NCBI RefSeq assembly: GCF_000767615.3
Contig: NZ_CP009553.3
Span: 124,001 to 188,000 of the forward strand
DNA from: Pandoraea pnomenusa
Lineage (GTDB): Bacteria > Pseudomonadota > Gammaproteobacteria > Burkholderiales > Burkholderiaceae
Direction of reading: 5' to 3'
Length of the DNA stretch: 64,000 bases
Position numbers and translations under genes: made by a program
The notes under the pieces: model-generated
Database searches by the model: none
What the model was told of the DNA's origin: nothing
Seen by the model: the letters and a program-made list of their open reading frames with translations, nothing else
Shown here: piece by piece, positions 1 through 64,000 of the stretch
Position numbering within the stretch: the stretch's first letter is position 1
How the letters are laid out: every line of letters starts with the position of its first letter

Positions 1-251
1 TCGTCATCGATACCCAGAACAACGTGAGCCAGCCGGCGCCGTTCTCGGGCGGCCAGACGGTCGTGGCCCCGAATTCGCAAATCTCCGTCCAACAGGAGAA
101 CAACGCGCTCAGGATGGTCAAAGCGGGCGCCAACCTCGCCGACGTCGTCAAGGCGCTGAACTCGCTTGGCGCGAGTCCGGCGGACCTGATGTCGATTCTG
201 CAGGCCATGAAGGCCTCGGGCGCCCTGCGCGCCGATCTGGAGATCATCTGA
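1..251 (+). CDS. flgI: Flagellar P-ring protein FlgI, C-terminal fragment
   Basis: The window opens inside this gene and only about the last 83 codons are present, ending in TGA. FlgI forms the periplasmic P ring around the flagellar rod as it crosses the peptidoglycan. The visible tail has the family pattern of a glutamine- and asparagine-rich stretch, then [20 protein letters not shown], and the terminal run [18 protein letters not shown] ending in ADLEII. One base separates its stop codon from the ATG of flgJ, so the two are almost certainly co-transcribed. The signal peptide and most of the ring domain lie outside the window. The identity rests on this tail and on the flgJ-flgK-flgL genes that follow. 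Confidence 0.9.
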
Positions 252-252
252 T

Positions 253-1140
253 ATGGCCGACGGCAACCGACTCACGGGCGCGGCGGGCGCCTCGCTGCCC
301 GATCTGACGCAACGCGCCTCCTACGACATGCAGGGCCTCACGGCGCTGCGTGCCGCTGCCCATCAACAGACGCCGCAAGCCACGCAGCAAGCCGCCAAGC
401 AGTTCGAGGCCGTCTTCACGCAGATGATGGTCAAGAGCATGCGCGAGGCCACGATGTCCGGCGGGCTGCTGGGCAGCGATCAGGAAAAGATGTTCAACGG
501 CATGCTCGACGATCAGCTCGCCCAGCAGCTTGCCTCGAACAAGGGCATCGGTCTGGCCGACCTCATGCTCAAGCAGCTCGCCAGAACCGGCACCACACTG
601 CCGCCTGCCGCGATGGGGCGTCAGCAGTCGCTGCAAGGACGCGCATACAACTCGGCCGACGCCATTGGGGTGGCCGACGGCGCGCCTGCGGTGGCCGGCG
701 AGTTCGTCGACCGCATGGCCACGGCCGCGCAGAACGCCAGCGCGAGCAGTGGCATTCCGGCGCGGTTCATGCTCAGCCAGGCGGCGCTCGAGTCCGGCTG
801 GGGCAAGCGCGAGATCCGTCGCGCCGACGGCAGCACGAGCTACAACGTTTTCGGTATCAAGGCCGGCAAGAACTGGAACGGCCCGACCGTGGAGGTGGCG
901 ACGACGGAGTATGTGAACGGCCAGCCGCGCAGGGTGATGGCCAAGTTCCGCGCATACCACTCGTACGACGAGGCGTTCGCCGACTACGCCAACCTGATTT
1001 CGAAGAACCCGCGCTATGCATCGGTCGTGGCCAGCGCCAACGACGCCGCCGGTTTCGCCACGAATTTGCAGCGCGCCGGCTACGCCACCGATCCGCAGTA
1101 CGCGAGCAAGCTCATCAAGATCATGAAGCACTTCGCCTGA
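253..1140 (+). CDS. flgJ: Flagellar rod-capping protein and peptidoglycan hydrolase FlgJ
   Basis: This 295-residue protein is the two-domain FlgJ typical of beta- and gamma-proteobacteria. Residues about 35-105 form the rod-binding half, with the conserved KQFEAVFTQMMVKSMREAT stretch followed by a short DQLAQQLA segment. Residues about 150-295 form a glucosaminidase-type muramidase domain, with FMLSQAALESGWGKREI containing the likely catalytic Glu and YNVFGIKAGKNWNG after it. It works in the periplasm, opening the peptidoglycan so that the rod can pass. It starts one base after flgI. The next gene, flgK, has a 146-bp gap and a possible promoter of its own. Confidence 0.95.
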   Translation: MADGNRLTGAAGASLPDLTQRASYDMQGLTALRAAAHQQTPQATQQAAKQFEAVFTQMMVKSMREATMSGGLLGSDQEKMFNGMLDDQLAQQLASNKGIGLADLMLKQLARTGTTLPPAAMGRQQSLQGRAYNSADAIGVADGAPAVAGEFVDRMATAAQNASASSGIPARFMLSQAALESGWGKREIRRADGSTSYNVFGIKAGKNWNGPTVEVATTEYVNGQPRRVMAKFRAYHSYDEAFADYANLISKNPRYASVVASANDAAGFATNLQRAGYATDPQYASKLIKIMKHFA

Positions 1141-1191
1141 CGGGGCGAGCGGCACGGCATCGCGCCCGAAGCGATCGGGGGCGTGTCACCC

Positions 1192-1218
1192 TCAATATTG
1201 CTGCCGGACTGCCGTAAA
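1192..1218 (+). promoter_or_regulatory. Possible sigma-28 (FliA) promoter for flgKL
   Basis: The sequence reads TCAATATT, 11 bases, GCCGTAAA. The sigma-28 consensus is TAAAGTTT-N11-GCCGATAA. The spacing is exact, 5 of 8 bases match in the upstream element and 6 of 8 in the downstream one. It lies about 70 bases before the flgK ATG, in the only sizeable gap of this rightward block. Late flagellar genes such as flgK are often sigma-28 dependent, but this match is only moderate. Confidence 0.35.
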
Positions 1219-1286
1219 CACATCGGTAACGGCGCGCGAGCGGTCATTTCACCGCGGGGCGCGCCTCTTATTCAAGCCGCGAGATC

Positions 1287-3275
1287 ATGAGCCTAATCAA
1301 TATTGGCATGAGCGGGCTGAACGCCTCCCAGTTCGCCCTGAATACCACCGGCAACAACATCTCCAATTCGGGGACCGCCGGCTACAACCGCCAGATCGTC
1401 AGCTATACCCAGGCCGACAGCCAGTTCACGGGCGTGGGTTACCTGGGCCAGGGCGTGCTGGTCAACGACGTGTCGCGCGTGTACGACCAGTTCCTGGCCA
1501 ACCAGGCGAACCAGGCGCAGACCCAGTACAGCCAGCTCAACACGTACTACCAGCAGATCTCGCAGATCAACAACGCGCTGGGCAGCTCCACCACGGGCCT
1601 GTCGGCCTCGATGTCGACGTTCTTCACGAACCTGCAGACCATCGTGACCGCGCCGAACAACTCGGCCACGCGAGCCACGGTGATTTCGTCGGCGCAAACG
1701 CTCACGAGCATGTTCCAGTCGCTGTCCGGCACGCTGTCGTCGCTGCGCACCGCCGTGAACGGCAACATCCAGCAGTCGACCGACCAGATCAATACCTACG
1801 CGAAGCAGATCGCCACGCTCAACGATGCGATCGTGCAGGCGCAGGCCAACGGCGGTGGCGCCACGCCCAACGACCTGCTCGACCAGCGCGACCAGGCGAT
1901 CGCCAACCTGAACGCCATCGTCCAGACGAACGTCGTGAAGGACAGCAACGGCTCGTACAACGTCTTCATCGGCAACGGCCAGTCGCTGGTTTCGGGGAAT
2001 TCCGCCTACCAGCTCACGACCATCGCGTCGACGAGTGACCCGTCGCAACTGACCGTGGCCTACATCATGGGCAACGGCACGAAGGTCGCCATTCCGGAAT
2101 CGTCGATCTCCGGCGGTTCGCTCGCCGGCCTGCTGTCGTTCCGCAGCGGTGCGCTTACGCAGGCCCAGAACTCGCTCGGGCAGATCGCACTGTCGCTGGC
2201 CGGCACGTTCAACGCACAGAACCAGCTGGGCCTGGATCTGTACGGCCAACTCGGCGGTAACTTCTTCACGGTGCCGAATCCGACGATCATCGCGAACACG
2301 GGCAACTCGAACGCGGCCACGCTCAACGCCTCGATCACCGACGCCTCGAAGGTCACCACGAGCGATTACACGGTGACTTACGACGGCACGAATTACACGA
2401 TGACGCGCCTGACCGACGGCGCGAAGTGGACTGCCGGCGCGCCGGCCACGCCGGGCGCGGCGCTGAACTTCCAGGACAGCACCGGCGCGGCGTTCGCCGA
2501 CGGCTTCTCGGTCACGACCGCGGGCATGGTCGCGGGCGACAGCTTCACGATCCAGCCGACGCGCAACGCTGCCCAGAACATCGGCGTGGCGATCACCGAT
2601 CCAGGCAAGATCGCGCTGGCCGCTCCGATCATTGCCTCGACGGGCACGGCCAATGGCGGTTCGCTCAAGGTCGACCAGGGCTCGGTGGACGCGTCCTACC
2701 TCTCGAACGTACTGACTGCACCCGTCAACTTCACGTTCAGCAAGGACGCCACGACCGGTGCGCTCACGCTGGTGGCTCCGGCGCCGATGACCGTGACGGT
2801 CAATGGCACGACCACCACTTACGCCGCGGGCGCCACCGTGCCCTACGACGCCACGAACGGCGCCAAGATCACGATGAGCGGCATGACCGTGAACCTGTCG
2901 GGCACGCCGAACAACGGCGATACGTTCACGATCGCCCCGAATACGTCGGGCGCCGTGACCGACAACCGCAACGGCCTGGCGCTGTCGGCACTGCAGAACG
3001 ACAAGACCAAGGTCGGCGGCTCGCAAAGCTATGCGTCCGCGTACGCGAACCTCGTGTCGTACGTGGGCTCGACCACGAACACGTACAAGTCGACCAGCGC
3101 GGCCCAGCAGACGCTGCTCAAGCAGGCGCAGGAAGCACAGTCGTCCAATTCCGGCGTGAACCTCGACGAAGAAGCGGCCAATCTGATCAAGTTTCAGCAG
3201 CTCTATCAGGCCAATTCGAAAGTGATTCAGACCGCGTCGACGCTGTTCGACACCATCCTCCAGATGGTCAACTAA
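1287..3275 (+). CDS. flgK: Flagellar hook-filament junction protein FlgK (HAP1)
   Basis: This 662-residue protein is the first hook-associated protein, joining hook to filament. The N-terminus MSLINIGMSGLNASQFALNT and the following NNISNSGTAGYNRQ are the classic FlgK/rod-hook signature. The C-terminus NLIKFQQLYQANSKVIQTAS and TLFDTILQMVN forms the conserved coiled-coil end. The central region, residues about 340-560, is rich in Gly, Thr, Ala and Ser and forms the surface-exposed variable domain. It contains two related segments ending in GDSFTIQPT and GDTFTIAPN, and a similar one occurs in FlgL. The gene ends 16 bases before flgL, so the two form an operon. Confidence 0.97.
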   Translation: MSLINIGMSGLNASQFALNTTGNNISNSGTAGYNRQIVSYTQADSQFTGVGYLGQGVLVNDVSRVYDQFLANQANQAQTQYSQLNTYYQQISQINNALGSSTTGLSASMSTFFTNLQTIVTAPNNSATRATVISSAQTLTSMFQSLSGTLSSLRTAVNGNIQQSTDQINTYAKQIATLNDAIVQAQANGGGATPNDLLDQRDQAIANLNAIVQTNVVKDSNGSYNVFIGNGQSLVSGNSAYQLTTIASTSDPSQLTVAYIMGNGTKVAIPESSISGGSLAGLLSFRSGALTQAQNSLGQIALSLAGTFNAQNQLGLDLYGQLGGNFFTVPNPTIIANTGNSNAATLNASITDASKVTTSDYTVTYDGTNYTMTRLTDGAKWTAGAPATPGAALNFQDSTGAAFADGFSVTTAGMVAGDSFTIQPTRNAAQNIGVAITDPGKIALAAPIIASTGTANGGSLKVDQGSVDASYLSNVLTAPVNFTFSKDATTGALTLVAPAPMTVTVNGTTTTYAAGATVPYDATNGAKITMSGMTVNLSGTPNNGDTFTIAPNTSGAVTDNRNGLALSALQNDKTKVGGSQSYASAYANLVSYVGSTTNTYKSTSAAQQTLLKQAQEAQSSNSGVNLDEEAANLIKFQQLYQANSKVIQTASTLFDTILQMVN

Positions 3276-3291
3276 GCGCAGGGGCACAGCG

Positions 3292-4527
3292 ATGCGTATC
3301 AGCACCAACATGATCTACGACCAGGGGATGCGGGCGATGAGCCAGAACACCTCTGATCTGCTCAACACCCAGGCGCAGCTTTCCTCGGGCAAGCGCGTGA
3401 CCACGCCGGGCGACGATCCGATCGCCGCAGCGCAGGCCGTGGCGGTGTCGCAGGACAACGACATGAACACGCAGTACGCGTCGAACCGCGCCTCGGCAAC
3501 GACGCAACTACAGCTCGAGGACTCGACCTTCGGCAGCATCATCAATTCGTTGCAGCACGTGATGTCGCAGGTGGTCGCGGCGGGCAACCCCACCCTCAAC
3601 GACAACGATCGTGCGACCATCGCCACCGATCTGCAGTCGAGCTTTCAGCAACTGCTCTCGCTGGCGAACACGACCGACGCAAACGGTCAGTACCTGTTCT
3701 CGGGCTTCATGGGCAATTCGGCCGCGTACGTGGCATCGGCGACCGGCGCATCATATGCCGGAGACACCGGCGTGCGTTACGTTCAGGTCAGCCCGAACCG
3801 CCAGATCGCCGTCAACGACATCGGTTCGTCCATCTTCCAGGGCGTCCAGGCCGGCACGGCCAGCGCGGTGATCAGCGGCAGCGCAACGAACCAGGGCACG
3901 GGCGTGTACTCCACGGTGTCGACGACCGACGTGACCAACGCCGGCGCGAACCACCAGTATCAGATCAGCTTCGCGATCGACAACACGACCACGCCGCCCA
4001 CGACCAACTACACGGTCAAGGACATGACGGACACCACGGTGGCCGATGTGACGGGCGCCTACACGGCAGGCCAGCCGATCGCGTTCGGCGGCAAGAGCGT
4101 GACTTTTACCGGCGCACCGGCCACGGGCGACACGTACACGGTGCAACCGGCGAACAAGGGCAGCACGAACGTGTTCGACAACCTGCAGGCGCTCATCAAT
4201 ACGCTCAAGACGCCGATCAACAGTACCAACGGCACCGGCCAGGCCAATCTGAGCAACGCGCTCACGACGTTCAACCAGTTGTTCGGCAACACCTACGACA
4301 ACGTGACCACGGTGCGCACCACGGTAGGCTCGCGCATGAACGAGTTGACGTCGCTCAACAACATCGGCGACACGAATTCGCTGAACTACCAGTCGCAACT
4401 GTCGGATCTGCTCGACGTGGACTGGAACTCGGCGGCAACGAAATTCGCGCAGTTGCAGGCTGCCTTGCAGGCATCGCAGCAAAGCTTCATGCAGACCCAG
4501 AAGCTCTCGCTGTTCAACTTCCTCTGA
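3292..4527 (+). CDS. flgL: Flagellar hook-filament junction protein FlgL (HAP3)
   Basis: FlgL is the second junction protein, sitting between FlgK and the filament. The N-terminus MRISTNMIYDQGMRAMSQ, then LLNTQAQLSSGKRV and the PGDDPIAAAQA stretch, is the conserved flagellin-like N-terminal helix. The C-terminus has the matching helix with NYQSQLSDLLDVDW and SLFNFL at the end. At 411 residues it is longer than the roughly 300-residue enteric FlgL because of an insert at about residues 195-300. That insert contains GDTYTVQPA, resembling segments in FlgK. It is the last gene of the rightward block and is followed by a hairpin shared with the oncoming fliR. Confidence 0.96.
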   Translation: MRISTNMIYDQGMRAMSQNTSDLLNTQAQLSSGKRVTTPGDDPIAAAQAVAVSQDNDMNTQYASNRASATTQLQLEDSTFGSIINSLQHVMSQVVAAGNPTLNDNDRATIATDLQSSFQQLLSLANTTDANGQYLFSGFMGNSAAYVASATGASYAGDTGVRYVQVSPNRQIAVNDIGSSIFQGVQAGTASAVISGSATNQGTGVYSTVSTTDVTNAGANHQYQISFAIDNTTTPPTTNYTVKDMTDTTVADVTGAYTAGQPIAFGGKSVTFTGAPATGDTYTVQPANKGSTNVFDNLQALINTLKTPINSTNGTGQANLSNALTTFNQLFGNTYDNVTTVRTTVGSRMNELTSLNNIGDTNSLNYQSQLSDLLDVDWNSAATKFAQLQAALQASQQSFMQTQKLSLFNFL

Positions 4528-4583
4528 TCGGCGAGGCGGGGCCGGGAGCATGTCTCCCCCAGGTCTCCAACGTCGACAAGCGC

Positions 4584-4621
4584 GGGCCACGCGGCAATGC
4601 CGGGTGGCCCGTCGTCCTTTT
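4584..4621. terminator. Likely terminator between convergent flgL and fliR
   Basis: GGGCCAC (4584-4590) pairs with GTGGCCC (4604-4610). An inner CGGCA/CCGG pairing lies between them, and a short CCTTTT tract follows on the plus strand. It sits 57 bases after flgL and 60 bases before the fliR stop codon, in the only gap between the two convergent units. Confidence 0.6.
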
Positions 4622-4681
4622 GCGGATGGCCGGCAAGCGGCGCTCGTGAAGCGCGACGCAGGCGAGCATGGCGCCCGGCGC

Positions 4682-5473
4682 TCAGAGTTTCGGCACGAAG
4701 GCGGCGCTCGCGCGAATCATCATGTCGATGCCGATCGAGAAGAAGTGGTCCATCACCGGGGCGATGCGCGGCATCATCAGCTCGATCACGACCAGGCCGA
4801 CGCCCAGCGTGAGCGGAAAGCCCACCGCGAAAATGTTGAGCTGCGGCGCGGCGCGGTTGAGAATACCCAGCGCGAGGTTGCAGATGAGCAGCGCGGCCAC
4901 GAGCGGCAGCGAGAGCATGAGCGCCAGCGTGAACAGCTGACCGCCCAGCATGGCAAGGTACTGCCAGCCGGTCACGGCAAGCGGTACGGAAGACACGGGC
5001 AGCATCGTGAAGCTCTGCACGAGCGTGGCGAACATCACGAGATGGCCATTGGTGGCGAGGAACACGAGCATGGCCACCACGTTGAGCAGCATGCCGAGCA
5101 CGGCGGTGCTGCCGTCGCTGTTGGGCGTGAGCAGGGTGGCGAACGACAGGCCCATTTGCAAGCCGACGAAATCGCCCGCCATGCTGATCGCCGAGAACAC
5201 GATCTGCATGCACCAGCCCAGCGCGGCGCCGATCACGATCTGCTGCACCATGATCCACAGGCCTTCCCACGAAAACGGCGAGACGGCCGGCATCGGCCCG
5301 AGCACCGGCGCGAGCGCGAGCGCGACAATGCCGGCCAGGCCGATCTTGACGGTCGAGGGTACGGAGACGTCGCCAAAGAGCGGTGCGCTCATCGACAACG
5401 CCAGCAGGCGCACGAACGGAAACAGGAACGCCGCGATGACGCCCGAGAGCTGTTCGTAAGTGAAGCTGATCAC
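4682..5473 (-). CDS. fliR: Flagellar type III export gate protein FliR
   Basis: FliR is an inner-membrane part of the flagellar export gate with FliP and FliQ. I start it at the GTG at 5473, which gives 263 residues beginning VISFTYEQLSGVIAAFLFPF, the usual FliR N-terminus and length. The open frame continues 30 codons upstream, but that part is Arg/Pro-rich and overlaps fliQ. Several hydrophobic segments are visible, including the PFVRLLALSMSAPLFGD region and conserved GLSFATLLTP. The C-terminus is APVMDHFFSIGIDMMIRASA. It is the last gene of the leftward fliLMNOPQR operon. Confidence 0.95.
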   Translation of the reverse strand: MISFTYEQLSGVIAAFLFPFVRLLALSMSAPLFGDVSVPSTVKIGLAGIVALALAPVLGPMPAVSPFSWEGLWIMVQQIVIGAALGWCMQIVFSAISMAGDFVGLQMGLSFATLLTPNSDGSTAVLGMLLNVVAMLVFLATNGHLVMFATLVQSFTMLPVSSVPLAVTGWQYLAMLGGQLFTLALMLSLPLVAALLICNLALGILNRAAPQLNIFAVGFPLTLGVGLVVIELMMPRIAPVMDHFFSIGIDMMIRASAAFVPKL

Positions 5474-5493
5474 CGCCGGTGCGCCCGCGCGGC

Positions 5494-5763
5494 CTAGCCG
5501 ACCAGGCCCGGAATGCCGGTGAGCAGCTGGCGCATGTAGTCGACCATCAGGTTGAGCATCCACGGGCCGGCGATCACGAGCGTGACGAACACGGCGAGCA
5601 GTTTCGGGATGAACGACAGCGTCATTTCGTTGATCTGCGTGGCCGCCTGGAACAGGCTCACGAGCAGACCGGAGACGAGCGCGACGAGTAGCAGCGGCGC
5701 GGCGAGCAGCAGCGTCACCTGCATTGCCTGATGGGCCAGCGCCATGACGGTTTCCGGAGTCAT
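5494..5763 (-). CDS. fliQ: Flagellar type III export gate protein FliQ
   Basis: An 89-residue protein with the exact length and layout of FliQ: a short MTPETVMALAHQAMQ start, a first membrane helix LLLAAPLLLVALVSGLLVSL, the conserved FQAATQINEMTLSFIPK loop, then a second membrane helix. It assembles with FliP and FliR into the helical export gate at the core of the basal body. It lies 16 bases after fliP and 20 bases before the fliR GTG. Confidence 0.97.
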   Translation of the reverse strand: MTPETVMALAHQAMQVTLLLAAPLLLVALVSGLLVSLFQAATQINEMTLSFIPKLLAVFVTLVIAGPWMLNLMVDYMRQLLTGIPGLVG

Positions 5764-5779
5764 ATCCTGCGCCTCGCCG

Positions 5780-6631
5780 CTACATCGTGAAGCTCTGGGC
5801 GAGTGAGCCCAGCAGCAGTTGCCAGCCGTCGACCACCACGAACAGCATCAGCTTGAAAGGCAGCGACACGGTGGAGGGCGAAACCATCATCATCCCCATC
5901 GACATCAGCACGCTCGCGACCACCAGATCGATGATGAGGAACGGAATGAAGATCGTGAAGCCGATCTGGAAGGCCGTCTTCAGCTCGCTCGTGGCGAACG
6001 CCGGCACGAGAATGCGCATCGGCACGTCTTCCGGGCCGTTCATCGGCGGGGTCTTCGCCAGCTTGGCGAAGAGTGCCAGATCGGCCTCGCGGGTTTGCTT
6101 GAGCATGAACGCGTGGAACGGCTTGGCGCCCGTGTCGATCGCCTGTTCGAAGCTGATCTTGTTGGCGGCGAAGGGCTGATAGGCGTCGGTGTAGGCCTTG
6201 TCGAACACCGGCGACATCACGAAGAAGGTGAGAAACAGCGCCAGCCCGATCAGGATCTGGTTCGGCGGCGAGGTGGTCACGCCGATGGCGTGCCGCAGCA
6301 GCGAGAGCACGATGATGATGCGCGTGAAGGCCGTCATCATCAGCAGCATCGCCGGCAGGAACCCCAGCGACGTGAGCAGCAGCATCGTCTGCACGGACAG
6401 CGAGTACGTCTGTCCGCCGCCCGGCGTGGGGGTGCTCGTGAGGGCGGGGAGCGTGGCCTGCGCGAAAGCGGCGCCCGGCAGCATCAGCGCGATGAGGGCG
6501 GCGGCCGCGAGGGCGATCAGCGCGACAGGCGCGCTCCGCACGAGCCGCGAGAGCCGGGCCGACTCAAGAGTCGACCCCAGAGCCGACCCCAGCGCCGGAC
6601 CCATCGGGCTCCGGGACTGACCGCGTGACAT
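5780..6631 (-). CDS. fliP: Flagellar type III export gate protein FliP
   Basis: FliP is the main subunit of the export gate. The start is the ATG at 6631, giving 283 residues. Its first base is the last base of the fliO stop codon (TGATG), which implies coupled translation. The N-terminus is unusual, with about 35 residues repeating [12 protein letters not shown] before the signal peptide ([14 protein letters not shown]). The mature part has all the FliP signatures: [67 protein letters not shown] and [15 protein letters not shown]. Confidence 0.96.
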
Positions 6632-7155
6632 CAGGAATCCTTTTTCATCGATTCGCGCAACTTTTGTGCAAAAGCCTGCGCGGCACGGTTGGCTTGCGCG
6701 CCCGGATGGGCAACGGGGGGCGCGGCGGGCAGATCGGCGACACGGTCGGCATCGATCACGTGCAGGCTGCGCACCTGTCCCGGTGCCACGCCCAGCACGA
6801 CCCAGTCGCCCGCGACTTCCACCACCACCACGCGCTCGCGCTGGCCGACCGCGGCGCTGCCGACGATACGCACGTTGCCCCCGCCTAGCGGACGTTGCAG
6901 ACCGAATCGCTTCGCGAGCCACGCGAGCCCGAAAAGCAGGGCCAGCACAAGCACCAGGCCGAGGCCCGTCTGCACGATGCCTGCTCCGCCGAGGCTCGGC
7001 ACGGCCGCGGCCTGGGAGGCCGCGCCCTGCGCGTGGGCGGTGGCGACGAATGACGCCGGGAAATACGCAATAAGCGTAGCTTTGGCTACCACTCGGGCGG
7101 TGGCGGCTGCCGCGGCGCGCCACACGGGCTTGCCGCGGACATCGGAAGGAATCAT
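6631..7155 (-). CDS. fliO: Flagellar biosynthetic protein FliO
   Basis: This 174-residue protein has one clear membrane helix ([20 protein letters not shown], residues about 63-82) followed by the FliO cytoplasmic domain with [20 protein letters not shown] and [15 protein letters not shown]. FliO helps assemble or stabilise the FliP ring. The long N-terminal segment before the helix is Ala-rich and contains a second hydrophobic stretch ending AHAQ, possibly a signal peptide. Its ATG overlaps the fliN stop codon by four bases (ATGA), and its own stop overlaps the fliP ATG by one base. Confidence 0.9.
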
Positions 7156-7589
7156 CGGTTGAGCTTACGGATGCGTTCGGATGGCGTGATGATATCAGTC
7201 AGGCGGATGCCGAACTTGTCGTTCACGACCACCACTTCGCCCTGGGCGATGAGGCAACCGTTGACCAGGACGTCCATCGGTTCGCCGGCCATGCCGTCGA
7301 GCTCCACCACGGAGCCCTGCGCGAGTTGCAGCAGGTTCTTGATGGCGATCTTCGTGCGGCCGAGCTCCACGGTCATCTGGACCGGGATGTCGAGGATCAG
7401 ATCGATGTCGTTGTGCGTGGCCGTGCCGGGGTTGCCGGCGGTGGCGGCCAGCGGCTGGAACACGGGGGCGGTCGGCTGCGGCGCGGCTTCGGCGACCGGT
7501 TCGGCAGCCGTCTGCTCCGCCATGGCACTGGCCCACTCGTCCGCCATGGCCTGGGCGTCGTCACCGGGCGTTTGAGGGGTATCGCTCAT
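7152..7589 (-). CDS. fliN: Flagellar C-ring switch protein FliN
   Basis: FliN forms the base of the cytoplasmic C ring with FliM and FliG and helps dock the export ATPase complex. I start it at the ATG at 7589, giving 145 residues. The first 60 or so are acidic and Ala/Pro-rich, and the SpoA-type domain follows: [59 protein letters not shown] and [11 protein letters not shown] at the end. The start ATG overlaps the fliM stop by one base (TGATG). Confidence 0.97.
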
Positions 7590-8587
7590 CAGTCGTTGTC
7601 CTTCGAGTAATCGCTGTGCGAATGGTTGATCATCTGGTTCACGCGCAGCGCGTATTGGCCGTTGAAGACGCCGTAATTGCAGTGCATCACGGGCACGCCA
7701 TCGACCTTGGCTTCCAGCACTTCGGGCACGTCGAGCGGAATCACGTCGCCCACGCGCATGTTGAGCAGTTGCGACAGCGTCATGTCGATCTGCGCAAGAT
7801 TGGTCACGATCTCGACATCGGCGGCCTGCACCTGCTGCGAGAGCAGCCGCACCCAGCGCTTGTCGACTTCGAGGGTTTCGCCTTGCAACGGGCTCGAGAG
7901 CTGGTCGCGCAGCGGCTCGATCATCGAGTACGGCATGCAAATGTGGAATTCGCCGCCGACCGAGCCGAACTCGATGTCGAAGGTCGTGGTGACCACTACC
8001 TCGTTCGGGGTGGCCACGTTGGCGAACTGGGTGTGCATCTCGGCGCGCACGTACTCGAATTCCACCGGATGCACCGGTTTCCACGACGCGCCGTAGTTCT
8101 CGAACACCAGGTCGAGCAGACGCGCGATGATGCGCTGCTCGGTCTGCGTGAAGTCGCGGCCTTCCACGCGAGTGTGGAACCGGCCGTCGCCGCCGAACAG
8201 GTTGTCCACCACCAGGAACACGAGGTTCGGGTCGAACACGAACAGCGCGGTGCCGCGCAGCGGCTTGATGTGGACCAGATTCAGATTGGTCGGGACGGGC
8301 AGGTTGCGAATGAACTCGCTGTACTTCTGCACCCGCACCGGGCTCACCGAGATTTCGGCGCTGCGGCGCATGAAGTTGAACAGCGCAATACGGAACAGGC
8401 GCGAGAAGCGGTCGTTGATGATCTCGAGCGTGGGCATGCGCCCGCGCACGATACGCTCTTGCGTCGCGATGTTGTATGGCCTGATGCCGGAATGATCTAC
8501 CGACTCGGACCGGTCATCCTGCTCGCCGGTGACACCCTTCAGAAGGGCATCGACTTCTTCCTGCGACAGGAACTCCTCATGCGCCAT
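7589..8587 (-). CDS. fliM: Flagellar motor switch protein FliM
   Basis: FliM is the C-ring protein that binds phosphorylated CheY to reverse rotation. At 332 residues it has the standard length. The N-terminal FLSQEEVDALLKG is the CheY-P-binding peptide. The middle domain (about 45-235) contains RMPTLEIINDRFSRLFRIAL and NLVHIKPLRGTALFVFDPNL. The C-terminal SpoA-type domain ends with VPVMHCNYGVFNGQYALRV. It lies 7 bases after fliL and is coupled to fliN. Confidence 0.98.
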   Translation of the reverse strand: MAHEEFLSQEEVDALLKGVTGEQDDRSESVDHSGIRPYNIATQERIVRGRMPTLEIINDRFSRLFRIALFNFMRRSAEISVSPVRVQKYSEFIRNLPVPTNLNLVHIKPLRGTALFVFDPNLVFLVVDNLFGGDGRFHTRVEGRDFTQTEQRIIARLLDLVFENYGASWKPVHPVEFEYVRAEMHTQFANVATPNEVVVTTTFDIEFGSVGGEFHICMPYSMIEPLRDQLSSPLQGETLEVDKRWVRLLSQQVQAADVEIVTNLAQIDMTLSQLLNMRVGDVIPLDVPEVLEAKVDGVPVMHCNYGVFNGQYALRVNQMINHSHSDYSKDND

Positions 8588-8594
8588 GAATCAC

Positions 8595-9077
8595 TCACTG
8601 AATTACAAACGCGGTGAACAGCACTTCGCCCACGGCCTGCTGCGGCATGTTGGCCGCGAACGGTTGCGCGACCAGCGAGCGGATTTCGCTTGCCAGACGA
8701 CGCTTGCCGTCGATCGTGGCCAGATCCTGCGGCTGCTTGGACGACAACAACAGCAACACGCGGCTGCGCACTTCGGGCATGTGCTGCGTGATGCGGGCTT
8801 GCGTCTCGGCATCCGCCACCTTGAGCGAGAGGCCGATATGCAGGTAACGTTCGCCGTCCTCGCCGGTCAGGTTCACCGTAAACGGGTCCATGCTCACGAA
8901 GACCGGTGGCGGCGGGGGCGGCGGTGCTTTCGCCGCTTCGTTGCGCCCGGTCAGCAAATACACGGCCGTTGCGGCGCCGGCGGCGGCCATGAGGGCTACC
9001 GCGACGATCAACAGAATCCATTTGCGCATGCCCCCGCCAGAGGGAGCCGCGGCTTGCGTCGATGCGGGATTTGCCAT
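8595..9077 (-). CDS. fliL: Flagellar basal body-associated protein FliL
   Basis: FliL is a single-pass inner-membrane protein that surrounds the stator and supports torque. The chosen ATG at 9077 gives 160 residues and is preceded by AGGCGAA. A longer frame to 9149 lacks such a site. Residues about 15-40 form the membrane helix (WILLIVAVALMAAAGAATAV), then a run of eight prolines, then the periplasmic domain with MDPFTVNL and RYLHIGLSLKV. It is the first gene of the leftward fliLMNOPQR operon, and a sigma-28-like site lies about 100 bases upstream. Confidence 0.94.
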   Translation of the reverse strand: MANPASTQAAAPSGGGMRKWILLIVAVALMAAAGAATAVYLLTGRNEAAKAPPPPPPPVFVSMDPFTVNLTGEDGERYLHIGLSLKVADAETQARITQHMPEVRSRVLLLLSSKQPQDLATIDGKRRLASEIRSLVAQPFAANMPQQAVGEVLFTAFVIQ

Positions 9078-9173
9078 GTGTTCGCCTGCTATTGGGTAAA
9101 GATTGTCGGCCAACCCGCCATCGGGTGATCGGCCGAAAAGAAGGGACAATCGCGTCTAACTCGCGTCTTTGTC

Positions 9174-9201
9174 TTAACGGCAGAAACGCTCGCGGGCTTT
9201 A
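9174..9201 (-). promoter_or_regulatory. Possible sigma-28-like promoter of the fliLMNOPQR operon
   Basis: On the minus strand the sequence reads TAAAGCCC, 12 bases, GCCGTTAA. Against TAAAGTTT-N11-GCCGATAA the upstream element keeps TAAAG, the downstream element matches 7 of 8, and the spacer is one base longer than ideal. It lies about 97 bases upstream of the fliL ATG, in the 213-bp gap after fliK. The gap suggests that fliL begins a separate transcription unit. Confidence 0.4.
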
Positions 9202-9290
9202 GGGCGCTGCGGCGCACCGTCGCGCCCGGCCGGGCGGCCAATGCCGCCGCGGTTCCCAGGCGTCGCGTCAGCCCCGGACTGTCGGGCGCG

Positions 9291-10709
9291 TCAGGCGAAC
9301 GTGTCGACCAGGCCGTTGGCGGCGCGCATCGGCACACTGACCGTGGTGGCGAGCGGTGCGTCGTCGGTCTGGCCGAAGCCGGTCGTGCCGCGCGCGCTTC
9401 CGTTCCCGTTCCCGCCGCCATTGCCGCCATTGCCATTGGCGCTGTGCTGCGCGAAGGCCTGCTGTTGCGCGCTGTCGCTGCTCACGGTGGTATTGCCCAG
9501 GGCAATGCCATTGTTGGCGAGGCTCTCGCGCAACTGCGGCAGCGCGGCCTGCACCGCGTCGCGCACGGCGGCATGCTGCGACACGAACATCGCCTGCGCC
9601 GAATCGTTCGCCACGTTCAGCACCACGTGAAGCGGGCCGAGATCGGGCGGGTTCAGGCTCAGTTGCGCGGTCTGCGCATGGGCTGACGAAAGCCACACGA
9701 CCTGCTGCGAGAGCTGGTTGTTCCAGTCCTGCGTACCCACGCGCGCGTTCAGCGCGAGCGCCGCGGGCAGGTTGGCCTGGGCCTGAAGCTGTGGCTGGGC
9801 ATCGACGACGGGCGTTGTTGCCTGTGCGGCCTGTGCGGCAGCCTGGATCGCCTGGGTGGCGGTGTTCGCCTGTGCGGTGGCGTCGCGATGGCCTTGCGCC
9901 TGCGTCATGGCATCGGCCATGCGCTGGGCGTCGGCGCCCGCGGGCGATGTCGACTTGGCTTCGGCCGCGGCCGGCTGCGGCACGGTGGTGGGCTGCGACG
10001 TCGTGGCGTTCTTTGCCAGGGTGTCGAGCGAGATGCCGCCGGTCGGGTTGGCCGGCGTGACGGCGCCGGCCGCCGGCGCCTGGCTCGCGGCCGTGGTTGC
10101 CTTCGCGCCGTTTGCGTCGGCGCCGACCGGTGGCTGGCCGGCCAGTTGAGCGGCGCCACTCGCTTGCAGGGCGCCGTTCACGGCGGCCGCAATGGCGGCA
10201 CCCTTGCCCGGCTTGGCATCGGCGGCGTCAGCGCCGGCCGTGGCGGCGGGTGGGGGCGCTTGTGGCGGCGCGAGCGGTGCATTGTTCATCGCGGCGAGGG
10301 CGACGGCCAGGGCGGCCGCCGGGTCGCCGGGCGCGGCGGCCTGCACTTCGTCGTCGGCGTTCTCGTCCTTGTCGGTGTCGGCCGTCGTTGCCTTCGTCGT
10401 CTTGGACGAAGCGTTCGAAGCGTTCGTTTGATTGCTTTGCGCCGTCTGACCGGCCTGGCTCGCCGACGCGCTGCCGTTGGTCGTGTTGTCGGAAGACTTC
10501 GTGCTGCCGGCGTTGTTCGAGGACGCGCCCTGCGCAGTGTTGCCTGCAGCATTGCTTGCCGCCGGCGCCACGGTTTGGCGCGTCTGTTGCGAGAGCACGG
10601 TGGAGAACGGCAGCGCGCTGCCGTCGTCGGCGTTCGACGCCCCGGCGCGATTGGCCTTGGCGGCTTGGGCGGCGCCGGCGGCGTCGGTCAGGAAGCTCAG
10701 AATCGACAT
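9291..10709 (-). CDS. fliK: Flagellar hook-length control protein FliK
   Basis: FliK is the exported molecular ruler that makes FlhB switch from hook to filament export. I start it at the ATG at 10709 (MSILSFLTDAAGA), preceded by GAAGGACC, giving 472 residues. Residues 1-330 are low in complexity and rich in Ala, Gln, Thr and Ser, as in most FliK proteins. The conserved C-terminal domain follows (about 330-430): WNNQLSQQVVWLSSAH, then AQLSLNPPDLGPLHVVLNV, the usual LNPxxLGxvxV motif. A Gly/Asn run follows near the end. It lies 14 bases after fliJ, as the last gene of fliFGHIJK. Confidence 0.92.
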   Translation of the reverse strand: MSILSFLTDAAGAAQAAKANRAGASNADDGSALPFSTVLSQQTRQTVAPAASNAAGNTAQGASSNNAGSTKSSDNTTNGSASASQAGQTAQSNQTNASNASSKTTKATTADTDKDENADDEVQAAAPGDPAAALAVALAAMNNAPLAPPQAPPPAATAGADAADAKPGKGAAIAAAVNGALQASGAAQLAGQPPVGADANGAKATTAASQAPAAGAVTPANPTGGISLDTLAKNATTSQPTTVPQPAAAEAKSTSPAGADAQRMADAMTQAQGHRDATAQANTATQAIQAAAQAAQATTPVVDAQPQLQAQANLPAALALNARVGTQDWNNQLSQQVVWLSSAHAQTAQLSLNPPDLGPLHVVLNVANDSAQAMFVSQHAAVRDAVQAALPQLRESLANNGIALGNTTVSSDSAQQQAFAQHSANGNGGNGGGNGNGSARGTTGFGQTDDAPLATTVSVPMRAANGLVDTFA

Positions 10710-10723
10710 GTCGGTTCGGTCCT

Positions 10724-11176
10724 TCAAATCGGGGATTCGGCGCGGCGTCGCAGGCTGCGCGCGGCGTACTCATCGTTTTCCTTCTGTTCGCGACGCGCCG
10801 CCCGCAGCGCCGTGCGGGCTTCTTCGCGCGTGGCGAGCGTGCCGAAGGAATTCAGGCGACGCTGTTGCGCCTGCCATTCCCGGCGTGCGGCCGCGAGACG
10901 CTCCTCGGCTTGCTCGAGCAGCATGGCCTGCTGCCCGATGGCCGTGTCGAGCGTGTCGATGAATTGCTGGAAGTTGCGCCAGTCGTGTCCCGCCATGCCT
11001 TGAACCGTCGCCGTCTGCATGCGCGTGCGGTATTCGTGGCGATATTGGCGCAAGGCGTCGAGCTGACGCTCGACCTCGGCCCGCTGCGTCTGACGTTCGC
11101 CGAGCAGGCGTGCGGCTTCGTCGACGTCCTTCTGGGCGAGTTCGATGAGCAACTTGAGGGGCAGGGTGGAATTCAT
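10724..11176 (-). CDS. fliJ: Flagellar export chaperone FliJ
   Basis: FliJ is a small coiled-coil stalk protein that sits inside the FliI ATPase ring and recycles export chaperones. This 150-residue protein is almost entirely charged helix with heptad character, from KLLIELAQKDVDEAARLLGE through AEERLAAARREWQAQQRR to the Arg-rich C-terminus. No other domain is visible. Length, charge pattern and position between fliI and fliK fit FliJ well. It begins 13 bases after the fliI stop. Confidence 0.93.
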   Translation of the reverse strand: MNSTLPLKLLIELAQKDVDEAARLLGERQTQRAEVERQLDALRQYRHEYRTRMQTATVQGMAGHDWRNFQQFIDTLDTAIGQQAMLLEQAEERLAAARREWQAQQRRLNSFGTLATREEARTALRAARREQKENDEYAARSLRRRAESPI

Positions 11177-11188
11177 GGCCGCCTCCGA

Positions 11189-12922
11189 TCAGTGGAACAG
11201 GCCGCGCAACTGCTGCACGGCGTCCGGATAACTGGCCCGCTCGCGCATTCCCTGCTGCAGGAAGCCTTCGAGACGGGGATAGAGCTCGATGGCCTGATCG
11301 AGCATCGGGTCGCTGCCCGGCGCGTACGCGCCCACGTTGATGAGGTCGCGGTTGCGCTGGTAGCGCGAGAGCATCTGCTTGAAACGGCGCACCGTATCGA
11401 ACTGGTTATCGTCGATGAGCGCGGCCATCGCCCGGCTGATCGACTGTTCGATGTCGATGGCGGGGTAATGGCCCGATTCAGCCAACTGGCGCGAGAGCAC
11501 GATATGGCCGTCGAGAATGGCGCGGGCCGAGTCGGCGATCGGGTCCTGCTGATCGTCGCCCTCGGTGAGCACGGTGTAGAACGCCGTGATCGAGCCGCCG
11601 CCGTCCGGGCCGTTGCCGGCGCGCTCCACGAGCGCGGGCAGCTTGGCGAACACGGAAGGCGGATACCCCTTGGTGGCGGGCGGCTCGCCGATGGCCAGCG
11701 CGATCTCGCGCTGCGCCATGGCATAGCGGGTGAGCGAGTCCATGATCAGCAGCACGTCCTTGCCCTGGTCGCGAAAGTACTCCGCGAGCGTGGTGGCATA
11801 GGCCGCGCCTTGCAGGCGCAGCAGCGGCGAGACGTCGGCCGGTGCCGCCACCACGACCGAACGCGCCAGACCGTCCGGCCCGAGAATGTTCTCGATGAAG
11901 TCCTTCACTTCGCGGCCGCGCTCGCCGATCAGGCCGACGACGATGACCTCCGCTTGCGTGAAGCGCGCCATCATGCCGAGCAGCACGCTCTTGCCGACCC
12001 CCGAGCCCGCGAAGAGCCCCATGCGCTGGCCCCGTCCGACGGTGAGCAGGGCATTGATCGCGCGTACACCGACGTCGAGCACCGACTCGATGGGCGCTCG
12101 GCCGAGCGGGTTGATCGGCACCGAGGCGAGCGACGCGCTGTCGGTCATGCCGAGCGGGCCGAAATCGTCGAGTGGACGGCCGGCGGCATCGACCACGCGG
12201 CCGAGCAGGGCTTCGCCCACGGGCAGCCGTTTGCCGTTGTGGCGCTGGCTCGGCAGCGGGCCGTCCGCGGCCGGTTCCATGGGGAACACGCGGGCGCCGG
12301 GCAGCAGGCCGGAGACTTCCGTTTGCGGCATGAGAAAGAGGCGGTCGCCGCCGAATCCGACCACTTCGGCTTCGGCGGTCGCCGGTTCGCGCGATGCGTC
12401 GTGCACCGGCAACTCGATCAGGCAGCCGGCGCCCACGGGCAGGCGCAGGCCGACGGCTTCGAGCACGAGGCCCGCTGCGCGGGTGAGCCGGCCGCAGCGG
12501 CGCGTGGGTTCCACGGCGTGCACGTGCGCGATGCGCTCGCGCAACGTGTTCTGCCAGCGGTGCAGATGCGCGTCGCGAGCGATCTCACGGGCGTTCAGGG
12601 CGTGCACGGCGGCTTTCGGCGCGGGCGCGTCGGTGTCAGCGTCGGCCGGCCCGTCCGCTTCCCGGGTGGCGCGCGCGGCATGGCGTGTCTCGGGATCGCC
12701 CGGGGCGTCGTCGTGATCTTCAGGTTGCAGTGCGCCGGCCTGCACGGGCGGGGCCGGCGTGTCGATCTCATCCCACAGCCGCACCGAGGGCGTCGTGCCG
12801 TCGTTCGCCGGCACGGGCTCGGGCGATGAAGGCGACGCGGCCGGTGCCTCGCCATGCGTGTTTTCGGTGCTGGACAGCACCGGCGCATGAGCGGTGAGCG
12901 GGGTGAGTTCGGCGTTCACCAT
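11189..12922 (-). CDS. fliI: Flagellum-specific export ATPase FliI
   Basis: FliI is the F1-beta-like ATPase that energises flagellar protein export. The Walker A motif FAGSGVGKS has its Lys at about residue 311. [18 protein letters not shown] is the Walker B and catalytic region, and [18 protein letters not shown] is the typical switch loop. At 577 residues it is longer than the usual 440-520. The first 120 residues are a Pro/Ala/Asp-rich, probably disordered extension before the conserved part that begins near [12 protein letters not shown]. The ATG overlaps the fliH stop by 7 bases, so an internal start is possible but the coupling supports this one. Confidence 0.95.
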
Positions 12923-13575
12923 GGCAGGTCCTTGCCCAGGGCGGCCATCACGCGTTGCCAGCGGGTGGCTACGGTGGCGTCGACTTCGCCGCTGGCCGCT
13001 TCCGCCTTGCAGCCGCCGCGCTCGATGGCCGGGTCGGCGCGCACGGTCCAGCCGGCGGCCTGCAGTTCCGCGCCCACATGGGCTTCGACGAGCGTCACGT
13101 CTTCAGGGTTGAGCAACAGCCGCGGCGAGCCGGTCAGCGGATCGTTGGCAAGCAGCTCGCGCACGATGGGCAGGAGCGTTTCGGGGCGCACCGTGAGCGT
13201 CTGGCGCAGCGCCTGACGCGCAATGTCGAGCGCCAGCCCAAGCAGCGGCTCGGCGACTTCCCGGTCGATGGCATTCACCGCGTTGCCGAAACCATGGGCG
13301 ATGTCGGCGAGTTGCGCCGCGCGGGTGTCGATTTCGTGCTGACCGGCGGCCTGACCGGCGGCATAGCCTTCGGCGTGGCCTGCCGCGTAGCCTTGCGCGT
13401 GACCTTCGGCGCGGGCCTCCTCGCGCCATGCGGCGATCTGGGCGGCCAGTGCCGGATCGTCGAGCGGTCGCGGCGGTTCGGGTTGGGGCGGCGGCGGGGG
13501 CGGCGGCGGATCGAACGACGCCATCTCCCAGCGTTGCCAGGCGGAGAGGCGTTCTTTCGGAATGATGGTCGACAT
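12916..13575 (-). CDS. fliH: Flagellar export ATPase regulator FliH
   Basis: FliH is the stator-like partner that holds FliI at the C ring and regulates its ATPase activity. This 219-residue protein starts [18 protein letters not shown], the Trp-containing N-terminus typical of FliH. A proline run follows, then a Gly-spaced helix with the G-x-x-x-G repeat pattern of the family ([18 protein letters not shown], residues about 59-76), then the C-terminal FliI-binding domain ending LGKDLPW. It starts 19 bases after fliG and overlaps fliI by 7 bases. Confidence 0.95.
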
Positions 13576-13594
13576 GCGCGCGGGCCCCGATCCG

Positions 13595-14593
13595 TTACAC
13601 GTAGGCGTCGTCGCCGCGGCCGCCGATCATGATGGCGCCCTGATCGGCCAGGCGCCGCACGACCTGCAGCACCTTCTTCTGCTCGGCTTCGACTTCCGAG
13701 ACACGCACCGGACCGCGCGACTCGAGGTCTTCGCGCAGCAGTTCGGCCGCTCGCGCGGACATGTTCTTGAAGAACTTCTCGCGCAGCTCGGCCGGCGCGC
13801 CCTTGAGCGCGATGATGAGCGACTCGGACTCGATTTCCTTGAGCAGCACCTGGATGCTGCGGTCTTCCACGTCGAGCAGGTTCTCGAACACGAACATCTC
13901 TTCGACGATCTTCGCCGCGAGGTCCGAATCGTAGTTGCGCACGGCTTCGATGACCGACTCTTCGTGCACGCCGCCCAGGTAGTTGAGGATTTCCGCGGCG
14001 GTGCGCACGCCGCCCATTGGGCTGCGCTTGATGTTTTCGCTGCCCGAGAGCAGCTTGGTGAGCACGTCGTTGAGCTCGCGCAGGGCGGCCGGCTGAATGC
14101 CGTCGAGCGTCGCGATACGCAGCACCACGTCGTTGCGCAGGCGTTCGGTGAAAAGCGCAAGCACTTCCGACGCCTGGTCGCGGTCGAGATGCACCAGGAT
14201 CGTGGCGATGATCTGAGGATGTTCGTGACGGATCAGCTCGGCCACGGCAGTGGAGTCCATCCACTTGAGGCCTTCGATGCCGCTGGTGTCGCCACCTTGC
14301 AGAATGCGCTCGATGAGACCCGCGGCCTTGTCGTTGCCCAGTGCCTTGTTGAGCACCGAACGGATGTATTCGGACGAGTCGAGCGAGAGCGCCGAGTGCT
14401 GCTCGGCTTCGAGCACGAAGTCCTGGAGCACGTCGGCGATCTGGTCGCGCGTGACTTGCCGGAGCGAGGCCATGGCCGCACCGAGCTTTTGCACCTCGCG
14501 TGGCGCAAGGTACTTGAAGACCTCCGCCGCTTCATCTTCACCCAGCGACATCAGGAGGATGGCGCTGCGTTGGAGTCCCTCAGCCGCGCTCAT
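13595..14593 (-). CDS. fliG: Flagellar motor switch protein FliG
   Basis: FliG is the C-ring protein that contacts the stators and generates torque. The ATG at 14593 (MSAAEGLQRSAILLMSLGED) gives 332 residues, the family length. A GTG three codons upstream is less likely. The middle domain carries EHPQIIATILVHLD. The C-terminal domain carries the charged torque helix region MFVFENLLDVEDRSIQVLLK. Its start lies inside the last 14 bases of fliF, so translation is probably coupled. Confidence 0.98.
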   Translation of the reverse strand: MSAAEGLQRSAILLMSLGEDEAAEVFKYLAPREVQKLGAAMASLRQVTRDQIADVLQDFVLEAEQHSALSLDSSEYIRSVLNKALGNDKAAGLIERILQGGDTSGIEGLKWMDSTAVAELIRHEHPQIIATILVHLDRDQASEVLALFTERLRNDVVLRIATLDGIQPAALRELNDVLTKLLSGSENIKRSPMGGVRTAAEILNYLGGVHEESVIEAVRNYDSDLAAKIVEEMFVFENLLDVEDRSIQVLLKEIESESLIIALKGAPAELREKFFKNMSARAAELLREDLESRGPVRVSEVEAEQKKVLQVVRRLADQGAIMIGGRGDDAYV

Positions 14594-16268
14594 CGCCACC
14601 ACCCACCCATGATTTGACTACCGTTGCCACGATCTTCGGATCCTGTCGCGCGACCTGGCGCGCATACTGCAAGTTGCGCTCGTACGCGCTGAGTTCGCCC
14701 GACTTGCCGGGCGTGCCGTCGGCGCTCTCGCCCTCGGCCCCTTCCTCGCCCGCACCGACCGCGCCGCCCGCACCGGCGAGCGAGGGCTCGGCCGGCGGCG
14801 GCGGGGTGAGGTGCTTGCGAATGGCCGGGCGCACCACGCCGAACCACAAATAGATGCCGATCAGCCCGATCAGCGCCCACTTGCCGACCTGTTTGGCCAG
14901 CTCGATGTTCTGGCGCTGGCGCCACCACGGCAGGTTGGCTTCCGGATCTTCTTCCACCGTGAACGGGCTGTTCACGATGTTGAGCGTGTCGCCGCGCTGG
15001 GCAGAGAAGCCGATGGCTTCCTTCGACAGGTTCTGGATCTGGTCGAGCTGCGCCTGCGTGAGCGCGACCATGGCGGCCTTGCCCTTGGCGTCGGTGCCCG
15101 GACGATAGTTCACGACCACGGCGGCCGAGAGGCGCTTCAGTCCGCCCGTGGCTTGCTGTACGTGGCGAATCGTGCGATCGACCTCGTAGTTGACCGTGGC
15201 GTCCTTGCGATCGCTGCGCGGACCCTGCGGCGCGCTGGCCGCGCTTGCGGGGTTCGCACCCTGCTGGGCGAATTGTTGTTGCTGCTGCGTGATCGGCGCG
15301 GTGGCCTGGCCCGGCGGCTGGTTCGACAGCGCGCCCGGCACGCCGCCCGGCGGCGTGATGCCGATCTGCGAGGCTTCGCTGCTTTGCTGGCTGCGCACCG
15401 CCTGCTCGCCGGAGTTCGGCTTGTAGTTCTCGGACGTTTGCTCGACCTGGTTGAAGTCCACGTCCGCCGTGACCTGCGCGTGCACGTTGCCCGGCCCGAC
15501 GATCGGGTTCAGGATGGCCTCAATGCGACGGGCGTACGACTGCTCGAGCTCGCGCACGTATTTGAGCTGGCTGGCGTCCAGACCCAGCGCATTGCCGCTT
15601 TGCGCCGAGAGTAGATTGCCGTTCTGATCGAGCACGGTGACGTTCTTGACCGGCAGCTCGGGCACGCTCGACGCGACCATGTGAACGATGGCGCTGACCT
15701 GGGCGTCGTCGAGGACGCGGCCCGGGTAAAGCGTGACGAGCACCGAGGCGCTCGGCTTCTGCTGTTCGCGCACGAAGACCGACGGCTTGGGGATCGCCAG
15801 GTGCACGCGTGCGGCCTGCACCGCCGAGAGCGACTCGACCGAGCGGGCGAGTTCGCCTTCGAGCGCGCGCTGGTAATTGACTTGTTCGGCGAACTGGCTG
15901 ATGCCGAACTTCTGGTTGTCCATCAGTTCGAAGCCGACCAGACCGCCCTTGGGCAGGCCCTGGGAAGCCAGGCGCAGCCGAACGTCGTGCACCTGCTCGG
16001 CGGGTACCAGAATGGCACCGCCGCCCTCGGCGAACTTGTAAGGCACGTTCATCTGCTGGAGCGACGTGATGATCGCGCCGCCGTCACGGTCGCTCAGGTT
16101 GCTGTAAAGCACCTTGTAATCGGGCGCGCGGCTCCACAGGAAAACGGCGATCAGCAGTGCGATGAGCGCCGCACCCCCGATGAGCAGGGGCAGGCGTTCA
16201 CGCGAACGCAACTGCGCCAGCAGAGGGGGTTTGGCGGCAACGTCGGCCGGCTGCGTGGCGGCATTCAT
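14580..16268 (-). CDS. fliF: Flagellar MS-ring protein FliF
   Basis: FliF forms the membrane MS ring on which the basal body is built. I start it at the ATG at 16268, with GGAG six bases before it, giving 562 residues. The first membrane helix is at about 25-45 (LLIGGAALIALLIAVFLW). The periplasmic ring-building motifs follow (YKVLYSNLSDRDGGAIITSL, RLRLASQGLPKGG, GFELMDNQKFGISQFAEQVN). The second helix (VGKWALIGLIGIYLWFGVV) lies near residue 460, and the C-terminal tail binds FliG. It is the first gene of fliFGHIJK and diverges from fliE. Confidence 0.97.
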   Translation of the reverse strand: MNAATQPADVAAKPPLLAQLRSRERLPLLIGGAALIALLIAVFLWSRAPDYKVLYSNLSDRDGGAIITSLQQMNVPYKFAEGGGAILVPAEQVHDVRLRLASQGLPKGGLVGFELMDNQKFGISQFAEQVNYQRALEGELARSVESLSAVQAARVHLAIPKPSVFVREQQKPSASVLVTLYPGRVLDDAQVSAIVHMVASSVPELPVKNVTVLDQNGNLLSAQSGNALGLDASQLKYVRELEQSYARRIEAILNPIVGPGNVHAQVTADVDFNQVEQTSENYKPNSGEQAVRSQQSSEASQIGITPPGGVPGALSNQPPGQATAPITQQQQQFAQQGANPASAASAPQGPRSDRKDATVNYEVDRTIRHVQQATGGLKRLSAAVVVNYRPGTDAKGKAAMVALTQAQLDQIQNLSKEAIGFSAQRGDTLNIVNSPFTVEEDPEANLPWWRQRQNIELAKQVGKWALIGLIGIYLWFGVVRPAIRKHLTPPPPAEPSLAGAGGAVGAGEEGAEGESADGTPGKSGELSAYERNLQYARQVARQDPKIVATVVKSWVGGGDERG

Positions 16269-16616
16269 GCGCGGCTCCACGCCAGCGGCGTTGTCATGAC
16301 GTTCATCGCGGTGGAAGTGCTCACTAACATGCGACAGGATTCTCCGGGGGTACGCTTGGTGCGGTGCTCAGGCCCTTGGGGGCGAAGGAACGGAAAGGAT
16401 CCGGTCTCTGGAGCGCACGACGCCGATGGTCCAGATTATTCGTTGGCGAATGTGGAATCGTTCTGTGGATTAGGCGGGTGTTTTGCCGTTAATTAAGGTA
16501 TTGGAGGCTTGCCGACCGGTGCTAAGCTCCGACCTAGCTGAAAAAGGCTAACCAGAGGCAAACCGGCCAGCGTTGCGCGAAGTTGCGTGCCGCCGGGCCA
16601 ATCGAGGACAGGCAAT
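16269..16616. promoter_or_regulatory. Divergent promoter region between fliF and fliE
   Basis: This 348-bp stretch contains no gene and must hold the promoters of the leftward fliFGHIJK operon and the rightward fliE. The part from about 16420 to 16500 is less GC-rich than its surroundings (for example TTAATTAAGG near 16490). I looked for sigma-28 and sigma-54 consensus sites and found only poor matches with wrong spacing, so I do not place a promoter. FlhDC-type control is likely from what is known of related bacteria but is not shown here. Confidence 0.5.
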
Positions 16617-16952
16617 ATGGCTATTCCGGGGATCGAATCGGTACTGCAGAAGCTGGGCGGCGTGGCGTCGCAGGCGGCGGGCTCGATTATGGGTACGTCC
16701 AACGCCGGTGCGGCGTCGGCGTCGAAGACGGGCGGTTTCGCGTCCGAGCTGGAAGCGTCGCTCAAGCGGGTGTCGGCATCGCAGAACGGCGCCGAGGCGC
16801 AAGCCCGGGCGTTCGAAATGGGCGAGCCGGGCGTGGCGCTCAACGACGTGATGGTCGACCTGCAGAAGGCGAACATCGGCTTCCAGATGAGCCTGCAGGT
16901 GCGGAACAAGCTGGTTTCGGCCTACACCACCGTGATGAACATGCAGGTGTGA
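16617..16952 (+). CDS. fliE: Flagellar hook-basal body protein FliE
   Basis: FliE links the MS ring to the rod. The ATG at 16617, preceded by GAGGACAGG, gives 111 residues. After a short Ala/Ser-rich N-terminus, the conserved C-terminal half is clear: AFEMGEPGVALNDVMVDLQK, then ANIGFQMSLQVRNKLVSAY and TTVMNMQV at the end. It stands alone in the rightward direction, divergent from fliF, and is followed by a strong terminator. Confidence 0.96.
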   Translation: MAIPGIESVLQKLGGVASQAAGSIMGTSNAGAASASKTGGFASELEASLKRVSASQNGAEAQARAFEMGEPGVALNDVMVDLQKANIGFQMSLQVRNKLVSAYTTVMNMQV

Positions 16953-17064
16953 TGCCGTTGTCGGGCCGCCGTCGGGTCGTTACCGGGCCGTTGCAGGTGT
17001 GCGTCGCTGCAGACGTTGGCGGTGGCGAGCGGATGCACCGGGCATGACGTGAGTGCCGTGAATG

Positions 17065-17095
17065 AAGAAGCCCCGTCGTCAGGCGGGGCTTTTTC
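17065..17095. terminator. Bidirectional intrinsic terminator after fliE
   Basis: AAGCCCCG (17068-17075) pairs perfectly with CGGGGCTT (17084-17091), followed by TTTTC on the plus strand and preceded by A-rich sequence that serves the minus strand. It lies about 115 bases after fliE and 30 bases beyond the stop of the convergent FlhB-like gene. Confidence 0.85.
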
Positions 17096-17125
17096 ATGGC
17101 GGGGACGGCCTGGCGCCGGTGGAAG

Positions 17126-17497
17126 TCAGGCCGCCGATTCGGGCTCGGCGGGTGGGGCCGTCGGCGCGGCAGCGGCGTCGGAGAGTGCTTCGGGCGGCAG
17201 CACGCCCGGGGGCAGCGGCGGCGGCTTGCCGCCCCGGCCCGCTTCGAGCTTGTACAGCCAAGCCAGCAGTTCCGCCACCGCCTGATAGAGCTGCGCCGGA
17301 ATGCGCTGGTCGAGATCGACCTGCATCAGCAGGCTCACGAGTTCCGGCGACTCGTGCACATACAGTCCATGCTCTCGCGCCGTGCGCACGATGGTGTCGG
17401 CCAGCAGGCCGTAGCCCTTGGCCACGACGCGCGGTGCCGTGTCCTTGGCGCCGTAGGCAAGCGCAACGGCGGTGCGGCGTTCGGGCGGCAGCGTCAT
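17126..17497 (-). CDS. FlhB C-terminal domain-like protein (export switch family)
   Basis: This 123-residue soluble protein matches only the cytoplasmic domain of FlhB after its autocleavage site. It begins RRTAVALAYGAKDTAPRVVA with KGYG next, and continues with DLDQRIPAQLYQAVAELLAW, the conserved end of that domain. The NPTH cleavage motif and all FlhB membrane helices are absent. The C-terminal 30 residues are Pro/Ala-rich. Such stand-alone FlhB-like proteins (often called FhlB) are known, and in some bacteria they can partly replace the FlhB C-domain. Its ATG overlaps the stop of the FliK-like gene upstream by four bases (ATGA), which implies a functional pair. Confidence 0.85.
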   Translation of the reverse strand: MTLPPERRTAVALAYGAKDTAPRVVAKGYGLLADTIVRTAREHGLYVHESPELVSLLMQVDLDQRIPAQLYQAVAELLAWLYKLEAGRGGKPPPLPPGVLPPEALSDAAAAPTAPPAEPESAA

Positions 17498-18957
17498 GCG
17501 TCACCTCCCGTTGGCGTGCCATCCGATCCTTGTGCGGCAGGCGACGTCCGGCCTTCGCTCGTCGGGGGTGGAGCGGTGTCTGCGTGCATGGGCACAGACG
17601 ACCCGACGGACTCGTTCGGGCCTGACACCGCGCCCGCCGGTCCGCCGCCGGTTTTGCCGTCCATCGTGCCGTCCATCGCGCCGAACGACAACTGACTTGC
17701 GACGAGACCGACCGCCGCGAGCCGCTGGCGCAGCGCCTCGCCCTCATGCGAGAGCACATCGGCCGATGCCGTGGAATCGGTCAGCAAGCGTGCCTGCAAC
17801 TGCTGACCGGACAGGCCAAGCGTGACGTCGACGGTACCCAGCGACGGCAGTGTGAGCCGCAAGTGCGTGTGCCAGGTCGATGGGGCCGTCGCTTCGCCGG
17901 GCGCGCCTTGTCCGGCGCGTTCTTCGACCTGCCACTCCATCGGTGCGCCGGGCCATGCCATGCCGTTCCATTGAAACTGCGGATTGACGAGCATGTCGAG
18001 CTGCTGGCGCACGAGCGTCACGCTCTCGGCCGGGGTATTGGCTACGGCGGCGATTGCGCCCGCCGGTCCATGAGGCTGTGCGCCGGTGGAACTGGCCGTG
18101 GCGGCACCGCCGTCGGCCGGGGACACGGCGGCGAGGTCGTGACCGCTCGGCAGCACGGTGTTCGTGGCATGCGCCACGCTGGCCGCATGGGCCAGCGCCG
18201 TGGCGGTGTTCGGGAGATTCGCGCTCGCGTTCAATCCGCCGTCGGCGGCATTGCCGGGCGTGGGTTGGCCCGGTACACCCGCCTGCACCGGCGCCGGCGG
18301 CGTTGCGCCGGGCAAGCCGGCCGCGCTGAGCGTCGGCCAGCCGGTCGCGAGCGACGCTTCCGCCCCCGCGGGTCCCAGCAAACGGGTGAGCGGTCCGGGG
18401 CCGGGCAGCGTTGCGTCGGCCCCGGCGGCGCGCAACTGCGCGGCAAGGTTGGCCGACGCCGGCCAGCGCAGTTGCGGCTCGGCCTGCAACTGCTCGAACG
18501 AGCGGCTGCCCGAGGCCCACTGCGCAAGATGCGATTCGTAGAACAGTCCGCTGGCCGACAATGCTTCCTTCAATGCCGAGGCGAGCAACGGCGCCAGTGC
18601 GGGCGCGCCCGTGCCGGGGGCGGCAGGCCACACCGGTGCGCTGGCCTGCACGGGACCGGGCGAGTCGGGGGCGAGACGCAGGATGGTGTCGATGGTGCGG
18701 GCGGCGGCGGACAGCGTCGCCTGCTGGACTGGCATCGGCAGCCGGGCAGGGGTTTGCGACGGCGTGTTGCCAAGACCGACGGCCGTGGGCGAGGCTTTGG
18801 CGGCGAGGTCGCCGAGGGCCGTGGTGGCGTCTCCCGTGGGCTGGGTGCCTGCGATGGCACTGGGAGCATTCGTCGATGAACCGCCCTGGCCGAGGCCGAG
18901 CAGCGAGTCGAGCCGCCGTGCGAGTGTCGTGGCCAGAACCGAGTCGAGACCGGCCAT
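17494..18957 (-). CDS. Second FliK-like hook-length control family protein
   Basis: This 487-residue protein has the FliK architecture. About 300 residues are low-complexity Ala/Pro/Gly/Thr, then comes a C-terminal hook-length domain (about 315-435) with VTLVRQQLDMLVNPQFQWNG, then LRLTLPSLGTVDVTLGLSGQ and LRQRLAAVGLVASQLSF. The orthodox FliK is encoded at 9291-10709, so this is a paralogue or a distant relative. It has no signal peptide or membrane segment. It is coupled to the FlhB-like gene by a four-base overlap. Since FliK signals to the FlhB C-domain, the pairing suggests a parallel or accessory switch. That is inference. Confidence 0.75.
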   Translation of the reverse strand: MAGLDSVLATTLARRLDSLLGLGQGGSSTNAPSAIAGTQPTGDATTALGDLAAKASPTAVGLGNTPSQTPARLPMPVQQATLSAAARTIDTILRLAPDSPGPVQASAPVWPAAPGTGAPALAPLLASALKEALSASGLFYESHLAQWASGSRSFEQLQAEPQLRWPASANLAAQLRAAGADATLPGPGPLTRLLGPAGAEASLATGWPTLSAAGLPGATPPAPVQAGVPGQPTPGNAADGGLNASANLPNTATALAHAASVAHATNTVLPSGHDLAAVSPADGGAATASSTGAQPHGPAGAIAAVANTPAESVTLVRQQLDMLVNPQFQWNGMAWPGAPMEWQVEERAGQGAPGEATAPSTWHTHLRLTLPSLGTVDVTLGLSGQQLQARLLTDSTASADVLSHEGEALRQRLAAVGLVASQLSFGAMDGTMDGKTGGGPAGAVSGPNESVGSSVPMHADTAPPPTSEGRTSPAAQGSDGTPTGGDA

Positions 18958-19027
18958 GCCTTACTCCGAAGTGTGAGCGTCGTGACGCGCCGCCGATGTC
19001 GCCGCGCCGCGGCGCATCGGATGCGGG

Positions 19028-19366
19028 TCAGGCACCCAGGTTCAGGCCGTAGACTTCGTGCAGGGCACGTTGACGGCGCGTGCTGTGGATCATGGCATCG
19101 AGGTGCGCGAGACGCGGCACCACGAGATCCCGAATGGCGGCATCGTCGGCCAGAATGCGCCGGATGATCGCGTGCTTGCGCGCTCGCTCGTCTTCGGTGA
19201 GCGGCAGCGAGGCGTCGAGTTGCTTGATCGAATCGACCTGCGCGCGGTATTGCGTCTCGAGATCGATGAGCGCATCCCAGTCGCCGTCGCGCGCCACGCC
19301 GAGCATGCGCTCGGTGAGGCCGGCAATACTTTCGTAGCAGTTCAGCAAAGTCGTGGCTTCATTCAT
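19028..19366 (-). CDS. fliT: Flagellar export chaperone FliT
   Basis: FliT is a small helical chaperone for the filament cap FliD, and in enterics it also restrains FlhDC. The ATG at 19366 gives 112 residues (MNEATTLLNCYESIAGLTER at the start), a typical FliT length, with an amphipathic helical pattern through DGDWDALIDLETQYRAQVDS. The sequence is poorly conserved across the family, so the call leans on size, helix pattern and the order fliD-fliS-fliT. Its start lies within the last 8 bases of fliS. Confidence 0.8.
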   Translation of the reverse strand: MNEATTLLNCYESIAGLTERMLGVARDGDWDALIDLETQYRAQVDSIKQLDASLPLTEDERARKHAIIRRILADDAAIRDLVVPRLAHLDAMIHSTRRQRALHEVYGLNLGA

Positions 19367-19793
19367 AGCGCACTCCGGTGCCCGCCTGCGCGGCGGGGAC
19401 ACCCGTGCCGGTAGCCGGGGCAATCTCGCGCCAGGCCGATGCAATCGTCTCGAGCAGGGTATCGACTTCCCGTACCTTGGCAACGTCGTTCTCGAGATTC
19501 GCCTCGAGCAGACGCTGACTCATGTAGTCGTAGAGATCGCGCAGGTTACGGGACAGTTCCCCGCCGACTTCCATGTTCAGGCCATCGCGCAACCCGCCGA
19601 TGATGCCAATGGCCTTGGAGATGGCCTGGCCACGCTCGGCGATGCGTCCGTCCTCGAAATGAACGCGTGCCTTGGTGAGCGCTGCCTTGGCGCCGTCGAA
19701 CAGCATCACGATGAGCTGATGCGGGCTGGCGGCGACCACCCCTGTTTCGAGACCGACCTTGCGATAGGCATTGGCGGCGTTTTGACCGTACAT
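19359..19793 (-). CDS. fliS: Flagellar export chaperone FliS
   Basis: FliS binds the flagellin C-terminus and keeps it from polymerising in the cytoplasm. This 144-residue protein has the full signature: NAYRKVGLETGVVAASPHQL, IVMLFDGAKAALTKA, GLRDGLNMEVGGELSRNLRD and LYDYMSQRLLEAN. It lies 57 bases after fliD and overlaps the start of fliT by 8 bases. Confidence 0.97.
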   Translation of the reverse strand: MYGQNAANAYRKVGLETGVVAASPHQLIVMLFDGAKAALTKARVHFEDGRIAERGQAISKAIGIIGGLRDGLNMEVGGELSRNLRDLYDYMSQRLLEANLENDVAKVREVDTLLETIASAWREIAPATGTGVPAAQAGTGVRYE

Positions 19794-19850
19794 GACTTTC
19801 TCCCAAGCGCGTGGACGTCGAGCGTTGCGCGCTGGCTTCGATGACTTCGA

Positions 19851-21899
19851 TTACTTCGAGGACGAGGACGACGAGGACGAACCGCCCAGCACCTGCTTGA
19901 GGTAGTCGCTGGTGTTCTGCAGTTTGGCCATCGTGGCGTCGAGCGCGGTGAACTGCGCGAGATAGCGGTTCTGCATCTGCGTCATCTGATCCTGCCAATC
20001 CGATTCCTGCTGCTGGATCTGCTTGATCGTGGCGTTCAGGCTGCTCGTGGCGGACGAGATCGCGCCCTTCGTGCTGAGGAAGTCGGTGACCTGATTGTTC
20101 AGCAGCGAGGCATACCCCTGCGAGAACGATACCGTACCACGGCTGCCCGTATTCGAACCGCCGATTGTCAGCTTCAGGCCGTCCACTGCCGTACCGGCGC
20201 CGCCCGTGAGCGTCTGGCCGCTGCCCACGGCCGACAGGCCGCCGATGGTCCCCTGCACGTCGACGCCCGTCGTGAGCGTATTGGTACCGAACACGCCTGC
20301 ATAAGCCGAGCCGCCCGTGACCTGTACGCGCGAGGCCGAGCCATAGCGATTCGACGTGATCGTGAGAATGCCGTTCTTCTGCGCCACGCTCACGCCGGAG
20401 CCGGCGCCCGAGAATACGCTGTTGCCATTGATGGCCGACTGAATGGCAGTGGCGAGTTGGTCCGCCGTATAGGTGCCGTTCGGAATGACGATGCTCGCGT
20501 TGTTACCGTCGAGCAGGATGTTCAACTGATTGTTCGCCGCCGTGATGGTGGTGCTGGCGGGTAGCGTCACCGAGCCGGTCGCCGTGCCCTGCGTGGCGAT
20601 CTGCGTGATGTTTACCGCGTAGTTTCCCGGCTGGGTCTTGGTCGACGAGCTGTTGTACGTGATCAGACTGTCGGAACTGATGCCGTTCGTGGCGAGCAGC
20701 GACGCGAGTTGCTGAAAGCCGGTGCCCGTCGACATCGCCTTGTTCAGCGCCGAGGTATCGAGTGCGAGCGTGCCGTCGGTCTGGAAGTTCACGCCGATCT
20801 GCGCGAGCGACGAGAGGCCCGTGCTTTGCACGCCCGGGAGGCGGCCGTTCAGGATGTTCTGCAACTGCGTTTGCACCAGGGTCACCGTGGAGTCGCCGAT
20901 CAGCGCCCCCGTGGCCTGACCCGTCGGGTCGTACTTGGTGAGCGTGGTCATGGTGCTTTGCAGCGTGTTGTACGCCGTGACGAAGCTCTGGACCGCGCTG
21001 GTGACCGCGCTGGAATTGTTGGACAGGGTGACCGTGGTGGTGCCTGTCTTGATGAGCGACAGCGACAGGCCCTGCACCGAATTCTGCACGCTGTTCGTGG
21101 CGCTGGTGATGGCCAGGCCGTTGACGGTGAGCTTGGCGTTCTGAGCCGCCGCCGTTTGCGTGAGGTTCTGCGTGCCCGTTGCGTCGTAGGTGAGCATGTT
21201 CGTGATCGTCGCGTCGCCACCGGCGGCCGCGGAGATGTTCATGCTCATGTTCTCGCCCGTGGTCTTGGACGTCAGCACGAGGCGGTACGGGGTGCCGCTA
21301 CCGTCGTTGACGATCGTCGCATTGACCGGCGCGCCCGACGCGTTGATCGCGTCGCGGATGCCCTGCAGCGAGTTGTTGCTGCTGTCGATGGTGATGGTGA
21401 CCGGCGTTTGCGAGGCGTTGGCGGTGAATCCCGCCCCCGAATAAGTACCGTTGGTGAGCGTGCCGCCCGTGATCGTACCGAACGAGAACGTCAGTTTGGT
21501 TGCGGTGCCCGAACCGATGGCGCTCGTCTGGTTGGCCACCCCGCTCGTCGACAGGCTTTGCGCCTGCGCCAGTTGCGAGACATTGACGCTGTAGGCGCCG
21601 GCCGCCGCGCCGGTGGAACTCGACGCGGTGAGAATCGTGTTGTCGGCGACGTTGGCCGACATTTGCAGATACTGCGAGGCGCTCGACAGGGTCAGCAACG
21701 ACGCCTGGAACGCGGACAGCGAGGATTGAAGCTGACCGAGCGCGGAGAGCTTGGTCTGGTAGCTGGACTCCTGGTTCTTCAGCAGCGTGAGCTTGTTGTT
21801 CGCCGGCTGCATCAAGCTCGTGACAAGGGCGTTGACGTCCAGCCCCGAGCCGATACCGGGGGAGGAGATGCTGCCAGTCGAAGACGTTGAAGTTGCCAT
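19851..21899 (-). CDS. fliD: Flagellar filament cap protein FliD (HAP2)
   Basis: FliD forms the cap under which flagellin subunits fold. At 682 residues it is longer than the enteric protein (about 470). The conserved N-terminal domain includes SSPGIGSGLDVNALVTSLMQ and ALGQLQSSLSAFQ. The C-terminal domain has QMQNRYLAQFTALDATMAKL and SDYLKQVLGG, followed by a serine run. The middle holds flagellin-hook-IN type segments such as NNSLQGIRDAINASGAPVNA and YTADQLATAIQSAINGNSVF. The extra length comes from this variable, Thr/Ser/Gly-rich central part. I see no sigma-28 site in the 159-bp gap to fliC. Confidence 0.96.
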   Translation of the reverse strand: MATSTSSTGSISSPGIGSGLDVNALVTSLMQPANNKLTLLKNQESSYQTKLSALGQLQSSLSAFQASLLTLSSASQYLQMSANVADNTILTASSSTGAAAGAYSVNVSQLAQAQSLSTSGVANQTSAIGSGTATKLTFSFGTITGGTLTNGTYSGAGFTANASQTPVTITIDSSNNSLQGIRDAINASGAPVNATIVNDGSGTPYRLVLTSKTTGENMSMNISAAAGGDATITNMLTYDATGTQNLTQTAAAQNAKLTVNGLAITSATNSVQNSVQGLSLSLIKTGTTTVTLSNNSSAVTSAVQSFVTAYNTLQSTMTTLTKYDPTGQATGALIGDSTVTLVQTQLQNILNGRLPGVQSTGLSSLAQIGVNFQTDGTLALDTSALNKAMSTGTGFQQLASLLATNGISSDSLITYNSSSTKTQPGNYAVNITQIATQGTATGSVTLPASTTITAANNQLNILLDGNNASIVIPNGTYTADQLATAIQSAINGNSVFSGAGSGVSVAQKNGILTITSNRYGSASRVQVTGGSAYAGVFGTNTLTTGVDVQGTIGGLSAVGSGQTLTGGAGTAVDGLKLTIGGSNTGSRGTVSFSQGYASLLNNQVTDFLSTKGAISSATSSLNATIKQIQQQESDWQDQMTQMQNRYLAQFTALDATMAKLQNTSDYLKQVLGGSSSSSSSSK

Positions 21900-22011
21900 G
21901 TTTTCTGCTCTCGCTTTGTTGAACTCGGGCTTCCTTGCCGACGTGCCGCAACAGGCCGGTCTGTAAAGCTTAAGGCGGCGGCACCGCGTATTGCAGTGAC
22001 GCCGCCGGCGG

Positions 22012-22033
22012 ACCGCACGCTCGCGCGTGCGGT
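22012..22033 (-). terminator. Hairpin downstream of fliC
   Basis: ACCGCACGC (22012-22020) pairs perfectly with GCGTGCGGT (22025-22033) around a four-base loop, 26 bases after the fliC stop codon. There is no clear U-tract on the minus strand, so it may slow decay of the flagellin mRNA or give partial termination before fliD. Confidence 0.5.
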
Positions 22034-22058
22034 TTCACTTCAGTGCCGCTCTCCGGTA

Positions 22059-23480
22059 TTACTGGAGGAGCTTGAGCACTTGCTGCGGCAGCTGGTTGGC
22101 TTGCGACAGCATCGAGATACCGGCTTGTTGCAGGATCTGCGAGCGGGTCAGGTTGGCCGTTTCCGCTGCGTAGTCCGTGTCTTGCACGCCCGAACGCGCT
22201 TGCGTCAGGTTTTGCGTCGTGGTCGACAGGCTCGAGATGGTCGACTGGAAGCGGTTTTGCGTTGCACCCAGCGTTGCGTTGAACGAGTCAACCGTCGTGA
22301 TGGCCGCGTCGATCTGCGAGAGCATCTTCGTGGCGTTGTTCACGCTCAGCACGTCGGCCGTGGCCAGGCTGCCCGACGTCGTGTACGTGCCGGCGGTCAG
22401 GCCGAGCTGCGTCAGGGTCGACGGCGTGCCGGCGTTGGTCGACGAGATCGCGAACGCCTGGCCCGAGCTGATATGCATCGCGCCGGTCGAGTCGATGAAC
22501 GCGTTGATGCCGATGTTCGCCGAGTTGATGGCCGTGGCCAGATCCGACGAGTTCTTGAACGTGCCGGTGATGTCGTGGGCAACGCCGTTGACCGTGAAGG
22601 TCAGGTCGCCGGTCGACAGGGTGGTCTGGAACTGCGAGGCCACGCCGGTCGACGTGACGGCTGCGCCGCCTGCGGCGATGGTGGCCGGCAGACCCAGGGT
22701 GGCCTGGTCGGCGCCGCCGACGGTCAGTGCGGCAGCCGGGTCGGTGTTGGCGATCACCAGTTGGCCCGACGAGTTGACCGAAGCGATGTTGGCGGTGAAG
22801 CCAGCCTTCGCACCTGCCGTGTTGATGGCGGCGGCCAGATCGTTGGCGTTGTTGTACGTGCCGGCGGCAACGTTCTGTGCCGTGCCGGCGCCGTCCTGAA
22901 TCGTCAGGGCGCCGGCGGCGACCGTGAACGACAGCGGGTTCGTCGTCGAGTTGGCGGTTGCCACGGCGCCGATGCTCGACGTCGTCATGCTTTGCGTCAG
23001 GTTGACCGAGATGGTCTGGCCGGCGTTGGCGCCAACTTGGAAGTTCGCCACGCCCATCGTGCCGTTGAGCACCGACAGACCGTTGAACTGGGTTTGCGAC
23101 GCCGTGCGGTTGATTTCAGCCAGACGCTGCTGGACTTCCTGGTCCAGGGCGGCGCGGTCCGAATCCGAGTTCGTGGCGTTGGTGGCCTGAACGGCCAGCG
23201 TGCGGATGCGTTGCAGGTTGTCGGTGATCGACGACAGGGCGCCGGCAGCCGTCTGCACCAGCGAGATGCCGTCGTTGGCGTTGCGCTGGGCTTGCGTCAG
23301 ACCGTTGACCTGAGCGGTCATGCGGTCGGTAATGGCCAGACCGGCGGCATCGTCGGCGGCGCTGTTGATGCGCAGGCCCGACGACAGACGCGTGATCGAG
23401 GTTTGCAGGCTGCCCTGCGAGGTGCTGAGGTTGCGTTGTGCAACCAGCGAGAAGATATTGGTATTGATGACGGATGCCAT
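22059..23480 (-). CDS. fliC: Flagellin FliC
   Basis: This 473-residue protein is the filament subunit. The N-terminal D0/D1 region is canonical: MASVINTNIFSLVAQRNLST, RLSSGLRINSAADDAAGLAI and ISLVQTAAGALSSITDNLQR. The C-terminal D1/D0 region matches, with TQNRFQSTISSLSTTTQNL, SRSGVQDTDYAAETANLTRS (first residue A in the protein) and MLSQANQLPQQVLKLLQ. The variable middle (about 170-390) has two hook-IN-like segments, NNANDLAAAINTAGAKAGF and KNSSDLATAINSANIG. A strong GGAG site precedes the ATG, and a near-consensus sigma-28 promoter lies about 95 bases upstream. Confidence 0.98.
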   Translation of the reverse strand: MASVINTNIFSLVAQRNLSTSQGSLQTSITRLSSGLRINSAADDAAGLAITDRMTAQVNGLTQAQRNANDGISLVQTAAGALSSITDNLQRIRTLAVQATNATNSDSDRAALDQEVQQRLAEINRTASQTQFNGLSVLNGTMGVANFQVGANAGQTISVNLTQSMTTSSIGAVATANSTTNPLSFTVAAGALTIQDGAGTAQNVAAGTYNNANDLAAAINTAGAKAGFTANIASVNSSGQLVIANTDPAAALTVGGADQATLGLPATIAAGGAAVTSTGVASQFQTTLSTGDLTFTVNGVAHDITGTFKNSSDLATAINSANIGINAFIDSTGAMHISSGQAFAISSTNAGTPSTLTQLGLTAGTYTTSGSLATADVLSVNNATKMLSQIDAAITTVDSFNATLGATQNRFQSTISSLSTTTQNLTQARSGVQDTDYAAETANLTRSQILQQAGISMLSQANQLPQQVLKLLQ

Positions 23481-23573
23481 TTAGCAACTCCTTTCCCAAA
23501 GATTTTTTGGCTCCGGCTTAAGCGCCGTAACTTTGGCTCACCAGCCAATCGCCGAAAGCCGCCGTTGTAGGGG

Positions 23574-23600
23574 ATATCGGACGCCCATTGGGAAAATTTA
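23574..23600 (-). promoter_or_regulatory. Sigma-28 (FliA) promoter of fliC
   Basis: On the minus strand the sequence reads TAAATTTT, 11 bases, TCCGATAT. Against the consensus TAAAGTTT-N11-GCCGATAA this is 7 of 8, exact spacing, and 6 of 8. It lies about 95 bases upstream of the fliC ATG, a normal distance for a flagellin leader. It is the best promoter match in the window. Confidence 0.88.
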
Positions 23601-23884
23601 GGGTGGTTTTGCAAAATGCTTCACCGACCCGCATCGACTGACCCCGTCGATGTCGGAAAAACACTAATGCATCAGTCTACAAATTTCCGCCACGATCGAT
23701 CCGCCAAGGAAAGGGGGAATCTGCCGCCTATTCATGCCCGGTAAGGCGCTGACAGGTTCGGGGGTGGCAAAATCAGGGCGGCGTGCGGCGCCGGTTTCGC
23801 CGTCAGGCGCAAGATTCGGCGGTGAGCGAAATATTTTTTCAGGCGCCGTGAAAAAACATTCCCAGTGGGGCGATCGGACGCACC

Positions 23885-23916
23885 AAAAGACCGTGGCCCG
23901 CTGTCGCGGGCCACGG
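23885..23916 (-). terminator. Intrinsic terminator after the NarL-type regulator
   Basis: CCGTGGCCCGC (23891-23901) pairs perfectly with GCGGGCCACGG (23906-23916) around a four-base loop. On the minus strand it is followed by TCTTTTGG. It ends the regulator unit whose stop codon is at 23974. The remaining sequence between here and the fliC promoter (about 23601-23880) holds no gene that I can support. Confidence 0.8.
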
Positions 23917-23973
23917 AGTGAGTACTTATTCCGGTGGGTATCGGGCGTCGGGTCGGCTACCGGCCGATGAGAA

Positions 23974-24633
23974 TCACACGCCGACCGGGCCCATTTCGGC
24001 GCTGACCAGACCGTGTTGCATCACGTAATACGTGAGTTCGGCGTTGTTGTTCAGACGCATTTTCTCGAGCAGGCGGGTGCGATAGACGCTCACCGTCTTC
24101 ACCGACAGCGAGAGCGCGTTGGCAATGTCCGTGAGGCGCTTGCCCGAGCCGATCATGCACAGCGTCTGGTATTCGCGGTCCGACAGGCGTTCGTGCGGCG
24201 GCTGGTCGGCGTCGGGGCCGAGGTAGTCGGCGAGCGTTTCGGCAACCATCGGGCTCACGTACTTGCGGCCCGAAGCGACCTGGCGCACGGCCGAGACCAG
24301 TTGCTGGGCGTTCGATCGCTTGCTCAGGTAGCCGGCGGCGCCGGCCTTCAGGGCGCGCAGCGCGAACTGGCCCTCGCCGTACATGCTGAAGATCATGATC
24401 GGCAGACGGGGGTGCTTGCGACGAAGCGTCTTGAGAATCTCGAGACCGTTGGTGTCGGGCAGCGAAATGTCGAGCAGGACGATGTCCCACTGCGCCGCGT
24501 CGGTCATCTCCAGCGCTTCCGCGCCGCAATCGGCTTCGCCGATCACGGCGATGCTCCCGCTATCGGTGAGCAATTGCCGCACGCCCTGACGCACGATGGC
24601 GTGGTCGTCGACGATGAGCACTCTAAGCGTCAT
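23974..24633 (-). CDS. NarL/FixJ-family DNA-binding response regulator
   Basis: The ATG at 24633 gives 219 residues. The receiver domain (about 1-120) shows the acidic pair in LIVDDH, the phosphorylated Asp at about residue 55 in DIVLLDISLPDTNG, and the conserved Lys in AAGYLSKRS. The LuxR-type helix-turn-helix follows (about 148-210): LSDREYQTLCMIGSGKRLTD, then IANALSLSVKTVSVYRTRLL. It is translationally coupled to the sensor kinase upstream by a four-base ATGA overlap, so the two form a two-component system. It lies between flagellin and a second regulatory locus. A link to motility is possible from position alone, and the target genes are not shown. Confidence 0.93.
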   Translation of the reverse strand: MTLRVLIVDDHAIVRQGVRQLLTDSGSIAVIGEADCGAEALEMTDAAQWDIVLLDISLPDTNGLEILKTLRRKHPRLPIMIFSMYGEGQFALRALKAGAAGYLSKRSNAQQLVSAVRQVASGRKYVSPMVAETLADYLGPDADQPPHERLSDREYQTLCMIGSGKRLTDIANALSLSVKTVSVYRTRLLEKMRLNNNAELTYYVMQHGLVSAEMGPVGV

Positions 24634-25550
24634 GATGCGTATCCGTGAAGAGCAAGCGATTCCGGGGCTTGATGGCCGGCGGCGAGTGCGGCCGCCGGGG
24701 ACGACAGAATCTGGTGCCAGGGAAGCCGCGCACAGACGAGCGTCCCCGATCCTTGAGCACTGCCATTGCCATGACCGATACGAAGTGTGCCGCCGAGCGC
24801 CGTGCAGCGCTCGCGCATGCCAACAAGTCCAAAATGTCCCTGCTTGCGACGCGCGCCGCGGGCCAGGCCGCAACCGTCGTCGGAAATCGTGAGTTTGAGT
24901 GAGCGATGGCTGCCGTCGAGCGCCACGACCACGCGCGACGCGCGTGCATGTCGGGCGACGTTGGTCAGCGCTTCCTGCGCAATACGGTACAGGGCCAGCA
25001 TCGCGTCGGCATTGAGATGTGCCACGCGCTCGCGCGTCACGTCGTCGCAACGCCAGATGCAGGCAAGACCGCTTTGCTCGCCGAAGCCGCGCACCCATGC
25101 GCGCAGCGCCATCACGAGGCCAGCTTCCAGCGCGGGCGGGCGGTGGTGGCCAACGAGCTCGTCCGCGGCGTCCTGCGCGGCGCTCGCCGCCGTTTGAATC
25201 TGGGTACAGAGCGACTGCCACTCGGCGGCGTCGGCCGGCGGGCGCATCGCGAGACGCGAAACCGCCAGCTGCAGTGCCGTGAGATGGGCGCCGAGCCCGT
25301 CGTGCATCTCCTGCGCCAGACGTGCGCGCTCGGCTTCGCGAGCGGCATCGATCTTGCGCGCAACGGCTTGCGACATCGGTCGCGCCGCCACCGCCCGCGC
25401 AGCACGCGAGGCGGTCTCCGCCGGCAGCGCCGAGTCACAGGCGGCGGGCTGATCCGAAGCCGGGGCGGCGGCGCGCGCGTGCATCGCGTCGTCCGGTGAC
25501 GACGCGCGACGTCTCGCAGCCTGAGCGGCAGGATCGACGAGATACGACAT
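24630..25550 (-). CDS. Soluble NarX/UhpB-type sensor histidine kinase
   Basis: I start this kinase at the ATG at 25550, with AGGGA nine bases before it, giving 306 residues. An ATG at 25607 lacks a ribosome site. The first 100 residues are Ala/Arg-rich with no recognisable sensor domain or membrane helix, so it is probably cytoplasmic. The HisKA_3 helix has RLAQEMHDGLGAHLTALQLA, with the phosphorylated His. The Gln that many of these kinases have five residues after the His, used for phosphatase activity, is Ala here. The ATPase domain shows IAQEALTNVARHARA, DDGCGLA and GHFGLVGMRERC. It overlaps its regulator by four bases, and a perfect FNR-type box lies upstream. Confidence 0.88.
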   Translation of the reverse strand: MSYLVDPAAQAARRRASSPDDAMHARAAAPASDQPAACDSALPAETASRAARAVAARPMSQAVARKIDAAREAERARLAQEMHDGLGAHLTALQLAVSRLAMRPPADAAEWQSLCTQIQTAASAAQDAADELVGHHRPPALEAGLVMALRAWVRGFGEQSGLACIWRCDDVTRERVAHLNADAMLALYRIAQEALTNVARHARASRVVVALDGSHRSLKLTISDDGCGLARGARRKQGHFGLVGMRERCTALGGTLRIGHGNGSAQGSGTLVCARLPWHQILSSPAAALAAGHQAPESLALHGYAS

Positions 25551-25685
25551 GAAGGCAAATCCCTGAGAGAAAAAGTCCCGTGCCACAACCCACGTGGCGA
25601 GACCCATTTCAATTTAACAAACTTTACATTTCGTCACAAATACACGCGGTGGGCAACCGCATGGTTGACAGCGAAGCCTAACTAT

Positions 25686-25699
25686 TTGATTTGGATCAA
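25686..25699. promoter_or_regulatory. FNR/ANR-type box upstream of the NarL-type two-component system
   Basis: TTGATTTGGATCAA is a perfect match to the FNR half-sites TTGAT-N4-ATCAA. It lies in the 369-bp intergenic region 25551-25919, about 135 bases upstream of the kinase ATG. That region is distinctly AT-rich for this chromosome, especially 25681-25860. I could not place a -10 element at the ideal distance. The rest of the region holds no gene that I can support; a 61-codon frame at 25682-25867 has a weak start and no recognisable features. Confidence 0.6.
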
Positions 25700-25919
25700 G
25701 AAGTTTTTGCTTGCGTGAGGAGGATTTCGCGAAGGCCCCAAATATATCAGGGTTTGTCCTAGCGCATCCAGTCGATCGTATGTTTCAAACGACATCTCAC
25801 GGCTAAATGATTGTAACGCCTTAATTTTTATCCCAACTTCATACGATTGTGATTTTCTTTCAGGCACGCACGCGGGTATACCACGCGCGCCATCGGTCAG
25901 GGACTTCGCGTGACGTAGC

Positions 25920-27314
25920 CTACGGAGCGTTGCTTTCGGTGTCCGAATCCACGGGAAGCGTTACGCTCACGACCAGTCCCGTCCCGTCGTCGCCAGGCGC
26001 GAGCGTCACCGTACCGTGACTGGCGGCCACGATCTCCTTGACGATCGCCAGTCCGAGTCCGGTGCCGGGCTGCCCGGGAGGCGCGTTGCGATAGAAGCGC
26101 TCGAATACGCGCTGGCGCGCCTCGGCCTGGATGCCCGGTCCGTCGTCGATTACGCGCAGCCGTGCCGCGCCATCCTGACGGTCGATGGCGACGGTCACGC
26201 GCCCGCCCTCGTGGATATAGCGGATCGCATTGTCGACAAGATTCATGACCATCGCATGAAACAGCTCGCCGTTGCCTGTGACCCAGACGTGGGTCTCCGA
26301 CGTTTCCAGTCCCAGATCGATGTCGCGCCGCTGGGCGAGCGCCACCAGTTCCTCGAGCACGCCGGCCGCTATGCCGACGAGATCGATCCGCGAACGGGAG
26401 AATGCCGGCGTGTCGGCCGCCTCGGCCTGGGACAGCAGCAACAACTTGTTCGTCAGGTCATTCAGTCCGCGGCTGCTCGCCTGCATGGCGGCGAGCACGT
26501 CGGCCAGTGCCGCGCGGTCGTCGAGCTGCGCGGCGAATTGCAGTTGCGTGTCGAGCAGGGTGAGCGGCGTGCGCAGCTGGTGTGCGGCGTCGGCCACGAA
26601 GCGACGCTGTTGCTGCGCCTGGGCCGAGAGTCGCTGGATGCACAGATTGATGGCGTCGACGATGGGGCGTAACTCGGTCTGCAACTGACCCGCACGAATC
26701 GGCACCAGCTCCTGCGGCGCGCGCCCGGCGACTTCGTCCTTCAGGCGGATCAGCGGGTGCAGCTCGACCGTGAGTCCGATGAGCACCAACAGGGCGGCGA
26801 GTGCCGCCATCGCGATCTGGCGGTGCAGCGACGGCTCCCACAACTGCGCGAGCATTTCGTCGTGGGCACGCATCGTCTCGGCGACCACGACCGCAACGCG
26901 GTGAGGTTTGCCGGAGTCGTACATCGTGCGCACGAAGCTGATGGCGCGCAGCGTCTCGCCATCGACCGTGATGTTCGAATAGGCGGGCCCCGTTTGCGGA
27001 AAGAGCGGCGGATGCGGGAAACCGGGCGGTCCGGCGAGCAGTTGGCCGGTCTCCGTGATCACCTGGTAGAACACCCGGTCGCGCGCGGGCGACGCGAACA
27101 ACTCCAGTGCCGAGGGCGGCACGGTGGCGCGAAGCGCGCCGTCCACCCACGTGAGCTCGCCCGCGATGACCTGCGCCGACGTCAGCAGCGCGCGATCCTG
27201 CACCAGCTCGGCGGTATCGCGCGCGCTTCGATAGGCCAGCCACGCGCTCGCGCCGATATACAGCGACAGTGGCAGCATCAGCCACATCAGCAGCCGCACG
27301 CGCAGGCTAAGCAT
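25920..27314 (-). CDS. TctE/QseC-like membrane sensor histidine kinase
   Basis: This 464-residue kinase has an N-terminal membrane helix (LLMWLMLPLSLYIGASAWLA), a periplasmic domain of about 130 residues of the type seen in TctE, and a second helix near residue 165 (IAMAALAALLVLIGLTVEL). The HisKA motif is FVADAAHQLRTPLTLLDTQL. The ATPase domain has MNLVDNAIRYIHEGG, VIDDGPGI and GTGLGLAIVKEIVAA. It overlaps the end of its response regulator gene by 8 bases. TctE-type kinases sense small organic molecules in the periplasm. The ligand here is unknown, but the divergent importer is a natural candidate target. Confidence 0.9.
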   Translation of the reverse strand: MLSLRVRLLMWLMLPLSLYIGASAWLAYRSARDTAELVQDRALLTSAQVIAGELTWVDGALRATVPPSALELFASPARDRVFYQVITETGQLLAGPPGFPHPPLFPQTGPAYSNITVDGETLRAISFVRTMYDSGKPHRVAVVVAETMRAHDEMLAQLWEPSLHRQIAMAALAALLVLIGLTVELHPLIRLKDEVAGRAPQELVPIRAGQLQTELRPIVDAINLCIQRLSAQAQQQRRFVADAAHQLRTPLTLLDTQLQFAAQLDDRAALADVLAAMQASSRGLNDLTNKLLLLSQAEAADTPAFSRSRIDLVGIAAGVLEELVALAQRRDIDLGLETSETHVWVTGNGELFHAMVMNLVDNAIRYIHEGGRVTVAIDRQDGAARLRVIDDGPGIQAEARQRVFERFYRNAPPGQPGTGLGLAIVKEIVAASHGTVTLAPGDDGTGLVVSVTLPVDSDTESNAP

Positions 27315-27978
27315 CTTTTTCGCGCAACAGATAACCCAGTCCGCGCAGGGTCATGATGGCCGCGCGGCTCGTCTCGAGCTTCTTGCGCAGCCGGTGGATG
27401 TAGATCTCGATGGCGTCGGCGCTCGGTTCGTCGTCCAGACCGAACACGCCGTCGACCAGCGCGCTCTTCGCGACCGTCTTGCCCTGCTTGCGCATGAGAA
27501 TCTCGAGCACCGCATGTTCGCGCGAAGGCAGCGCGAGCGGCGTGCCCGCGATCGTGAACTGGCGCGTGCCCGAGTGATAGGCGAGGTCGGCGCACACGAG
27601 GTCGGCACTCTGCTCGGGGGCGTGCCGCCGCGCGAGCGCCTTCACGCGGGCAATCAGTTCGCGCACCTCGAAGGGCTTGACGAGGTAGTCGTCGGCGCCC
27701 GCGCCCAGGCAGTCGACTTTCTCGTCGACGGAGCCGCTGGCCGTCAGAATGATGACCGGCACGTTGTTGCGGCGTTCGCGCAGCCGCCGCAATACGTGCT
27801 TGCCGCCGAGCTTGGGCAGCATGAGATCGAGCAGCACCACGTCGTATGTCTCGGTCTGCAACAGGCGATCGGCCGCGTCGCCATCGCGCGCGGCGTCGAC
27901 GGTGAAGTTGTCGTCGCGCAACATGCGGGCGAGCCAGTGGGCGAGGGTGTCGTTGTCTTCGATCAGCAGCAGTTTCAT
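27307..27978 (-). CDS. OmpR-family response regulator (TctD-like)
   Basis: The ATG at 27978 gives 223 residues. The receiver domain begins MKLLLIEDNDTLAHWLARML, with the phosphorylated Asp in YDVVLLDLMLPKLGGKHVL and the Lys in DDYLVKPFEVREL. The winged-helix DNA-binding domain follows, ending with ADAIEIYIHRLRKKLETSRA and IMTLRGLGYLLR. It is the first gene of the two-component operon and overlaps the kinase by 8 bases. Its start faces an SsuABC/TauABC-like transporter across a 305-bp gap, so it may control that importer. Confidence 0.94.
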   Translation of the reverse strand: MKLLLIEDNDTLAHWLARMLRDDNFTVDAARDGDAADRLLQTETYDVVLLDLMLPKLGGKHVLRRLRERRNNVPVIILTASGSVDEKVDCLGAGADDYLVKPFEVRELIARVKALARRHAPEQSADLVCADLAYHSGTRQFTIAGTPLALPSREHAVLEILMRKQGKTVAKSALVDGVFGLDDEPSADAIEIYIHRLRKKLETSRAAIMTLRGLGYLLREKDA

Positions 27979-28131
27979 GACGGCAAGGGCGTGGTACCTA
28001 CAACGCGCGTACAGGGCATGGCCAACCCGGGGCAGCACGACGCGACGGCGAGTGTGCCCGTGCAGCCGGCGCAAGCCAACAGCGGGTAAACACCCATCCA
28101 TCTCGCCGGAAAACCTGCATGGGACGAAAGC

Positions 28132-28158
28132 TTGATGAAAGCTTCCGTTTTCTACAAT
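28132..28158 (+). promoter_or_regulatory. Possible sigma-70 promoter of the ABC importer operon
   Basis: TTGATG (28132-28137) and TACAAT (28153-28158) are separated by 15 bases, shorter than the ideal 17, about 125 bases before the binding-protein ATG. The rest of the 305-bp gap (27979-28283) holds no gene that I can support. A regulator-binding site for the divergent TctD-like protein might lie here, but I could not identify one. Confidence 0.35.
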
Positions 28159-28283
28159 CGGCTCCAGGGTAGAGGAATCGATATGGAGAGCCGCTGCCCT
28201 GGCCCGCAACCGAACGACGCGAGGCCGGCCGGCGCCGACATCGTCGCCCGAGCCATTATCCCTAAAACGATGGAGACACCACA

Positions 28284-29324
28284 ATGCGAGCAAGCCTTGG
28301 CGTGCGTGCGCCGAAAGCCTTTGTGAAACCCCTTCTGGCCGCCATGGTCGGCGCATCGCTGGCGCTGGCCGCCGCGCCGGGCTTCGCCGCCGACAACGGC
28401 AAGATCACGATCATGGTGGGCGGCATTACCAAGATGATCTATCTGCCGGCCAAGCTTGCCGAGCAACTGGGCTACTTCAAGGACGAAGGCCTGAACGTCG
28501 AGCTGCTCTCGCAGCCGGCCGGGGTTGACGCCGAGAACGAACTGCTCGCCGGCGCCGTGCAGGCGGTGGTCGGCTTCTACGATCACTCCATCGACTTGCA
28601 GAGCAAGGGCAAGGAAATCGAGGCCATCGTCGTTTTCGGTCAGGTGCCGGGTGAAGTCGAGCTGGTCAACGCGAAGAGCCGCGACACCATCAAGAGCATG
28701 GCCGACGTGAAGGGCAAGACCCTGGGCGTGACCGGCCTCGGTTCGTCGACGAACTTCCTCACGCAGTACCTCGCCGCCAAGCACGGCATCACGTCGGCGC
28801 AGTACTCGGTGCTGCCGGTGGGCGCGGACAACACGTTCATCGCCGCGATGAAGCAGAACCGGATCGACGCGGGCATGACCACCGAGCCGACCGCGTCGCA
28901 ACTGATCAAGACGGGCGATGCCTCCGTGCTCGTGGACATGCGCACGATGGAAGGCACGGTCGCCGCCCTGGGCGGCGCTTACCCCGCATCGAGCCTGTAT
29001 GTGCAGCGCGCATGGGCCGACACGCACAAGGCCGAGGCCGCGAAGCTCGCCCGGGCATTCGTGAAGACGCTCAAGTTCATCCAGACTCACTCGGCGGCCG
29101 AGATCACCGAGAAGATGCCCAAGGACTACTACGGCAAGAACAAGGACCTGTATCTGCAGGCCCTGCAGAACTCGCTGCCGATGTACTCGCCTGACGGGCG
29201 CATGCCGAAGGGCGGTCCGGAGACCGTGCTCAAGGTGCTCTCCGCGTTCAATCCGAACGTCAAGGGCAAGCACATCGACCTGTCGAAGACTTACACCAAC
29301 GCGTTCGTCGACCAGGCGAAGTAA
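28284..29324 (+). CDS. NMT1/SsuA-type ABC transporter substrate-binding protein
   Basis: This 346-residue periplasmic protein has a clear signal peptide (AAMVGASLALAAAPGFA, then AD). The mature part has the NMT1/THI5-like fold pattern: MVGGITKMIYLPAKLAEQLG, FKDEGLNVELL, then GAVQAVVGFYDHSIDLQSKG and GKTLGVTGLGSSTNFLTQYL. Such proteins deliver sulfonates, nitriles, pyrimidines or aromatic acids. The substrate cannot be told from sequence alone. It has a GGAGA site and leads an operon with an ATPase (175 bases on) and a permease. Confidence 0.9.
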   Translation: MRASLGVRAPKAFVKPLLAAMVGASLALAAAPGFAADNGKITIMVGGITKMIYLPAKLAEQLGYFKDEGLNVELLSQPAGVDAENELLAGAVQAVVGFYDHSIDLQSKGKEIEAIVVFGQVPGEVELVNAKSRDTIKSMADVKGKTLGVTGLGSSTNFLTQYLAAKHGITSAQYSVLPVGADNTFIAAMKQNRIDAGMTTEPTASQLIKTGDASVLVDMRTMEGTVAALGGAYPASSLYVQRAWADTHKAEAAKLARAFVKTLKFIQTHSAAEITEKMPKDYYGKNKDLYLQALQNSLPMYSPDGRMPKGGPETVLKVLSAFNPNVKGKHIDLSKTYTNAFVDQAK

Positions 29325-29499
29325 GGCGCCCGCCGCCACGCGTCACCTTTTGACCTCGTAGTACCGGCGCACGCGGTCCCCTCGGCCGCCGCGCCAAACG
29401 AGCCGCCCGCACCCGACGACTGTCCGGTGTGCGGGCGAGCTCACCCCGAGAAAACCGCAACGACACCGTTTGCCCTTCGACGTAACTGAGGAGCCGGGC

Positions 29500-30333
29500 A
29501 TGACCCAGACCATTACCCCCACGGCGCCGTCTCGCGCAGCGAGCGCCGTCTCGCGCGACACGCCCGCCATCGAGTTCGACAACGTGTCGTGCCGCTTCAT
29601 CTCGCCCGACGGCAAGGCCACCGTCGCGCTGCGCAACTTCAGCATGTCGGTCGCGCGCGGTGAATTCGTCGCGATCGTCGGTCCGACCGGCTGCGGCAAG
29701 TCGACCACGCTGTCGATGATCACCGGCCTGCTGCGCCCGACCGCGGGCAGCGTGCGGGTGATGGGACAGCCGGTCAACGGCATCGATCCGCGCATCGGCT
29801 TCGTGTTCCAGAACGATGCCGTCTTCCCGTGGCGCAGCGTGCGCGAGAACGTGGCGGCGGGCCCGCTCTTTCGCGGCCAGTCCAAGGATGCCGCCTACGC
29901 CCAGGCCGACGAATGGATCAAGCGCGTGGGGCTCGACAAGTTCGGCAGCCACTACCCGCATCAGCTCTCGGGCGGCATGCGCAAACGTGTCGCGCTGGCG
30001 CAGACGTTCATCAACAACCCCGAGATTCTGTTGATGGACGAACCGTTCTCCGCGCTCGACATGCAGACGCGCACGCTCATGCAGGACGAGCTGCTGCAAC
30101 TGTGGTCGTCGACCTCGGGTTCGGTGGTGTTCGTGACGCACGATCTGGAGGAAGCCATTGCGCTGGCCGATCGCGTGTTTGTGCTCACGGCGCGTCCGGC
30201 CACCTTGAAGAACGTCTACACGATCGACTTGCCGCGCCCGCGCGTGATGTCCGAGATTCGCTACGAGCAGCGCTTCATCGAGATTTCGCGCGAGATCTGG
30301 GCCGACCTGCGTGAAGAAGTGAAGATCGGTTGA
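29500..30333 (+). CDS. SsuB/TauB-type ABC transporter ATP-binding protein
   Basis: The ATG at 29500, preceded by GAGGAG, gives 277 residues. Walker A is VGPTGCGKSTTL, the Q-loop is in GFVFQNDAVFPWRSVREN, the ABC signature is QLSGGMRKRVALAQTF, Walker B is ILLMDEPFSALD, and the switch His is in VVFVTHDLEEAI. This is the pattern of the nitrate/sulfonate/taurine importer group. It works with the binding protein at 28284 and the permease at 30441. Confidence 0.95.
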   Translation: MTQTITPTAPSRAASAVSRDTPAIEFDNVSCRFISPDGKATVALRNFSMSVARGEFVAIVGPTGCGKSTTLSMITGLLRPTAGSVRVMGQPVNGIDPRIGFVFQNDAVFPWRSVRENVAAGPLFRGQSKDAAYAQADEWIKRVGLDKFGSHYPHQLSGGMRKRVALAQTFINNPEILLMDEPFSALDMQTRTLMQDELLQLWSSTSGSVVFVTHDLEEAIALADRVFVLTARPATLKNVYTIDLPRPRVMSEIRYEQRFIEISREIWADLREEVKIG

Positions 30334-30440
30334 ACGAGATCGGATGAACGAGTTTTCGCGGCCCACGGGGTCGCATCAGTGAATCGACGGGCCGCGTTGC
30401 CGGGAGTTGCAGCGCGTGCCTTTGCCGTCAGGAGGAGGGC

Positions 30441-31310
30441 ATGAACATGAGTGAACAGGCCGTGCTGGCAGGATTGGGCGACGCCGATCTCGCACGCGAG
30501 GAAGCCGCGGCGCAACGTCGCATCAAACAACGTCGCGCGCTGGTGATTTTCCTGCGCGTGGCGATTCTGGTGATCGGGCTCGGCGGCTGGGAACTGGCCG
30601 CGCGCGTGGGCTGGATCGATCCGTTTTTCTTCTCGCAGCCGACGCTGATCGTGCAGCAGATCTATGACTGGTGCGTGGAAGGCACTTCGCAGGGACCGCT
30701 CTGGACGCAGGTGCTCGTCACGCTCGAGGAAACGGTGCTCGGCTTCTTTATCGGGGGGATTGCCGGCGTCATTTGCGGCATCGTGCTCGGACGCAACAAG
30801 CTGCTCTCGGACGTGTTCAGCCTCTACATCCAGATCGCGAACTCGATCCCGCGCGTGGTGCTCGGTTCGATCTTCGTGATCGCCTTCGGCCTGGGCATGG
30901 CCTCGAAGGTCGCCCTGGCGGTGGTCATGGTGTTCTTCGTGGTGTTCGCCAACGCCTTCCAGGGCGTGCGCGAAGCGGACCGTTACATGATCGCGAATGC
31001 GCAGATTCTTGGCGCGTCGCGTCGTCAGGTCACGATGTCGGTGGTGATTCCGTCGGCCCTGTCGTGGATTCTCGCGAGCTTGCATGTGAGCTTCGGCTTC
31101 GCACTGGTGGGTGCCGTCGTCGGTGAATTCCTCGGCTCGAAGCAGGGCATCGGGCTGCTCATCTCGACCGCGCAGGGGGCTTTCAATGCCAGCGGCGTAT
31201 TCGCGGCGATGATCGTGCTCGCGGTGGTGGCGCTGGGCGCGGACTATCTGCTTACATCGCTCGAGCGCCGTTTGCTGAAGTGGCGGCCGGCCGCGTTCAC
31301 GACCGAGTAA
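30441..31310 (+). CDS. SsuC/TauC-type ABC transporter permease
   Basis: This 289-residue inner-membrane protein has a charged cytoplasmic N-terminus and about six membrane helices, the first being IFLRVAILVIGLGGWELAA. The ATPase-contacting loop has the EAA-like pattern in MIANAQILGASRRQVTMSVV, followed by IPSALSWILASLHVSFGFAL and the family's GEFLGSKQGIGLLI. AGGAGGGC precedes the ATG. It completes a three-gene importer, followed by a strong terminator. Confidence 0.94.
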   Translation: MNMSEQAVLAGLGDADLAREEAAAQRRIKQRRALVIFLRVAILVIGLGGWELAARVGWIDPFFFSQPTLIVQQIYDWCVEGTSQGPLWTQVLVTLEETVLGFFIGGIAGVICGIVLGRNKLLSDVFSLYIQIANSIPRVVLGSIFVIAFGLGMASKVALAVVMVFFVVFANAFQGVREADRYMIANAQILGASRRQVTMSVVIPSALSWILASLHVSFGFALVGAVVGEFLGSKQGIGLLISTAQGAFNASGVFAAMIVLAVVALGADYLLTSLERRLLKWRPAAFTTE

Positions 31311-31342
31311 GCGCGACCTTGCCCGATGTGGCAAGACAAAGC

Positions 31343-31378
31343 AAAGCGGCGCCACCTTCGCAGGTGGCGCCGCTTTTC
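31343..31378. terminator. Bidirectional terminator between the permease and the SYLF lipoprotein
   Basis: AAAGCGGCGCCACC (31343-31356) pairs perfectly with GGTGGCGCCGCTTT (31363-31376) around a TTCGCA loop, with T-rich sequence on the right and A-rich sequence on the left. It serves both convergent genes. Confidence 0.92.
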
Positions 31379-31417
31379 CTTTGGAGACGCGCCGGCGCAT
31401 CGTCCGGCGCGTGTCGG

Positions 31418-32020
31418 TCAGATGTTGAGCTTCGTGACCTTCGTGCCTTCCACGTTCAGGTTGGCCATCAGGCCGGCATTGGTCATCACGATCACTTCCA
31501 CCGGCGACGTCGCCGTATTCAGATCGACGGCGCCGTTCGCGCCGACCTTGACCAGCGCGACCGAGGCGTCGGCGCCGGCCGTCCAGCCGTCGGTGCGCTG
31601 GAATTTATCGAGGGCGTCCTGCGTCATGAACAGGAAGATCACGGCCTTCGACTGCGCGCCGATCTGCAGGCCGAACGACGCCGTCACGGTGTTGTAGTAA
31701 CCCCTGGTCGCACCGCCCACACGCAGCGCGCCTTCGCCATATTCGCCGCCCACGACGAAGCCCGCTTGCAACACCGACGGGAACACCAGCACGCCGCGGG
31801 CCTTGTTCACGAGCTCGCGCGAGCCCTTCACCGACGCATACATCTTGTCGAGCGCGCCGTTGACGGCGGCGTCGATTTCACGGCGCTTGTTCGCGTTGGC
31901 GCCGGGCGCGCTGTCGCCCTTGTCAGCTTGCGACGGCGTGGTCGTGGTACAGCCGGCCAATGCGAAAGCGGCGGCGGCGACAGCGACGGAAGTTTTCATC
32001 AGGAATTCGCGTTTTTGCAT
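31418..32020 (-). CDS. SYLF-domain lipid-binding lipoprotein (YSC84-like)
   Basis: The ATG at 32020, preceded by GGAGGGAG, gives 200 residues. The N-terminus MQKREFLMKTSVAVAAAAFA and LAGC form a lipoprotein signal with the lipidated Cys at about residue 24. The rest matches the SYLF/YSC84 family: SRELVNKARGVLVFPSVLQA, GFVVGGEYGEGALRVGG, GYYNTVTASFGLQIGAQSK and VEVIVMTNAGLMANLNVEG. Eukaryotic members bind phosphoinositides. The bacterial role is unclear, probably envelope-associated. It is a single-gene unit. Confidence 0.9.
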   Translation of the reverse strand: MQKREFLMKTSVAVAAAAFALAGCTTTTPSQADKGDSAPGANANKRREIDAAVNGALDKMYASVKGSRELVNKARGVLVFPSVLQAGFVVGGEYGEGALRVGGATRGYYNTVTASFGLQIGAQSKAVIFLFMTQDALDKFQRTDGWTAGADASVALVKVGANGAVDLNTATSPVEVIVMTNAGLMANLNVEGTKVTKLNI

Positions 32021-32333
32021 TTTCTCCCTCCAGGTAGCGTGTACCGCCTCGCGGGGGCGGGGCGGCTTGGATGCGGATAAAACGTCATGCCGTCGGGCGG
32101 CCCCACAGGGCCCCGCGTCGCGGCAGTGAAGCGGATGATAAGGGCAATGTTTCGGCATCCGATGTGACTGCGACGACGTTTACGGCGTCGCATTCAGGCA
32201 CGTACTGCGTGCGGCCCGTCGCGCCGGTATCTCGCGATATTGCACGGTTACGAGATCCGGGCGCGGCGCATCGGCATGACGACGATTATGGGGTCTCTGT
32301 CGGTATTGTCAAGAAAAGCGCGCATTAAGTTCC

Positions 32334-32360
32334 GCTAACTTGTTGCTAACGTCGGCTAAC
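32334..32360. repeat. Triple GCTAAC repeat spaced about one helical turn
   Basis: GCTAAC occurs at 32334, 32345 and 32355, two of them within GCTAACTTG. The spacing of 11 and 10 bases puts them on one face of the helix. They lie just past the stop codon of the small exported protein at 32375, inside the 354-bp gap 32021-32374 that otherwise holds no gene I can support. Such phased repeats can be regulator sites, but none is recognised. Confidence 0.4.
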
Positions 32361-32374
32361 TTGTAGGAGTCCGC

Positions 32375-32833
32375 CTACGTGCACTTGCGCATGTATTCTT
32401 CCTTGAGCGCCTTGCGCGGGTTTGTGCGTGTAGGAATGTCGACGCGATTGCCCTCGGGCGAATCGACGCGCTTCTTGCGCGTGTACACCGGCTTGTCCGG
32501 CGTGTTGGCAATCTTGTCGGCGAGGGCGCGGCATTCGTCGCGAAGCGAGGGGGAGGCGGCGCCCGCCGCGCTGGCCTGGGCGGCGGCCTGATCGCGTGCG
32601 GCTTGCGAGCATTGCTCGGGAGGAAGTGAACGACCGAGGCTGTCGAAGCACACTGGCGTCTGCGCGAATGCGATGCCGCTCGCACCGAACAGTATCGCGG
32701 CGGCGGCGGTTTGCCACCAGTGCCGGGACAGACGTTTCGGAGTCCTTGCACTTGCGTCGGGCGGTACCGGCGCGAGGGCGGGGCGAGCGCAGGACAAGCA
32801 CATCGGGGACAGCGTGGCGGTGCGGCGTGGCAT
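32375..32833 (-). CDS. Small exported protein of unknown function
   Basis: The ATG at 32833, preceded by GAGGAGATCG, gives 152 residues. A hydrophobic segment at about 45-62 (WWQTAAAAILFGASGIAFAQ) ends in a plausible signal peptidase site, but it follows an unusually long 44-residue N-terminal part with two Cys, so the true start could be further in. The mature part has CFDSLGRSLPPEQCSQAARD and a basic C-terminus with TRTNPRKALKEEYMRKC. Four Cys in the mature part could form disulfides. I recognise no family. It stands alone. Confidence 0.65.
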   Translation of the reverse strand: MPRRTATLSPMCLSCARPALAPVPPDASARTPKRLSRHWWQTAAAAILFGASGIAFAQTPVCFDSLGRSLPPEQCSQAARDQAAAQASAAGAASPSLRDECRALADKIANTPDKPVYTRKKRVDSPEGNRVDIPTRTNPRKALKEEYMRKCT

Positions 32834-33027
32834 CGTCGATCTCCTCAATGGACCCCGCCGTTGCGCGGGTGACCTATTCTGGCATCGCCCCGGTCGGATT
32901 GTCGATAGCCGCGACACGGTGTCGCGCGCCCGATAAATAGGTACGGTCGGCTGACGTTGTCGGCGCCGTTACGATCGAGTGACGGCAGGGTGCAACGCAT
33001 TGAAAAGACTGACTACGCTTGGTGAAT

Positions 33028-33103
33028 TGGCGCGCCCGACTGGAATCGAACCAGTGACCCTCGGCTTCGGAGGCCGATACTCTATCCCCTGAGCTACGGG
33101 CGC
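33028..33103 (-). tRNA. tRNA-Arg (anticodon CCG)
   Basis: The minus strand folds into a complete cloverleaf. The acceptor stem GCGCCCG pairs with CGGGCGC and is followed by discriminator G and an encoded CCA. The D-arm begins with the TAGCTCAG segment. The anticodon stem TCGGC/GCCGA encloses the loop CTCCGAA, giving anticodon CCG. The T-arm contains GGTTCGATTCC. It would read CGG arginine codons. Confidence 0.96.
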
Positions 33104-33393
33104 TATGCAGACCACCGGTGAGGAGTGCGCGAACGCGCTACCGGCAGGCAAAGAGGTAGAAGCATAGCGGTTTTGCGGCGCGCCGTCCATGCCCCGTGCA
33201 TCGTCCTGCCCAACAATGCGGCATTTCGTTGCCGCAAGCCGCTCTCGCGCGGATTTCCTGTGGTTGCGCCAAGGCCACACTTTGCGCACGAAGCACGCGG
33301 AACACCGCTTTGCCTTTCGCGTAAGTTAGGGAAAATACGGGACTTTTGCGGCGTCCGCGCACCGCCTTGGCGTGTCATCCGCCGAGGGATTGT

Positions 33394-33402
33394 TGCTACA
33401 AT
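33394..33402 (+). promoter_or_regulatory. Extended -10 promoter for the diheme cytochrome gene
   Basis: TGCTACAAT has the TGn extension followed by TACAAT, about 90 bases before the cytochrome ATG. A good -35 element is not visible, which is acceptable for an extended -10 promoter. The rest of the 389-bp gap 33104-33492 holds nothing else that I can support. Confidence 0.45.
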
Positions 33403-33492
33403 GGTTCGTTATTTTGACTGGATGGCGCAAGGGCCTGTCGGCCGTCCGGTGTGATGCACTCGGTTTCCACAAAAACTATTGAGAGATCCCGC

Positions 33493-34389
33493 ATGAGTGA
33501 AGCACATAACGAGCACGAGTCTCCGATCAAAACACCCAAGCAGCTCATCGCCGCCGTCGTTGCAGGTTTTCTGGTTCCGATCGTCATCATCGTCCTGCTG
33601 GTCAATTACGTAGGCAACAGCACCCTTCCCGCCGCAGGCAGTTCCGCCATGACCGAAAAGGCCATCGCCGAGCGCATCGCGCCCGTGGCCAAGGTCGAAG
33701 TCAAGGACGCCAACGCGCCACGCGTTTATCAGACGGGCGAGCAACTCTACAAGGCCGTTTGCGCTGCCTGCCACGCGTCGGGCGCGGCCGGTGCCCCGAA
33801 GGTCGGCACCGACGAATGGGCACCGCGCATCAAGCAGGGCTACGACGAAATGCTCAAGATCGCGCTGGCCGGCAAGGGCGCCATGCCGCCGCGCGGCGGC
33901 ACCAGCCCCGACGATGTGACCGACTACGAGATCGGCCGCGCCATCGTCTATATGGCGAACGCCTCCGGTGGCAAGCTGCAAGAGCCGGCGGCGCCGGCCC
34001 AACCGGCGCCGGCCGCCTCCGGTGCCAGCGCTGCCGCCCCGGCATCGGGGGCTCCGGCCGCCGACGCCGGCGCAGCCGCGACCGCCGCCGCGGCCATGGC
34101 CGCGCTCAAGACGCCCGCCCCGGCTGCGGCCAGCGCGGGCAGCAATCTCGAGGCCGGCAAGAAGCTTTACGACACGGTTTGCATGGCCTGTCACGCCGCC
34201 GGCGTGATGAACGCCCCGAAGTTCGGCGACAAGGCCGCGTGGGCACCACGCATCGCCACCGGCATCGAAACGCTGCACAACGCGGCCCTCAAGGGCCTGA
34301 ACGCCATGCCGGCGAAGGGCGGCGCCACCAATGCGTCGGACGACGACGTCAAGGCCGCCGTGGATTACATGGTGAGCGCGGCGAAGTAA
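33493..34389 (+). CDS. Membrane-anchored diheme cytochrome c (c5 family)
   Basis: The ATG at 33493 gives 298 residues. A membrane anchor lies at about 18-42 (LIAAVVAGFLVPIVIIVLLV). Two cytochrome c domains follow, each with a CxxCH heme site: VCAACHASGAAGAPKVG near residue 95 and VCMACHAAGVMNAPKFG near residue 235. Each domain has a distal Met in the form GKGAMPPRGG and LNAMPAKGG. An Ala/Pro linker of about 55 residues joins them. It probably carries electrons in the periplasm, for example between the bc1 complex and an oxidase. The partner is not shown. Confidence 0.93.
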   Translation: MSEAHNEHESPIKTPKQLIAAVVAGFLVPIVIIVLLVNYVGNSTLPAAGSSAMTEKAIAERIAPVAKVEVKDANAPRVYQTGEQLYKAVCAACHASGAAGAPKVGTDEWAPRIKQGYDEMLKIALAGKGAMPPRGGTSPDDVTDYEIGRAIVYMANASGGKLQEPAAPAQPAPAASGASAAAPASGAPAADAGAAATAAAAMAALKTPAPAAASAGSNLEAGKKLYDTVCMACHAAGVMNAPKFGDKAAWAPRIATGIETLHNAALKGLNAMPAKGGATNASDDDVKAAVDYMVSAAK

Positions 34390-34411
34390 CCGGCCGGACG
34401 CCAGTGTGATG

Positions 34412-34441
34412 AAAAATCCCCGCTTCGGCGGGGATTTGCTT
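34412..34441. terminator. Bidirectional terminator between the cytochrome and phosphoesterase genes
   Basis: AAATCCCCGC pairs with GCGGGGATTT around a TTCG tetraloop at 34424-34427, flanked by A-rich sequence on the left and TTTGCTTTT on the right. It serves both convergent genes. Confidence 0.92.
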
Positions 34442-34505
34442 TTCGCTGCCGCTGCCGACGCAACGGTCCATGCGGCCGATGGCCCGGCGACAGGCCCGAC
34501 ACGCC

Positions 34506-35282
34506 CTAAACGCGCACGACCAACTGCGGATCGAATGCCGTGTTCTCGATGCGTCCCTCAAAGCAGTAACCACGCGGATTGCACAGCACGCGCGTGCGGC
34601 CGACCCGGTAATCGAACGAATCGTGCGTATGGCCATGGACCCACAATGCGGCGTCCGACTGATCGACGAACGACGTCAAATCCGAAATGAACGCCGGGTT
34701 CACGGGGGACCCGGCAAAGCGTGGATGAATACTCTGTGGCGTGGGGGCATGGTGCGTCACGATCACCGTCGGCCCCTCATGGGGCGTGGCGAGTGCGCGC
34801 GAGAGCCAGGCGACATTCTCGCGACATAGCGCGGCCGAGTCGTCCGGCGAGAAAAACGGCAGATCGGACCACGGCGCCGCGGGGTCGCCCACCCGGATGC
34901 GCGTGAAGTCGCGCACGAACTTCTTCGATTCCTCGATGACCATGTCGTGCTTGCCCTCGGCGTCGTACAGCGCGAAATCGGTCCAGAGGGTGGTGCCGAT
35001 GAAACGTACGCCATCGATCACCACGGCCCCCCGTTCGAGCAAATGCACCTGGGTGCCCGCCGTCAGGCGCCGCAGCTCGGCAAGCGTGCCCGCGAGCGTG
35101 GCGCCGTAGAACTCATGGTTGCCAGCTACGTAGATGACGGGGCGCGAAAGTTGCTTCGCCCACTCGATGGCTTGCGCCGGACGGCTGATGTCGCCGGCGA
35201 GGATCGTGACGTCGGCATCGACGTCGGGAATGGCCAACGGCGCCACGGACAAATGCAGGTCTGACAGGATATGCAGTCTCAC
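34506..35282 (-). CDS. Calcineurin-like metallophosphoesterase
   Basis: I start this at the GTG at 35282, giving 258 residues beginning VRLHILSDLHLSVAPLAIP. The five metal-site motifs of the family are in order: DLH near residue 8, AGDIS near 31, GNHEFYG near 57, THHAPTP near 178 and GHTHDS near 218. It is a soluble protein with no signal peptide. Members of this family hydrolyse phosphodiesters or phosphomonoesters, and the substrate here cannot be deduced. It is a single-gene unit sharing a terminator with the cytochrome gene. Confidence 0.92.
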   Translation of the reverse strand: MRLHILSDLHLSVAPLAIPDVDADVTILAGDISRPAQAIEWAKQLSRPVIYVAGNHEFYGATLAGTLAELRRLTAGTQVHLLERGAVVIDGVRFIGTTLWTDFALYDAEGKHDMVIEESKKFVRDFTRIRVGDPAAPWSDLPFFSPDDSAALCRENVAWLSRALATPHEGPTVIVTHHAPTPQSIHPRFAGSPVNPAFISDLTSFVDQSDAALWVHGHTHDSFDYRVGRTRVLCNPRGYCFEGRIENTAFDPQLVVRV

Positions 35283-35467
35283 GCACCACGCTCCACAAAA
35301 ACTCGGGGATGGGTGCCGCACACGCGCGTCGCAACGGTGTGTGCCGGACGCATTGCCAGCGGTGCGCCGCAGGTGTGGGCATTGGATCGAAATCGACGCA
35401 AACCGCGTGACGTTTCGCCCGTTTTTTACCGACTATCGCCCGCGCCGCGCCGATGGTCAAGATGTCT

Positions 35468-35496
35468 TTGGCTTCGAAAGGCTGCCCTCCTATAGT
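35468..35496 (+). promoter_or_regulatory. Sigma-70 promoter for a small secreted peptide gene
   Basis: TTGGCT (35468-35473) and TATAGT (35491-35496) are separated by exactly 17 bases. Transcription would start near 35503, about 25 bases before the peptide ATG. Confidence 0.6.
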
Positions 35497-35527
35497 GAAA
35501 CTTCACCTGACGAGTGGAGACGAGCCT

Positions 35528-35641
35528 ATGCGAAAACTGTTGGTTGCTGTCCTGCTTTGTTTGACCGGTCTGACGGGGATGGTCGTGGCGTCGAGCCCGG
35601 CGGCCGCGTGTGACCCAACGTCTTCGAGTGGTGGCAAATAG
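35528..35641 (+). CDS. Predicted 37-residue secreted peptide
   Basis: The ATG at 35528 opens a 37-codon gene with GGAG nine or so bases upstream and a well-spaced promoter 30 bases before. The product begins MRKLLVAVLLCLTGLTGMVV and continues ASSPAAACDPTSSSGGK. A charged start and hydrophobic core end at an Ala-rich cleavage site, so the mature peptide would be only about 10 residues (CDPTSSSGGK or similar). The Cys after AAA could also be lipidated, though the lipobox is imperfect. A terminator follows at 35715. I recognise no family and infer a gene from these signals together. Confidence 0.55.
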   Translation: MRKLLVAVLLCLTGLTGMVVASSPAAACDPTSSSGGK

Positions 35642-35714
35642 CAGCAAGCATTGACTTCACGGCGTGCCTGCCGCCGCCGACAGCCCCGGCATGGACACCG
35701 CCGTTCCTCAGGCC

Positions 35715-35740
35715 AGCCCCCGCACGCGGGGGCTTATTCA
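35715..35740. terminator. Terminator between the small peptide gene and rep
   Basis: AGCCCCC (35715-35721) pairs with GGGGGCT (35728-35734), followed by TATTC. It lies just past the rep stop codon on the minus strand and about 75 bases after the small peptide gene. Confidence 0.75.
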
Positions 35741-35742
35741 TG

Positions 35743-37848
35743 TCAGGCACCGGTCGACGACGGCGTTTTGTTGGCGCCACCGGCGAGCATCGCCTTCAGG
35801 CTGGCGAGCCGGTCCTTGGGCGACATCGGGGCGTCTTCGGGCGGCGGAGGCGGCGCTTCGTCGAGTTGCATCTCGGGCACGAAGCGCGAGATTTCGCACG
35901 AATAGGTCTCGCGCGCCCGCTTGCGCTTCTTGCACCACGACAACTGAAGCGAGCGCTGCGCGCGGGTGATGCCAACGTACATCAGGCGGCGCTCTTCCTC
36001 GATCTTCTCGGCGGTGACCTCTTCGTCTTCGCGAATGTGCGGCAGGATGCCTTCCTCCACGCCCACGAGGAAGACATGCGGATACTCGAGGCCCTTGGAG
36101 GCGTGCAGCGTCGACAGTCGCACGGCATCCGGGTCGTCGCCGTCGCGTCCTTCGAGCATCGACATCAGCGCGATGGTCTGCGTGAGTTCCATCAGGCTCT
36201 TGCCGTCGTCGTCGAGCCCGTCGGCGGTGTCGAAGCCGGTCGTCTGCGCTTCGTCGCCGCGCGTGCCCTTGCGCTTCATCCATTCAAGGAATTCGAGCAC
36301 GGTCGTCCAGCGCGACTGGGCCTGGCGTTCGTCGAACGTATCGTAGAGGTAGGCCTCGTAGTGAACGCCTTCCATGAGATCGTCGATGACCTCGTTGGCC
36401 GGATCGCGCGCCGCGCGCGCCGCAATGCGCTGAATGAAGTCGCAGAACGCGCGCAGCGGTTCGAGCTGACGCGGTTGCAGCCGCGCTTCCACGGCGCCCA
36501 TGTAGACCGCCTCGAACAGCGAGACCTTGGCCTGCCCCGCGAAGCCGCCCAGCACTTCCAGCGTGGTGCTGCCCACGCCGCGACGCGGGGTGGTGACGGC
36601 GCGAATGAATGCGGGGTCGTCGTCGGGATTGGCGAGCAGGCGCAGGTACGCGCACAGATCCTTGATTTCGGCCTTGTCGAAGAACGACTGTCCGCCCGAG
36701 AGAACGTACGGAATGCGTTCGCGCCGCAGCACCTGTTCGAAGATGCGCGCCTGGTGGTTGCCGCGGTACAGGATCGCGTAATCGCGAAACTCCGCGCGCC
36801 GCTCGAACTTGTGCGCCGAGAGCCGGAACACGACCGACTCGGCTTCGTGTTCTTCGTCGTTCATCGCGGTCACGGTGATCGGATCGCCCAGGCCGTGCTC
36901 GCTCCACAACTTCTTCTCGAAGATTTTCGGATTCTTCGCAATGACGTTGTTCGCCGCCGTGAGAATGCGCGACGTCGAGCGATAGTTCTGCTCGAGCTTG
37001 ATGACCTTGAGCGTGGGGAAGTCGACCTGCAACTGCTTGAGGTTCTCGAGCGTGGCGCCGCGCCAGCCGTAGATTGCCTGGTCGTCGTCGCCCACGGCGG
37101 TGAATGCCGCGCGCTTGCCCGCGAGCAGCTTGAGCAGCAGATACTGGCAGGTGTTGGTGTCCTGGTATTCGTCGATGAGCAGATAGCGCAGCTTGTTCTG
37201 CCAGCGATCACGCACTTCCTCGTCGCGCTCGAAGAGCTGCGCGGGCAGCCGGATCAGATCGTCGAAATCGACGGCCTGGTAGGCCTGCAACGTCGCCATG
37301 TAATTGCGATAGACCAGGGCTGCCTGATGCTCGTCGGCGGTCTCGGCCGCGGCCAGCGCCACGTCGGGCGTGACCATGCCGTTTTTCCACAGGGAGATGG
37401 CGGTCTGCACGCCGCGGATCATCGCCTTGTCGGTCGTGCCCAATTGCTCCTGGATCAGGCCGAAGCAGTCGTCGGCATCGAGAATCGAGAACTGCGGCTT
37501 CAGACCGACGTGTTCCGCCTCGCGGCGCAAAATCTGCACGCCCAGCGAGTGGAACGTGCAGATCGTGAGCTGATTGACGGGCACCTTGCGCCCCTCCTTG
37601 CCGGGCGTGGTGAGTGTCTTGCCTTCGAGCTGCTTGGCCACGCGTTCGCGCATTTCGGCGGCGGCCTTGTTCGTGAACGTGACGGCGGCGATGTGCTTCG
37701 GCTCAAATCCCTTCGCTTCGATGAGCCACGCGATCTTTTGCGTGATGACGCGGGTCTTGCCGCTGCCCGCCCCGGCCAGCACGAGGCACGGGCCGTCGAA
37801 GTAGTGCGTGGCTTCGTTCTGGGCGGGATTGAGCGGAAAGGACGACAT
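35743..37848 (-). CDS. rep: ATP-dependent DNA helicase Rep
   Basis: The ATG at 37848 gives 701 residues of superfamily 1A helicase. The start LNPAQNEATHYFDGPCLVLA and HIAAVTFTNKAAAEMRERVA resemble Rep more closely than UvrD. Walker A is AGAGSGKTRVI (about residues 26-36). Motif II is LLIDEYQDTNTCQY, motif III includes GDDDQAIYGWRGA, motif IV includes LEQNYRSTSRIL, and motif VI is YVGITRAQRSL. Rep clears proteins ahead of replication forks moving 3' to 5'. UvrD is the main alternative, which I rate less likely. The gene stands alone. Confidence 0.93.
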   Translation of the reverse strand: MSSFPLNPAQNEATHYFDGPCLVLAGAGSGKTRVITQKIAWLIEAKGFEPKHIAAVTFTNKAAAEMRERVAKQLEGKTLTTPGKEGRKVPVNQLTICTFHSLGVQILRREAEHVGLKPQFSILDADDCFGLIQEQLGTTDKAMIRGVQTAISLWKNGMVTPDVALAAAETADEHQAALVYRNYMATLQAYQAVDFDDLIRLPAQLFERDEEVRDRWQNKLRYLLIDEYQDTNTCQYLLLKLLAGKRAAFTAVGDDDQAIYGWRGATLENLKQLQVDFPTLKVIKLEQNYRSTSRILTAANNVIAKNPKIFEKKLWSEHGLGDPITVTAMNDEEHEAESVVFRLSAHKFERRAEFRDYAILYRGNHQARIFEQVLRRERIPYVLSGGQSFFDKAEIKDLCAYLRLLANPDDDPAFIRAVTTPRRGVGSTTLEVLGGFAGQAKVSLFEAVYMGAVEARLQPRQLEPLRAFCDFIQRIAARAARDPANEVIDDLMEGVHYEAYLYDTFDERQAQSRWTTVLEFLEWMKRKGTRGDEAQTTGFDTADGLDDDGKSLMELTQTIALMSMLEGRDGDDPDAVRLSTLHASKGLEYPHVFLVGVEEGILPHIREDEEVTAEKIEEERRLMYVGITRAQRSLQLSWCKKRKRARETYSCEISRFVPEMQLDEAPPPPPEDAPMSPKDRLASLKAMLAGGANKTPSSTGA

Positions 37849-38092
37849 GGTGTGAAGCGGATGGGGTGAGCGCGGCAAGACGCGGGCGGTGCCGGCCATG
37901 TGCTGGCGTGCGCGGTGGTGGGCAAGTCTATCACGCGCGGCGCCCCCGTCCGGCACGTGAGCGCGACGCTTCAGTCGCGCCGGTTTTACCCCGCGAACGC
38001 GCTTCCCGTCGGGGCCCGCCGACTGTGGGGCGCGCGCGACGCCGGGTGGCGCGGCCGGTGCCGCGCGCTGGCGTCGACATAGACCGGGTGCC

Positions 38093-38098
38093 TATAAT
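38093..38098 (+). promoter_or_regulatory. Consensus -10 element for the zinc-ribbon protein gene
   Basis: TATAAT occurs 31 bases before the GTG start of the zinc-ribbon gene. The -35 region 17 bases upstream is weak (GGCGTC). It lies in the 280-bp divergent gap between rep and this gene. Confidence 0.45.
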
Positions 38099-38128
38099 GC
38101 AAAACGTTGCCATCGTGGTGAGGTCGCC

Positions 38129-39109
38129 GTGCAATGTCCAACTTGTGGGACGAACAACGCGCCGCGCGCGCTGCACTGTGAGAAGTGCGGCGCCAGACTC
38201 GCGGATGCCGAGCCGGGTTTCCGGGGCGAGGGTCTCGCGGCGGGCGCCGTGGCCGGCGCGACGGCCGACGCTGCCGACAGCCGCCTGAGCGATTCGGCAA
38301 AGGCCACGGGTGCCGCCGGTGCCGCGTCGGCGACGCCCCCGAAGCGGGCTCGCGACCGGCGCGATCGGAAGGATGAGGAGCCGGGCTGGCTCAACGGCGC
38401 ACTCGTTTTCGGTACCGCGGTGTTCGCCGCCATCGCGCTGCTCGGCATCTGGTGGAATCTGCGCGCGCCCTATGTCGACCCCGCACCCAAGGCGCCCGAG
38501 GGCATTGCGGTCGCGCCGTTCAACAATGGCAACGACGCGCCGTCGGCCGCCGCGCCGGGCGATACAGGCGCAGGCGCGCCGAACGAGGCGTCGGCCGCGC
38601 AGGCCAGGGCGCAGGCGCTCGCGGCGATCGATGCCGCAGCGTCCGGCGCCGCCGCCGATGTCGCGGCCGCGAGTCAGAGCGCGGCGCCGCTGACGGCGTC
38701 GGCCGCCACGGCGGCATTGACCGCCGCGGCGACCCAGGTGACGCCTCCCGCGCCGTCCGCCACCCAGTCCGCCAACGCCCCAGACGAGATGATGCAATTG
38801 TTGAGTCGACGCGTCGCGGGCGGCAAGTCATCTCAGCCGCCGACCGCCCCGTCGGATCTGCCGGCGCATTACGATGCGAACGACATCGGCGCGATTGCCG
38901 CGCAGAATACGCCGCCGGCGAGCGCCTCGGCGCCGCTGGCCGCCTCCGCGCCATCGGCCGCGAGCACGATCGCCGCCGCGCTTGCGCGATGCGAGCGCTA
39001 TCGCTGGTACGAAGTGATACCGAAGCAACGCTGCATCTGGGCCATCTGCAATGGCAGGTGGGGCCGCGACGGATGTCCGGCGGGCGCCAATCCGGGGGAA
39101 TCGCACTGA
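38129..39109 (+). CDS. Zinc-ribbon membrane protein of unknown function
   Basis: The GTG at 38129, with GAGG before it, gives 326 residues. The N-terminus MQCPTCGTNNAPRALHCEKC is a four-Cys zinc ribbon. A basic stretch (KRARDRRDRKDEE) precedes one membrane helix at about 92-112 (ALVFGTAVFAAIALLGIWWN). The rest is a long Ala/Ser/Pro-rich, probably periplasmic region of low complexity. It ends in a compact Cys/Trp-rich segment with RYRWYEVIPKQRCIWAICNG and then RWGRDGCP. I recognise no family for the whole protein. The ribbon faces the cytoplasm and the Cys-rich tail the periplasm, if the topology is right. Confidence 0.7.
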   Translation: MQCPTCGTNNAPRALHCEKCGARLADAEPGFRGEGLAAGAVAGATADAADSRLSDSAKATGAAGAASATPPKRARDRRDRKDEEPGWLNGALVFGTAVFAAIALLGIWWNLRAPYVDPAPKAPEGIAVAPFNNGNDAPSAAAPGDTGAGAPNEASAAQARAQALAAIDAAASGAAADVAAASQSAAPLTASAATAALTAAATQVTPPAPSATQSANAPDEMMQLLSRRVAGGKSSQPPTAPSDLPAHYDANDIGAIAAQNTPPASASAPLAASAPSAASTIAAALARCERYRWYEVIPKQRCIWAICNGRWGRDGCPAGANPGESH

Positions 39110-39159
39110 CGGTATTTGTGCCAAATTGACAGTCCCCGGCTTTCCCCGTAAAGTGCGCG

Positions 39160-39396
39160 AGCGTGGTCGGGAGAGCGCACCGGGAAGCACATGCCGGGGC
39201 CGCCGAAGGGGTAATACCCACAAACTCTCAGGCATCAAGGACCGTCCACGCCGAAGGCTTTGCCTTCGATCTCTGGAGAGCGGTCGCGGCGTGCAGGGCA
39301 CGCGGGCGATCCACCGAAGGGGCTGGCGGGATCGACATGGCGTGCGCGAGGCACACCGATCCGCCGGGCAATCTCTCAGGTACCAAGGACAGAGGG
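39160..39396 (+). promoter_or_regulatory. Tandem glycine riboswitch upstream of gcvT
   Basis: Two consecutive aptamers are visible. The first (about 39160-39249) has GGGAGAG near its start and ACTCTCAGGCATCAAGGAC at its end. The second (about 39268-39396) has GGAGAG near its start and ATCTCTCAGGTACCAAGGAC at its end. Both contain the CCGAAGGGG core. This is the classic cooperative gcvT-element pair. A rho-independent terminator overlaps the last bases, so it probably controls transcription of gcvT-gcvH-gcvP, switching it on when glycine is abundant. Confidence 0.95.
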
Positions 39397-39484
39397 GTCA
39401 TCTCGCCAACTGGCATTGCGTTGGGCACGTGTACGGACACGCGCCCCACGCGGTAAGTGCCGGTCGTCGAGATGACCCCTTTTG
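39393..39484 (+). terminator. Riboswitch-controlled terminator with a long loop
   Basis: AGGGGTCATCTCG (39393-39405) pairs perfectly over 13 bases with CGAGATGACCCCT (39468-39480), followed by TTTTGCATTTT. The loop is about 62 bases and has its own secondary structure. The left arm shares its first bases with the closing AGAG of the second aptamer, a natural way for ligand binding to compete with the terminator. It ends 61 bases before the gcvT ATG. Confidence 0.85.
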
Positions 39485-39545
39485 CATTTTCGGACGCTGG
39501 TCTCCGAAGATCCCGAACCTTGACACCTGACGGCCCGACGCCCCG

Positions 39546-40652
39546 ATGACCGATCTCAAACGTACCCCGCTCAACGACACGCACCGCGCCGCCGGCGCTC
39601 GCATGGTTGACTTCGGCGGCTGGGACATGCCCGTGAACTACGGCTCCCAGATCGAAGAACACAACGCCGTGCGCACCGACGCCGGCATGTTCGACGTCTC
39701 GCACATGTGCGTGGTCGACCTGCACGGCTCGGGCTGCCGCGAATTCCTGCGGTATGCCGTGGCCAACAACGTCGACAAGCTGCAAACCCCGGGCAAGGCC
39801 CTCTACACGTGCATGCTCAATCCGGGCGGCGGCGTGATCGACGATCTCATCGTCTATTTCATCGCCGAAGACTGGTTCCGCATCGTCGTGAACGCCGGCA
39901 CGGCCGACAAGGACCTCGCCTGGCTCGGCCAGCTCAACGCCCACGGCGACTACAACCTCACCCTCATTCCGCGCCGCGACCTGTCGATCGTGGCGGTGCA
40001 GGGGCCGAACGCGCGCGCCAAGGTCTGGCAGGCCGTGCCGGGCAGCCAGGCGGCGAGCGAAGCGCTCAAGCCGTTCAACGCCGCGTTCGCCAAGGACACC
40101 GCCTTCGGCGAGCTGATGATCGCCCGCACGGGCTACACCGGCGAAGACGGCTTCGAGGTGATCGTGAATGCCGATCACGTGGTGGCCCTGTGGAAGGCGC
40201 TGGTCGCGCAAGGCGTGCGTCCGGCCGGCCTCGGCGCGCGCGACACGCTGCGTCTGGAAGCCGGCATGAATCTGTACGGACAGGACATGGACGACGACGT
40301 CTCGCCGCTCGACGCCGGCCTGGGCTGGACCGTGGAGAAAGAGAGCGAGCGCACGTTCGTCGGCAAGGACTCGCTGATCTCGCGCGGCCAGACGTGGCGC
40401 TTCGCGGGCCTCGTGCTCGACGGCAAGGGCGGCGTGCTGCGCGCCCATCAGGTCGTGGTGACCGACGCCGGCAACGGCGAAATCACCAGCGGCACCTTCA
40501 GCCCGAGCCTGCAGCAATCGATCGCCTTTGCTCGGCTGCCGAAGGGCGTTCCCGACGGCGCCATCGTGCAGGTGCAAATTCGTGACAAGCAATTACCCGC
40601 ACGTGTGGTCAAATTACCGTTCGTGCGTCACGGCAAGGCCGTGGTGGCCTGA
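39546..40652 (+). CDS. gcvT: Glycine cleavage system aminomethyltransferase (T protein)
   Basis: GcvT moves the methylene unit from the aminomethyl-lipoyl H protein to tetrahydrofolate and releases ammonia. At 368 residues it has the family length. Visible signatures are [36 protein letters not shown], then [17 protein letters not shown] and [20 protein letters not shown]. The C-terminal domain has [19 protein letters not shown]. It is the first gene after the glycine riboswitch and lies 80 bases before gcvH. Confidence 0.97.
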
Positions 40653-40732
40653 GCAACACACCGGCACCACGGCACGGCGACACGATTTTCCGATAACCGA
40701 ATACCCCAATCACTGAATTCCGGAGCGTCAAC

Positions 40733-41116
40733 ATGGCGAATATCCCCGACAACCTGAAGTACACCGAATCCGACGAGTGGGCCCGTCTCGAAGCCGACGG
40801 CACCGTGACCGTGGGCATCACCGATTTCGCGCAGGAATCGCTGGGCGACATCGTGTTCGTGGAGCTGCCGGACACCGGCCGCACCGTCGCCCGGGACGAG
40901 GCATCGTGCGTGATCGAGTCGGTCAAGGCCGCCGCCGACGTGCACGCGCCGATCAGCGGCGAGATCATCGAGACGAACGCCGAAGTGCCGGGCTCGCCCG
41001 ACATCGTCAACGCCGACGCTTACGGCAACTGGCTGTTCCGCGTGAAGCCCTCGAATCCGGCCGAGCTCGAAAAACTGCTGAGCCCGGAAGCCTACGCGAA
41101 GAAGATCGGCGCCTGA
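40733..41116 (+). CDS. gcvH: Glycine cleavage system lipoyl carrier H protein
   Basis: GcvH carries the aminomethyl group between the P and T proteins on a lipoylated lysine. The 127-residue product has the standard length. LKYTESDEWARLEADGTVTV and GITDFAQESLGDIVFVELPD open the domain. The lipoyl Lys is at about residue 65 in CVIESVKAAADVHAPISGEI. GNWLFRVKPSNPAELEKLLS is near the end. It lies between gcvT and gcvP, and a repeat-rich spacer of 225 bases follows. Confidence 0.98.
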   Translation: MANIPDNLKYTESDEWARLEADGTVTVGITDFAQESLGDIVFVELPDTGRTVARDEASCVIESVKAAADVHAPISGEIIETNAEVPGSPDIVNADAYGNWLFRVKPSNPAELEKLLSPEAYAKKIGA

Positions 41117-41187
41117 CGTTGCCGAACGACGCCCCGCGGGCTCCGGCTCGCGAGGCGTCGCCAGCCCGGCACCGTTACCTGCCCTTC

Positions 41188-41214
41188 GCGCACCACGCGC
41201 ACCACGCGCACCAC
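41188..41214. repeat. 9-bp tandem repeat downstream of gcvH
   Basis: GCGCACCAC occurs three times in a row, followed by a diverged copy (GCGTACCCG). It lies 70 bases after the gcvH stop and 17 bases before a second, longer repeat array. Confidence 0.8.
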
Positions 41215-41230
41215 GCGTACCCGCGCAACC

Positions 41231-41294
41231 GAGCAACTGAGCAACTGAGCAACTGAGCAACTGAGCAACTGAGCAACTGAGCAACTGAGCAACT
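41231..41294. repeat. 8-bp tandem repeat (eight copies) between gcvH and gcvP
   Basis: GAGCAACT is repeated eight times without error, ending 47 bases before the gcvP ATG. It does not lie in a supported coding frame, so changes in copy number would alter only the spacing between gcvH and gcvP. Perfect arrays of this size are typically prone to slippage. Confidence 0.97.
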
Positions 41295-41341
41295 GAGATA
41301 TCCCGCCGTCACTTGCCGTGATCGAACGAGAGAACTGACCC

Positions 41342-44269
<2,928 letters not shown>

Positions 44270-44291
44270 TCGTCGCGTAGTTCGGACACAC

Positions 44292-44325
44292 GGGGGCCGG
44301 CAGCAACGTTGCCGGCCCCTTTTTG
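44292..44325 (+). terminator. Intrinsic terminator after gcvP
   Basis: GGGGCCGGCA (44293-44302) pairs perfectly with TGCCGGCCCC (44310-44319), followed by TTTTTG. It closes the gcvTHP transcription unit 23 bases after the stop codon. sdaA may be reached only by read-through or its own promoter. Confidence 0.93.
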
Positions 44326-44419
44326 TCTCTCCGGATGCGGCTTCGGACGTCACGCGGTCGTGGCGGACTTGCCGCGGCCGACGAGTCATCTTCACGTTTC
44401 AGATCTTCAGGAAAGCCTC

Positions 44420-45823
44420 ATGGCCGTTTCAGTTTTCGATTTGTTCAAGATCGGTATCGGACCGTCGAGTTCGCATACCGTCGGGCCCATGCGCGCCGCG
44501 CTGATGTTCGTTCAGGGACTGGAGCGCGACGGCCTGTTGCCCCAGGTGGCGTCGGTTCGCGCCGAGTTGTATGGCTCGCTGGGCGCGACCGGCAAGGGAC
44601 ACGGCACCGACAAGGGCGTGCTGCTCGGCTTCATGGGCGAAGCGCCCGATACGGTCGATCCGTCGACGATTGCCGCGCGGCTGGCCACGCTGCGCAAGTC
44701 GAAGGTGCTGTCGATTCTCGGTCGCCACGATGTACCGTTCGTCGAAAAGGAACACATGGTGTTCTATCGTCGCGAAGCGATGGCCGAGCACCCGAACGGC
44801 ATGAAATTCCATGCCTTCGACGGTGCGGGCAACACCTTGCGCGAAGGACGCTATCTGTCGGTCGGCGGTGGCTTCGTCGTGACGGCGGGCGCGTCGAACG
44901 CGCAGGTGCTCTCGGCGCACGATCAGCTGCCGTACCCGTTCCGCACGGGCAAGGAACTGCTCGAGATGTGCCGCGCCAGCGGCAAGACCATCGCCCAGTT
45001 GATGTGGGAGAACGAGAAGGTCTGGCACCAGGGCGATACGGCGGAAGCGGACATCCGTCGTGGGTTGCTCAATATCTGGCATGTGATGCAGTCGTGCGTG
45101 ACGCGCGGTTGCGGCATCGGCAACGACGAGGCCGACGGCGAACTGCCCGGGCCGCTCCATGTGCGGCGTCGCGCGCCGGAGTTGTACCGCCAGCTCACGC
45201 AGCGCGCGGAACGCACGCTGTCCGACCCGTTGTCGGTGATGGACTGGGTGAACCTGTACGCGATCGCCGTCAACGAAGAGAACGCGGCGGGCGGGCGTGT
45301 CGTGACGGCGCCGACGAACGGCGCGGCCGGCATCATCCCGTCGGTGCTTCACTACTACGACCGCTTCGTGCACGGCGCGAACGAGCAGGGCGTGATCGAT
45401 TTCCTGCTCACGGCGGGTGCCATCGGCATTCTCTACAAGCTCAACGCGTCGATTTCGGGCGCGGAGGTCGGCTGCCAGGGCGAGGTCGGCGTGGCCTGTT
45501 CGATGGCGGCAGGCGCGCTTGCGGCCGTGCTGGGCGGCACGGTCGAGCAGGTCGAGAATGCGGCCGAAATTGGCATGGAGCACAACCTCGGCCTGACGTG
45601 CGATCCGGTGGGCGGATTGGTGCAGATTCCATGCATCGAACGCAACGCCATGGCGTCGATCAAGGCCGTGAACGCCGCACGGATGGCGCTGCGCGGCGAT
45701 GGCGCTCACTATGTGTCGCTCGACTCCGTCATCAAGACGATGCGCGAGACGGGCGCCGACATGAAGACCAAGTACAAGGAGACGGCGCGCGGCGGATTGG
45801 CGGTGAATATCGTCGAGTGCTGA
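44420..45823 (+). CDS. sdaA: L-serine ammonia-lyase (iron-sulfur type)
   Basis: The ATG at 44420, with AGGAAAG before it, gives 467 residues. SdaA converts L-serine to pyruvate and ammonia with a [4Fe-4S] cluster. [20 protein letters not shown] and [10 protein letters not shown] open the beta domain, and [18 protein letters not shown] follows. The alpha domain has [40 protein letters not shown] and [20 protein letters not shown], with the cluster Cys residues. It follows gcvP across a terminator. The pair allows glycine to be used via serine and pyruvate. Confidence 0.96.
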
Positions 45824-45947
45824 CACGGCGCCACGTCGCGCACGTGTCGGTGAACGATGCGCGTGCGACGCACGGGCCGCGTGTGCGCGCCGTAAAAGAC
45901 GTTTCAGCTGTCGCGCCGTTGCCGGTCCTGCCGGTCAATCGAACACG

Positions 45948-45976
45948 CCTCACGGGAATCCCGTGGGGCCTTTTTT
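45948..45976 (+). terminator. Intrinsic terminator after sdaA
   Basis: CCTCACGGG (45948-45956) pairs with CCCGTGGGG (45960-45968, one G-T pair), followed by TTTTTT. The remaining sequence of the 313-bp gap 45824-46136 shows no gene. It separates sdaA from the PilV-like gene. Confidence 0.9.
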
Positions 45977-46136
45977 CGTCTTTGGGCGAGTGATTTCTGA
46001 TTTCGCGCGAACCCTTCGAAAGTTCCGGGCGTTTCCTAATCCCCGGTGTCGAGACGTCGTCGAGAATGGCAAGTTTTGACGACTTTGCTGTCACGCCCGA
46101 TGCGGCGCGAGGCGCTCAGACGAAAGGAGTTCGACC

Positions 46137-48275
46137 ATGCGAAAGCAACAATCCGGGATCTTCCTGATCTCGGCGGCGATTGCCGTCGCCGTGCTGGGGG
46201 TGATGATTTCCTTCTGGGGCGTGCATCAGGCAAGGCAGATGCGTACCGAAAAGGCGGAGCGCATGGGCGAAGCGCTGAAGCTCATGGGCGACAAGGTGCA
46301 GAGCTTCGTGGTGGAGCATCACAACGCCATCGTGGCGTTGCTGGGCCCATCGGCAAAGCCGTTCACGGTCCGGGGCGTCACCTTTGAAAGGCGCCAGGAT
46401 TGGCTCGGCCGTCCCAGCATCGACAATCTGACGGCGAGCAGGCTGCTCACGGCCACCAACGCCACCGGCATGGGCACGCGCCCGCCGGGAAGCCGAGGCG
46501 AATACGGCATTCACGTGTATCTCGAATGCGACAAGACCACAAATGTGTGCAACATCGAAACGCTCACCTACATCGACACACCGATCTACAAGACTTACGG
46601 CACCGCTCCCGACTGGGACGCCGCGGCGGTCGCCGTGCGCAAGATCGGCGCACTGGGCGGCATTCAGCACGACGGAGGTCAGGTGTTCCGGTTCCTCGAT
46701 TCATCCGGTCAAACCGGGACCGTCGCGAGCCCGCTCGGAAAGCCGGGACTCATCGCGGTGCGCGGGGGCTATTCGACCAGTGCGATGGACGTTTACGTCC
46801 GGCGCGATGGCTCGACGATGCGGGGACCGCTCGATTTCGAAGAGAGGGACGCGCAGGGCGGGAGGGTCAAGCGGCACGACATTGTCGGCGTGGGCAAACT
46901 CGACGCGGAGCGACTCAGTGGCGCATCGTTGACTGCCAGCGCGGCGACCGTCAGTGGCCCGCTCGTCGCGAACTCGGCGACGCTTCAGGGCCAGCTCGAC
47001 ATGGGGGGCAATGGAGCGAACCATAGCATCGTGGGCGCGCAGGATATCAGTGGCACCGGCACGTTACGTATGGGCGCCATGGAACTCACCGGCCCGGCGG
47101 GCGCGCAAAGCCTGGTCGTGGGAGGACCTGCGAACGTCGGCGCGCGGCTGAGCGTGGCGGGGGATACCGTGCTGGAAGGGAAGCTGAGCGCGAAGAACGG
47201 CGCGAAGCTCGACGGGAAGCTCGAAATGTCGGGCAATGACATCGTCAAGGCCGACAAGGTCGAGGCCGACCTGTTCCGCTCGGCGAAGGGCGTGGTCGAG
47301 CTCAACGGCGCCAAGCAGCAGGGCGAGGAGTGCCACGTCTGGGGATTGACGCGCGACGCCGACGGCCGGCTGCTTTCGTGCCAGCGCAGTCGGCCGGGCA
47401 GCAACACGTGGCATTGGAAACTCGCGAGCACCCCCGGCAGCGTGACGGATGTGCCGACCTACATCGTCAAGGAGATCGAAAAACTCGTCCGGGTCGACGA
47501 CCACTGGAAAGTCACGCGCTATTCGCTGACGCCGTCGCGTGCGGGGCTGAGGTTGGGATCGGCGCTCTACTTCTACGTGGCGTCCCAATCCGACGCCACG
47601 CTGCTCGCATGCGCGGTCACCAATGTGGGGCGCGGTGGCGCGTCGATCCGGCCCGGCGCCAGTCAGGGCGAGTACATCGTGACGCAGTCGCCACGCGGCA
47701 CCGAGCAACTGGTGTGCCTGTCGAAAGGGGCGGGAACGCCGTACGTGCGCGAGAACGCCTGGTTCTGGCGCGGGTGGCCGACGATCGATGTTCACGGTAG
47801 CGTCGTGAAGAGCGGCTTCTGGTCCGTGCGCGATTTCGTTTCCAAACTGCCATCGATTCATCGCGACGTTCGAAAGCCGGACAAGATCCTGAAGGACACC
47901 GACACGGGGTTTGCCCGCGAGTTGAAGCAGTTGTTCGACACGTTCGGTACGTGGGCATCCGCCGGCGATCTCAATGCGCCGATCGCGCAGGGTGGCATGG
48001 GCTTTTACCGCTATACGACCCGACACCTCGGTGGAACGTCCGCGGTGCTCGTCAAGAATCCGAATGGCCCGGTGTCCTGCAAGATCAGGTCGGACTTCGC
48101 GGGCGCCTTTCTCGATCATTCGAGCGATACGATCCGGGTCGGCACACGCGCGGCGCACACCGCAGGTCCGGGCAGAACGCTCGCGGTCGACGTGCAATGT
48201 GCCTTCTCGCGCGCCAGCGATCTTCACAACAGTTCTTTCACGCCGTGCAGTCCAGGCACCTGTCCGCTTCCCTGA
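46137..48275 (+). CDS. PilV/shufflon-type adhesin-like protein
   Basis: This 712-residue protein has AAAGGAG before its ATG. It starts MRKQQSGIFLISAAIAVAVL, a prepilin-like or membrane-anchor N-terminus without the usual Glu5, followed by a charged helix. The N-terminal 430 residues resemble the constant region of R64-type PilV tip adhesins: LIAVRGGYSTSAMDVYVRRD and GSTMRGPL, then Gly-rich beta-repeat segments, then ECHVWGLTRDADGRLLSCQ. The C-terminal 270 residues have no family I recognise and end in a Cys-rich tail. No pil genes, recombinase or shufflon repeats are nearby. It is bounded by terminators on both sides, so it is its own transcription unit. Confidence 0.75.
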   Translation: MRKQQSGIFLISAAIAVAVLGVMISFWGVHQARQMRTEKAERMGEALKLMGDKVQSFVVEHHNAIVALLGPSAKPFTVRGVTFERRQDWLGRPSIDNLTASRLLTATNATGMGTRPPGSRGEYGIHVYLECDKTTNVCNIETLTYIDTPIYKTYGTAPDWDAAAVAVRKIGALGGIQHDGGQVFRFLDSSGQTGTVASPLGKPGLIAVRGGYSTSAMDVYVRRDGSTMRGPLDFEERDAQGGRVKRHDIVGVGKLDAERLSGASLTASAATVSGPLVANSATLQGQLDMGGNGANHSIVGAQDISGTGTLRMGAMELTGPAGAQSLVVGGPANVGARLSVAGDTVLEGKLSAKNGAKLDGKLEMSGNDIVKADKVEADLFRSAKGVVELNGAKQQGEECHVWGLTRDADGRLLSCQRSRPGSNTWHWKLASTPGSVTDVPTYIVKEIEKLVRVDDHWKVTRYSLTPSRAGLRLGSALYFYVASQSDATLLACAVTNVGRGGASIRPGASQGEYIVTQSPRGTEQLVCLSKGAGTPYVRENAWFWRGWPTIDVHGSVVKSGFWSVRDFVSKLPSIHRDVRKPDKILKDTDTGFARELKQLFDTFGTWASAGDLNAPIAQGGMGFYRYTTRHLGGTSAVLVKNPNGPVSCKIRSDFAGAFLDHSSDTIRVGTRAAHTAGPGRTLAVDVQCAFSRASDLHNSSFTPCSPGTCPLP

Positions 48276-48451
48276 TGGCGGCGCTCGCCTTGCACCGGTA
48301 TGCGTGCACCCCCGCCGATCCACGCCCTCACACGCCCTCACACGTCCTCCGCAAACTTCCGAGCCCGGAACATCGCGGCTTTGCGACGCGTCACGCCACC
48401 GTCACATCCGGGCGATATGCTCTGCGGCGATGTCTCCTTGCCTTGTCTTTG

Positions 48452-48483
48452 AGCCGCCCGGCGATCGCCGAGCGGCTTTTTTT
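48452..48483 (+). terminator. Intrinsic terminator after the PilV-like gene
   Basis: AGCCGC (48452-48457) pairs with GCGGCT (48472-48477) and an inner GGCG pairs with CGCC, followed by a run of seven T. It lies in the 349-bp gap 48276-48624, which holds no other feature that I can support. Confidence 0.88.
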
Positions 48484-48624
48484 ATTGGCGCGCGTCCGAA
48501 CCTGCATAGGAATCGACGCAAAGTGCAGCGGCAAACTGTCGCAATGGCCCAATCCTTGAGATTCTCCGTCCCTCGCCTCTCATTTCAGAGGGGTGATGCA
48601 CGATTGCGACAGGAGACGACTGAC

Positions 48625-50040
48625 ATGGAAAGCTGGGTTAAATCGATGGTGGATGCCGTCGGCGGGGTGCTGTCGGGCTACCCCCTGGTGATCGCCTTGC
48701 TCGGCGCGGGCCTTTACTTCACCGTGCGGTTCGGCGGCATACAGATCCGGGCGTTCGCGCATAGCGTTCGCCTGTTGCGAACCTCGGGTGACATTTCCGG
48801 CATATCGCCGTTTCAGGCATTCGCCACGGGGCTGGCCAGCCGCGTCGGCACCGGCAATATCGCGGGCGTGGCCGTGGCGCTGACCATCGGCGGTCCGGGC
48901 GCCATCTTCTGGATGTGGATGACGGCATTGCTTGGCATGGCGTCGGCCTTTGTCGAATCGACGCTTGCGCAGATCTTCAAGGTTGCGCATCGGGACAACA
49001 CGTTCCGTGGTGGCCCCGCCTACTACATTCAGCTCGGTCTCGGCTCACGCAAGTTCGGCGTCGTTTTCGCCGTCGCGCTGTTGTTCACGTTTGGCTTCGC
49101 CCTCAACTCGGTGCAATCGCACTCCATCGCGGAGGCGCTCGAAGCGTCGTTCGGCTGGGAGCGGCAGTGGATCGGCATCGCGTTGGTCCTGCTGACCGCG
49201 CCGATCATCTATGGGGGTGTGCGGCGTGTGGCGCGCGTGGCCCAATGGATCGTTCCGGTCATGGCGGTAGCGTATCTCGGGCTTGCGGTGTTCGTTTGCC
49301 TCGCGAATCTGCACGAGTTTCCCGGCATGATCGCGTTGATCTGGCGCCATGCCTTCGGGCTGGAGCCCGCGGCGGGTGGTATCGCCGGGTATGCCGTCGG
49401 TCAGGCGGTGCTGATGGGGGTGAAGCGGGGGCTCTTCTCCAACGAGGCCGGCATGGGCAGTGCGCCAAACGCGGCGGCGGTCGCCACCACGCGGCATCCG
49501 GTTCAGCAAGGGCTCATGCAGATGCTCGGCGTGTGCTTCGACACCATCGTCGTTTGCTCGGCGACGGCATTCATGATCCTGCTCTCGGGAGAGTTCATGC
49601 CCGGCGCGGCGCCGGAAGGCGCGGTGCTCACACAGCGCGCGCTGGCCGCGCACTTCGGCGACTGGGCGGTGACCTTCACCGGCCTGACGGTATTCTTCCT
49701 GGCGTATTCCAGCGTGCTCGGCAACTACGCGTACGCGGAAGTGAACATGGACTACATGACGCAGCGACGCTGGTGCCTGCATGTCTTTCGAGCGCTGGTA
49801 CTGGCGGCGGTGATGCTCGGTTCCATCGCGAGCCTGCCGCTGGTGTGGAGTTTCGCCGACGTCGGTACGGCGTTGATGGCGTTCATCAACCTGATCGCCA
49901 TTGCCTTGCTGACCCGATACGCGGTGCTCGCATGGCATGACTATCGGAAACAGCGCAAAGCCGGTGTCGCCGAACCGGTATTCACGCGCGACGTGCTGCC
50001 ACCCGAGTTGCGCGAACGCCTGCCGAAGGACGTCTGGTAA
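48625..50040 (+). CDS. AgcS-type alanine/glycine:cation symporter
   Basis: The ATG at 48625, preceded by AGGAGA, gives 471 residues. This is a multi-pass inner-membrane protein that imports alanine, glycine or a related amino acid with sodium or protons. Family signatures include GLYFTVRFGGIQIRAFAHSV, then FQAFATGLASRVGTGNIAGV, GGPGAIFWMWMTALLGMASA, then FRGGPAYYIQ and KRGLFSNEAGMGSAPNAAAV. About ten hydrophobic helices are visible. It stands alone but sits near the glycine and serine catabolic genes. Confidence 0.93.
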   Translation: MESWVKSMVDAVGGVLSGYPLVIALLGAGLYFTVRFGGIQIRAFAHSVRLLRTSGDISGISPFQAFATGLASRVGTGNIAGVAVALTIGGPGAIFWMWMTALLGMASAFVESTLAQIFKVAHRDNTFRGGPAYYIQLGLGSRKFGVVFAVALLFTFGFALNSVQSHSIAEALEASFGWERQWIGIALVLLTAPIIYGGVRRVARVAQWIVPVMAVAYLGLAVFVCLANLHEFPGMIALIWRHAFGLEPAAGGIAGYAVGQAVLMGVKRGLFSNEAGMGSAPNAAAVATTRHPVQQGLMQMLGVCFDTIVVCSATAFMILLSGEFMPGAAPEGAVLTQRALAAHFGDWAVTFTGLTVFFLAYSSVLGNYAYAEVNMDYMTQRRWCLHVFRALVLAAVMLGSIASLPLVWSFADVGTALMAFINLIAIALLTRYAVLAWHDYRKQRKAGVAEPVFTRDVLPPELRERLPKDVW

Positions 50041-50110
50041 CGTGCGCCGCGCGATGCCGCGATGACGTCGCCCGGAAAGCGGGAATCCGGCAAACGCGGA
50101 ATTCAAAAGC

Positions 50111-50140
50111 AAGGGCCGGTGAGACGACTCACCGGCCCTT
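50111..50140. terminator. Bidirectional terminator between agcS and the livK-like gene
   Basis: AAGGGCCGGTGAG (50111-50123) pairs perfectly over 13 bases with CTCACCGGCCCTT (50128-50140) around an ACGA loop. It lies between the two convergent genes. Confidence 0.88.
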
Positions 50141-50173
50141 GGCGTTTGCGACTAATGAGCCGTCGTCAAACGG

Positions 50174-51316
50174 TCACTTGCCGCCGACCGTCTCGAGTAC
50201 GGTCCACTTGCCGTCGACCACCTTGTAGAGCGTGATCGAGCCGTACTTCAGATCGCCCACCTTGTCGTAAGCCAGCTCACGCGTGGTCACGCCGGGCATG
50301 CTCGTCTTGGCCAGCGCCGGCAGGTACTTCGCCGGGTCGGTCGAGTTGGCCTTCTTCATGGCGGACATCATGGCCATGGCACCGTCATAGGCGTAGGGCG
50401 AGTAGGTTTCCGGGGCCGAGCCGAACTTCGCCTTGTAGCGCTGTTCGTAAGCGGTGCCGCCGGGCATCTTGTCGAGCGGCAGGCCGGCGAGCGAGACAAC
50501 CGAGCCGTTGGCGGCGTCGCCGGCAATCTTCAGGAACGCATCCGACTTGACCATCTCGCCGGCCATCAGCGTGCTCTTCATGCCCAGCTCGCGCATCTGC
50601 TTGGCGAGCGGGCCAGCCTGGGCGTCGGCGCCGCCGTAGAAGACCATGTCCGGATTGGCGCGCTTGAGGTTGGTCAGGATCGCGCGGAAATCCACGGCCT
50701 TGTCGTTGGCGTACTCGCGGCGCACGATCTTGCCACCGGCTGCCTTCGCCGCTTTCTCGAACTCGTCGGCCAGGCCCTGGCCGTAGGCGGTGCGATCGTC
50801 GACGATCGCGATGTTCTTGAAGCCCAGCTTCTTGACCGCGAACGTGCCCACCACCGACCCCTGCTGGATGTCCGAGGTCATCATGCGGAAGGTCGTCTTG
50901 AAACCCTGCTTCGTGTATTCCGGCGCGGTCGCCATGGCGATTTCCGGGATACCGGCGCCGGCGTAGATGCGCGATGCCGGGATCGTGGTGCCCGAGTTGA
51001 AATGGCCGAGCATGCCCTTGATGCCCGAGTCGACCAATTTCTGCGCAACCAGCGAACCCTGACGCGGATCCGCCTGATCGTCCTCGGACTGCAACACGAA
51101 CTTCACCGGCTTGCCTTCGATGGTCGGCTTGGTGGCGTTGTACTCGTCAACGGCCATCTGGATGCCGTTCTGCATGTCCTTGCCGTAGTGCGCCTGGGCG
51201 CCCGTGAGCGGTGCGGCAAAACCCAGCTTCACTTCCTGCGCCTGTTGTGCGCCGGCGGTACCGAACGCGAGCAGTCCCGCCACTGCGACTGCGCTGAGCG
51301 TAAGCTTCGATTGCAT
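50174..51316 (-). CDS. LivK-type branched-chain amino acid ABC binding protein
   Basis: The ATG at 51316, with AAGGAGAGGG before it, gives 380 residues. A signal peptide (LTLSAVAVAGLLAFGTAGAQ) precedes a periplasmic type I binding protein: VKLGFAAPLTGAQAHYGKDM, QNGIQMAVDEYNATKPTIEG, then LVAQKLVDSGIKGMLGHFNS and MVFYGGADAQAGPLAKQMRE. This is the Leu/Ile/Val or related amino-acid group. No livHMGF genes lie nearby, so it must work with a transporter encoded elsewhere. Confidence 0.93.
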   Translation of the reverse strand: MQSKLTLSAVAVAGLLAFGTAGAQQAQEVKLGFAAPLTGAQAHYGKDMQNGIQMAVDEYNATKPTIEGKPVKFVLQSEDDQADPRQGSLVAQKLVDSGIKGMLGHFNSGTTIPASRIYAGAGIPEIAMATAPEYTKQGFKTTFRMMTSDIQQGSVVGTFAVKKLGFKNIAIVDDRTAYGQGLADEFEKAAKAAGGKIVRREYANDKAVDFRAILTNLKRANPDMVFYGGADAQAGPLAKQMRELGMKSTLMAGEMVKSDAFLKIAGDAANGSVVSLAGLPLDKMPGGTAYEQRYKAKFGSAPETYSPYAYDGAMAMMSAMKKANSTDPAKYLPALAKTSMPGVTTRELAYDKVGDLKYGSITLYKVVDGKWTVLETVGGK

Positions 51317-51524
51317 CAACCCTCTCCTTGCATGTGTATGTCGTTGAGTGGCGCGCCTGCGGGATCGCCGCGGCGCACCTTTCTTGGAATGCCATCGGCA
51401 CAGGACCGGTCGATCCTGGACGGCATGCATCGCAATCAAACGCATAATGCGTCCGACGCGGCAGTATTGGATGGCTGCGCGCGCCGGTCAAGAGGGACAT
51501 TTGCCGATAGAAGGTGCTACCGGG

Positions 51525-53069
51525 TTATGGCGTGGGTTGCGCCGTGGGCGCGTCGGTGCTACCCGGGATGACGGGGGCGCCGTCGCGGATCTGGCGCAGG
51601 ACGGCTTCGGCCGCTTCGAAACGGGCGAGAACGTCGGCGGACGGCGCCCGGCCGAGACGACTCACGACCACGAGCGCCAGACCGCCGAGGACGAAGCCGG
51701 GCACGATTTCGTACAGTTCGAACCAGGCGAACTGTTTCCAGATGAGCACCGTGGCGGCACCCACCACGATGCCCGCCAGCGCGCCGTTGCGTGTGACGCG
51801 GGGCCAGAGCAGGGTGGCCAGCACCAGCGGACCGAACGCCGCGCCGAAGCCGGCCCAGGCGTAGCTCACCATGCCCAGCACCCGGCTGTTCGGGTCGAGC
51901 GCCAGCAATACCGCGACGACCGCCACGGCCAGCACCATCGCGCGCCCGATCCACACGAGACGGCGTTGGCTGACCGGCCCGCGCGCAAACGTCTTGTAAA
52001 GGTCCTCCGTCAGCGCGCTCGCGCAGACGAGCAACTGGCACGACAGCGTGCTCATCACCGCCGCCAGAATCGCGGCGAGCAGAATGCCGGCGAGCCACGG
52101 CGTGAACAACTGGGTGGTCAATGCCATGAAGATCGTTTCCGGATTGGCGGCCACCCCGTCGCCGATCAGCGGACGCGCGCTATAGAACGCCAGGCCGAAG
52201 AAGCCCACCGCCACGGCGCCGGCCAGGCAAAGCGTCATCCAGGTCATGCAGATGCGTCGCGCCTGCGGGATCGCGGCGGCCGAGCGCGCGGCCATGAAGC
52301 GCACGAGAATATGCGGCTGGCCGAAATAACCGAGGCCCCATGCGAGCATCGAGATCACGCCGACGGGGGCGAGCTCCCCGAACCAGTCGGTGTGCGCGGG
52401 GTGAACCGCCGTCACGGCGGAGATCGCCGCGGCCGGGCCGCCGTCGATGGTGATCACGGCAATCGGCGTGACCACCAGCGCGGCGAACATCAACGAGGCT
52501 TGCACGGTGTCGGTCCAGCTCACCGCGAGAAAGCCGCCGATGAACACGTACGCGATGGTCGCCACGGCGCCGATCCACAGCGCTGTGCGGTAGTCGAGTC
52601 CGAACATCGTCTCGAACAGGCGCGCTCCGGCCACCACGCCGGAGGCGCAGTAAATCGTGAAGAAGATGAGGATCACGAGCGCCGTGACAATGCGCAGCAC
52701 ATGGCTGCTGTCGCCAAAGCGCTGCGTCAGGTATTCGGGCAATGTCAGGGCGTTGCCGCAAACCTCGGTGTGCACGCGCAGCCGCGCGGCGACCAGATGC
52801 CAGTTCGCCCATGCGCCCACGGCGAGGCCGACAGCGATCCAGACGCCCGACAGGCCACCGACGTAGATGGCGCCCGGCAGCCCAAGCAGCAGCCAGCCGC
52901 TCATGTCGGACGCCCCTGCGGAGAGCGCGGTGACGAAGCTGCCGAGGCGGCGTCCACCGAGGATGTAGTCGGAGAGATTGTTGGTGGACCGGTAACCGAG
53001 CCACCCGATCACCAGCATGAGCAGCAAATAGACGGTGAATGACACCGCAGTGGGATTCCACAGGGACAT
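51525..53069 (-). CDS. putP: Sodium/proline symporter PutP
   Basis: The ATG at 53069, with AAGGAGG before it, gives 514 residues with about 13 membrane helices. PutP imports proline with sodium. Signatures are YRSTNNLSDYILGGRRLGSF, ALSAGASDMSGWLLLGLPGA and FIGGFLAVSWTDTVQASLMF, then LAAILAAVMSTLSCQLLVCA, the sodium-solute symporter motif near residue 335. It sits downstream of putA in the same direction, 609 bases apart, so the two may be co-regulated but look like separate units. Confidence 0.95.
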   Translation of the reverse strand: MSLWNPTAVSFTVYLLLMLVIGWLGYRSTNNLSDYILGGRRLGSFVTALSAGASDMSGWLLLGLPGAIYVGGLSGVWIAVGLAVGAWANWHLVAARLRVHTEVCGNALTLPEYLTQRFGDSSHVLRIVTALVILIFFTIYCASGVVAGARLFETMFGLDYRTALWIGAVATIAYVFIGGFLAVSWTDTVQASLMFAALVVTPIAVITIDGGPAAAISAVTAVHPAHTDWFGELAPVGVISMLAWGLGYFGQPHILVRFMAARSAAAIPQARRICMTWMTLCLAGAVAVGFFGLAFYSARPLIGDGVAANPETIFMALTTQLFTPWLAGILLAAILAAVMSTLSCQLLVCASALTEDLYKTFARGPVSQRRLVWIGRAMVLAVAVVAVLLALDPNSRVLGMVSYAWAGFGAAFGPLVLATLLWPRVTRNGALAGIVVGAATVLIWKQFAWFELYEIVPGFVLGGLALVVVSRLGRAPSADVLARFEAAEAVLRQIRDGAPVIPGSTDAPTAQPTP

Positions 53070-53380
53070 GTAGCCTCCTTGAGCGGCGGTGCGGTGCGCG
53101 TCGGACGCCGATCTCCCGGCATGACGAAAGGGGCGACAACGCGCAACGACGACCGCGGTGGCCGGCGATACGTGTCGCCGGCACGGGTTGACCGCCCGAA
53201 GGCGGTGAGACGCGTTTATATGTCGGGGGCGGGCGCGACGATACCGTGAAAGCGCTCAGCGTGCGGGGCTACGGTAAATGCGGTCCAACGTGAACCGCGG
53301 GGAAGGTGCGGCGACCCGTCAGATATCGAGCGGACCGGCGATGGGGCCGGGAAGCGTTGGTGTGAGGTGAGCCGAGGCAG

Positions 53381-53410
53381 GACGAAGCACGACGAAGCAA
53401 GACGAAGCAG
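53381..53410. repeat. 10-bp direct repeat between putA and putP
   Basis: GACGAAGCAC, GACGAAGCAA and GACGAAGCAG follow one another, then a diverged GACGAGGTGT. The copies differ only in the last base. The period of 10 bases is close to one helical turn. Confidence 0.8.
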
Positions 53411-53507
53411 GACGAGGTGTGGCCCTGGCGGCCGAGTGGCGTCACACCGCGGTGACGGGTCGTGGGACGTGATCAGCGACGGCGAATGACCGCGTCTCAT
53501 GTGAAAC

Positions 53508-53544
53508 GGCCGCGCATGCTCGTCAACATCGAGCCTGCGCGGCC
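53508..53544 (-). terminator. Long hairpin downstream of putA
   Basis: A 15-base arm at 53508-53522 and its partner at 53530-53544 pair at 14 of 15 positions around a 7-base loop. It lies 135 bases after the putA stop codon on the minus strand. The following sequence (GTTTCAC) has only a short T run, so it may be a terminator or an mRNA-stabilising hairpin. Confidence 0.55.
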
Positions 53545-53678
53545 GCCAGGCGCGTATTGCGCGCGCCGCAGACGCGATCGGTCGTTGGGCGCGCGCTGCC
53601 GGATTTAGGACGAATCTGGCGAGATTCGTACGCGAATCCGATGTCGCGCGCGCCGGGCCACCGACCCGCGGCGCTGGC

Positions 53679-56600
53679 TCAGCCGATGGTCATGAGGTTG
53701 GCGTTGCCACCCGCGGCCGCCGTGTTCACCGACACCGAGCGTTCGCACAGCAGACGCTCCAGCGAGTAGTCGTCGCCCGCCGAGAGGGCTTCGGGCGAGA
53801 GGCCTTGCGTCGAGAGAATCGGACCGTTGCGCGTGGCGATGCGGCGGTTCAGCGCGAGCAATTCGTCGCTGTCGCCTTCGAACAGCACGGCGGCGAGCGA
53901 TGGTTCGCCGGCCGCGTCGGTCCCGGCGGCCAGCACCGAGGCGCGCGCCTTGAGCGTGTCGGGCAGCGCACTCACCAGCTCACGCGCGGCGGGGCTGTCC
54001 GCGAAGACCGCCGTGTTGCCCGTTGCCAGCACGGCAGCCAGTTGCGTGCGGGCGCCCAGCGGCGTGGCGGCCACGCACAGCACCGGACCGCGCGGCGCCA
54101 GTCCGTACGTGTTGCGCTCGCCGGTCGGCCCCGGCAGCACGGCCGTGGCGTCGAGCGCCGAGGTGGCCAGATAGCGATCCACGCGATCGATCGCGGCGGC
54201 GCTGTCCGACTGACGATGCAGCCAGTCGCGATAGCTCACCAGCGGCGAGAGGGCGGCGTCGTTGCGATTGAGCTCGGGAGCGAGCGCGGCCGGGCGCGTG
54301 GCGAGCAGGCGCGGCAGATACATCGGACCACCCGCTTTCGGACCTGTCCCAGACAGGCCTTCGCCGCCGAAGGGCTGCACGCCGACCACGGCGCCGATCA
54401 CGTTGCGGTTCACGTAGACGTTGCCGACGTGTGCACGCTCGGTCACGTAGGCGATGGTTTCGTCGATACGCGTGTGCACGCCGAACGTCAGGCCGTAGCC
54501 CGTGCCGTTGATCTGGTCGAGCAGCTTGTCGAGCTGGGCGCGCTTGAACCGGATCACGTGCAGCACCGGACCGAACACTTCGCGTTGCAGTGCCTTCAGA
54601 TCCGTGAGCTCGATGAGCGTGGGCGGCACGAACGTGCCGTGTCGTGCGGCTTCGGGCAACGGCAACTGTTCGACCGGGAAGCCCTTGGCGCGCATCTGCT
54701 CGATATGACGGTTGATGCCGCCCTGCGCTTCGGCGTCGATCACGGGGCCGACATCGATGGAGAGGCGATCCGGGTTGCCGATCGCCAGTTCCTGCATGGC
54801 GCCCTTGAGCATGTGCAGCGTCTTGTCGGCGATATCGTCCTGCAGGCACAGCACGCGCAGCGCCGAGCAGCGCTGGCCGGCCGAATCGAAGGCCGACGCG
54901 AGCACGTCGTACACGACCTGTTCAGGCAAGGCCGACGAGTCGACGATCATGGCGTTTTGCCCGCCGGTCTCGGCGATCAGCGGGATAGGACGGCCGTTGG
55001 CGTCGAGCCGCTCGGCCAGCGTGCGCGCGATGATGCGTGCGACTTCGGTCGAGCCGGTAAACATGACGGCCTTGGTCCGGGCGTCGGCCACCAGTGCGGC
55101 GCCGACGGTCTCACCCGTGCCGGGCAGCAGTTGGAGCGCGCCGGCCGGCACGCCGGCGGCCTGCATCAGGCGCACGGCCTCGGCCGCGATGAGCGGCGTT
55201 TGCTCGGCAGGCTTGGCGATGACCGGGTTGCCGGCGGCCAGCGCCGCGGCGACCTGACCGACGAAAATCGCGAGCGGGAAGTTCCACGGGCTGATACACA
55301 GCACCGGGCCCAGCGGGCGGTGCGTGTCATTCGAGAAGCCCTGACGGATCTGCGCCGCGTAGTAACGCAGGAAGTCGACCGCTTCGCGCACTTCGGCCAC
55401 GGCGTTCGGCAGCGACTTGCCGGCTTCGCGCACGCACAGTCCCATGAGCGTGGGCATATGGGCTTCGAGCAGGTCGGCCGAGCGCATCAGGCAGTCGGCG
55501 CGTTCCTCGACCGGCGTGGCCTGCCAGATCGGCGCGGCGGCCACGGCGTGGGCCAATGCGGCTTGCACGTCGTCCGAGGTCGCCTCGATCACCTGGCCGA
55601 CGGTGTCGCGCAGATCGGCCGGGTTGCGTACCGGACGCGGGGTGCCGGTCGTGCGTTCGCCATCGGCGAGCATCGGGGCGGCGCGCCACGGCGTGCCGGC
55701 GCTCGCGAGCAGCGCCGACGACAGCGAGGCGAGACGATGTTCGTTGGACAGATCGAAGCCCGACGAATTGGCGCGCGAGGTACCGTAAAGATCGCGCGGC
55801 AGCGGAATCTTCGCGTGCGGCGCCCCCAGCGGTTGCACCTTCTCGGCTTCCGTCACCGGATCGGCGATCAGTTCGTCGACGCTGACGGTCTCGTCGGCAA
55901 TGCGGTTCACGAACGACGTGTTGGCGCCGTTTTCCAGCAGACGGCGCACGAGGTAGGCGAGCAGCGTTTCATGCGTGCCGACCGGCGCATACACCCGGCA
56001 CGGCCGCGCGAGCTTGCCCGACGCGATGGGGCCGACGACTTCCTCGTACAGCGGCTCGCCCATGCCGTGCAGGCACTGGAATTCGTACTGGCCGGGGTAG
56101 TAGTTGTTGCCCGCGAGGTGATAGATGGCGGAGAGCGTGTAGGCGTTGTGCGTGGCGAACTGCGGGTAGATCGCATCCGGCACGGCGAGCAGCTTCTTCG
56201 CGCAGGCGAGGTACGACACGTCCGTGTAGATCTTGCGCGTGTACACCGGATAGCCTTCCAGGCCGTCGACTTGTGCGCGCTTGATTTCCGTATCCCAATA
56301 GGCGCCTTTGACCAGGCGCACCATGATGCGATGCCGGCTGCGCCGGGCGAGATCGATAATGAAGTCGATCACGAACGGGCAGCGCTTCTGATACGCCTGC
56401 ACCACGAAGCCGATGCCGTTCCAGCCGGCGAGTTCCGGGTCGAAGCAGAGCGCCTCGAGCAGGTCGAGCGAGATCTCGAGGCGGTCGGCCTCTTCGGCGT
56501 CGATGTTCAGGCCGATGTCATACGAGCGGGCCAGCTTGGCAAGCGACTGCACGCGCGGCAACAGTTCGGCAACGGTACGCTCGTGCTGGCTGCGCGAGTA

Positions 56601-57593
56601 GCGCGGGTGCAATGCCGAGAGCTTGATCGAGATGCCGGGGCCTTCGTAGATGCCGCGGCCCGCCGAGGCTTTCCCGATCGCATGGATTGCCTGCTCGTAG
56701 CTGGCGTAGTAGCGCTGGGCGTCTTCCTCGGTCGTCGCGGCCTCGCCGAGCATGTCGTACGAGTAGCGGAAGCCCTGGGCTTCGTACTTGCGGCTGTTGG
56801 CAAGCGCTTCGGAGATGGTTTCGCCCGTCACGAACTGCTCGCCCATCAGGCGCATGGCGATGTCCACGCCCTTGCGGATGAGCGGTTCGCCGCCGCGGCC
56901 GATCAGGCGAGTGAGCGCCTTCGTGAGGCCCGCTTCACTGGTCGTCGTCACGAGCTTGCCGGTGATCATCAGGCCCCAGGTGGCGGCATTGACGAACATC
57001 GAGGGCGAATTGCCCATGTGGGCGTGCCAGTCGCCCTTGCTGATCTTGTCGCGAATGAGGGCATCGCGCGTGGCCTTGTCGGGAATGCGCAGCAGCGCTT
57101 CGGCAAGACACATCAGCGCCACGCCTTCCTGGCTCGACAGCGAGAACTCGTGGATCAGGCCCTCCACGCCACCGCCCGTACTCTTGCCGCGCAGCGCGAC
57201 GACCAGCTTGCGGGCGAGGTCGGAGGCTTGCGTGGCGGTCGACGGCGCCAGCTTGGCCTGGCCGACCAGCACTGGCACGCATTCCGGCTCGGGACGGCGA
57301 TAGGCCGCCGTGATCGCGGCGCGCAGCACCGACTGCGGTTGCACGTTCTGGGCGAATTCGAGGAAGGGATGCGGCACGGCGTCGTCGCTGGCGTGGCCCT
57401 CGATCACCTCGGTACCGGATTGGGTTGCACCACTGAGTTCGGGCGGCAATGCGCCGCTCTCGATACGCTCGAGATAGGCGAAGATGGCCTGTTTGATGAG
57501 CCAGTGCGGGGTGCGCTCGATTTGCTGGGCGGCCGTCTTGAGCCGCGTGCGGAGGACGTCGTCGACCTTGACGCCAAGCGTGGTGTTTGCCAT
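53679..57593 (-). CDS. putA: Trifunctional PutA (repressor, proline and P5C dehydrogenase)
   Basis: The ATG at 57593 gives 1304 residues. PutA oxidises proline to glutamate in two steps at the membrane. Residues 1-50 form a ribbon-helix-helix DNA-binding domain (TTLGVKVDDVLRTRLKTAAQ, HWLIKQAIFAYLER), so this is the type that represses its own gene. The FAD-dependent proline dehydrogenase domain contains YEGPGISIKLSALHPRYSRS and MVRLVKGAYWDTEIKRAQ. The aldehyde dehydrogenase domain has ISPWNFPLAIFVGQVAAALA, the catalytic Cys at about residue 909 in FDSAGQRCSALRVLCLQ, and a C-terminal extension. An inverted repeat with GTTGCA, the PutA operator core, lies about 80 bases upstream. Confidence 0.97.
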   Translation of the reverse strand: MANTTLGVKVDDVLRTRLKTAAQQIERTPHWLIKQAIFAYLERIESGALPPELSGATQSGTEVIEGHASDDAVPHPFLEFAQNVQPQSVLRAAITAAYRRPEPECVPVLVGQAKLAPSTATQASDLARKLVVALRGKSTGGGVEGLIHEFSLSSQEGVALMCLAEALLRIPDKATRDALIRDKISKGDWHAHMGNSPSMFVNAATWGLMITGKLVTTTSEAGLTKALTRLIGRGGEPLIRKGVDIAMRLMGEQFVTGETISEALANSRKYEAQGFRYSYDMLGEAATTEEDAQRYYASYEQAIHAIGKASAGRGIYEGPGISIKLSALHPRYSRSQHERTVAELLPRVQSLAKLARSYDIGLNIDAEEADRLEISLDLLEALCFDPELAGWNGIGFVVQAYQKRCPFVIDFIIDLARRSRHRIMVRLVKGAYWDTEIKRAQVDGLEGYPVYTRKIYTDVSYLACAKKLLAVPDAIYPQFATHNAYTLSAIYHLAGNNYYPGQYEFQCLHGMGEPLYEEVVGPIASGKLARPCRVYAPVGTHETLLAYLVRRLLENGANTSFVNRIADETVSVDELIADPVTEAEKVQPLGAPHAKIPLPRDLYGTSRANSSGFDLSNEHRLASLSSALLASAGTPWRAAPMLADGERTTGTPRPVRNPADLRDTVGQVIEATSDDVQAALAHAVAAAPIWQATPVEERADCLMRSADLLEAHMPTLMGLCVREAGKSLPNAVAEVREAVDFLRYYAAQIRQGFSNDTHRPLGPVLCISPWNFPLAIFVGQVAAALAAGNPVIAKPAEQTPLIAAEAVRLMQAAGVPAGALQLLPGTGETVGAALVADARTKAVMFTGSTEVARIIARTLAERLDANGRPIPLIAETGGQNAMIVDSSALPEQVVYDVLASAFDSAGQRCSALRVLCLQDDIADKTLHMLKGAMQELAIGNPDRLSIDVGPVIDAEAQGGINRHIEQMRAKGFPVEQLPLPEAARHGTFVPPTLIELTDLKALQREVFGPVLHVIRFKRAQLDKLLDQINGTGYGLTFGVHTRIDETIAYVTERAHVGNVYVNRNVIGAVVGVQPFGGEGLSGTGPKAGGPMYLPRLLATRPAALAPELNRNDAALSPLVSYRDWLHRQSDSAAAIDRVDRYLATSALDATAVLPGPTGERNTYGLAPRGPVLCVAATPLGARTQLAAVLATGNTAVFADSPAARELVSALPDTLKARASVLAAGTDAAGEPSLAAVLFEGDSDELLALNRRIATRNGPILSTQGLSPEALSAGDDYSLERLLCERSVSVNTAAAGGNANLMTIG

Positions 57594-57670
57594 GGAAGGG
57601 TTACCTGATGACGCAAAAACGTGACACCCATAGCGGGTGAATGGCGGCATCGTAACCGGCTTTCCGAAGA

Positions 57671-57702
57671 GGTGCAACCAGAGTCAAAATTCGGGTTGCA
57701 CC
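57671..57702. promoter_or_regulatory. Likely PutA operator upstream of putA
   Basis: GGTGCAACC (57671-57679) and GGTTGCACC (57694-57702) form a perfect 9-bp inverted repeat with a 14-base gap. Each arm contains GTTGCA or its complement, the core motif bound by the E. coli PutA ribbon-helix-helix domain. It lies 78 bases upstream of the putA ATG, and the product has that domain. Further GTTGCA copies occur inside putA, for example GGTTGCACC at 57423-57431. Confidence 0.75.
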
Positions 57703-57739
57703 GAATGGGGGCGAGCGGGTTTGCGGGGGAGGCGGTGAA

Positions 57740-57760
57740 GCCCCGGGGGCGCCCCGGGGC
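57740..57760 (-). terminator. GC-rich hairpin after the cytochrome subunit gene
   Basis: GCCCCGGG (57740-57747) pairs with CCCGGGGC (57753-57760) around a five-base loop, 7 bases past the cytochrome stop codon on the minus strand. There is no U-tract, so it may terminate weakly or protect the mRNA end. Confidence 0.45.
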
Positions 57761-57767
57761 CGAAGCG

Positions 57768-58109
57768 TCACTTCTGGTCGGTGCCGTACGTCTTGCCGAG
57801 ATACTCGGCGATTAGCTTGACCTGATCTTCGGGAATCGGCGCGCCGTACACCTTCACCATCTTCGCGACTTCCGCGTGCCAGAAGGCGGCGGGCATTGGC
57901 GGCTGGGTGTTGACGTAGTCCACGGAGTGACACATGACACACCAGGCGTTGGCGGCCTGATGACCGGCAAGTGTGGAGGCCTTGAGCTGGGCGGTCTCCT
58001 GCGGCAGCTTGATCTCCAGGGCGTGCGCGGAAGACGCGCCGAGGGTGAGAAGGGCGCCGCTCAGCCCGGCCAGCAAGGCGGCGACGTTCGACAATTTGAC
58101 TGCGTTCAT
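57768..58109 (-). CDS. Monoheme cytochrome c subunit of sulfite dehydrogenase (SorB-like)
   Basis: The ATG at 58109 gives 113 residues with a signal peptide (VAALLAGLSGALLTLGASSA, then HA). The heme site is in ANAWCVMCHSVDYVNTQPPM, near residue 57. The distal Met is probably the one in MPAAFWHAEVAKMVKVYG. It accepts electrons from the molybdenum subunit encoded just upstream, 14 bases away, and passes them to the respiratory chain. Confidence 0.88.
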   Translation of the reverse strand: MNAVKLSNVAALLAGLSGALLTLGASSAHALEIKLPQETAQLKASTLAGHQAANAWCVMCHSVDYVNTQPPMPAAFWHAEVAKMVKVYGAPIPEDQVKLIAEYLGKTYGTDQK

Positions 58110-58123
58110 GATCGTCCCCTGTC

Positions 58124-59473
58124 TCAAGCCGCGACTACGCGCACGGATTCCACGCCGTTGCGCAGATAGCCGGCCGGATTCCACAACGATTGCAGCGGTT
58201 GCGTCACCCCTGCACGATTCGTCGCCCGCACTTTCAGAACGTACTCGCCGGCCTGTGGCGGCGTGAAATTCGCCGTCCATTCGCGGAACGAGTATTTCGA
58301 CAACTCCTGGCCCAGCTTCGCGGCGTGCCATGTCTGGCCGCCGTCGGTCGAGAACTGCACGTCGCGAATGCCTTCGCCGCCGTCGAATGCAATGCCTCGC
58401 ACGCGCATGGCCTTGCCGGCGGCGACTTGCTGACCGTCGGCGTGACTGGTAATGAACGAACGCACGGTGAAGCGGCCGATCGGCTTCGTCTTCTCGGGTG
58501 CCTTGCCGGGTTCGACGCAATTGCAGTCGTTATCCGGGATGCGATAGGCCGTGGCCATCCAGAAACCGTCGAATACCTTGTCGATGACGTTGATGTCGGC
58601 CAGATGCTTGACCCAGTAAGTGCCGTAGTACCCGGGCACGACCAGTCGCACGGGGAAGCCGTTGAGCATCGGCAGGTCCTTGCCGTTCATGGCAAACGCG
58701 ATCATCACCTCGCCGTCCATCGCGTGGTCGAGGTCGAGCGCCTTCACGAACTCCGGCGTGGCGGGCACGATCGGGCGATCCAGACCCTCGAAGGTGACCT
58801 GCTTCGCATTGGGCGACACCCCTGCGCGCTCGAGAATCCGCTTGAGTGGAATACCGCGCCAGCGGGCGTTGCCCATGGCGCCGTTGGCGATCTGCCCGCC
58901 CGCCACGCGCGGCTCGAAGAAGCCGCGGCTATTGCCCGAGCACTGATGCACGGCCACGATTTCCACGGGCTGGCCGAAGTCCTTCTTCAGCGAGGCGAGC
59001 GAGATGTCGAGCGGTTTGCTCACGCTGCCGCCCACGCGAATGCGGTGCTTTGCCGGATCGATGTCGGTCGGGATGCCCGCAAGGTGGTAGCGCACAAAGA
59101 ATGCGTCGTTGGGCGTGATCAGCCCGTCGTTGAACACCTCGAAGGGCGTTTCCAGTTGCGGTGGCCGTGCCGTGAGCCGGATCAACGGACGCTTTTGCGG
59201 ATACGCGACGAGTTCGCGCTCGCCGTTGGCGAACGGCAGCGTGACCATCGTCGGCGCGGTGGCTGCCGCAAATACGTCGAGCGCCCGCCCGGCCAGCGTG
59301 GCCCCGACGCTCAGTGCCCCGGCGCGGCGCAGAAAGCGACGGCGCGAGACTTCGGCCAGGGCCGACTCCGGCGGCGCTTCGGAAAACGCGTATTCGGGCG
59401 GGAGAATGGGAGATGCGGCGGATGCGGCGGTATGTGGCGCCGTGGGGGGGGCGCTCCGGTCGTGCGACTTCAT
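58124..59473 (-). CDS. Molybdenum sulfite dehydrogenase catalytic subunit (SorA-like)
   Basis: The ATG at 59473, with AGGAGA before it, gives 449 residues. A twin-arginine signal (SRRRFLRRAGALSVGATLAG, about 43-62) sends it folded to the periplasm. The Mo-binding Cys is at about residue 178 in VAVHQCSGNSRGFFEPRVAG. Other family signatures are GMGNARWRGIPL-like GAMGNARWRGIPLKRILERA, then GFPVRLVVPGYYGTYWVKHL and the C-terminal dimerisation domain with GIRDVQFSTDGGQTWHAAKL. It oxidises sulfite to sulfate and pairs with the cytochrome downstream. A related oxidoreductase of this family acting on another substrate is possible. Confidence 0.88.
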   Translation of the reverse strand: MKSHDRSAPPTAPHTAASAASPILPPEYAFSEAPPESALAEVSRRRFLRRAGALSVGATLAGRALDVFAAATAPTMVTLPFANGERELVAYPQKRPLIRLTARPPQLETPFEVFNDGLITPNDAFFVRYHLAGIPTDIDPAKHRIRVGGSVSKPLDISLASLKKDFGQPVEIVAVHQCSGNSRGFFEPRVAGGQIANGAMGNARWRGIPLKRILERAGVSPNAKQVTFEGLDRPIVPATPEFVKALDLDHAMDGEVMIAFAMNGKDLPMLNGFPVRLVVPGYYGTYWVKHLADINVIDKVFDGFWMATAYRIPDNDCNCVEPGKAPEKTKPIGRFTVRSFITSHADGQQVAAGKAMRVRGIAFDGGEGIRDVQFSTDGGQTWHAAKLGQELSKYSFREWTANFTPPQAGEYVLKVRATNRAGVTQPLQSLWNPAGYLRNGVESVRVVAA

Positions 59474-59603
59474 CGGATGTCTCCTGTAGAACTTCTTTTT
59501 CGTGCAGATGACGTGAACCGTTCGTCGTGCGGCGTTCGACTTATGGTCGCATCGTCGGAGATTCTGGCGACGTTGTCAAATTTCCGGAACGCTGTATACC
59601 GAT

Positions 59604-62048
59604 TTATATTTCGAGAGGATCCACTTCGAGGTGCCATCGCACCGGGGCCCGGAGGGTGCGCAGTTCGCTCATCCATCGCGTGAGAAAGCGCTGGAGCGCG
59701 CCCCGGTGCGGGCTCTCCACAACGAGTTGCGCACGCTCCGTGCCCGCGATCCGGACCATCGTCATCGGCACCGGATCCCACAGGGAGATGCGCGGGTCGT
59801 TCAGCGCCGGGGTGGCGGCGATCTCACGAGCTTGCCGAAGGAAAGCCATGGCGTCGTCGAGCTTGCGGGCCTCGGCGCGCAGCAGGGCCTGGTGCGTGAA
59901 CGGCGGCAGCAGTGCGACGCGTCGCTCCTCGAGCTGCTGCGCGGCAAAGCCGGGGTAGTCGTGACGCATGAGCGCCGCGAACAACGGGTGCGACGCGTAG
60001 CGCGTCTGGATCAGCACGTCGCCGGGGCCGTCGGCCCGGGCGGCCCGGCCGGCGCGACCGGCCACCTGCATGAGTTGTGCGAAGAGTCGTTCGGCGGCCC
60101 GAAAGTCGTGCGAGAACAGTGCGCTGTCGGCGTTGACCACGCCCACGAGCGTGACATTGCGGAAGTCGTGTCCCTTGGCGACCATTTGCGTGCCGATGAG
60201 GATGTCGACCTCGCCGGCGTGGACCTGCGCGAAGAGCGCCTGAGCGCTGCCCTTGCGGCGCGTGCTGTCGGCGTCGATGCGGGCGAGCCGCGCGTCGGGG
60301 AAATGGGCCGTCAGCGCTTCCTCGATGCGTTGGGTGCCGCGACCGAGCGGCGCGAGATCGAGGTTGCCGCAGTCGGGGCAGGCGTGCGGGATGCGCGCTT
60401 CGGCGCCGCAATGATGACAACGCAGGCGGTGTTCCGGCTTGTGCAGCACCATGTGCGCGCTGCAACGGCGGCAGTCGCTGATCCAGCCGCAGGCATCGCA
60501 ATTGAGCACGGGCGCGTACCCGCGTCGATTCAGGAACAGCAGGCTTTGCTCGCCCGCGTCGAGACGCGCCCGGAGGGCGGCGAGCAGCGGTTGCGACAAC
60601 CCTTCGTGAACGGCGCGCTGGCGCTTGCGCTCGACTTCCATGTCGATGAGCGACACGCGCGGCAGCACGGCGTCCGGGGTGGCGCGCTCGGGCATGGCGA
60701 GTCGCACGTACCGGCCCTGATCGGCGCGTCGCCAGCTGTCGAGCGACGGCGTGGCCGAGCCGAGCACCACCGGAATGCGCAACCGGTTTGCCCGCCAGAT
60801 GGCGAGGTCTCGCGCCGAATAGCGCAGGCCCTCCTGCTGCTTGTACGACGGATCGTGCTCTTCGTCGATCACGATCAGGCGCAGATGCGGCAGTGACGCC
60901 ATAATCGCCAGCCGTGTGCCGAGCACCACGCGCGCTTCGCCGCGGTGCGCCGCAAGCCAATGCCGGGCGCGCTCGCCTTCGGCCAGCCCGCTGTGCAGGG
61001 TGACGAGCGTCTCGTTCGGGAACCGCGTGCGAAAGACGCCTTCGAGCTGCGGCGTCAGGTTGATCTCGGGTACGAGCACGAGCACCTGGGCCTCGGGCTC
61101 GCGCAGCGCTTCGGCGACGGCGCGCAGGTACACCTCGGTCTTGCCGCTGCCGGTCACCCCGTAAAGGAGGAACGGCGTGCACGCAGGCGCGTCGTCGGCG
61201 GGCGTCGTGTCCGGCTTCGCCTGCGTGGCGACGAGCGCCCCGTGAATGGCGGCCACGGCGTCGGCCTGGCCGGCCGTCAGGGTGCGGCCGGGGGCGGCAC
61301 CAGGTGCAGCATCGGCCACGGGGTGTTCCGTGGCGCCCGAGACGCGCAACTCGTCCATCCCGTCCATGACGTCGCTGCATTCGTCCGCTTCGCGCACCGT
61401 TTCGTGAAACGGCACCGTTTCCACCACGACCCAGCCGGCGGCGGCCCACTGCTTGAGCACGTCGGCCGCTTTCGCGCAGAGGGCGCGCGCCTCGTCGGCG
61501 TCCAGCGTGCCGGCTTGCGCCAGTCCTTCGGCCAGGCGGCGCTGCGCGCGCAGCCGGGCGGGCACGTTTTCCATGAGCGCCGGCAGCGCACCGTCGGCCA
61601 AGCGATAGCGCTGCACGCCCCGCCGGGCGAGCAGGCGCGACCATCGCATCGGCGTACGAAGATGTCCGGGCACGGCGGGCAGCGCCACTTCCCCAATGCC
61701 GCGCTGGTAATAACGCGCGGCAAACTGCATCAGGTCGCGCCAGTCGTCGCCGAGCGCCGGCAATTCGTGCCATACCGATGTCACGTCGCGCAGCTTCGCG
61801 GACGGAACGTCGCTGCGCTGCGTCAATTCCCAGACGACACCCACCACCTGTCGTCGTCCGAACGGAACCTGGACCAGTTGACCGAGGGTCGCGGCCTGAT
61901 CGAGACGATAGTCGAACAAGGTGGGAAGTGGCGTATCGAGGGCCACGCGGGCGATAGTGGGCACTCCGGTACGCGAGTCGGTGACCGGGCGCGATGCGTC
62001 GTCGAACGACGCGAAAGAGGGGGCGGACAGATCGTCGGCGCGGCTCAA
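59604..62048 (-). CDS. priA: Primosomal replication restart helicase PriA
   Basis: PriA recognises stalled forks and reloads the replicative helicase. The frame from the TTG at 62048 gives 814 residues. The start is uncertain, and a GTG near residue 29 is an alternative. The N-terminal domain begins IARVALDTPLPTLFDYRLDQ. Walker A is LLYGVTGSGKTEVYL (Lys at about 303), motif II is LIVIDEEHDPSYKQQEGLRY, and a zinc-binding Cys cluster follows (CDACGWISDCRRCSAHM, then CHHCGAEARIPHACPDCG). Further helicase motifs include IGTQMVAKGHDFRNVTLVGV and AGRAGRA. It runs leftward after hemE. Confidence 0.95.
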   Translation of the reverse strand: MSRADDLSAPSFASFDDASRPVTDSRTGVPTIARVALDTPLPTLFDYRLDQAATLGQLVQVPFGRRQVVGVVWELTQRSDVPSAKLRDVTSVWHELPALGDDWRDLMQFAARYYQRGIGEVALPAVPGHLRTPMRWSRLLARRGVQRYRLADGALPALMENVPARLRAQRRLAEGLAQAGTLDADEARALCAKAADVLKQWAAAGWVVVETVPFHETVREADECSDVMDGMDELRVSGATEHPVADAAPGAAPGRTLTAGQADAVAAIHGALVATQAKPDTTPADDAPACTPFLLYGVTGSGKTEVYLRAVAEALREPEAQVLVLVPEINLTPQLEGVFRTRFPNETLVTLHSGLAEGERARHWLAAHRGEARVVLGTRLAIMASLPHLRLIVIDEEHDPSYKQQEGLRYSARDLAIWRANRLRIPVVLGSATPSLDSWRRADQGRYVRLAMPERATPDAVLPRVSLIDMEVERKRQRAVHEGLSQPLLAALRARLDAGEQSLLFLNRRGYAPVLNCDACGWISDCRRCSAHMVLHKPEHRLRCHHCGAEARIPHACPDCGNLDLAPLGRGTQRIEEALTAHFPDARLARIDADSTRRKGSAQALFAQVHAGEVDILIGTQMVAKGHDFRNVTLVGVVNADSALFSHDFRAAERLFAQLMQVAGRAGRAARADGPGDVLIQTRYASHPLFAALMRHDYPGFAAQQLEERRVALLPPFTHQALLRAEARKLDDAMAFLRQAREIAATPALNDPRISLWDPVPMTMVRIAGTERAQLVVESPHRGALQRFLTRWMSELRTLRAPVRWHLEVDPLEI

Positions 62049-62120
62049 ACTTAAAGTGAATCCTGAGAAGTTTCGCTAAACCCCGGATTTGAGTCGGCTT
62101 TCCGGTAGGTGTGAAGCGCT

Positions 62121-62129
62121 TGTGGATAA
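62121..62129. promoter_or_regulatory. DnaA box (TTATCCACA) upstream of priA
   Basis: TGTGGATAA is the exact complement of the strong DnaA box TTATCCACA. It lies 73 bases upstream of the priA start. A weaker relative (TGTGGGGAT) follows at about 62143. The 395-bp gap 62049-62443 also contains an AT-rich tract near 62205-62245 with AAAAAGCTTTTT, and holds no gene that I can support. Confidence 0.6.
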
Positions 62130-62299
62130 CTATGTTGAGAACTGTGGGGATTATTGCCCTTCAGCCTCGCCACACGGCCCTCGCGCCGCGCGGCGCTCTC
62201 ACTTTGGGTCAAATAAAAAAGCTTTTTGATCAATAGCTTATGAACAGAGTAGACAGTACCTTACTTGGCACTCCCACTTGCGGCGGCGCAGCGAGAATT

Positions 62300-62308
62300 T
62301 GTGCATAA
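62300..62308. promoter_or_regulatory. Second DnaA box (TTATGCACA) in the priA-hemE gap
   Basis: TGTGCATAA is the complement of TTATGCACA, which also fits the DnaA consensus TTATNCACA exactly. It is 179 bases from the first box, in the same orientation, with the AT-rich tract between them. Confidence 0.55.
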
Positions 62309-62409
62309 GTCTTCGGGACAACGCCGCAAATTGGAAGGGTTCTTCGATGACTTGGCCCTTGACATTGCGTGCTTCAAACGGCGGTTGGGTTTGCAGGGCG
62401 AAATGACTC

Positions 62410-62437
62410 GCAAACCCGCGCCGTCGCTGGCGCGGGT
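62410..62437 (-). terminator. Terminator after hemE
   Basis: ACCCGCGCC (62414-62422) pairs perfectly with GGCGCGGGT (62429-62437). On the minus strand it is followed by TTTGCG. It lies just past the hemE stop codon. Confidence 0.7.
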
Positions 62438-62443
62438 CACCGC

Positions 62444-63553
62444 TTACGCCATCTGGCGCAGCTTGCGGCTATAGCTGTGCACCTCGTCGACGAGCGCTGC
62501 GACGTGCTGGGGTTGCGTGAATTGGGAAATGCCATGTCCCAGATTGAAGACGTGACCGGGTGCATTGCCGTAGGCGTCGAGCAGGCGGCGGACCTCCATG
62601 CGGATGGCCTCGGGCGAGGCAAAAAGGGCCGTCGGATCAAAATTGCCTTGCAGTGCACAACGTTCGCCCACGCGGCGACGCGCCGCGGCGAGATCGACGG
62701 TCCAGTCCAGTCCGATCGCGTCCGGGCCGGTCTCTGCGATGGCCTCGAGCCATTGCCCGCCGCCTTTGGTAAAGACGATGTGTGGAATACGCGCGCCGTT
62801 CCACTCGCGGTGAACGCCGGCGAGCGCCTTTTGCATGTAGGCGAGCGAGAAGCGCTGGTAAAGGCCGTCGGCGAGGGCGCCGCCCCACGTGTCGAACACC
62901 ATCACCGCCTGGGCGCCGGCTTCGATCTGTGCATTGAGATAGTCGCCGACGGCCTTCGCGTTTGTCTCGAGAATGTGCGTCATCAGGTCAGGACGCTCGT
63001 ACATCATCGTCTTGACGGTGCGGAAGTCCGACGATCCGGCGCCTTCGACCATGTAGCACGCAAGCGTCCACGGGCTGCCGGAGAAGCCGATGAGCGGCAC
63101 GCGGCCCTTCAGGGCGCGGCGGATTTCGCTCACCGCGTCGAAAACGTAGCGCAGGCTGTCGAGATCCGGCGCCTGAAGGCGGCGCACGTCGGCTTCGGTG
63201 CGCAGCGGATGCGCGAAGCGTGGCCCTTCGCCGGCTTCGAACGACAGGCCGAGGCCCATGGCGTCGGGAATCGTGAGAATGTCGGAGAACAGGATCGCGG
63301 CGTCGAGCGGGAAGCGCTCGAGCGGTTGCAGTGTGACCTCGGTGGCGTAGGCGGGATTCTTGGCGAGTGCCAGGAAGCTGCCGGCCTTGGCGCGGGTGGC
63401 GTTGTACTCGGGCAGGTACCGGCCCGCCTGGCGCATCAGCCAGATCGGCGTGTACTCGGTCGGCTGGCGCAGCAGGGCGCGCAGGAAAGTATCGTTTTGC
63501 AGAGCTTGGGACACGTCGCAGCGGTGGGTTGGATGGTTTGGGCAAGCGGCCAT
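62444..63553 (-). CDS. hemE: Uroporphyrinogen decarboxylase
   Basis: HemE removes four carboxyl groups from uroporphyrinogen III to make coproporphyrinogen III in heme synthesis. At 369 residues it has the family length. Signatures are [20 protein letters not shown], with the substrate-binding Arg residues, then [36 protein letters not shown] and [16 protein letters not shown]. The ATG at 63553 is chosen. A later start near [11 protein letters not shown] would match many homologues and cannot be excluded. It is a cytoplasmic enzyme, upstream of priA in the same direction. Confidence 0.97.
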
Positions 63554-63674
63554 TTTACTCGGGTATCCCGCGCGCGGTCGCTTTGCGGGCCGTTATGCCG
63601 CAGATAAGACAGGAAGTCGCCGCGAGCGGGCGTGACGGTCGGGAAAAACGCGCAAGGCGCCACGCGACGGCGGG

Positions 63675-63686
63675 ACCCCCGGGGGT
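63675..63686. repeat. Perfect 12-bp palindrome upstream of hemE
   Basis: ACCCCCGGGGGT is fully self-complementary and lies in the divergent gap (63554-63847) between hemE and the truncated binding-protein gene. It has no loop, so it is more likely a protein site or chance GC-rich symmetry than a terminator. The promoters of both genes should be in this gap but are not obvious. Confidence 0.4.
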
Positions 63687-63847
63687 TTTGCCACGCGTAT
63701 GGCGGGAAGACAACGCGCAACCTGTCATGATGGTTGGCGGCTTCCGGGTGTGTGATTAGTATTGGGCGTCGCGCACCACGTCGCGCGCCACGTCGGACAG
63801 TGCGTCGGCACTTCGTCGATCACATCGCATAACAACAGGAGACAAAC

Positions 63848-64000
63848 ATGAATGTCATGAAGACGGCCGCCCGCGCGGTCCTTGTGGTGGCAACGGCACT
63901 TGCCGCATCCGCCACCTTCGCGCAATCCACCCCCGCGCCGGCCGTCCATTCCCGGCTCGACGACATCGTGAAGTCGGGCACGTTGCGCGCCTGCGCCACG
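63848..64000 (+). CDS. Periplasmic amino-acid-type ABC binding protein, N-terminal fragment
   Basis: The ATG at 63848, with AGGAGA before it, opens a gene that runs off the window after 51 codons. The product has a signal peptide (AARAVLVVATALAASATFAQ), then LDDIVKSGTLRACAT, the usual start of family 3 solute-binding proteins for polar amino acids or related compounds. The domain that would fix the substrate lies outside the window. Confidence 0.75.
   Translation, partial: MNVMKTAARAVLVVATALAASATFAQSTPAPAVHSRLDDIVKSGTLRACAT

Follow-up and report, generated by a model that had tools for sequence, protein, structure and literature searches.

The shufflon PilV proteins of IncI plasmids (R64, TP114; Pfam PF04917) have a prepilin-like N-terminus and a constant region that ends in C..G..RD..G..LSCQ. 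To our knowledge, no shufflon accompanies PilV2 of the Pseudomonas island PAPI-1. In the accessible part of their descriptions, the IncI proteins have an exchangeable C-terminal domain and type IVb pil partners (PMC9045228), and PilV2 is a type IVb minor pilin with a lipopolysaccharide-binding C-terminal segment, and its gene is one of ten in the pil cluster of a transferable island that depends on PilV2 for its transfer (PMC5297154). TcpB and CofB are described, in the available portion of the source, as large single minor pilins in which a pilin domain is joined to an extra C-terminal region, with a proposed tip site and with Glu5 present; the same portion gives large size, lack of Glu5, and a position at the 3' end of the cluster as the signature of a first-subunit minor pilin (PMC5207764).

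Here we describe a pilV-like gene in a stretch of 64,000 nucleotides from Pandoraea pnomenusa (contig NZ_CP009553.3, positions 124,001 to 188,000; hereafter the window) that resembles each of these systems in part. It shares with IncI pilV the four features named above, but the Pandoraea gene is chromosomal and unlinked to the pil operon, shows no shufflon repeats, and encodes a protein that lacks Glu5. Several fixed copies, not one shuffled gene, are present in 13 of 28 Pandoraea genomes, and the C-terminal part of the Pandoraea proteins spans 124–301 aa (one 20-aa stub apart) versus 69–113 residues in TP114, as given in the accessible text (PMC9045228). The gene differs from that of PilV2 in lying outside the pil cluster, and its product differs from TcpB and CofB in that Glu5 is absent in 45 of 45 Pandoraea copies. 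No paper on PilV in Pandoraea was found in the open-licence literature, a scope outside which most subscription journals fall.

Results

A pilV-like gene stands between sdaA and agcS in P. pnomenusa

The pilV-like gene (46137–48275, forward strand) starts with ATG, encodes 712 aa, is apparently monocistronic, and was recognized from its genus-wide homologues and its profile match to plasmid PilV. A Shine-Dalgarno-like AAAGGAG, read directly in the sequence, lies 7 nt before the ATG (46123–46129, forward strand). The neighboring genes, both on the forward strand and both used below as syntenic anchors, are sdaA upstream (serine dehydratase, 44420–45823; Pfam SDH_alpha and SDH_beta) and an agcS-type sodium:alanine symporter gene downstream (48625–50040; Pfam Na_Ala_symp). 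A terminator scan placed one terminator after sdaA (45947–45979, forward strand, made up of 45947–45969 plus a T-run). The element after the pilV-like gene (48452–48484, forward strand) is absent from the list given by that scan and was recognized as a 16-nt, 94% palindrome at 48452–48477 followed by a T-run.

These data confirm the open reading frame that the initial annotation had described, with both of its motifs (RGGYSTSAMDVYVRRDGST and ECHVWGLTRDADGRLLSCQ) in the translation, as well as the bounding terminators at both ends and, by Pfam, the identity of the two neighbors. The further statement that the gene is alone holds in the window genome; 13 of the 28 positive genomes have two to four copies in the loci read. 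The composition of the window gene is host-like, with a GC3 of 0.81 versus 0.83–0.88 in five neighbors. By Pfam, the four nearest window genes tested encode a serine dehydratase, an alanine symporter, a periplasmic binding protein, and a solute symporter, and none of these four is an Rci-type recombinase.

The encoded protein has a modular architecture. Residues 1–7 (46137–46157, forward strand, as are all parts of the gene), MRKQQSG, form a prepilin-type leader that ends in Gly and is followed by a hydrophobic helix with no Glu at +5. Met1, Arg2, Gln5, and Gly7 of this leader are invariant in 25 aligned rows of the family. Position +5 is occupied by Ser or Gly in 43 of 45 copies and by Glu in none; the remaining two, tabulated as F when numbered from an earlier leader Gly, have Ser if the Gly of QSG is taken as the reference. 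Residues 1–212 (46137–46772) are predicted to be pilin-like, with a long N-terminal helix (residues 3–60) plus an alpha/beta globular domain, and residues 213–390 (46773–47306) make up a repetitive "NI.G.G.L.M" shaft, as judged from the alignment of the 30 family proteins and a low-confidence model. The constant region ends with residues 391–416 (47307–47384), which were delimited by profile comparisons and contain ECHVWGLTRDADGRLLSCQ. Residues 417–712 (47385–48272) form a C-terminal domain (group 0 of the classification below) with six cysteines and two predicted beta-sandwich-like lobes (residues 450–588 and 615–690). Fold searches with the structure model gave weak matches for both the N- and C-terminal ends, and the best VIA-align row, again a weak fold match, was a type II pseudopilus model. 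The number of cysteines in the C-terminal part is even in 40 of 40 copies (in one of these, the stub, it is trivially 0), which fits exported, disulfide-bonded domains.

The constant region is a distant relative of plasmid PilV

The first ~430 residues had been read as PilV-type, and profile comparisons bear this out. When 30 proteins of the Pandoraea family were compared with 21 PilV proteins by hhalign, the profiles matched with a probability of 98 over 326 columns that cover window residues 1–431 (E 2.4e-13, a value from a one-to-one comparison). The PilV profile was built from 20 proteins found in one search with a Citrobacter PilV, the named ones being enterobacterial, and one E. coli plasmid PilV that is 22% identical to the Citrobacter protein. 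With the single Citrobacter PilV, the match was confined to the end of the constant region (E 2.5e-8). The closest named homologues found outside the genus are encoded in type IVb pil clusters on plasmids of Vogesella (NZ_CP085531) and Chromobacterium (NZ_CP029496). These PilV-like proteins also lack Glu5; the Chromobacterium protein (hypothetical/PilV-like) aligns with the Pandoraea family from its first residue to the SCQ motif and with window residues 1–418 at E 5.4e-40.

Searches with the single sequence were negative: the window protein gave no match at E 1 in Pfam-A, no match at E 1 to any PDB chain, and in NCBIfam one 12-bit chance match far below the cut-off. The 27.5-bit cut-off of PF04917 (Shufflon_N) was likewise unmet by a relative, P0024 (17.0 bits), and by the Chromobacterium plasmid homologue (23.7 bits). 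The likeness to PilV is thus distant, as Pfam-A fails on the single sequence and profile-profile comparison is needed, and the family match that the initial annotation had anticipated is present between profiles but below the cut-off in single-sequence Pfam searches. The window protein is a PilV homologue; it is not a shufflon PilV, nor, by the cut-off, a member of PF04917.

The 30 family proteins, one of them the window's own, came from a protein search in which all named hits were from Pandoraea, and several of them are already labeled as shufflon or PilV-type in their source. In their alignment the first ~430 residues are common, apart from truncated starts, and the remainder falls into different types. 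A search with residues 425–712 returned the window protein itself, P0005 (P. anhela), and P0002 only; it was not exhaustive, since the known relatives P0003 and P0004 were missed.

The same chromosome encodes a type IVb pil cluster

The single-contig chromosome that carries the window also has a pil cluster on the minus strand at about 5,183,390–5,192,003. Read down from 5,192,003, it encodes PilS, TcpQ, a PilN-type secretin, PAP_PilO, a PilP-sized protein, a PilQ-type ATPase, a PilR-type T2SSF protein, and an A24 prepilin peptidase. TcpQ, the secretin, PAP_PilO, T2SSF, and the A24 peptidase were confirmed by Pfam, a T2SSE ATPase lies near PilS, and the PilP-sized protein has no Pfam match. 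The cluster is followed on the opposite strand by a gene for a GMC oxidoreductase. PilS, the one PilS-type pilin in the chromosome, has 201 aa (versus 712 aa in the window protein) and a leader ...RQRG|VTLVE in which Glu5 is present. The distance from the pilV-like gene to the cluster is 372 kb in this genome and 372–458 kb in the 13 genomes for which it was computed.

The pil clusters of all 28 positive Pandoraea genomes share one content and order of eight genes, S-TcpQ-N-O-P-Q-R-peptidase; overlaps between their listed reading frames are due to extended starts. Among their open reading frames of at least 100 aa, none was matched by a PilV N-terminal model up to E 10, and when nine PilV proteins from outside the genus were compared with the 28 clusters at E 1, the sole match was a weak one between the G065 protein and a single PilS (E 0.0057).

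The pilV-like profile matches 28 of 32 Pandoraea genomes, and PilO matches the same 28; PilS matches these 28 plus one genome, G023, at 29% identity (E 3.9e-4). The pilV-like gene and PilO are both missing from G018, G023, G025, and G030. In a tree of SdaA from 27 of the 32 genomes (the loci used for G015, G017, G020, G021, and G022 contained no full sdaA), G023, G025, and G030 form one clade (100/100) and G018, whose genome is 1.2 Mb, is a long branch. Gene presence needs two changes on this tree at face value, and the matched absence may represent one or two events, so that a Fisher p of 2.8e-5 overstates independence. T2SSE matches over the cut-off number nine in G023, five each in G025 and G030, and none in G018. 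The retention of other T2SSE systems in three genomes that lack the gene indicates that the pilV-like gene goes with the type IVb cluster specifically and not with T2SSE systems at large. Three T2SSE-type ATPase matches in G023 lie within 20 kb (C37, 40086–59541) and possibly belong to another conjugative or pilus system. The earlier suggestion that the gene might serve a pilus encoded elsewhere is thus supported by a pilV-less type IVb cluster in its own genome and by matched presence and absence over 32 genomes.

pilV is the last recognized gene of nine pil clusters outside Pandoraea

Among 299 Burkholderiaceae genomes, the pilV profile matched 55 and PilO 42; outside Pandoraea these numbers were 27 and 14. 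Six of the outside genomes have both, on the same contig and less than 8 kb apart in G032, G059, G114, G192, and G255 and on different contigs in G296. Nine outside clusters were read: five chosen by the proximity of pilO and pilV on one contig; three on plasmids (of Vogesella and Chromobacterium, and pMOL28 of Cupriavidus) chosen by their pilV match; and one, in G065, chosen by PilO. The pilV-like gene is the last recognized gene in nine of nine (weakest E 1.3e-6, in G032), a result that shows the linked layout, not its frequency, since eight of the nine were picked with a pilV match in hand. In G065, whose PilO match is the best outside the genus (35% identity), the gene order is that of Pandoraea, S-TcpQ-N-O-P-Q-R, with pilV (E 7.3e-15) immediately after it. 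The pilV of G065 was missed in the 299-genome search, which can therefore overlook divergent pilV genes; the Pandoraea clusters are covered despite this risk by the direct check of their open reading frames. Based on the gene orders compared, the simplest reading is that pilV left its 3' place in the pil operon in Pandoraea.

No shufflon-like repeats are seen at the Pandoraea loci examined

On the Vogesella and Chromobacterium plasmids, the PilV-like open reading frame, the last recognized in its pil cluster, stops at or soon after SCQSG, and repeats on the SCQSG codons in both orientations follow downstream, and then an integrase. These repeats and the integrase indicate a shufflon layout, and the two regions (Vogesella, L031, 12900–17200; Chromobacterium, L032, 8900–10900) are apparent non-enterobacterial shufflons, with several inverted copies of TTG(T/C)CAATCCGGT and a site-specific integrase downstream. 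The Vogesella repeat region contains an IS5-family transposase.

Unlike these plasmids, the window has no inverted repeat pair at the junction of constant and variable regions in a repeat search. In five multi-copy Pandoraea arrays, inverted pairs of at least 16 nt number 0, 1, 7, 1, and 2; in two arrays the longest such pair is a terminator stem, and none of the pairs listed (five of the seven in one array) looks like a repeat on the SCQ codons. At 29 junctions in 18 loci, the best inverted matches have 4–7 mismatches of 19 (5 in the window), versus several inverted matches at 2–3 mismatches in the Vogesella control and 4–5, in an imperfect register, in the Chromobacterium control. The latter value means that the mismatch test alone discriminates poorly. 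The proposal of a fixed binding domain fits the lack of shufflon-like inverted repeats and of a recombinase among the adjacent window genes.

Pandoraea genomes carry one to four copies, which differ in their C-terminal domains

The loci fetched from the 28 genomes contain 45 pilV-like copies, one to four per genome (15 genomes with one and 13 with more), without counting partial copies of G026 on contig C167 and at the end of C85. Most lie around sdaA-livK-putA. A survey of relatives for the sdaA-pilV-agcS order found the place kept in 22 of 28 genomes, in which at least one copy follows sdaA and precedes livK (in G008 and G026 the contig ends after the copy, with the livK side unseen). Copies beyond putP occur in G015, G016, G017, G020, and G022, with an open reading frame of 1308–1311 aa between putP and the copy in G016, G020, and G022 that is PutA by Pfam in G022. 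G021 has one copy in each place, on the sdaA side and on the putP side. G016 (L192) has an empty site, with agcS immediately next to sdaA, and the only copy read is on the putP side. The copy of G028 is 3.9 kb beyond sdaA, and a gene for a Fic/DOC-family protein (L048, 2975–4327) lies between them.

The C-terminal parts were typed in 40 of the 45 copies, leaving out five in which the pattern used found no SCQ-type motif. A loose cut-off chained 39 of the 40 into one group and was dropped for a rule of 70% coverage, which gave 13 groups, seven with 3–7 members and six single; the window copy belongs to group 0 (seven members). By profile comparison, with one-to-one E-values, groups 0 and 2 match over 231 columns (probability 94), 5 and 6 over 207 (probability 96), 1 and 3 over 97 (probability 99), and 5 and 10 over 75 (probability 99), and group 0 has short stretches in common with groups 3, 7, 9, and 10. 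On this sequence evidence the groups are not all unrelated, and some are distant relatives.

A few pairs of copies show domain exchange. Copy 8369 of G010 and the L018 copy of G013 are 80–97% identical through residue 240, 65% in residues 241–280, 35–50% in 281–400, and 22–27% beyond 440. Within a single genome, G024, the L019 and 7881 copies are 57–75% identical in residues 281–400 and 20–27% beyond 440. The L021 copy of G008 diverges from G024 7881 after the motif and ends 20 residues on; it may be broken. The 13 groups and these pairs indicate a C-terminal domain after the SCQ motif that is exchangeable.

Relatives of the window gene are under purifying selection. In six ortholog pairs, none of which includes the window copy, the N and C parts were compared apart, and dN was smaller than dS in 12 of 12 comparisons (dN/dS 0.07–0.42). 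Two copies of 309 aa, on the livK side of agcS in G013 (L038, 7032–7991) and G024 (L037, 4983–5942), have the N-terminal part only and are either decaying or a short form. A detached C-terminal-type fragment with an internal stop lies between sdaA and the intact copy in G014 (C6, 130559–130855) and is perhaps a remnant of another tip gene.

Discussion

The window gene most likely encodes a PilV-type minor pilin, and putative tip adhesin, of the organism's own chromosomal type IVb pilus (pilS-tcpQ-pilN-pilO-pilP-pilQ-pilR-prepilin peptidase). Its 712 aa, its missing Glu5, and the 3' end place of pilV in clusters outside the genus match the first-subunit minor pilin signature set out in the available portion of PMC5207764. 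Lack of Glu5 is no hallmark of PilV, since the plasmid PilV consensus keeps this residue and the tip-sited TcpB and CofB have it too.

A former PilV that joins no pilus and reaches the surface by another export route would explain why the gene is unlinked to pil genes and sits between its own terminators, and why Ser or Gly takes the place of Glu at position +5. Such a stand-alone surface protein, which the initial annotation had offered alongside a pilus partner, is the unlikely member of that pair: the prepilin-type leader is kept, down to the invariant Gly7, the gene and the pil cluster occur together in 28 of 32 genomes, and those clusters have no other recognizable pilV. Membership in a different filament of the type II secretion superfamily, as a tip or minor subunit of a type IVa pilus or of type II secretion, would suit the further T2SSE systems of the genome and the pseudopilus model in the best VIA-align row, and a large protein with no Glu5 recalls the GspK-type subunits mentioned in the available text of PMC5207764. 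The homology is, however, to PilV of type IVb clusters, and the three genomes that have other T2SSE ATPases without such a cluster are also without the gene, which makes this assignment very improbable.

In favor of passive debris of a conjugative plasmid or integrative element with a shufflon PilV are the decay of some copies (the 309-aa copies of G013 and G024, the G008 copy with its stop 20 residues past the motif, and the G014 fragment) and the plasmid location of the closest homologues that have a shufflon layout. We nonetheless regard such a relic as very unlikely, given purifying selection in six ortholog pairs, the host-like composition of the window gene, its place conserved in 22 of 28 genomes, and adjacent window genes with metabolic or transport functions. 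The word "captured" is less apt for this adhesin: synteny in 22 of 28 genomes, host-like composition, and the gene's persistence as the last recognized one in clusters outside the genus suggest that the pilus's own tip gene has moved and expanded. Our best reading is that the Pandoraea set consists of relocated, shufflon-free type IVb tip minor pilins under purifying selection.

For the window protein as a minor pilin of the type IVb pilus, we infer cleavage, a tip position, use by that pilus, and ligand binding. The prepilin peptidase of the pil cluster would cleave MRKQQSG|I, and the protein would then pack through its long N-terminal helix at the tip of the PilS filament, where it would form the first subunit, a position that the lack of Glu5 suits. 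The repetitive shaft would project the C-terminal beta domain, which is probably disulfide-bonded and where a surface ligand would be bound; by analogy with plasmid PilV, this ligand could be a lipopolysaccharide glycan. In the history that we propose, pilV would have left its usual 3' place in the operon, settled around sdaA-livK-putA, and been duplicated there, and its binding ends would have diversified as separate fixed genes and not via an invertible shufflon.

More tentatively, Pandoraea may have swapped an invertible shufflon for a dispersed repertoire of tip adhesins in one chromosomal neighborhood, with binding domains traded by ordinary recombination; the recombination joints seen so far are two, at about residue 240–280 and just after the SCQ motif. 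In this way a single conserved type IVb pilus might be directed to partners or hosts that differ from species to species, and perhaps also according to which copy a cell uses. What a pilus adheres to is determined by its tip adhesin, and here the tip gene lies apart from its machine across the positive genomes of the genus, which suggests why such genes are listed as hypothetical or stray "shufflon" proteins. With a binding end that has diversified without a visible DNA-inversion system, the genus offers a natural comparison of shuffled and fixed tip repertoires.
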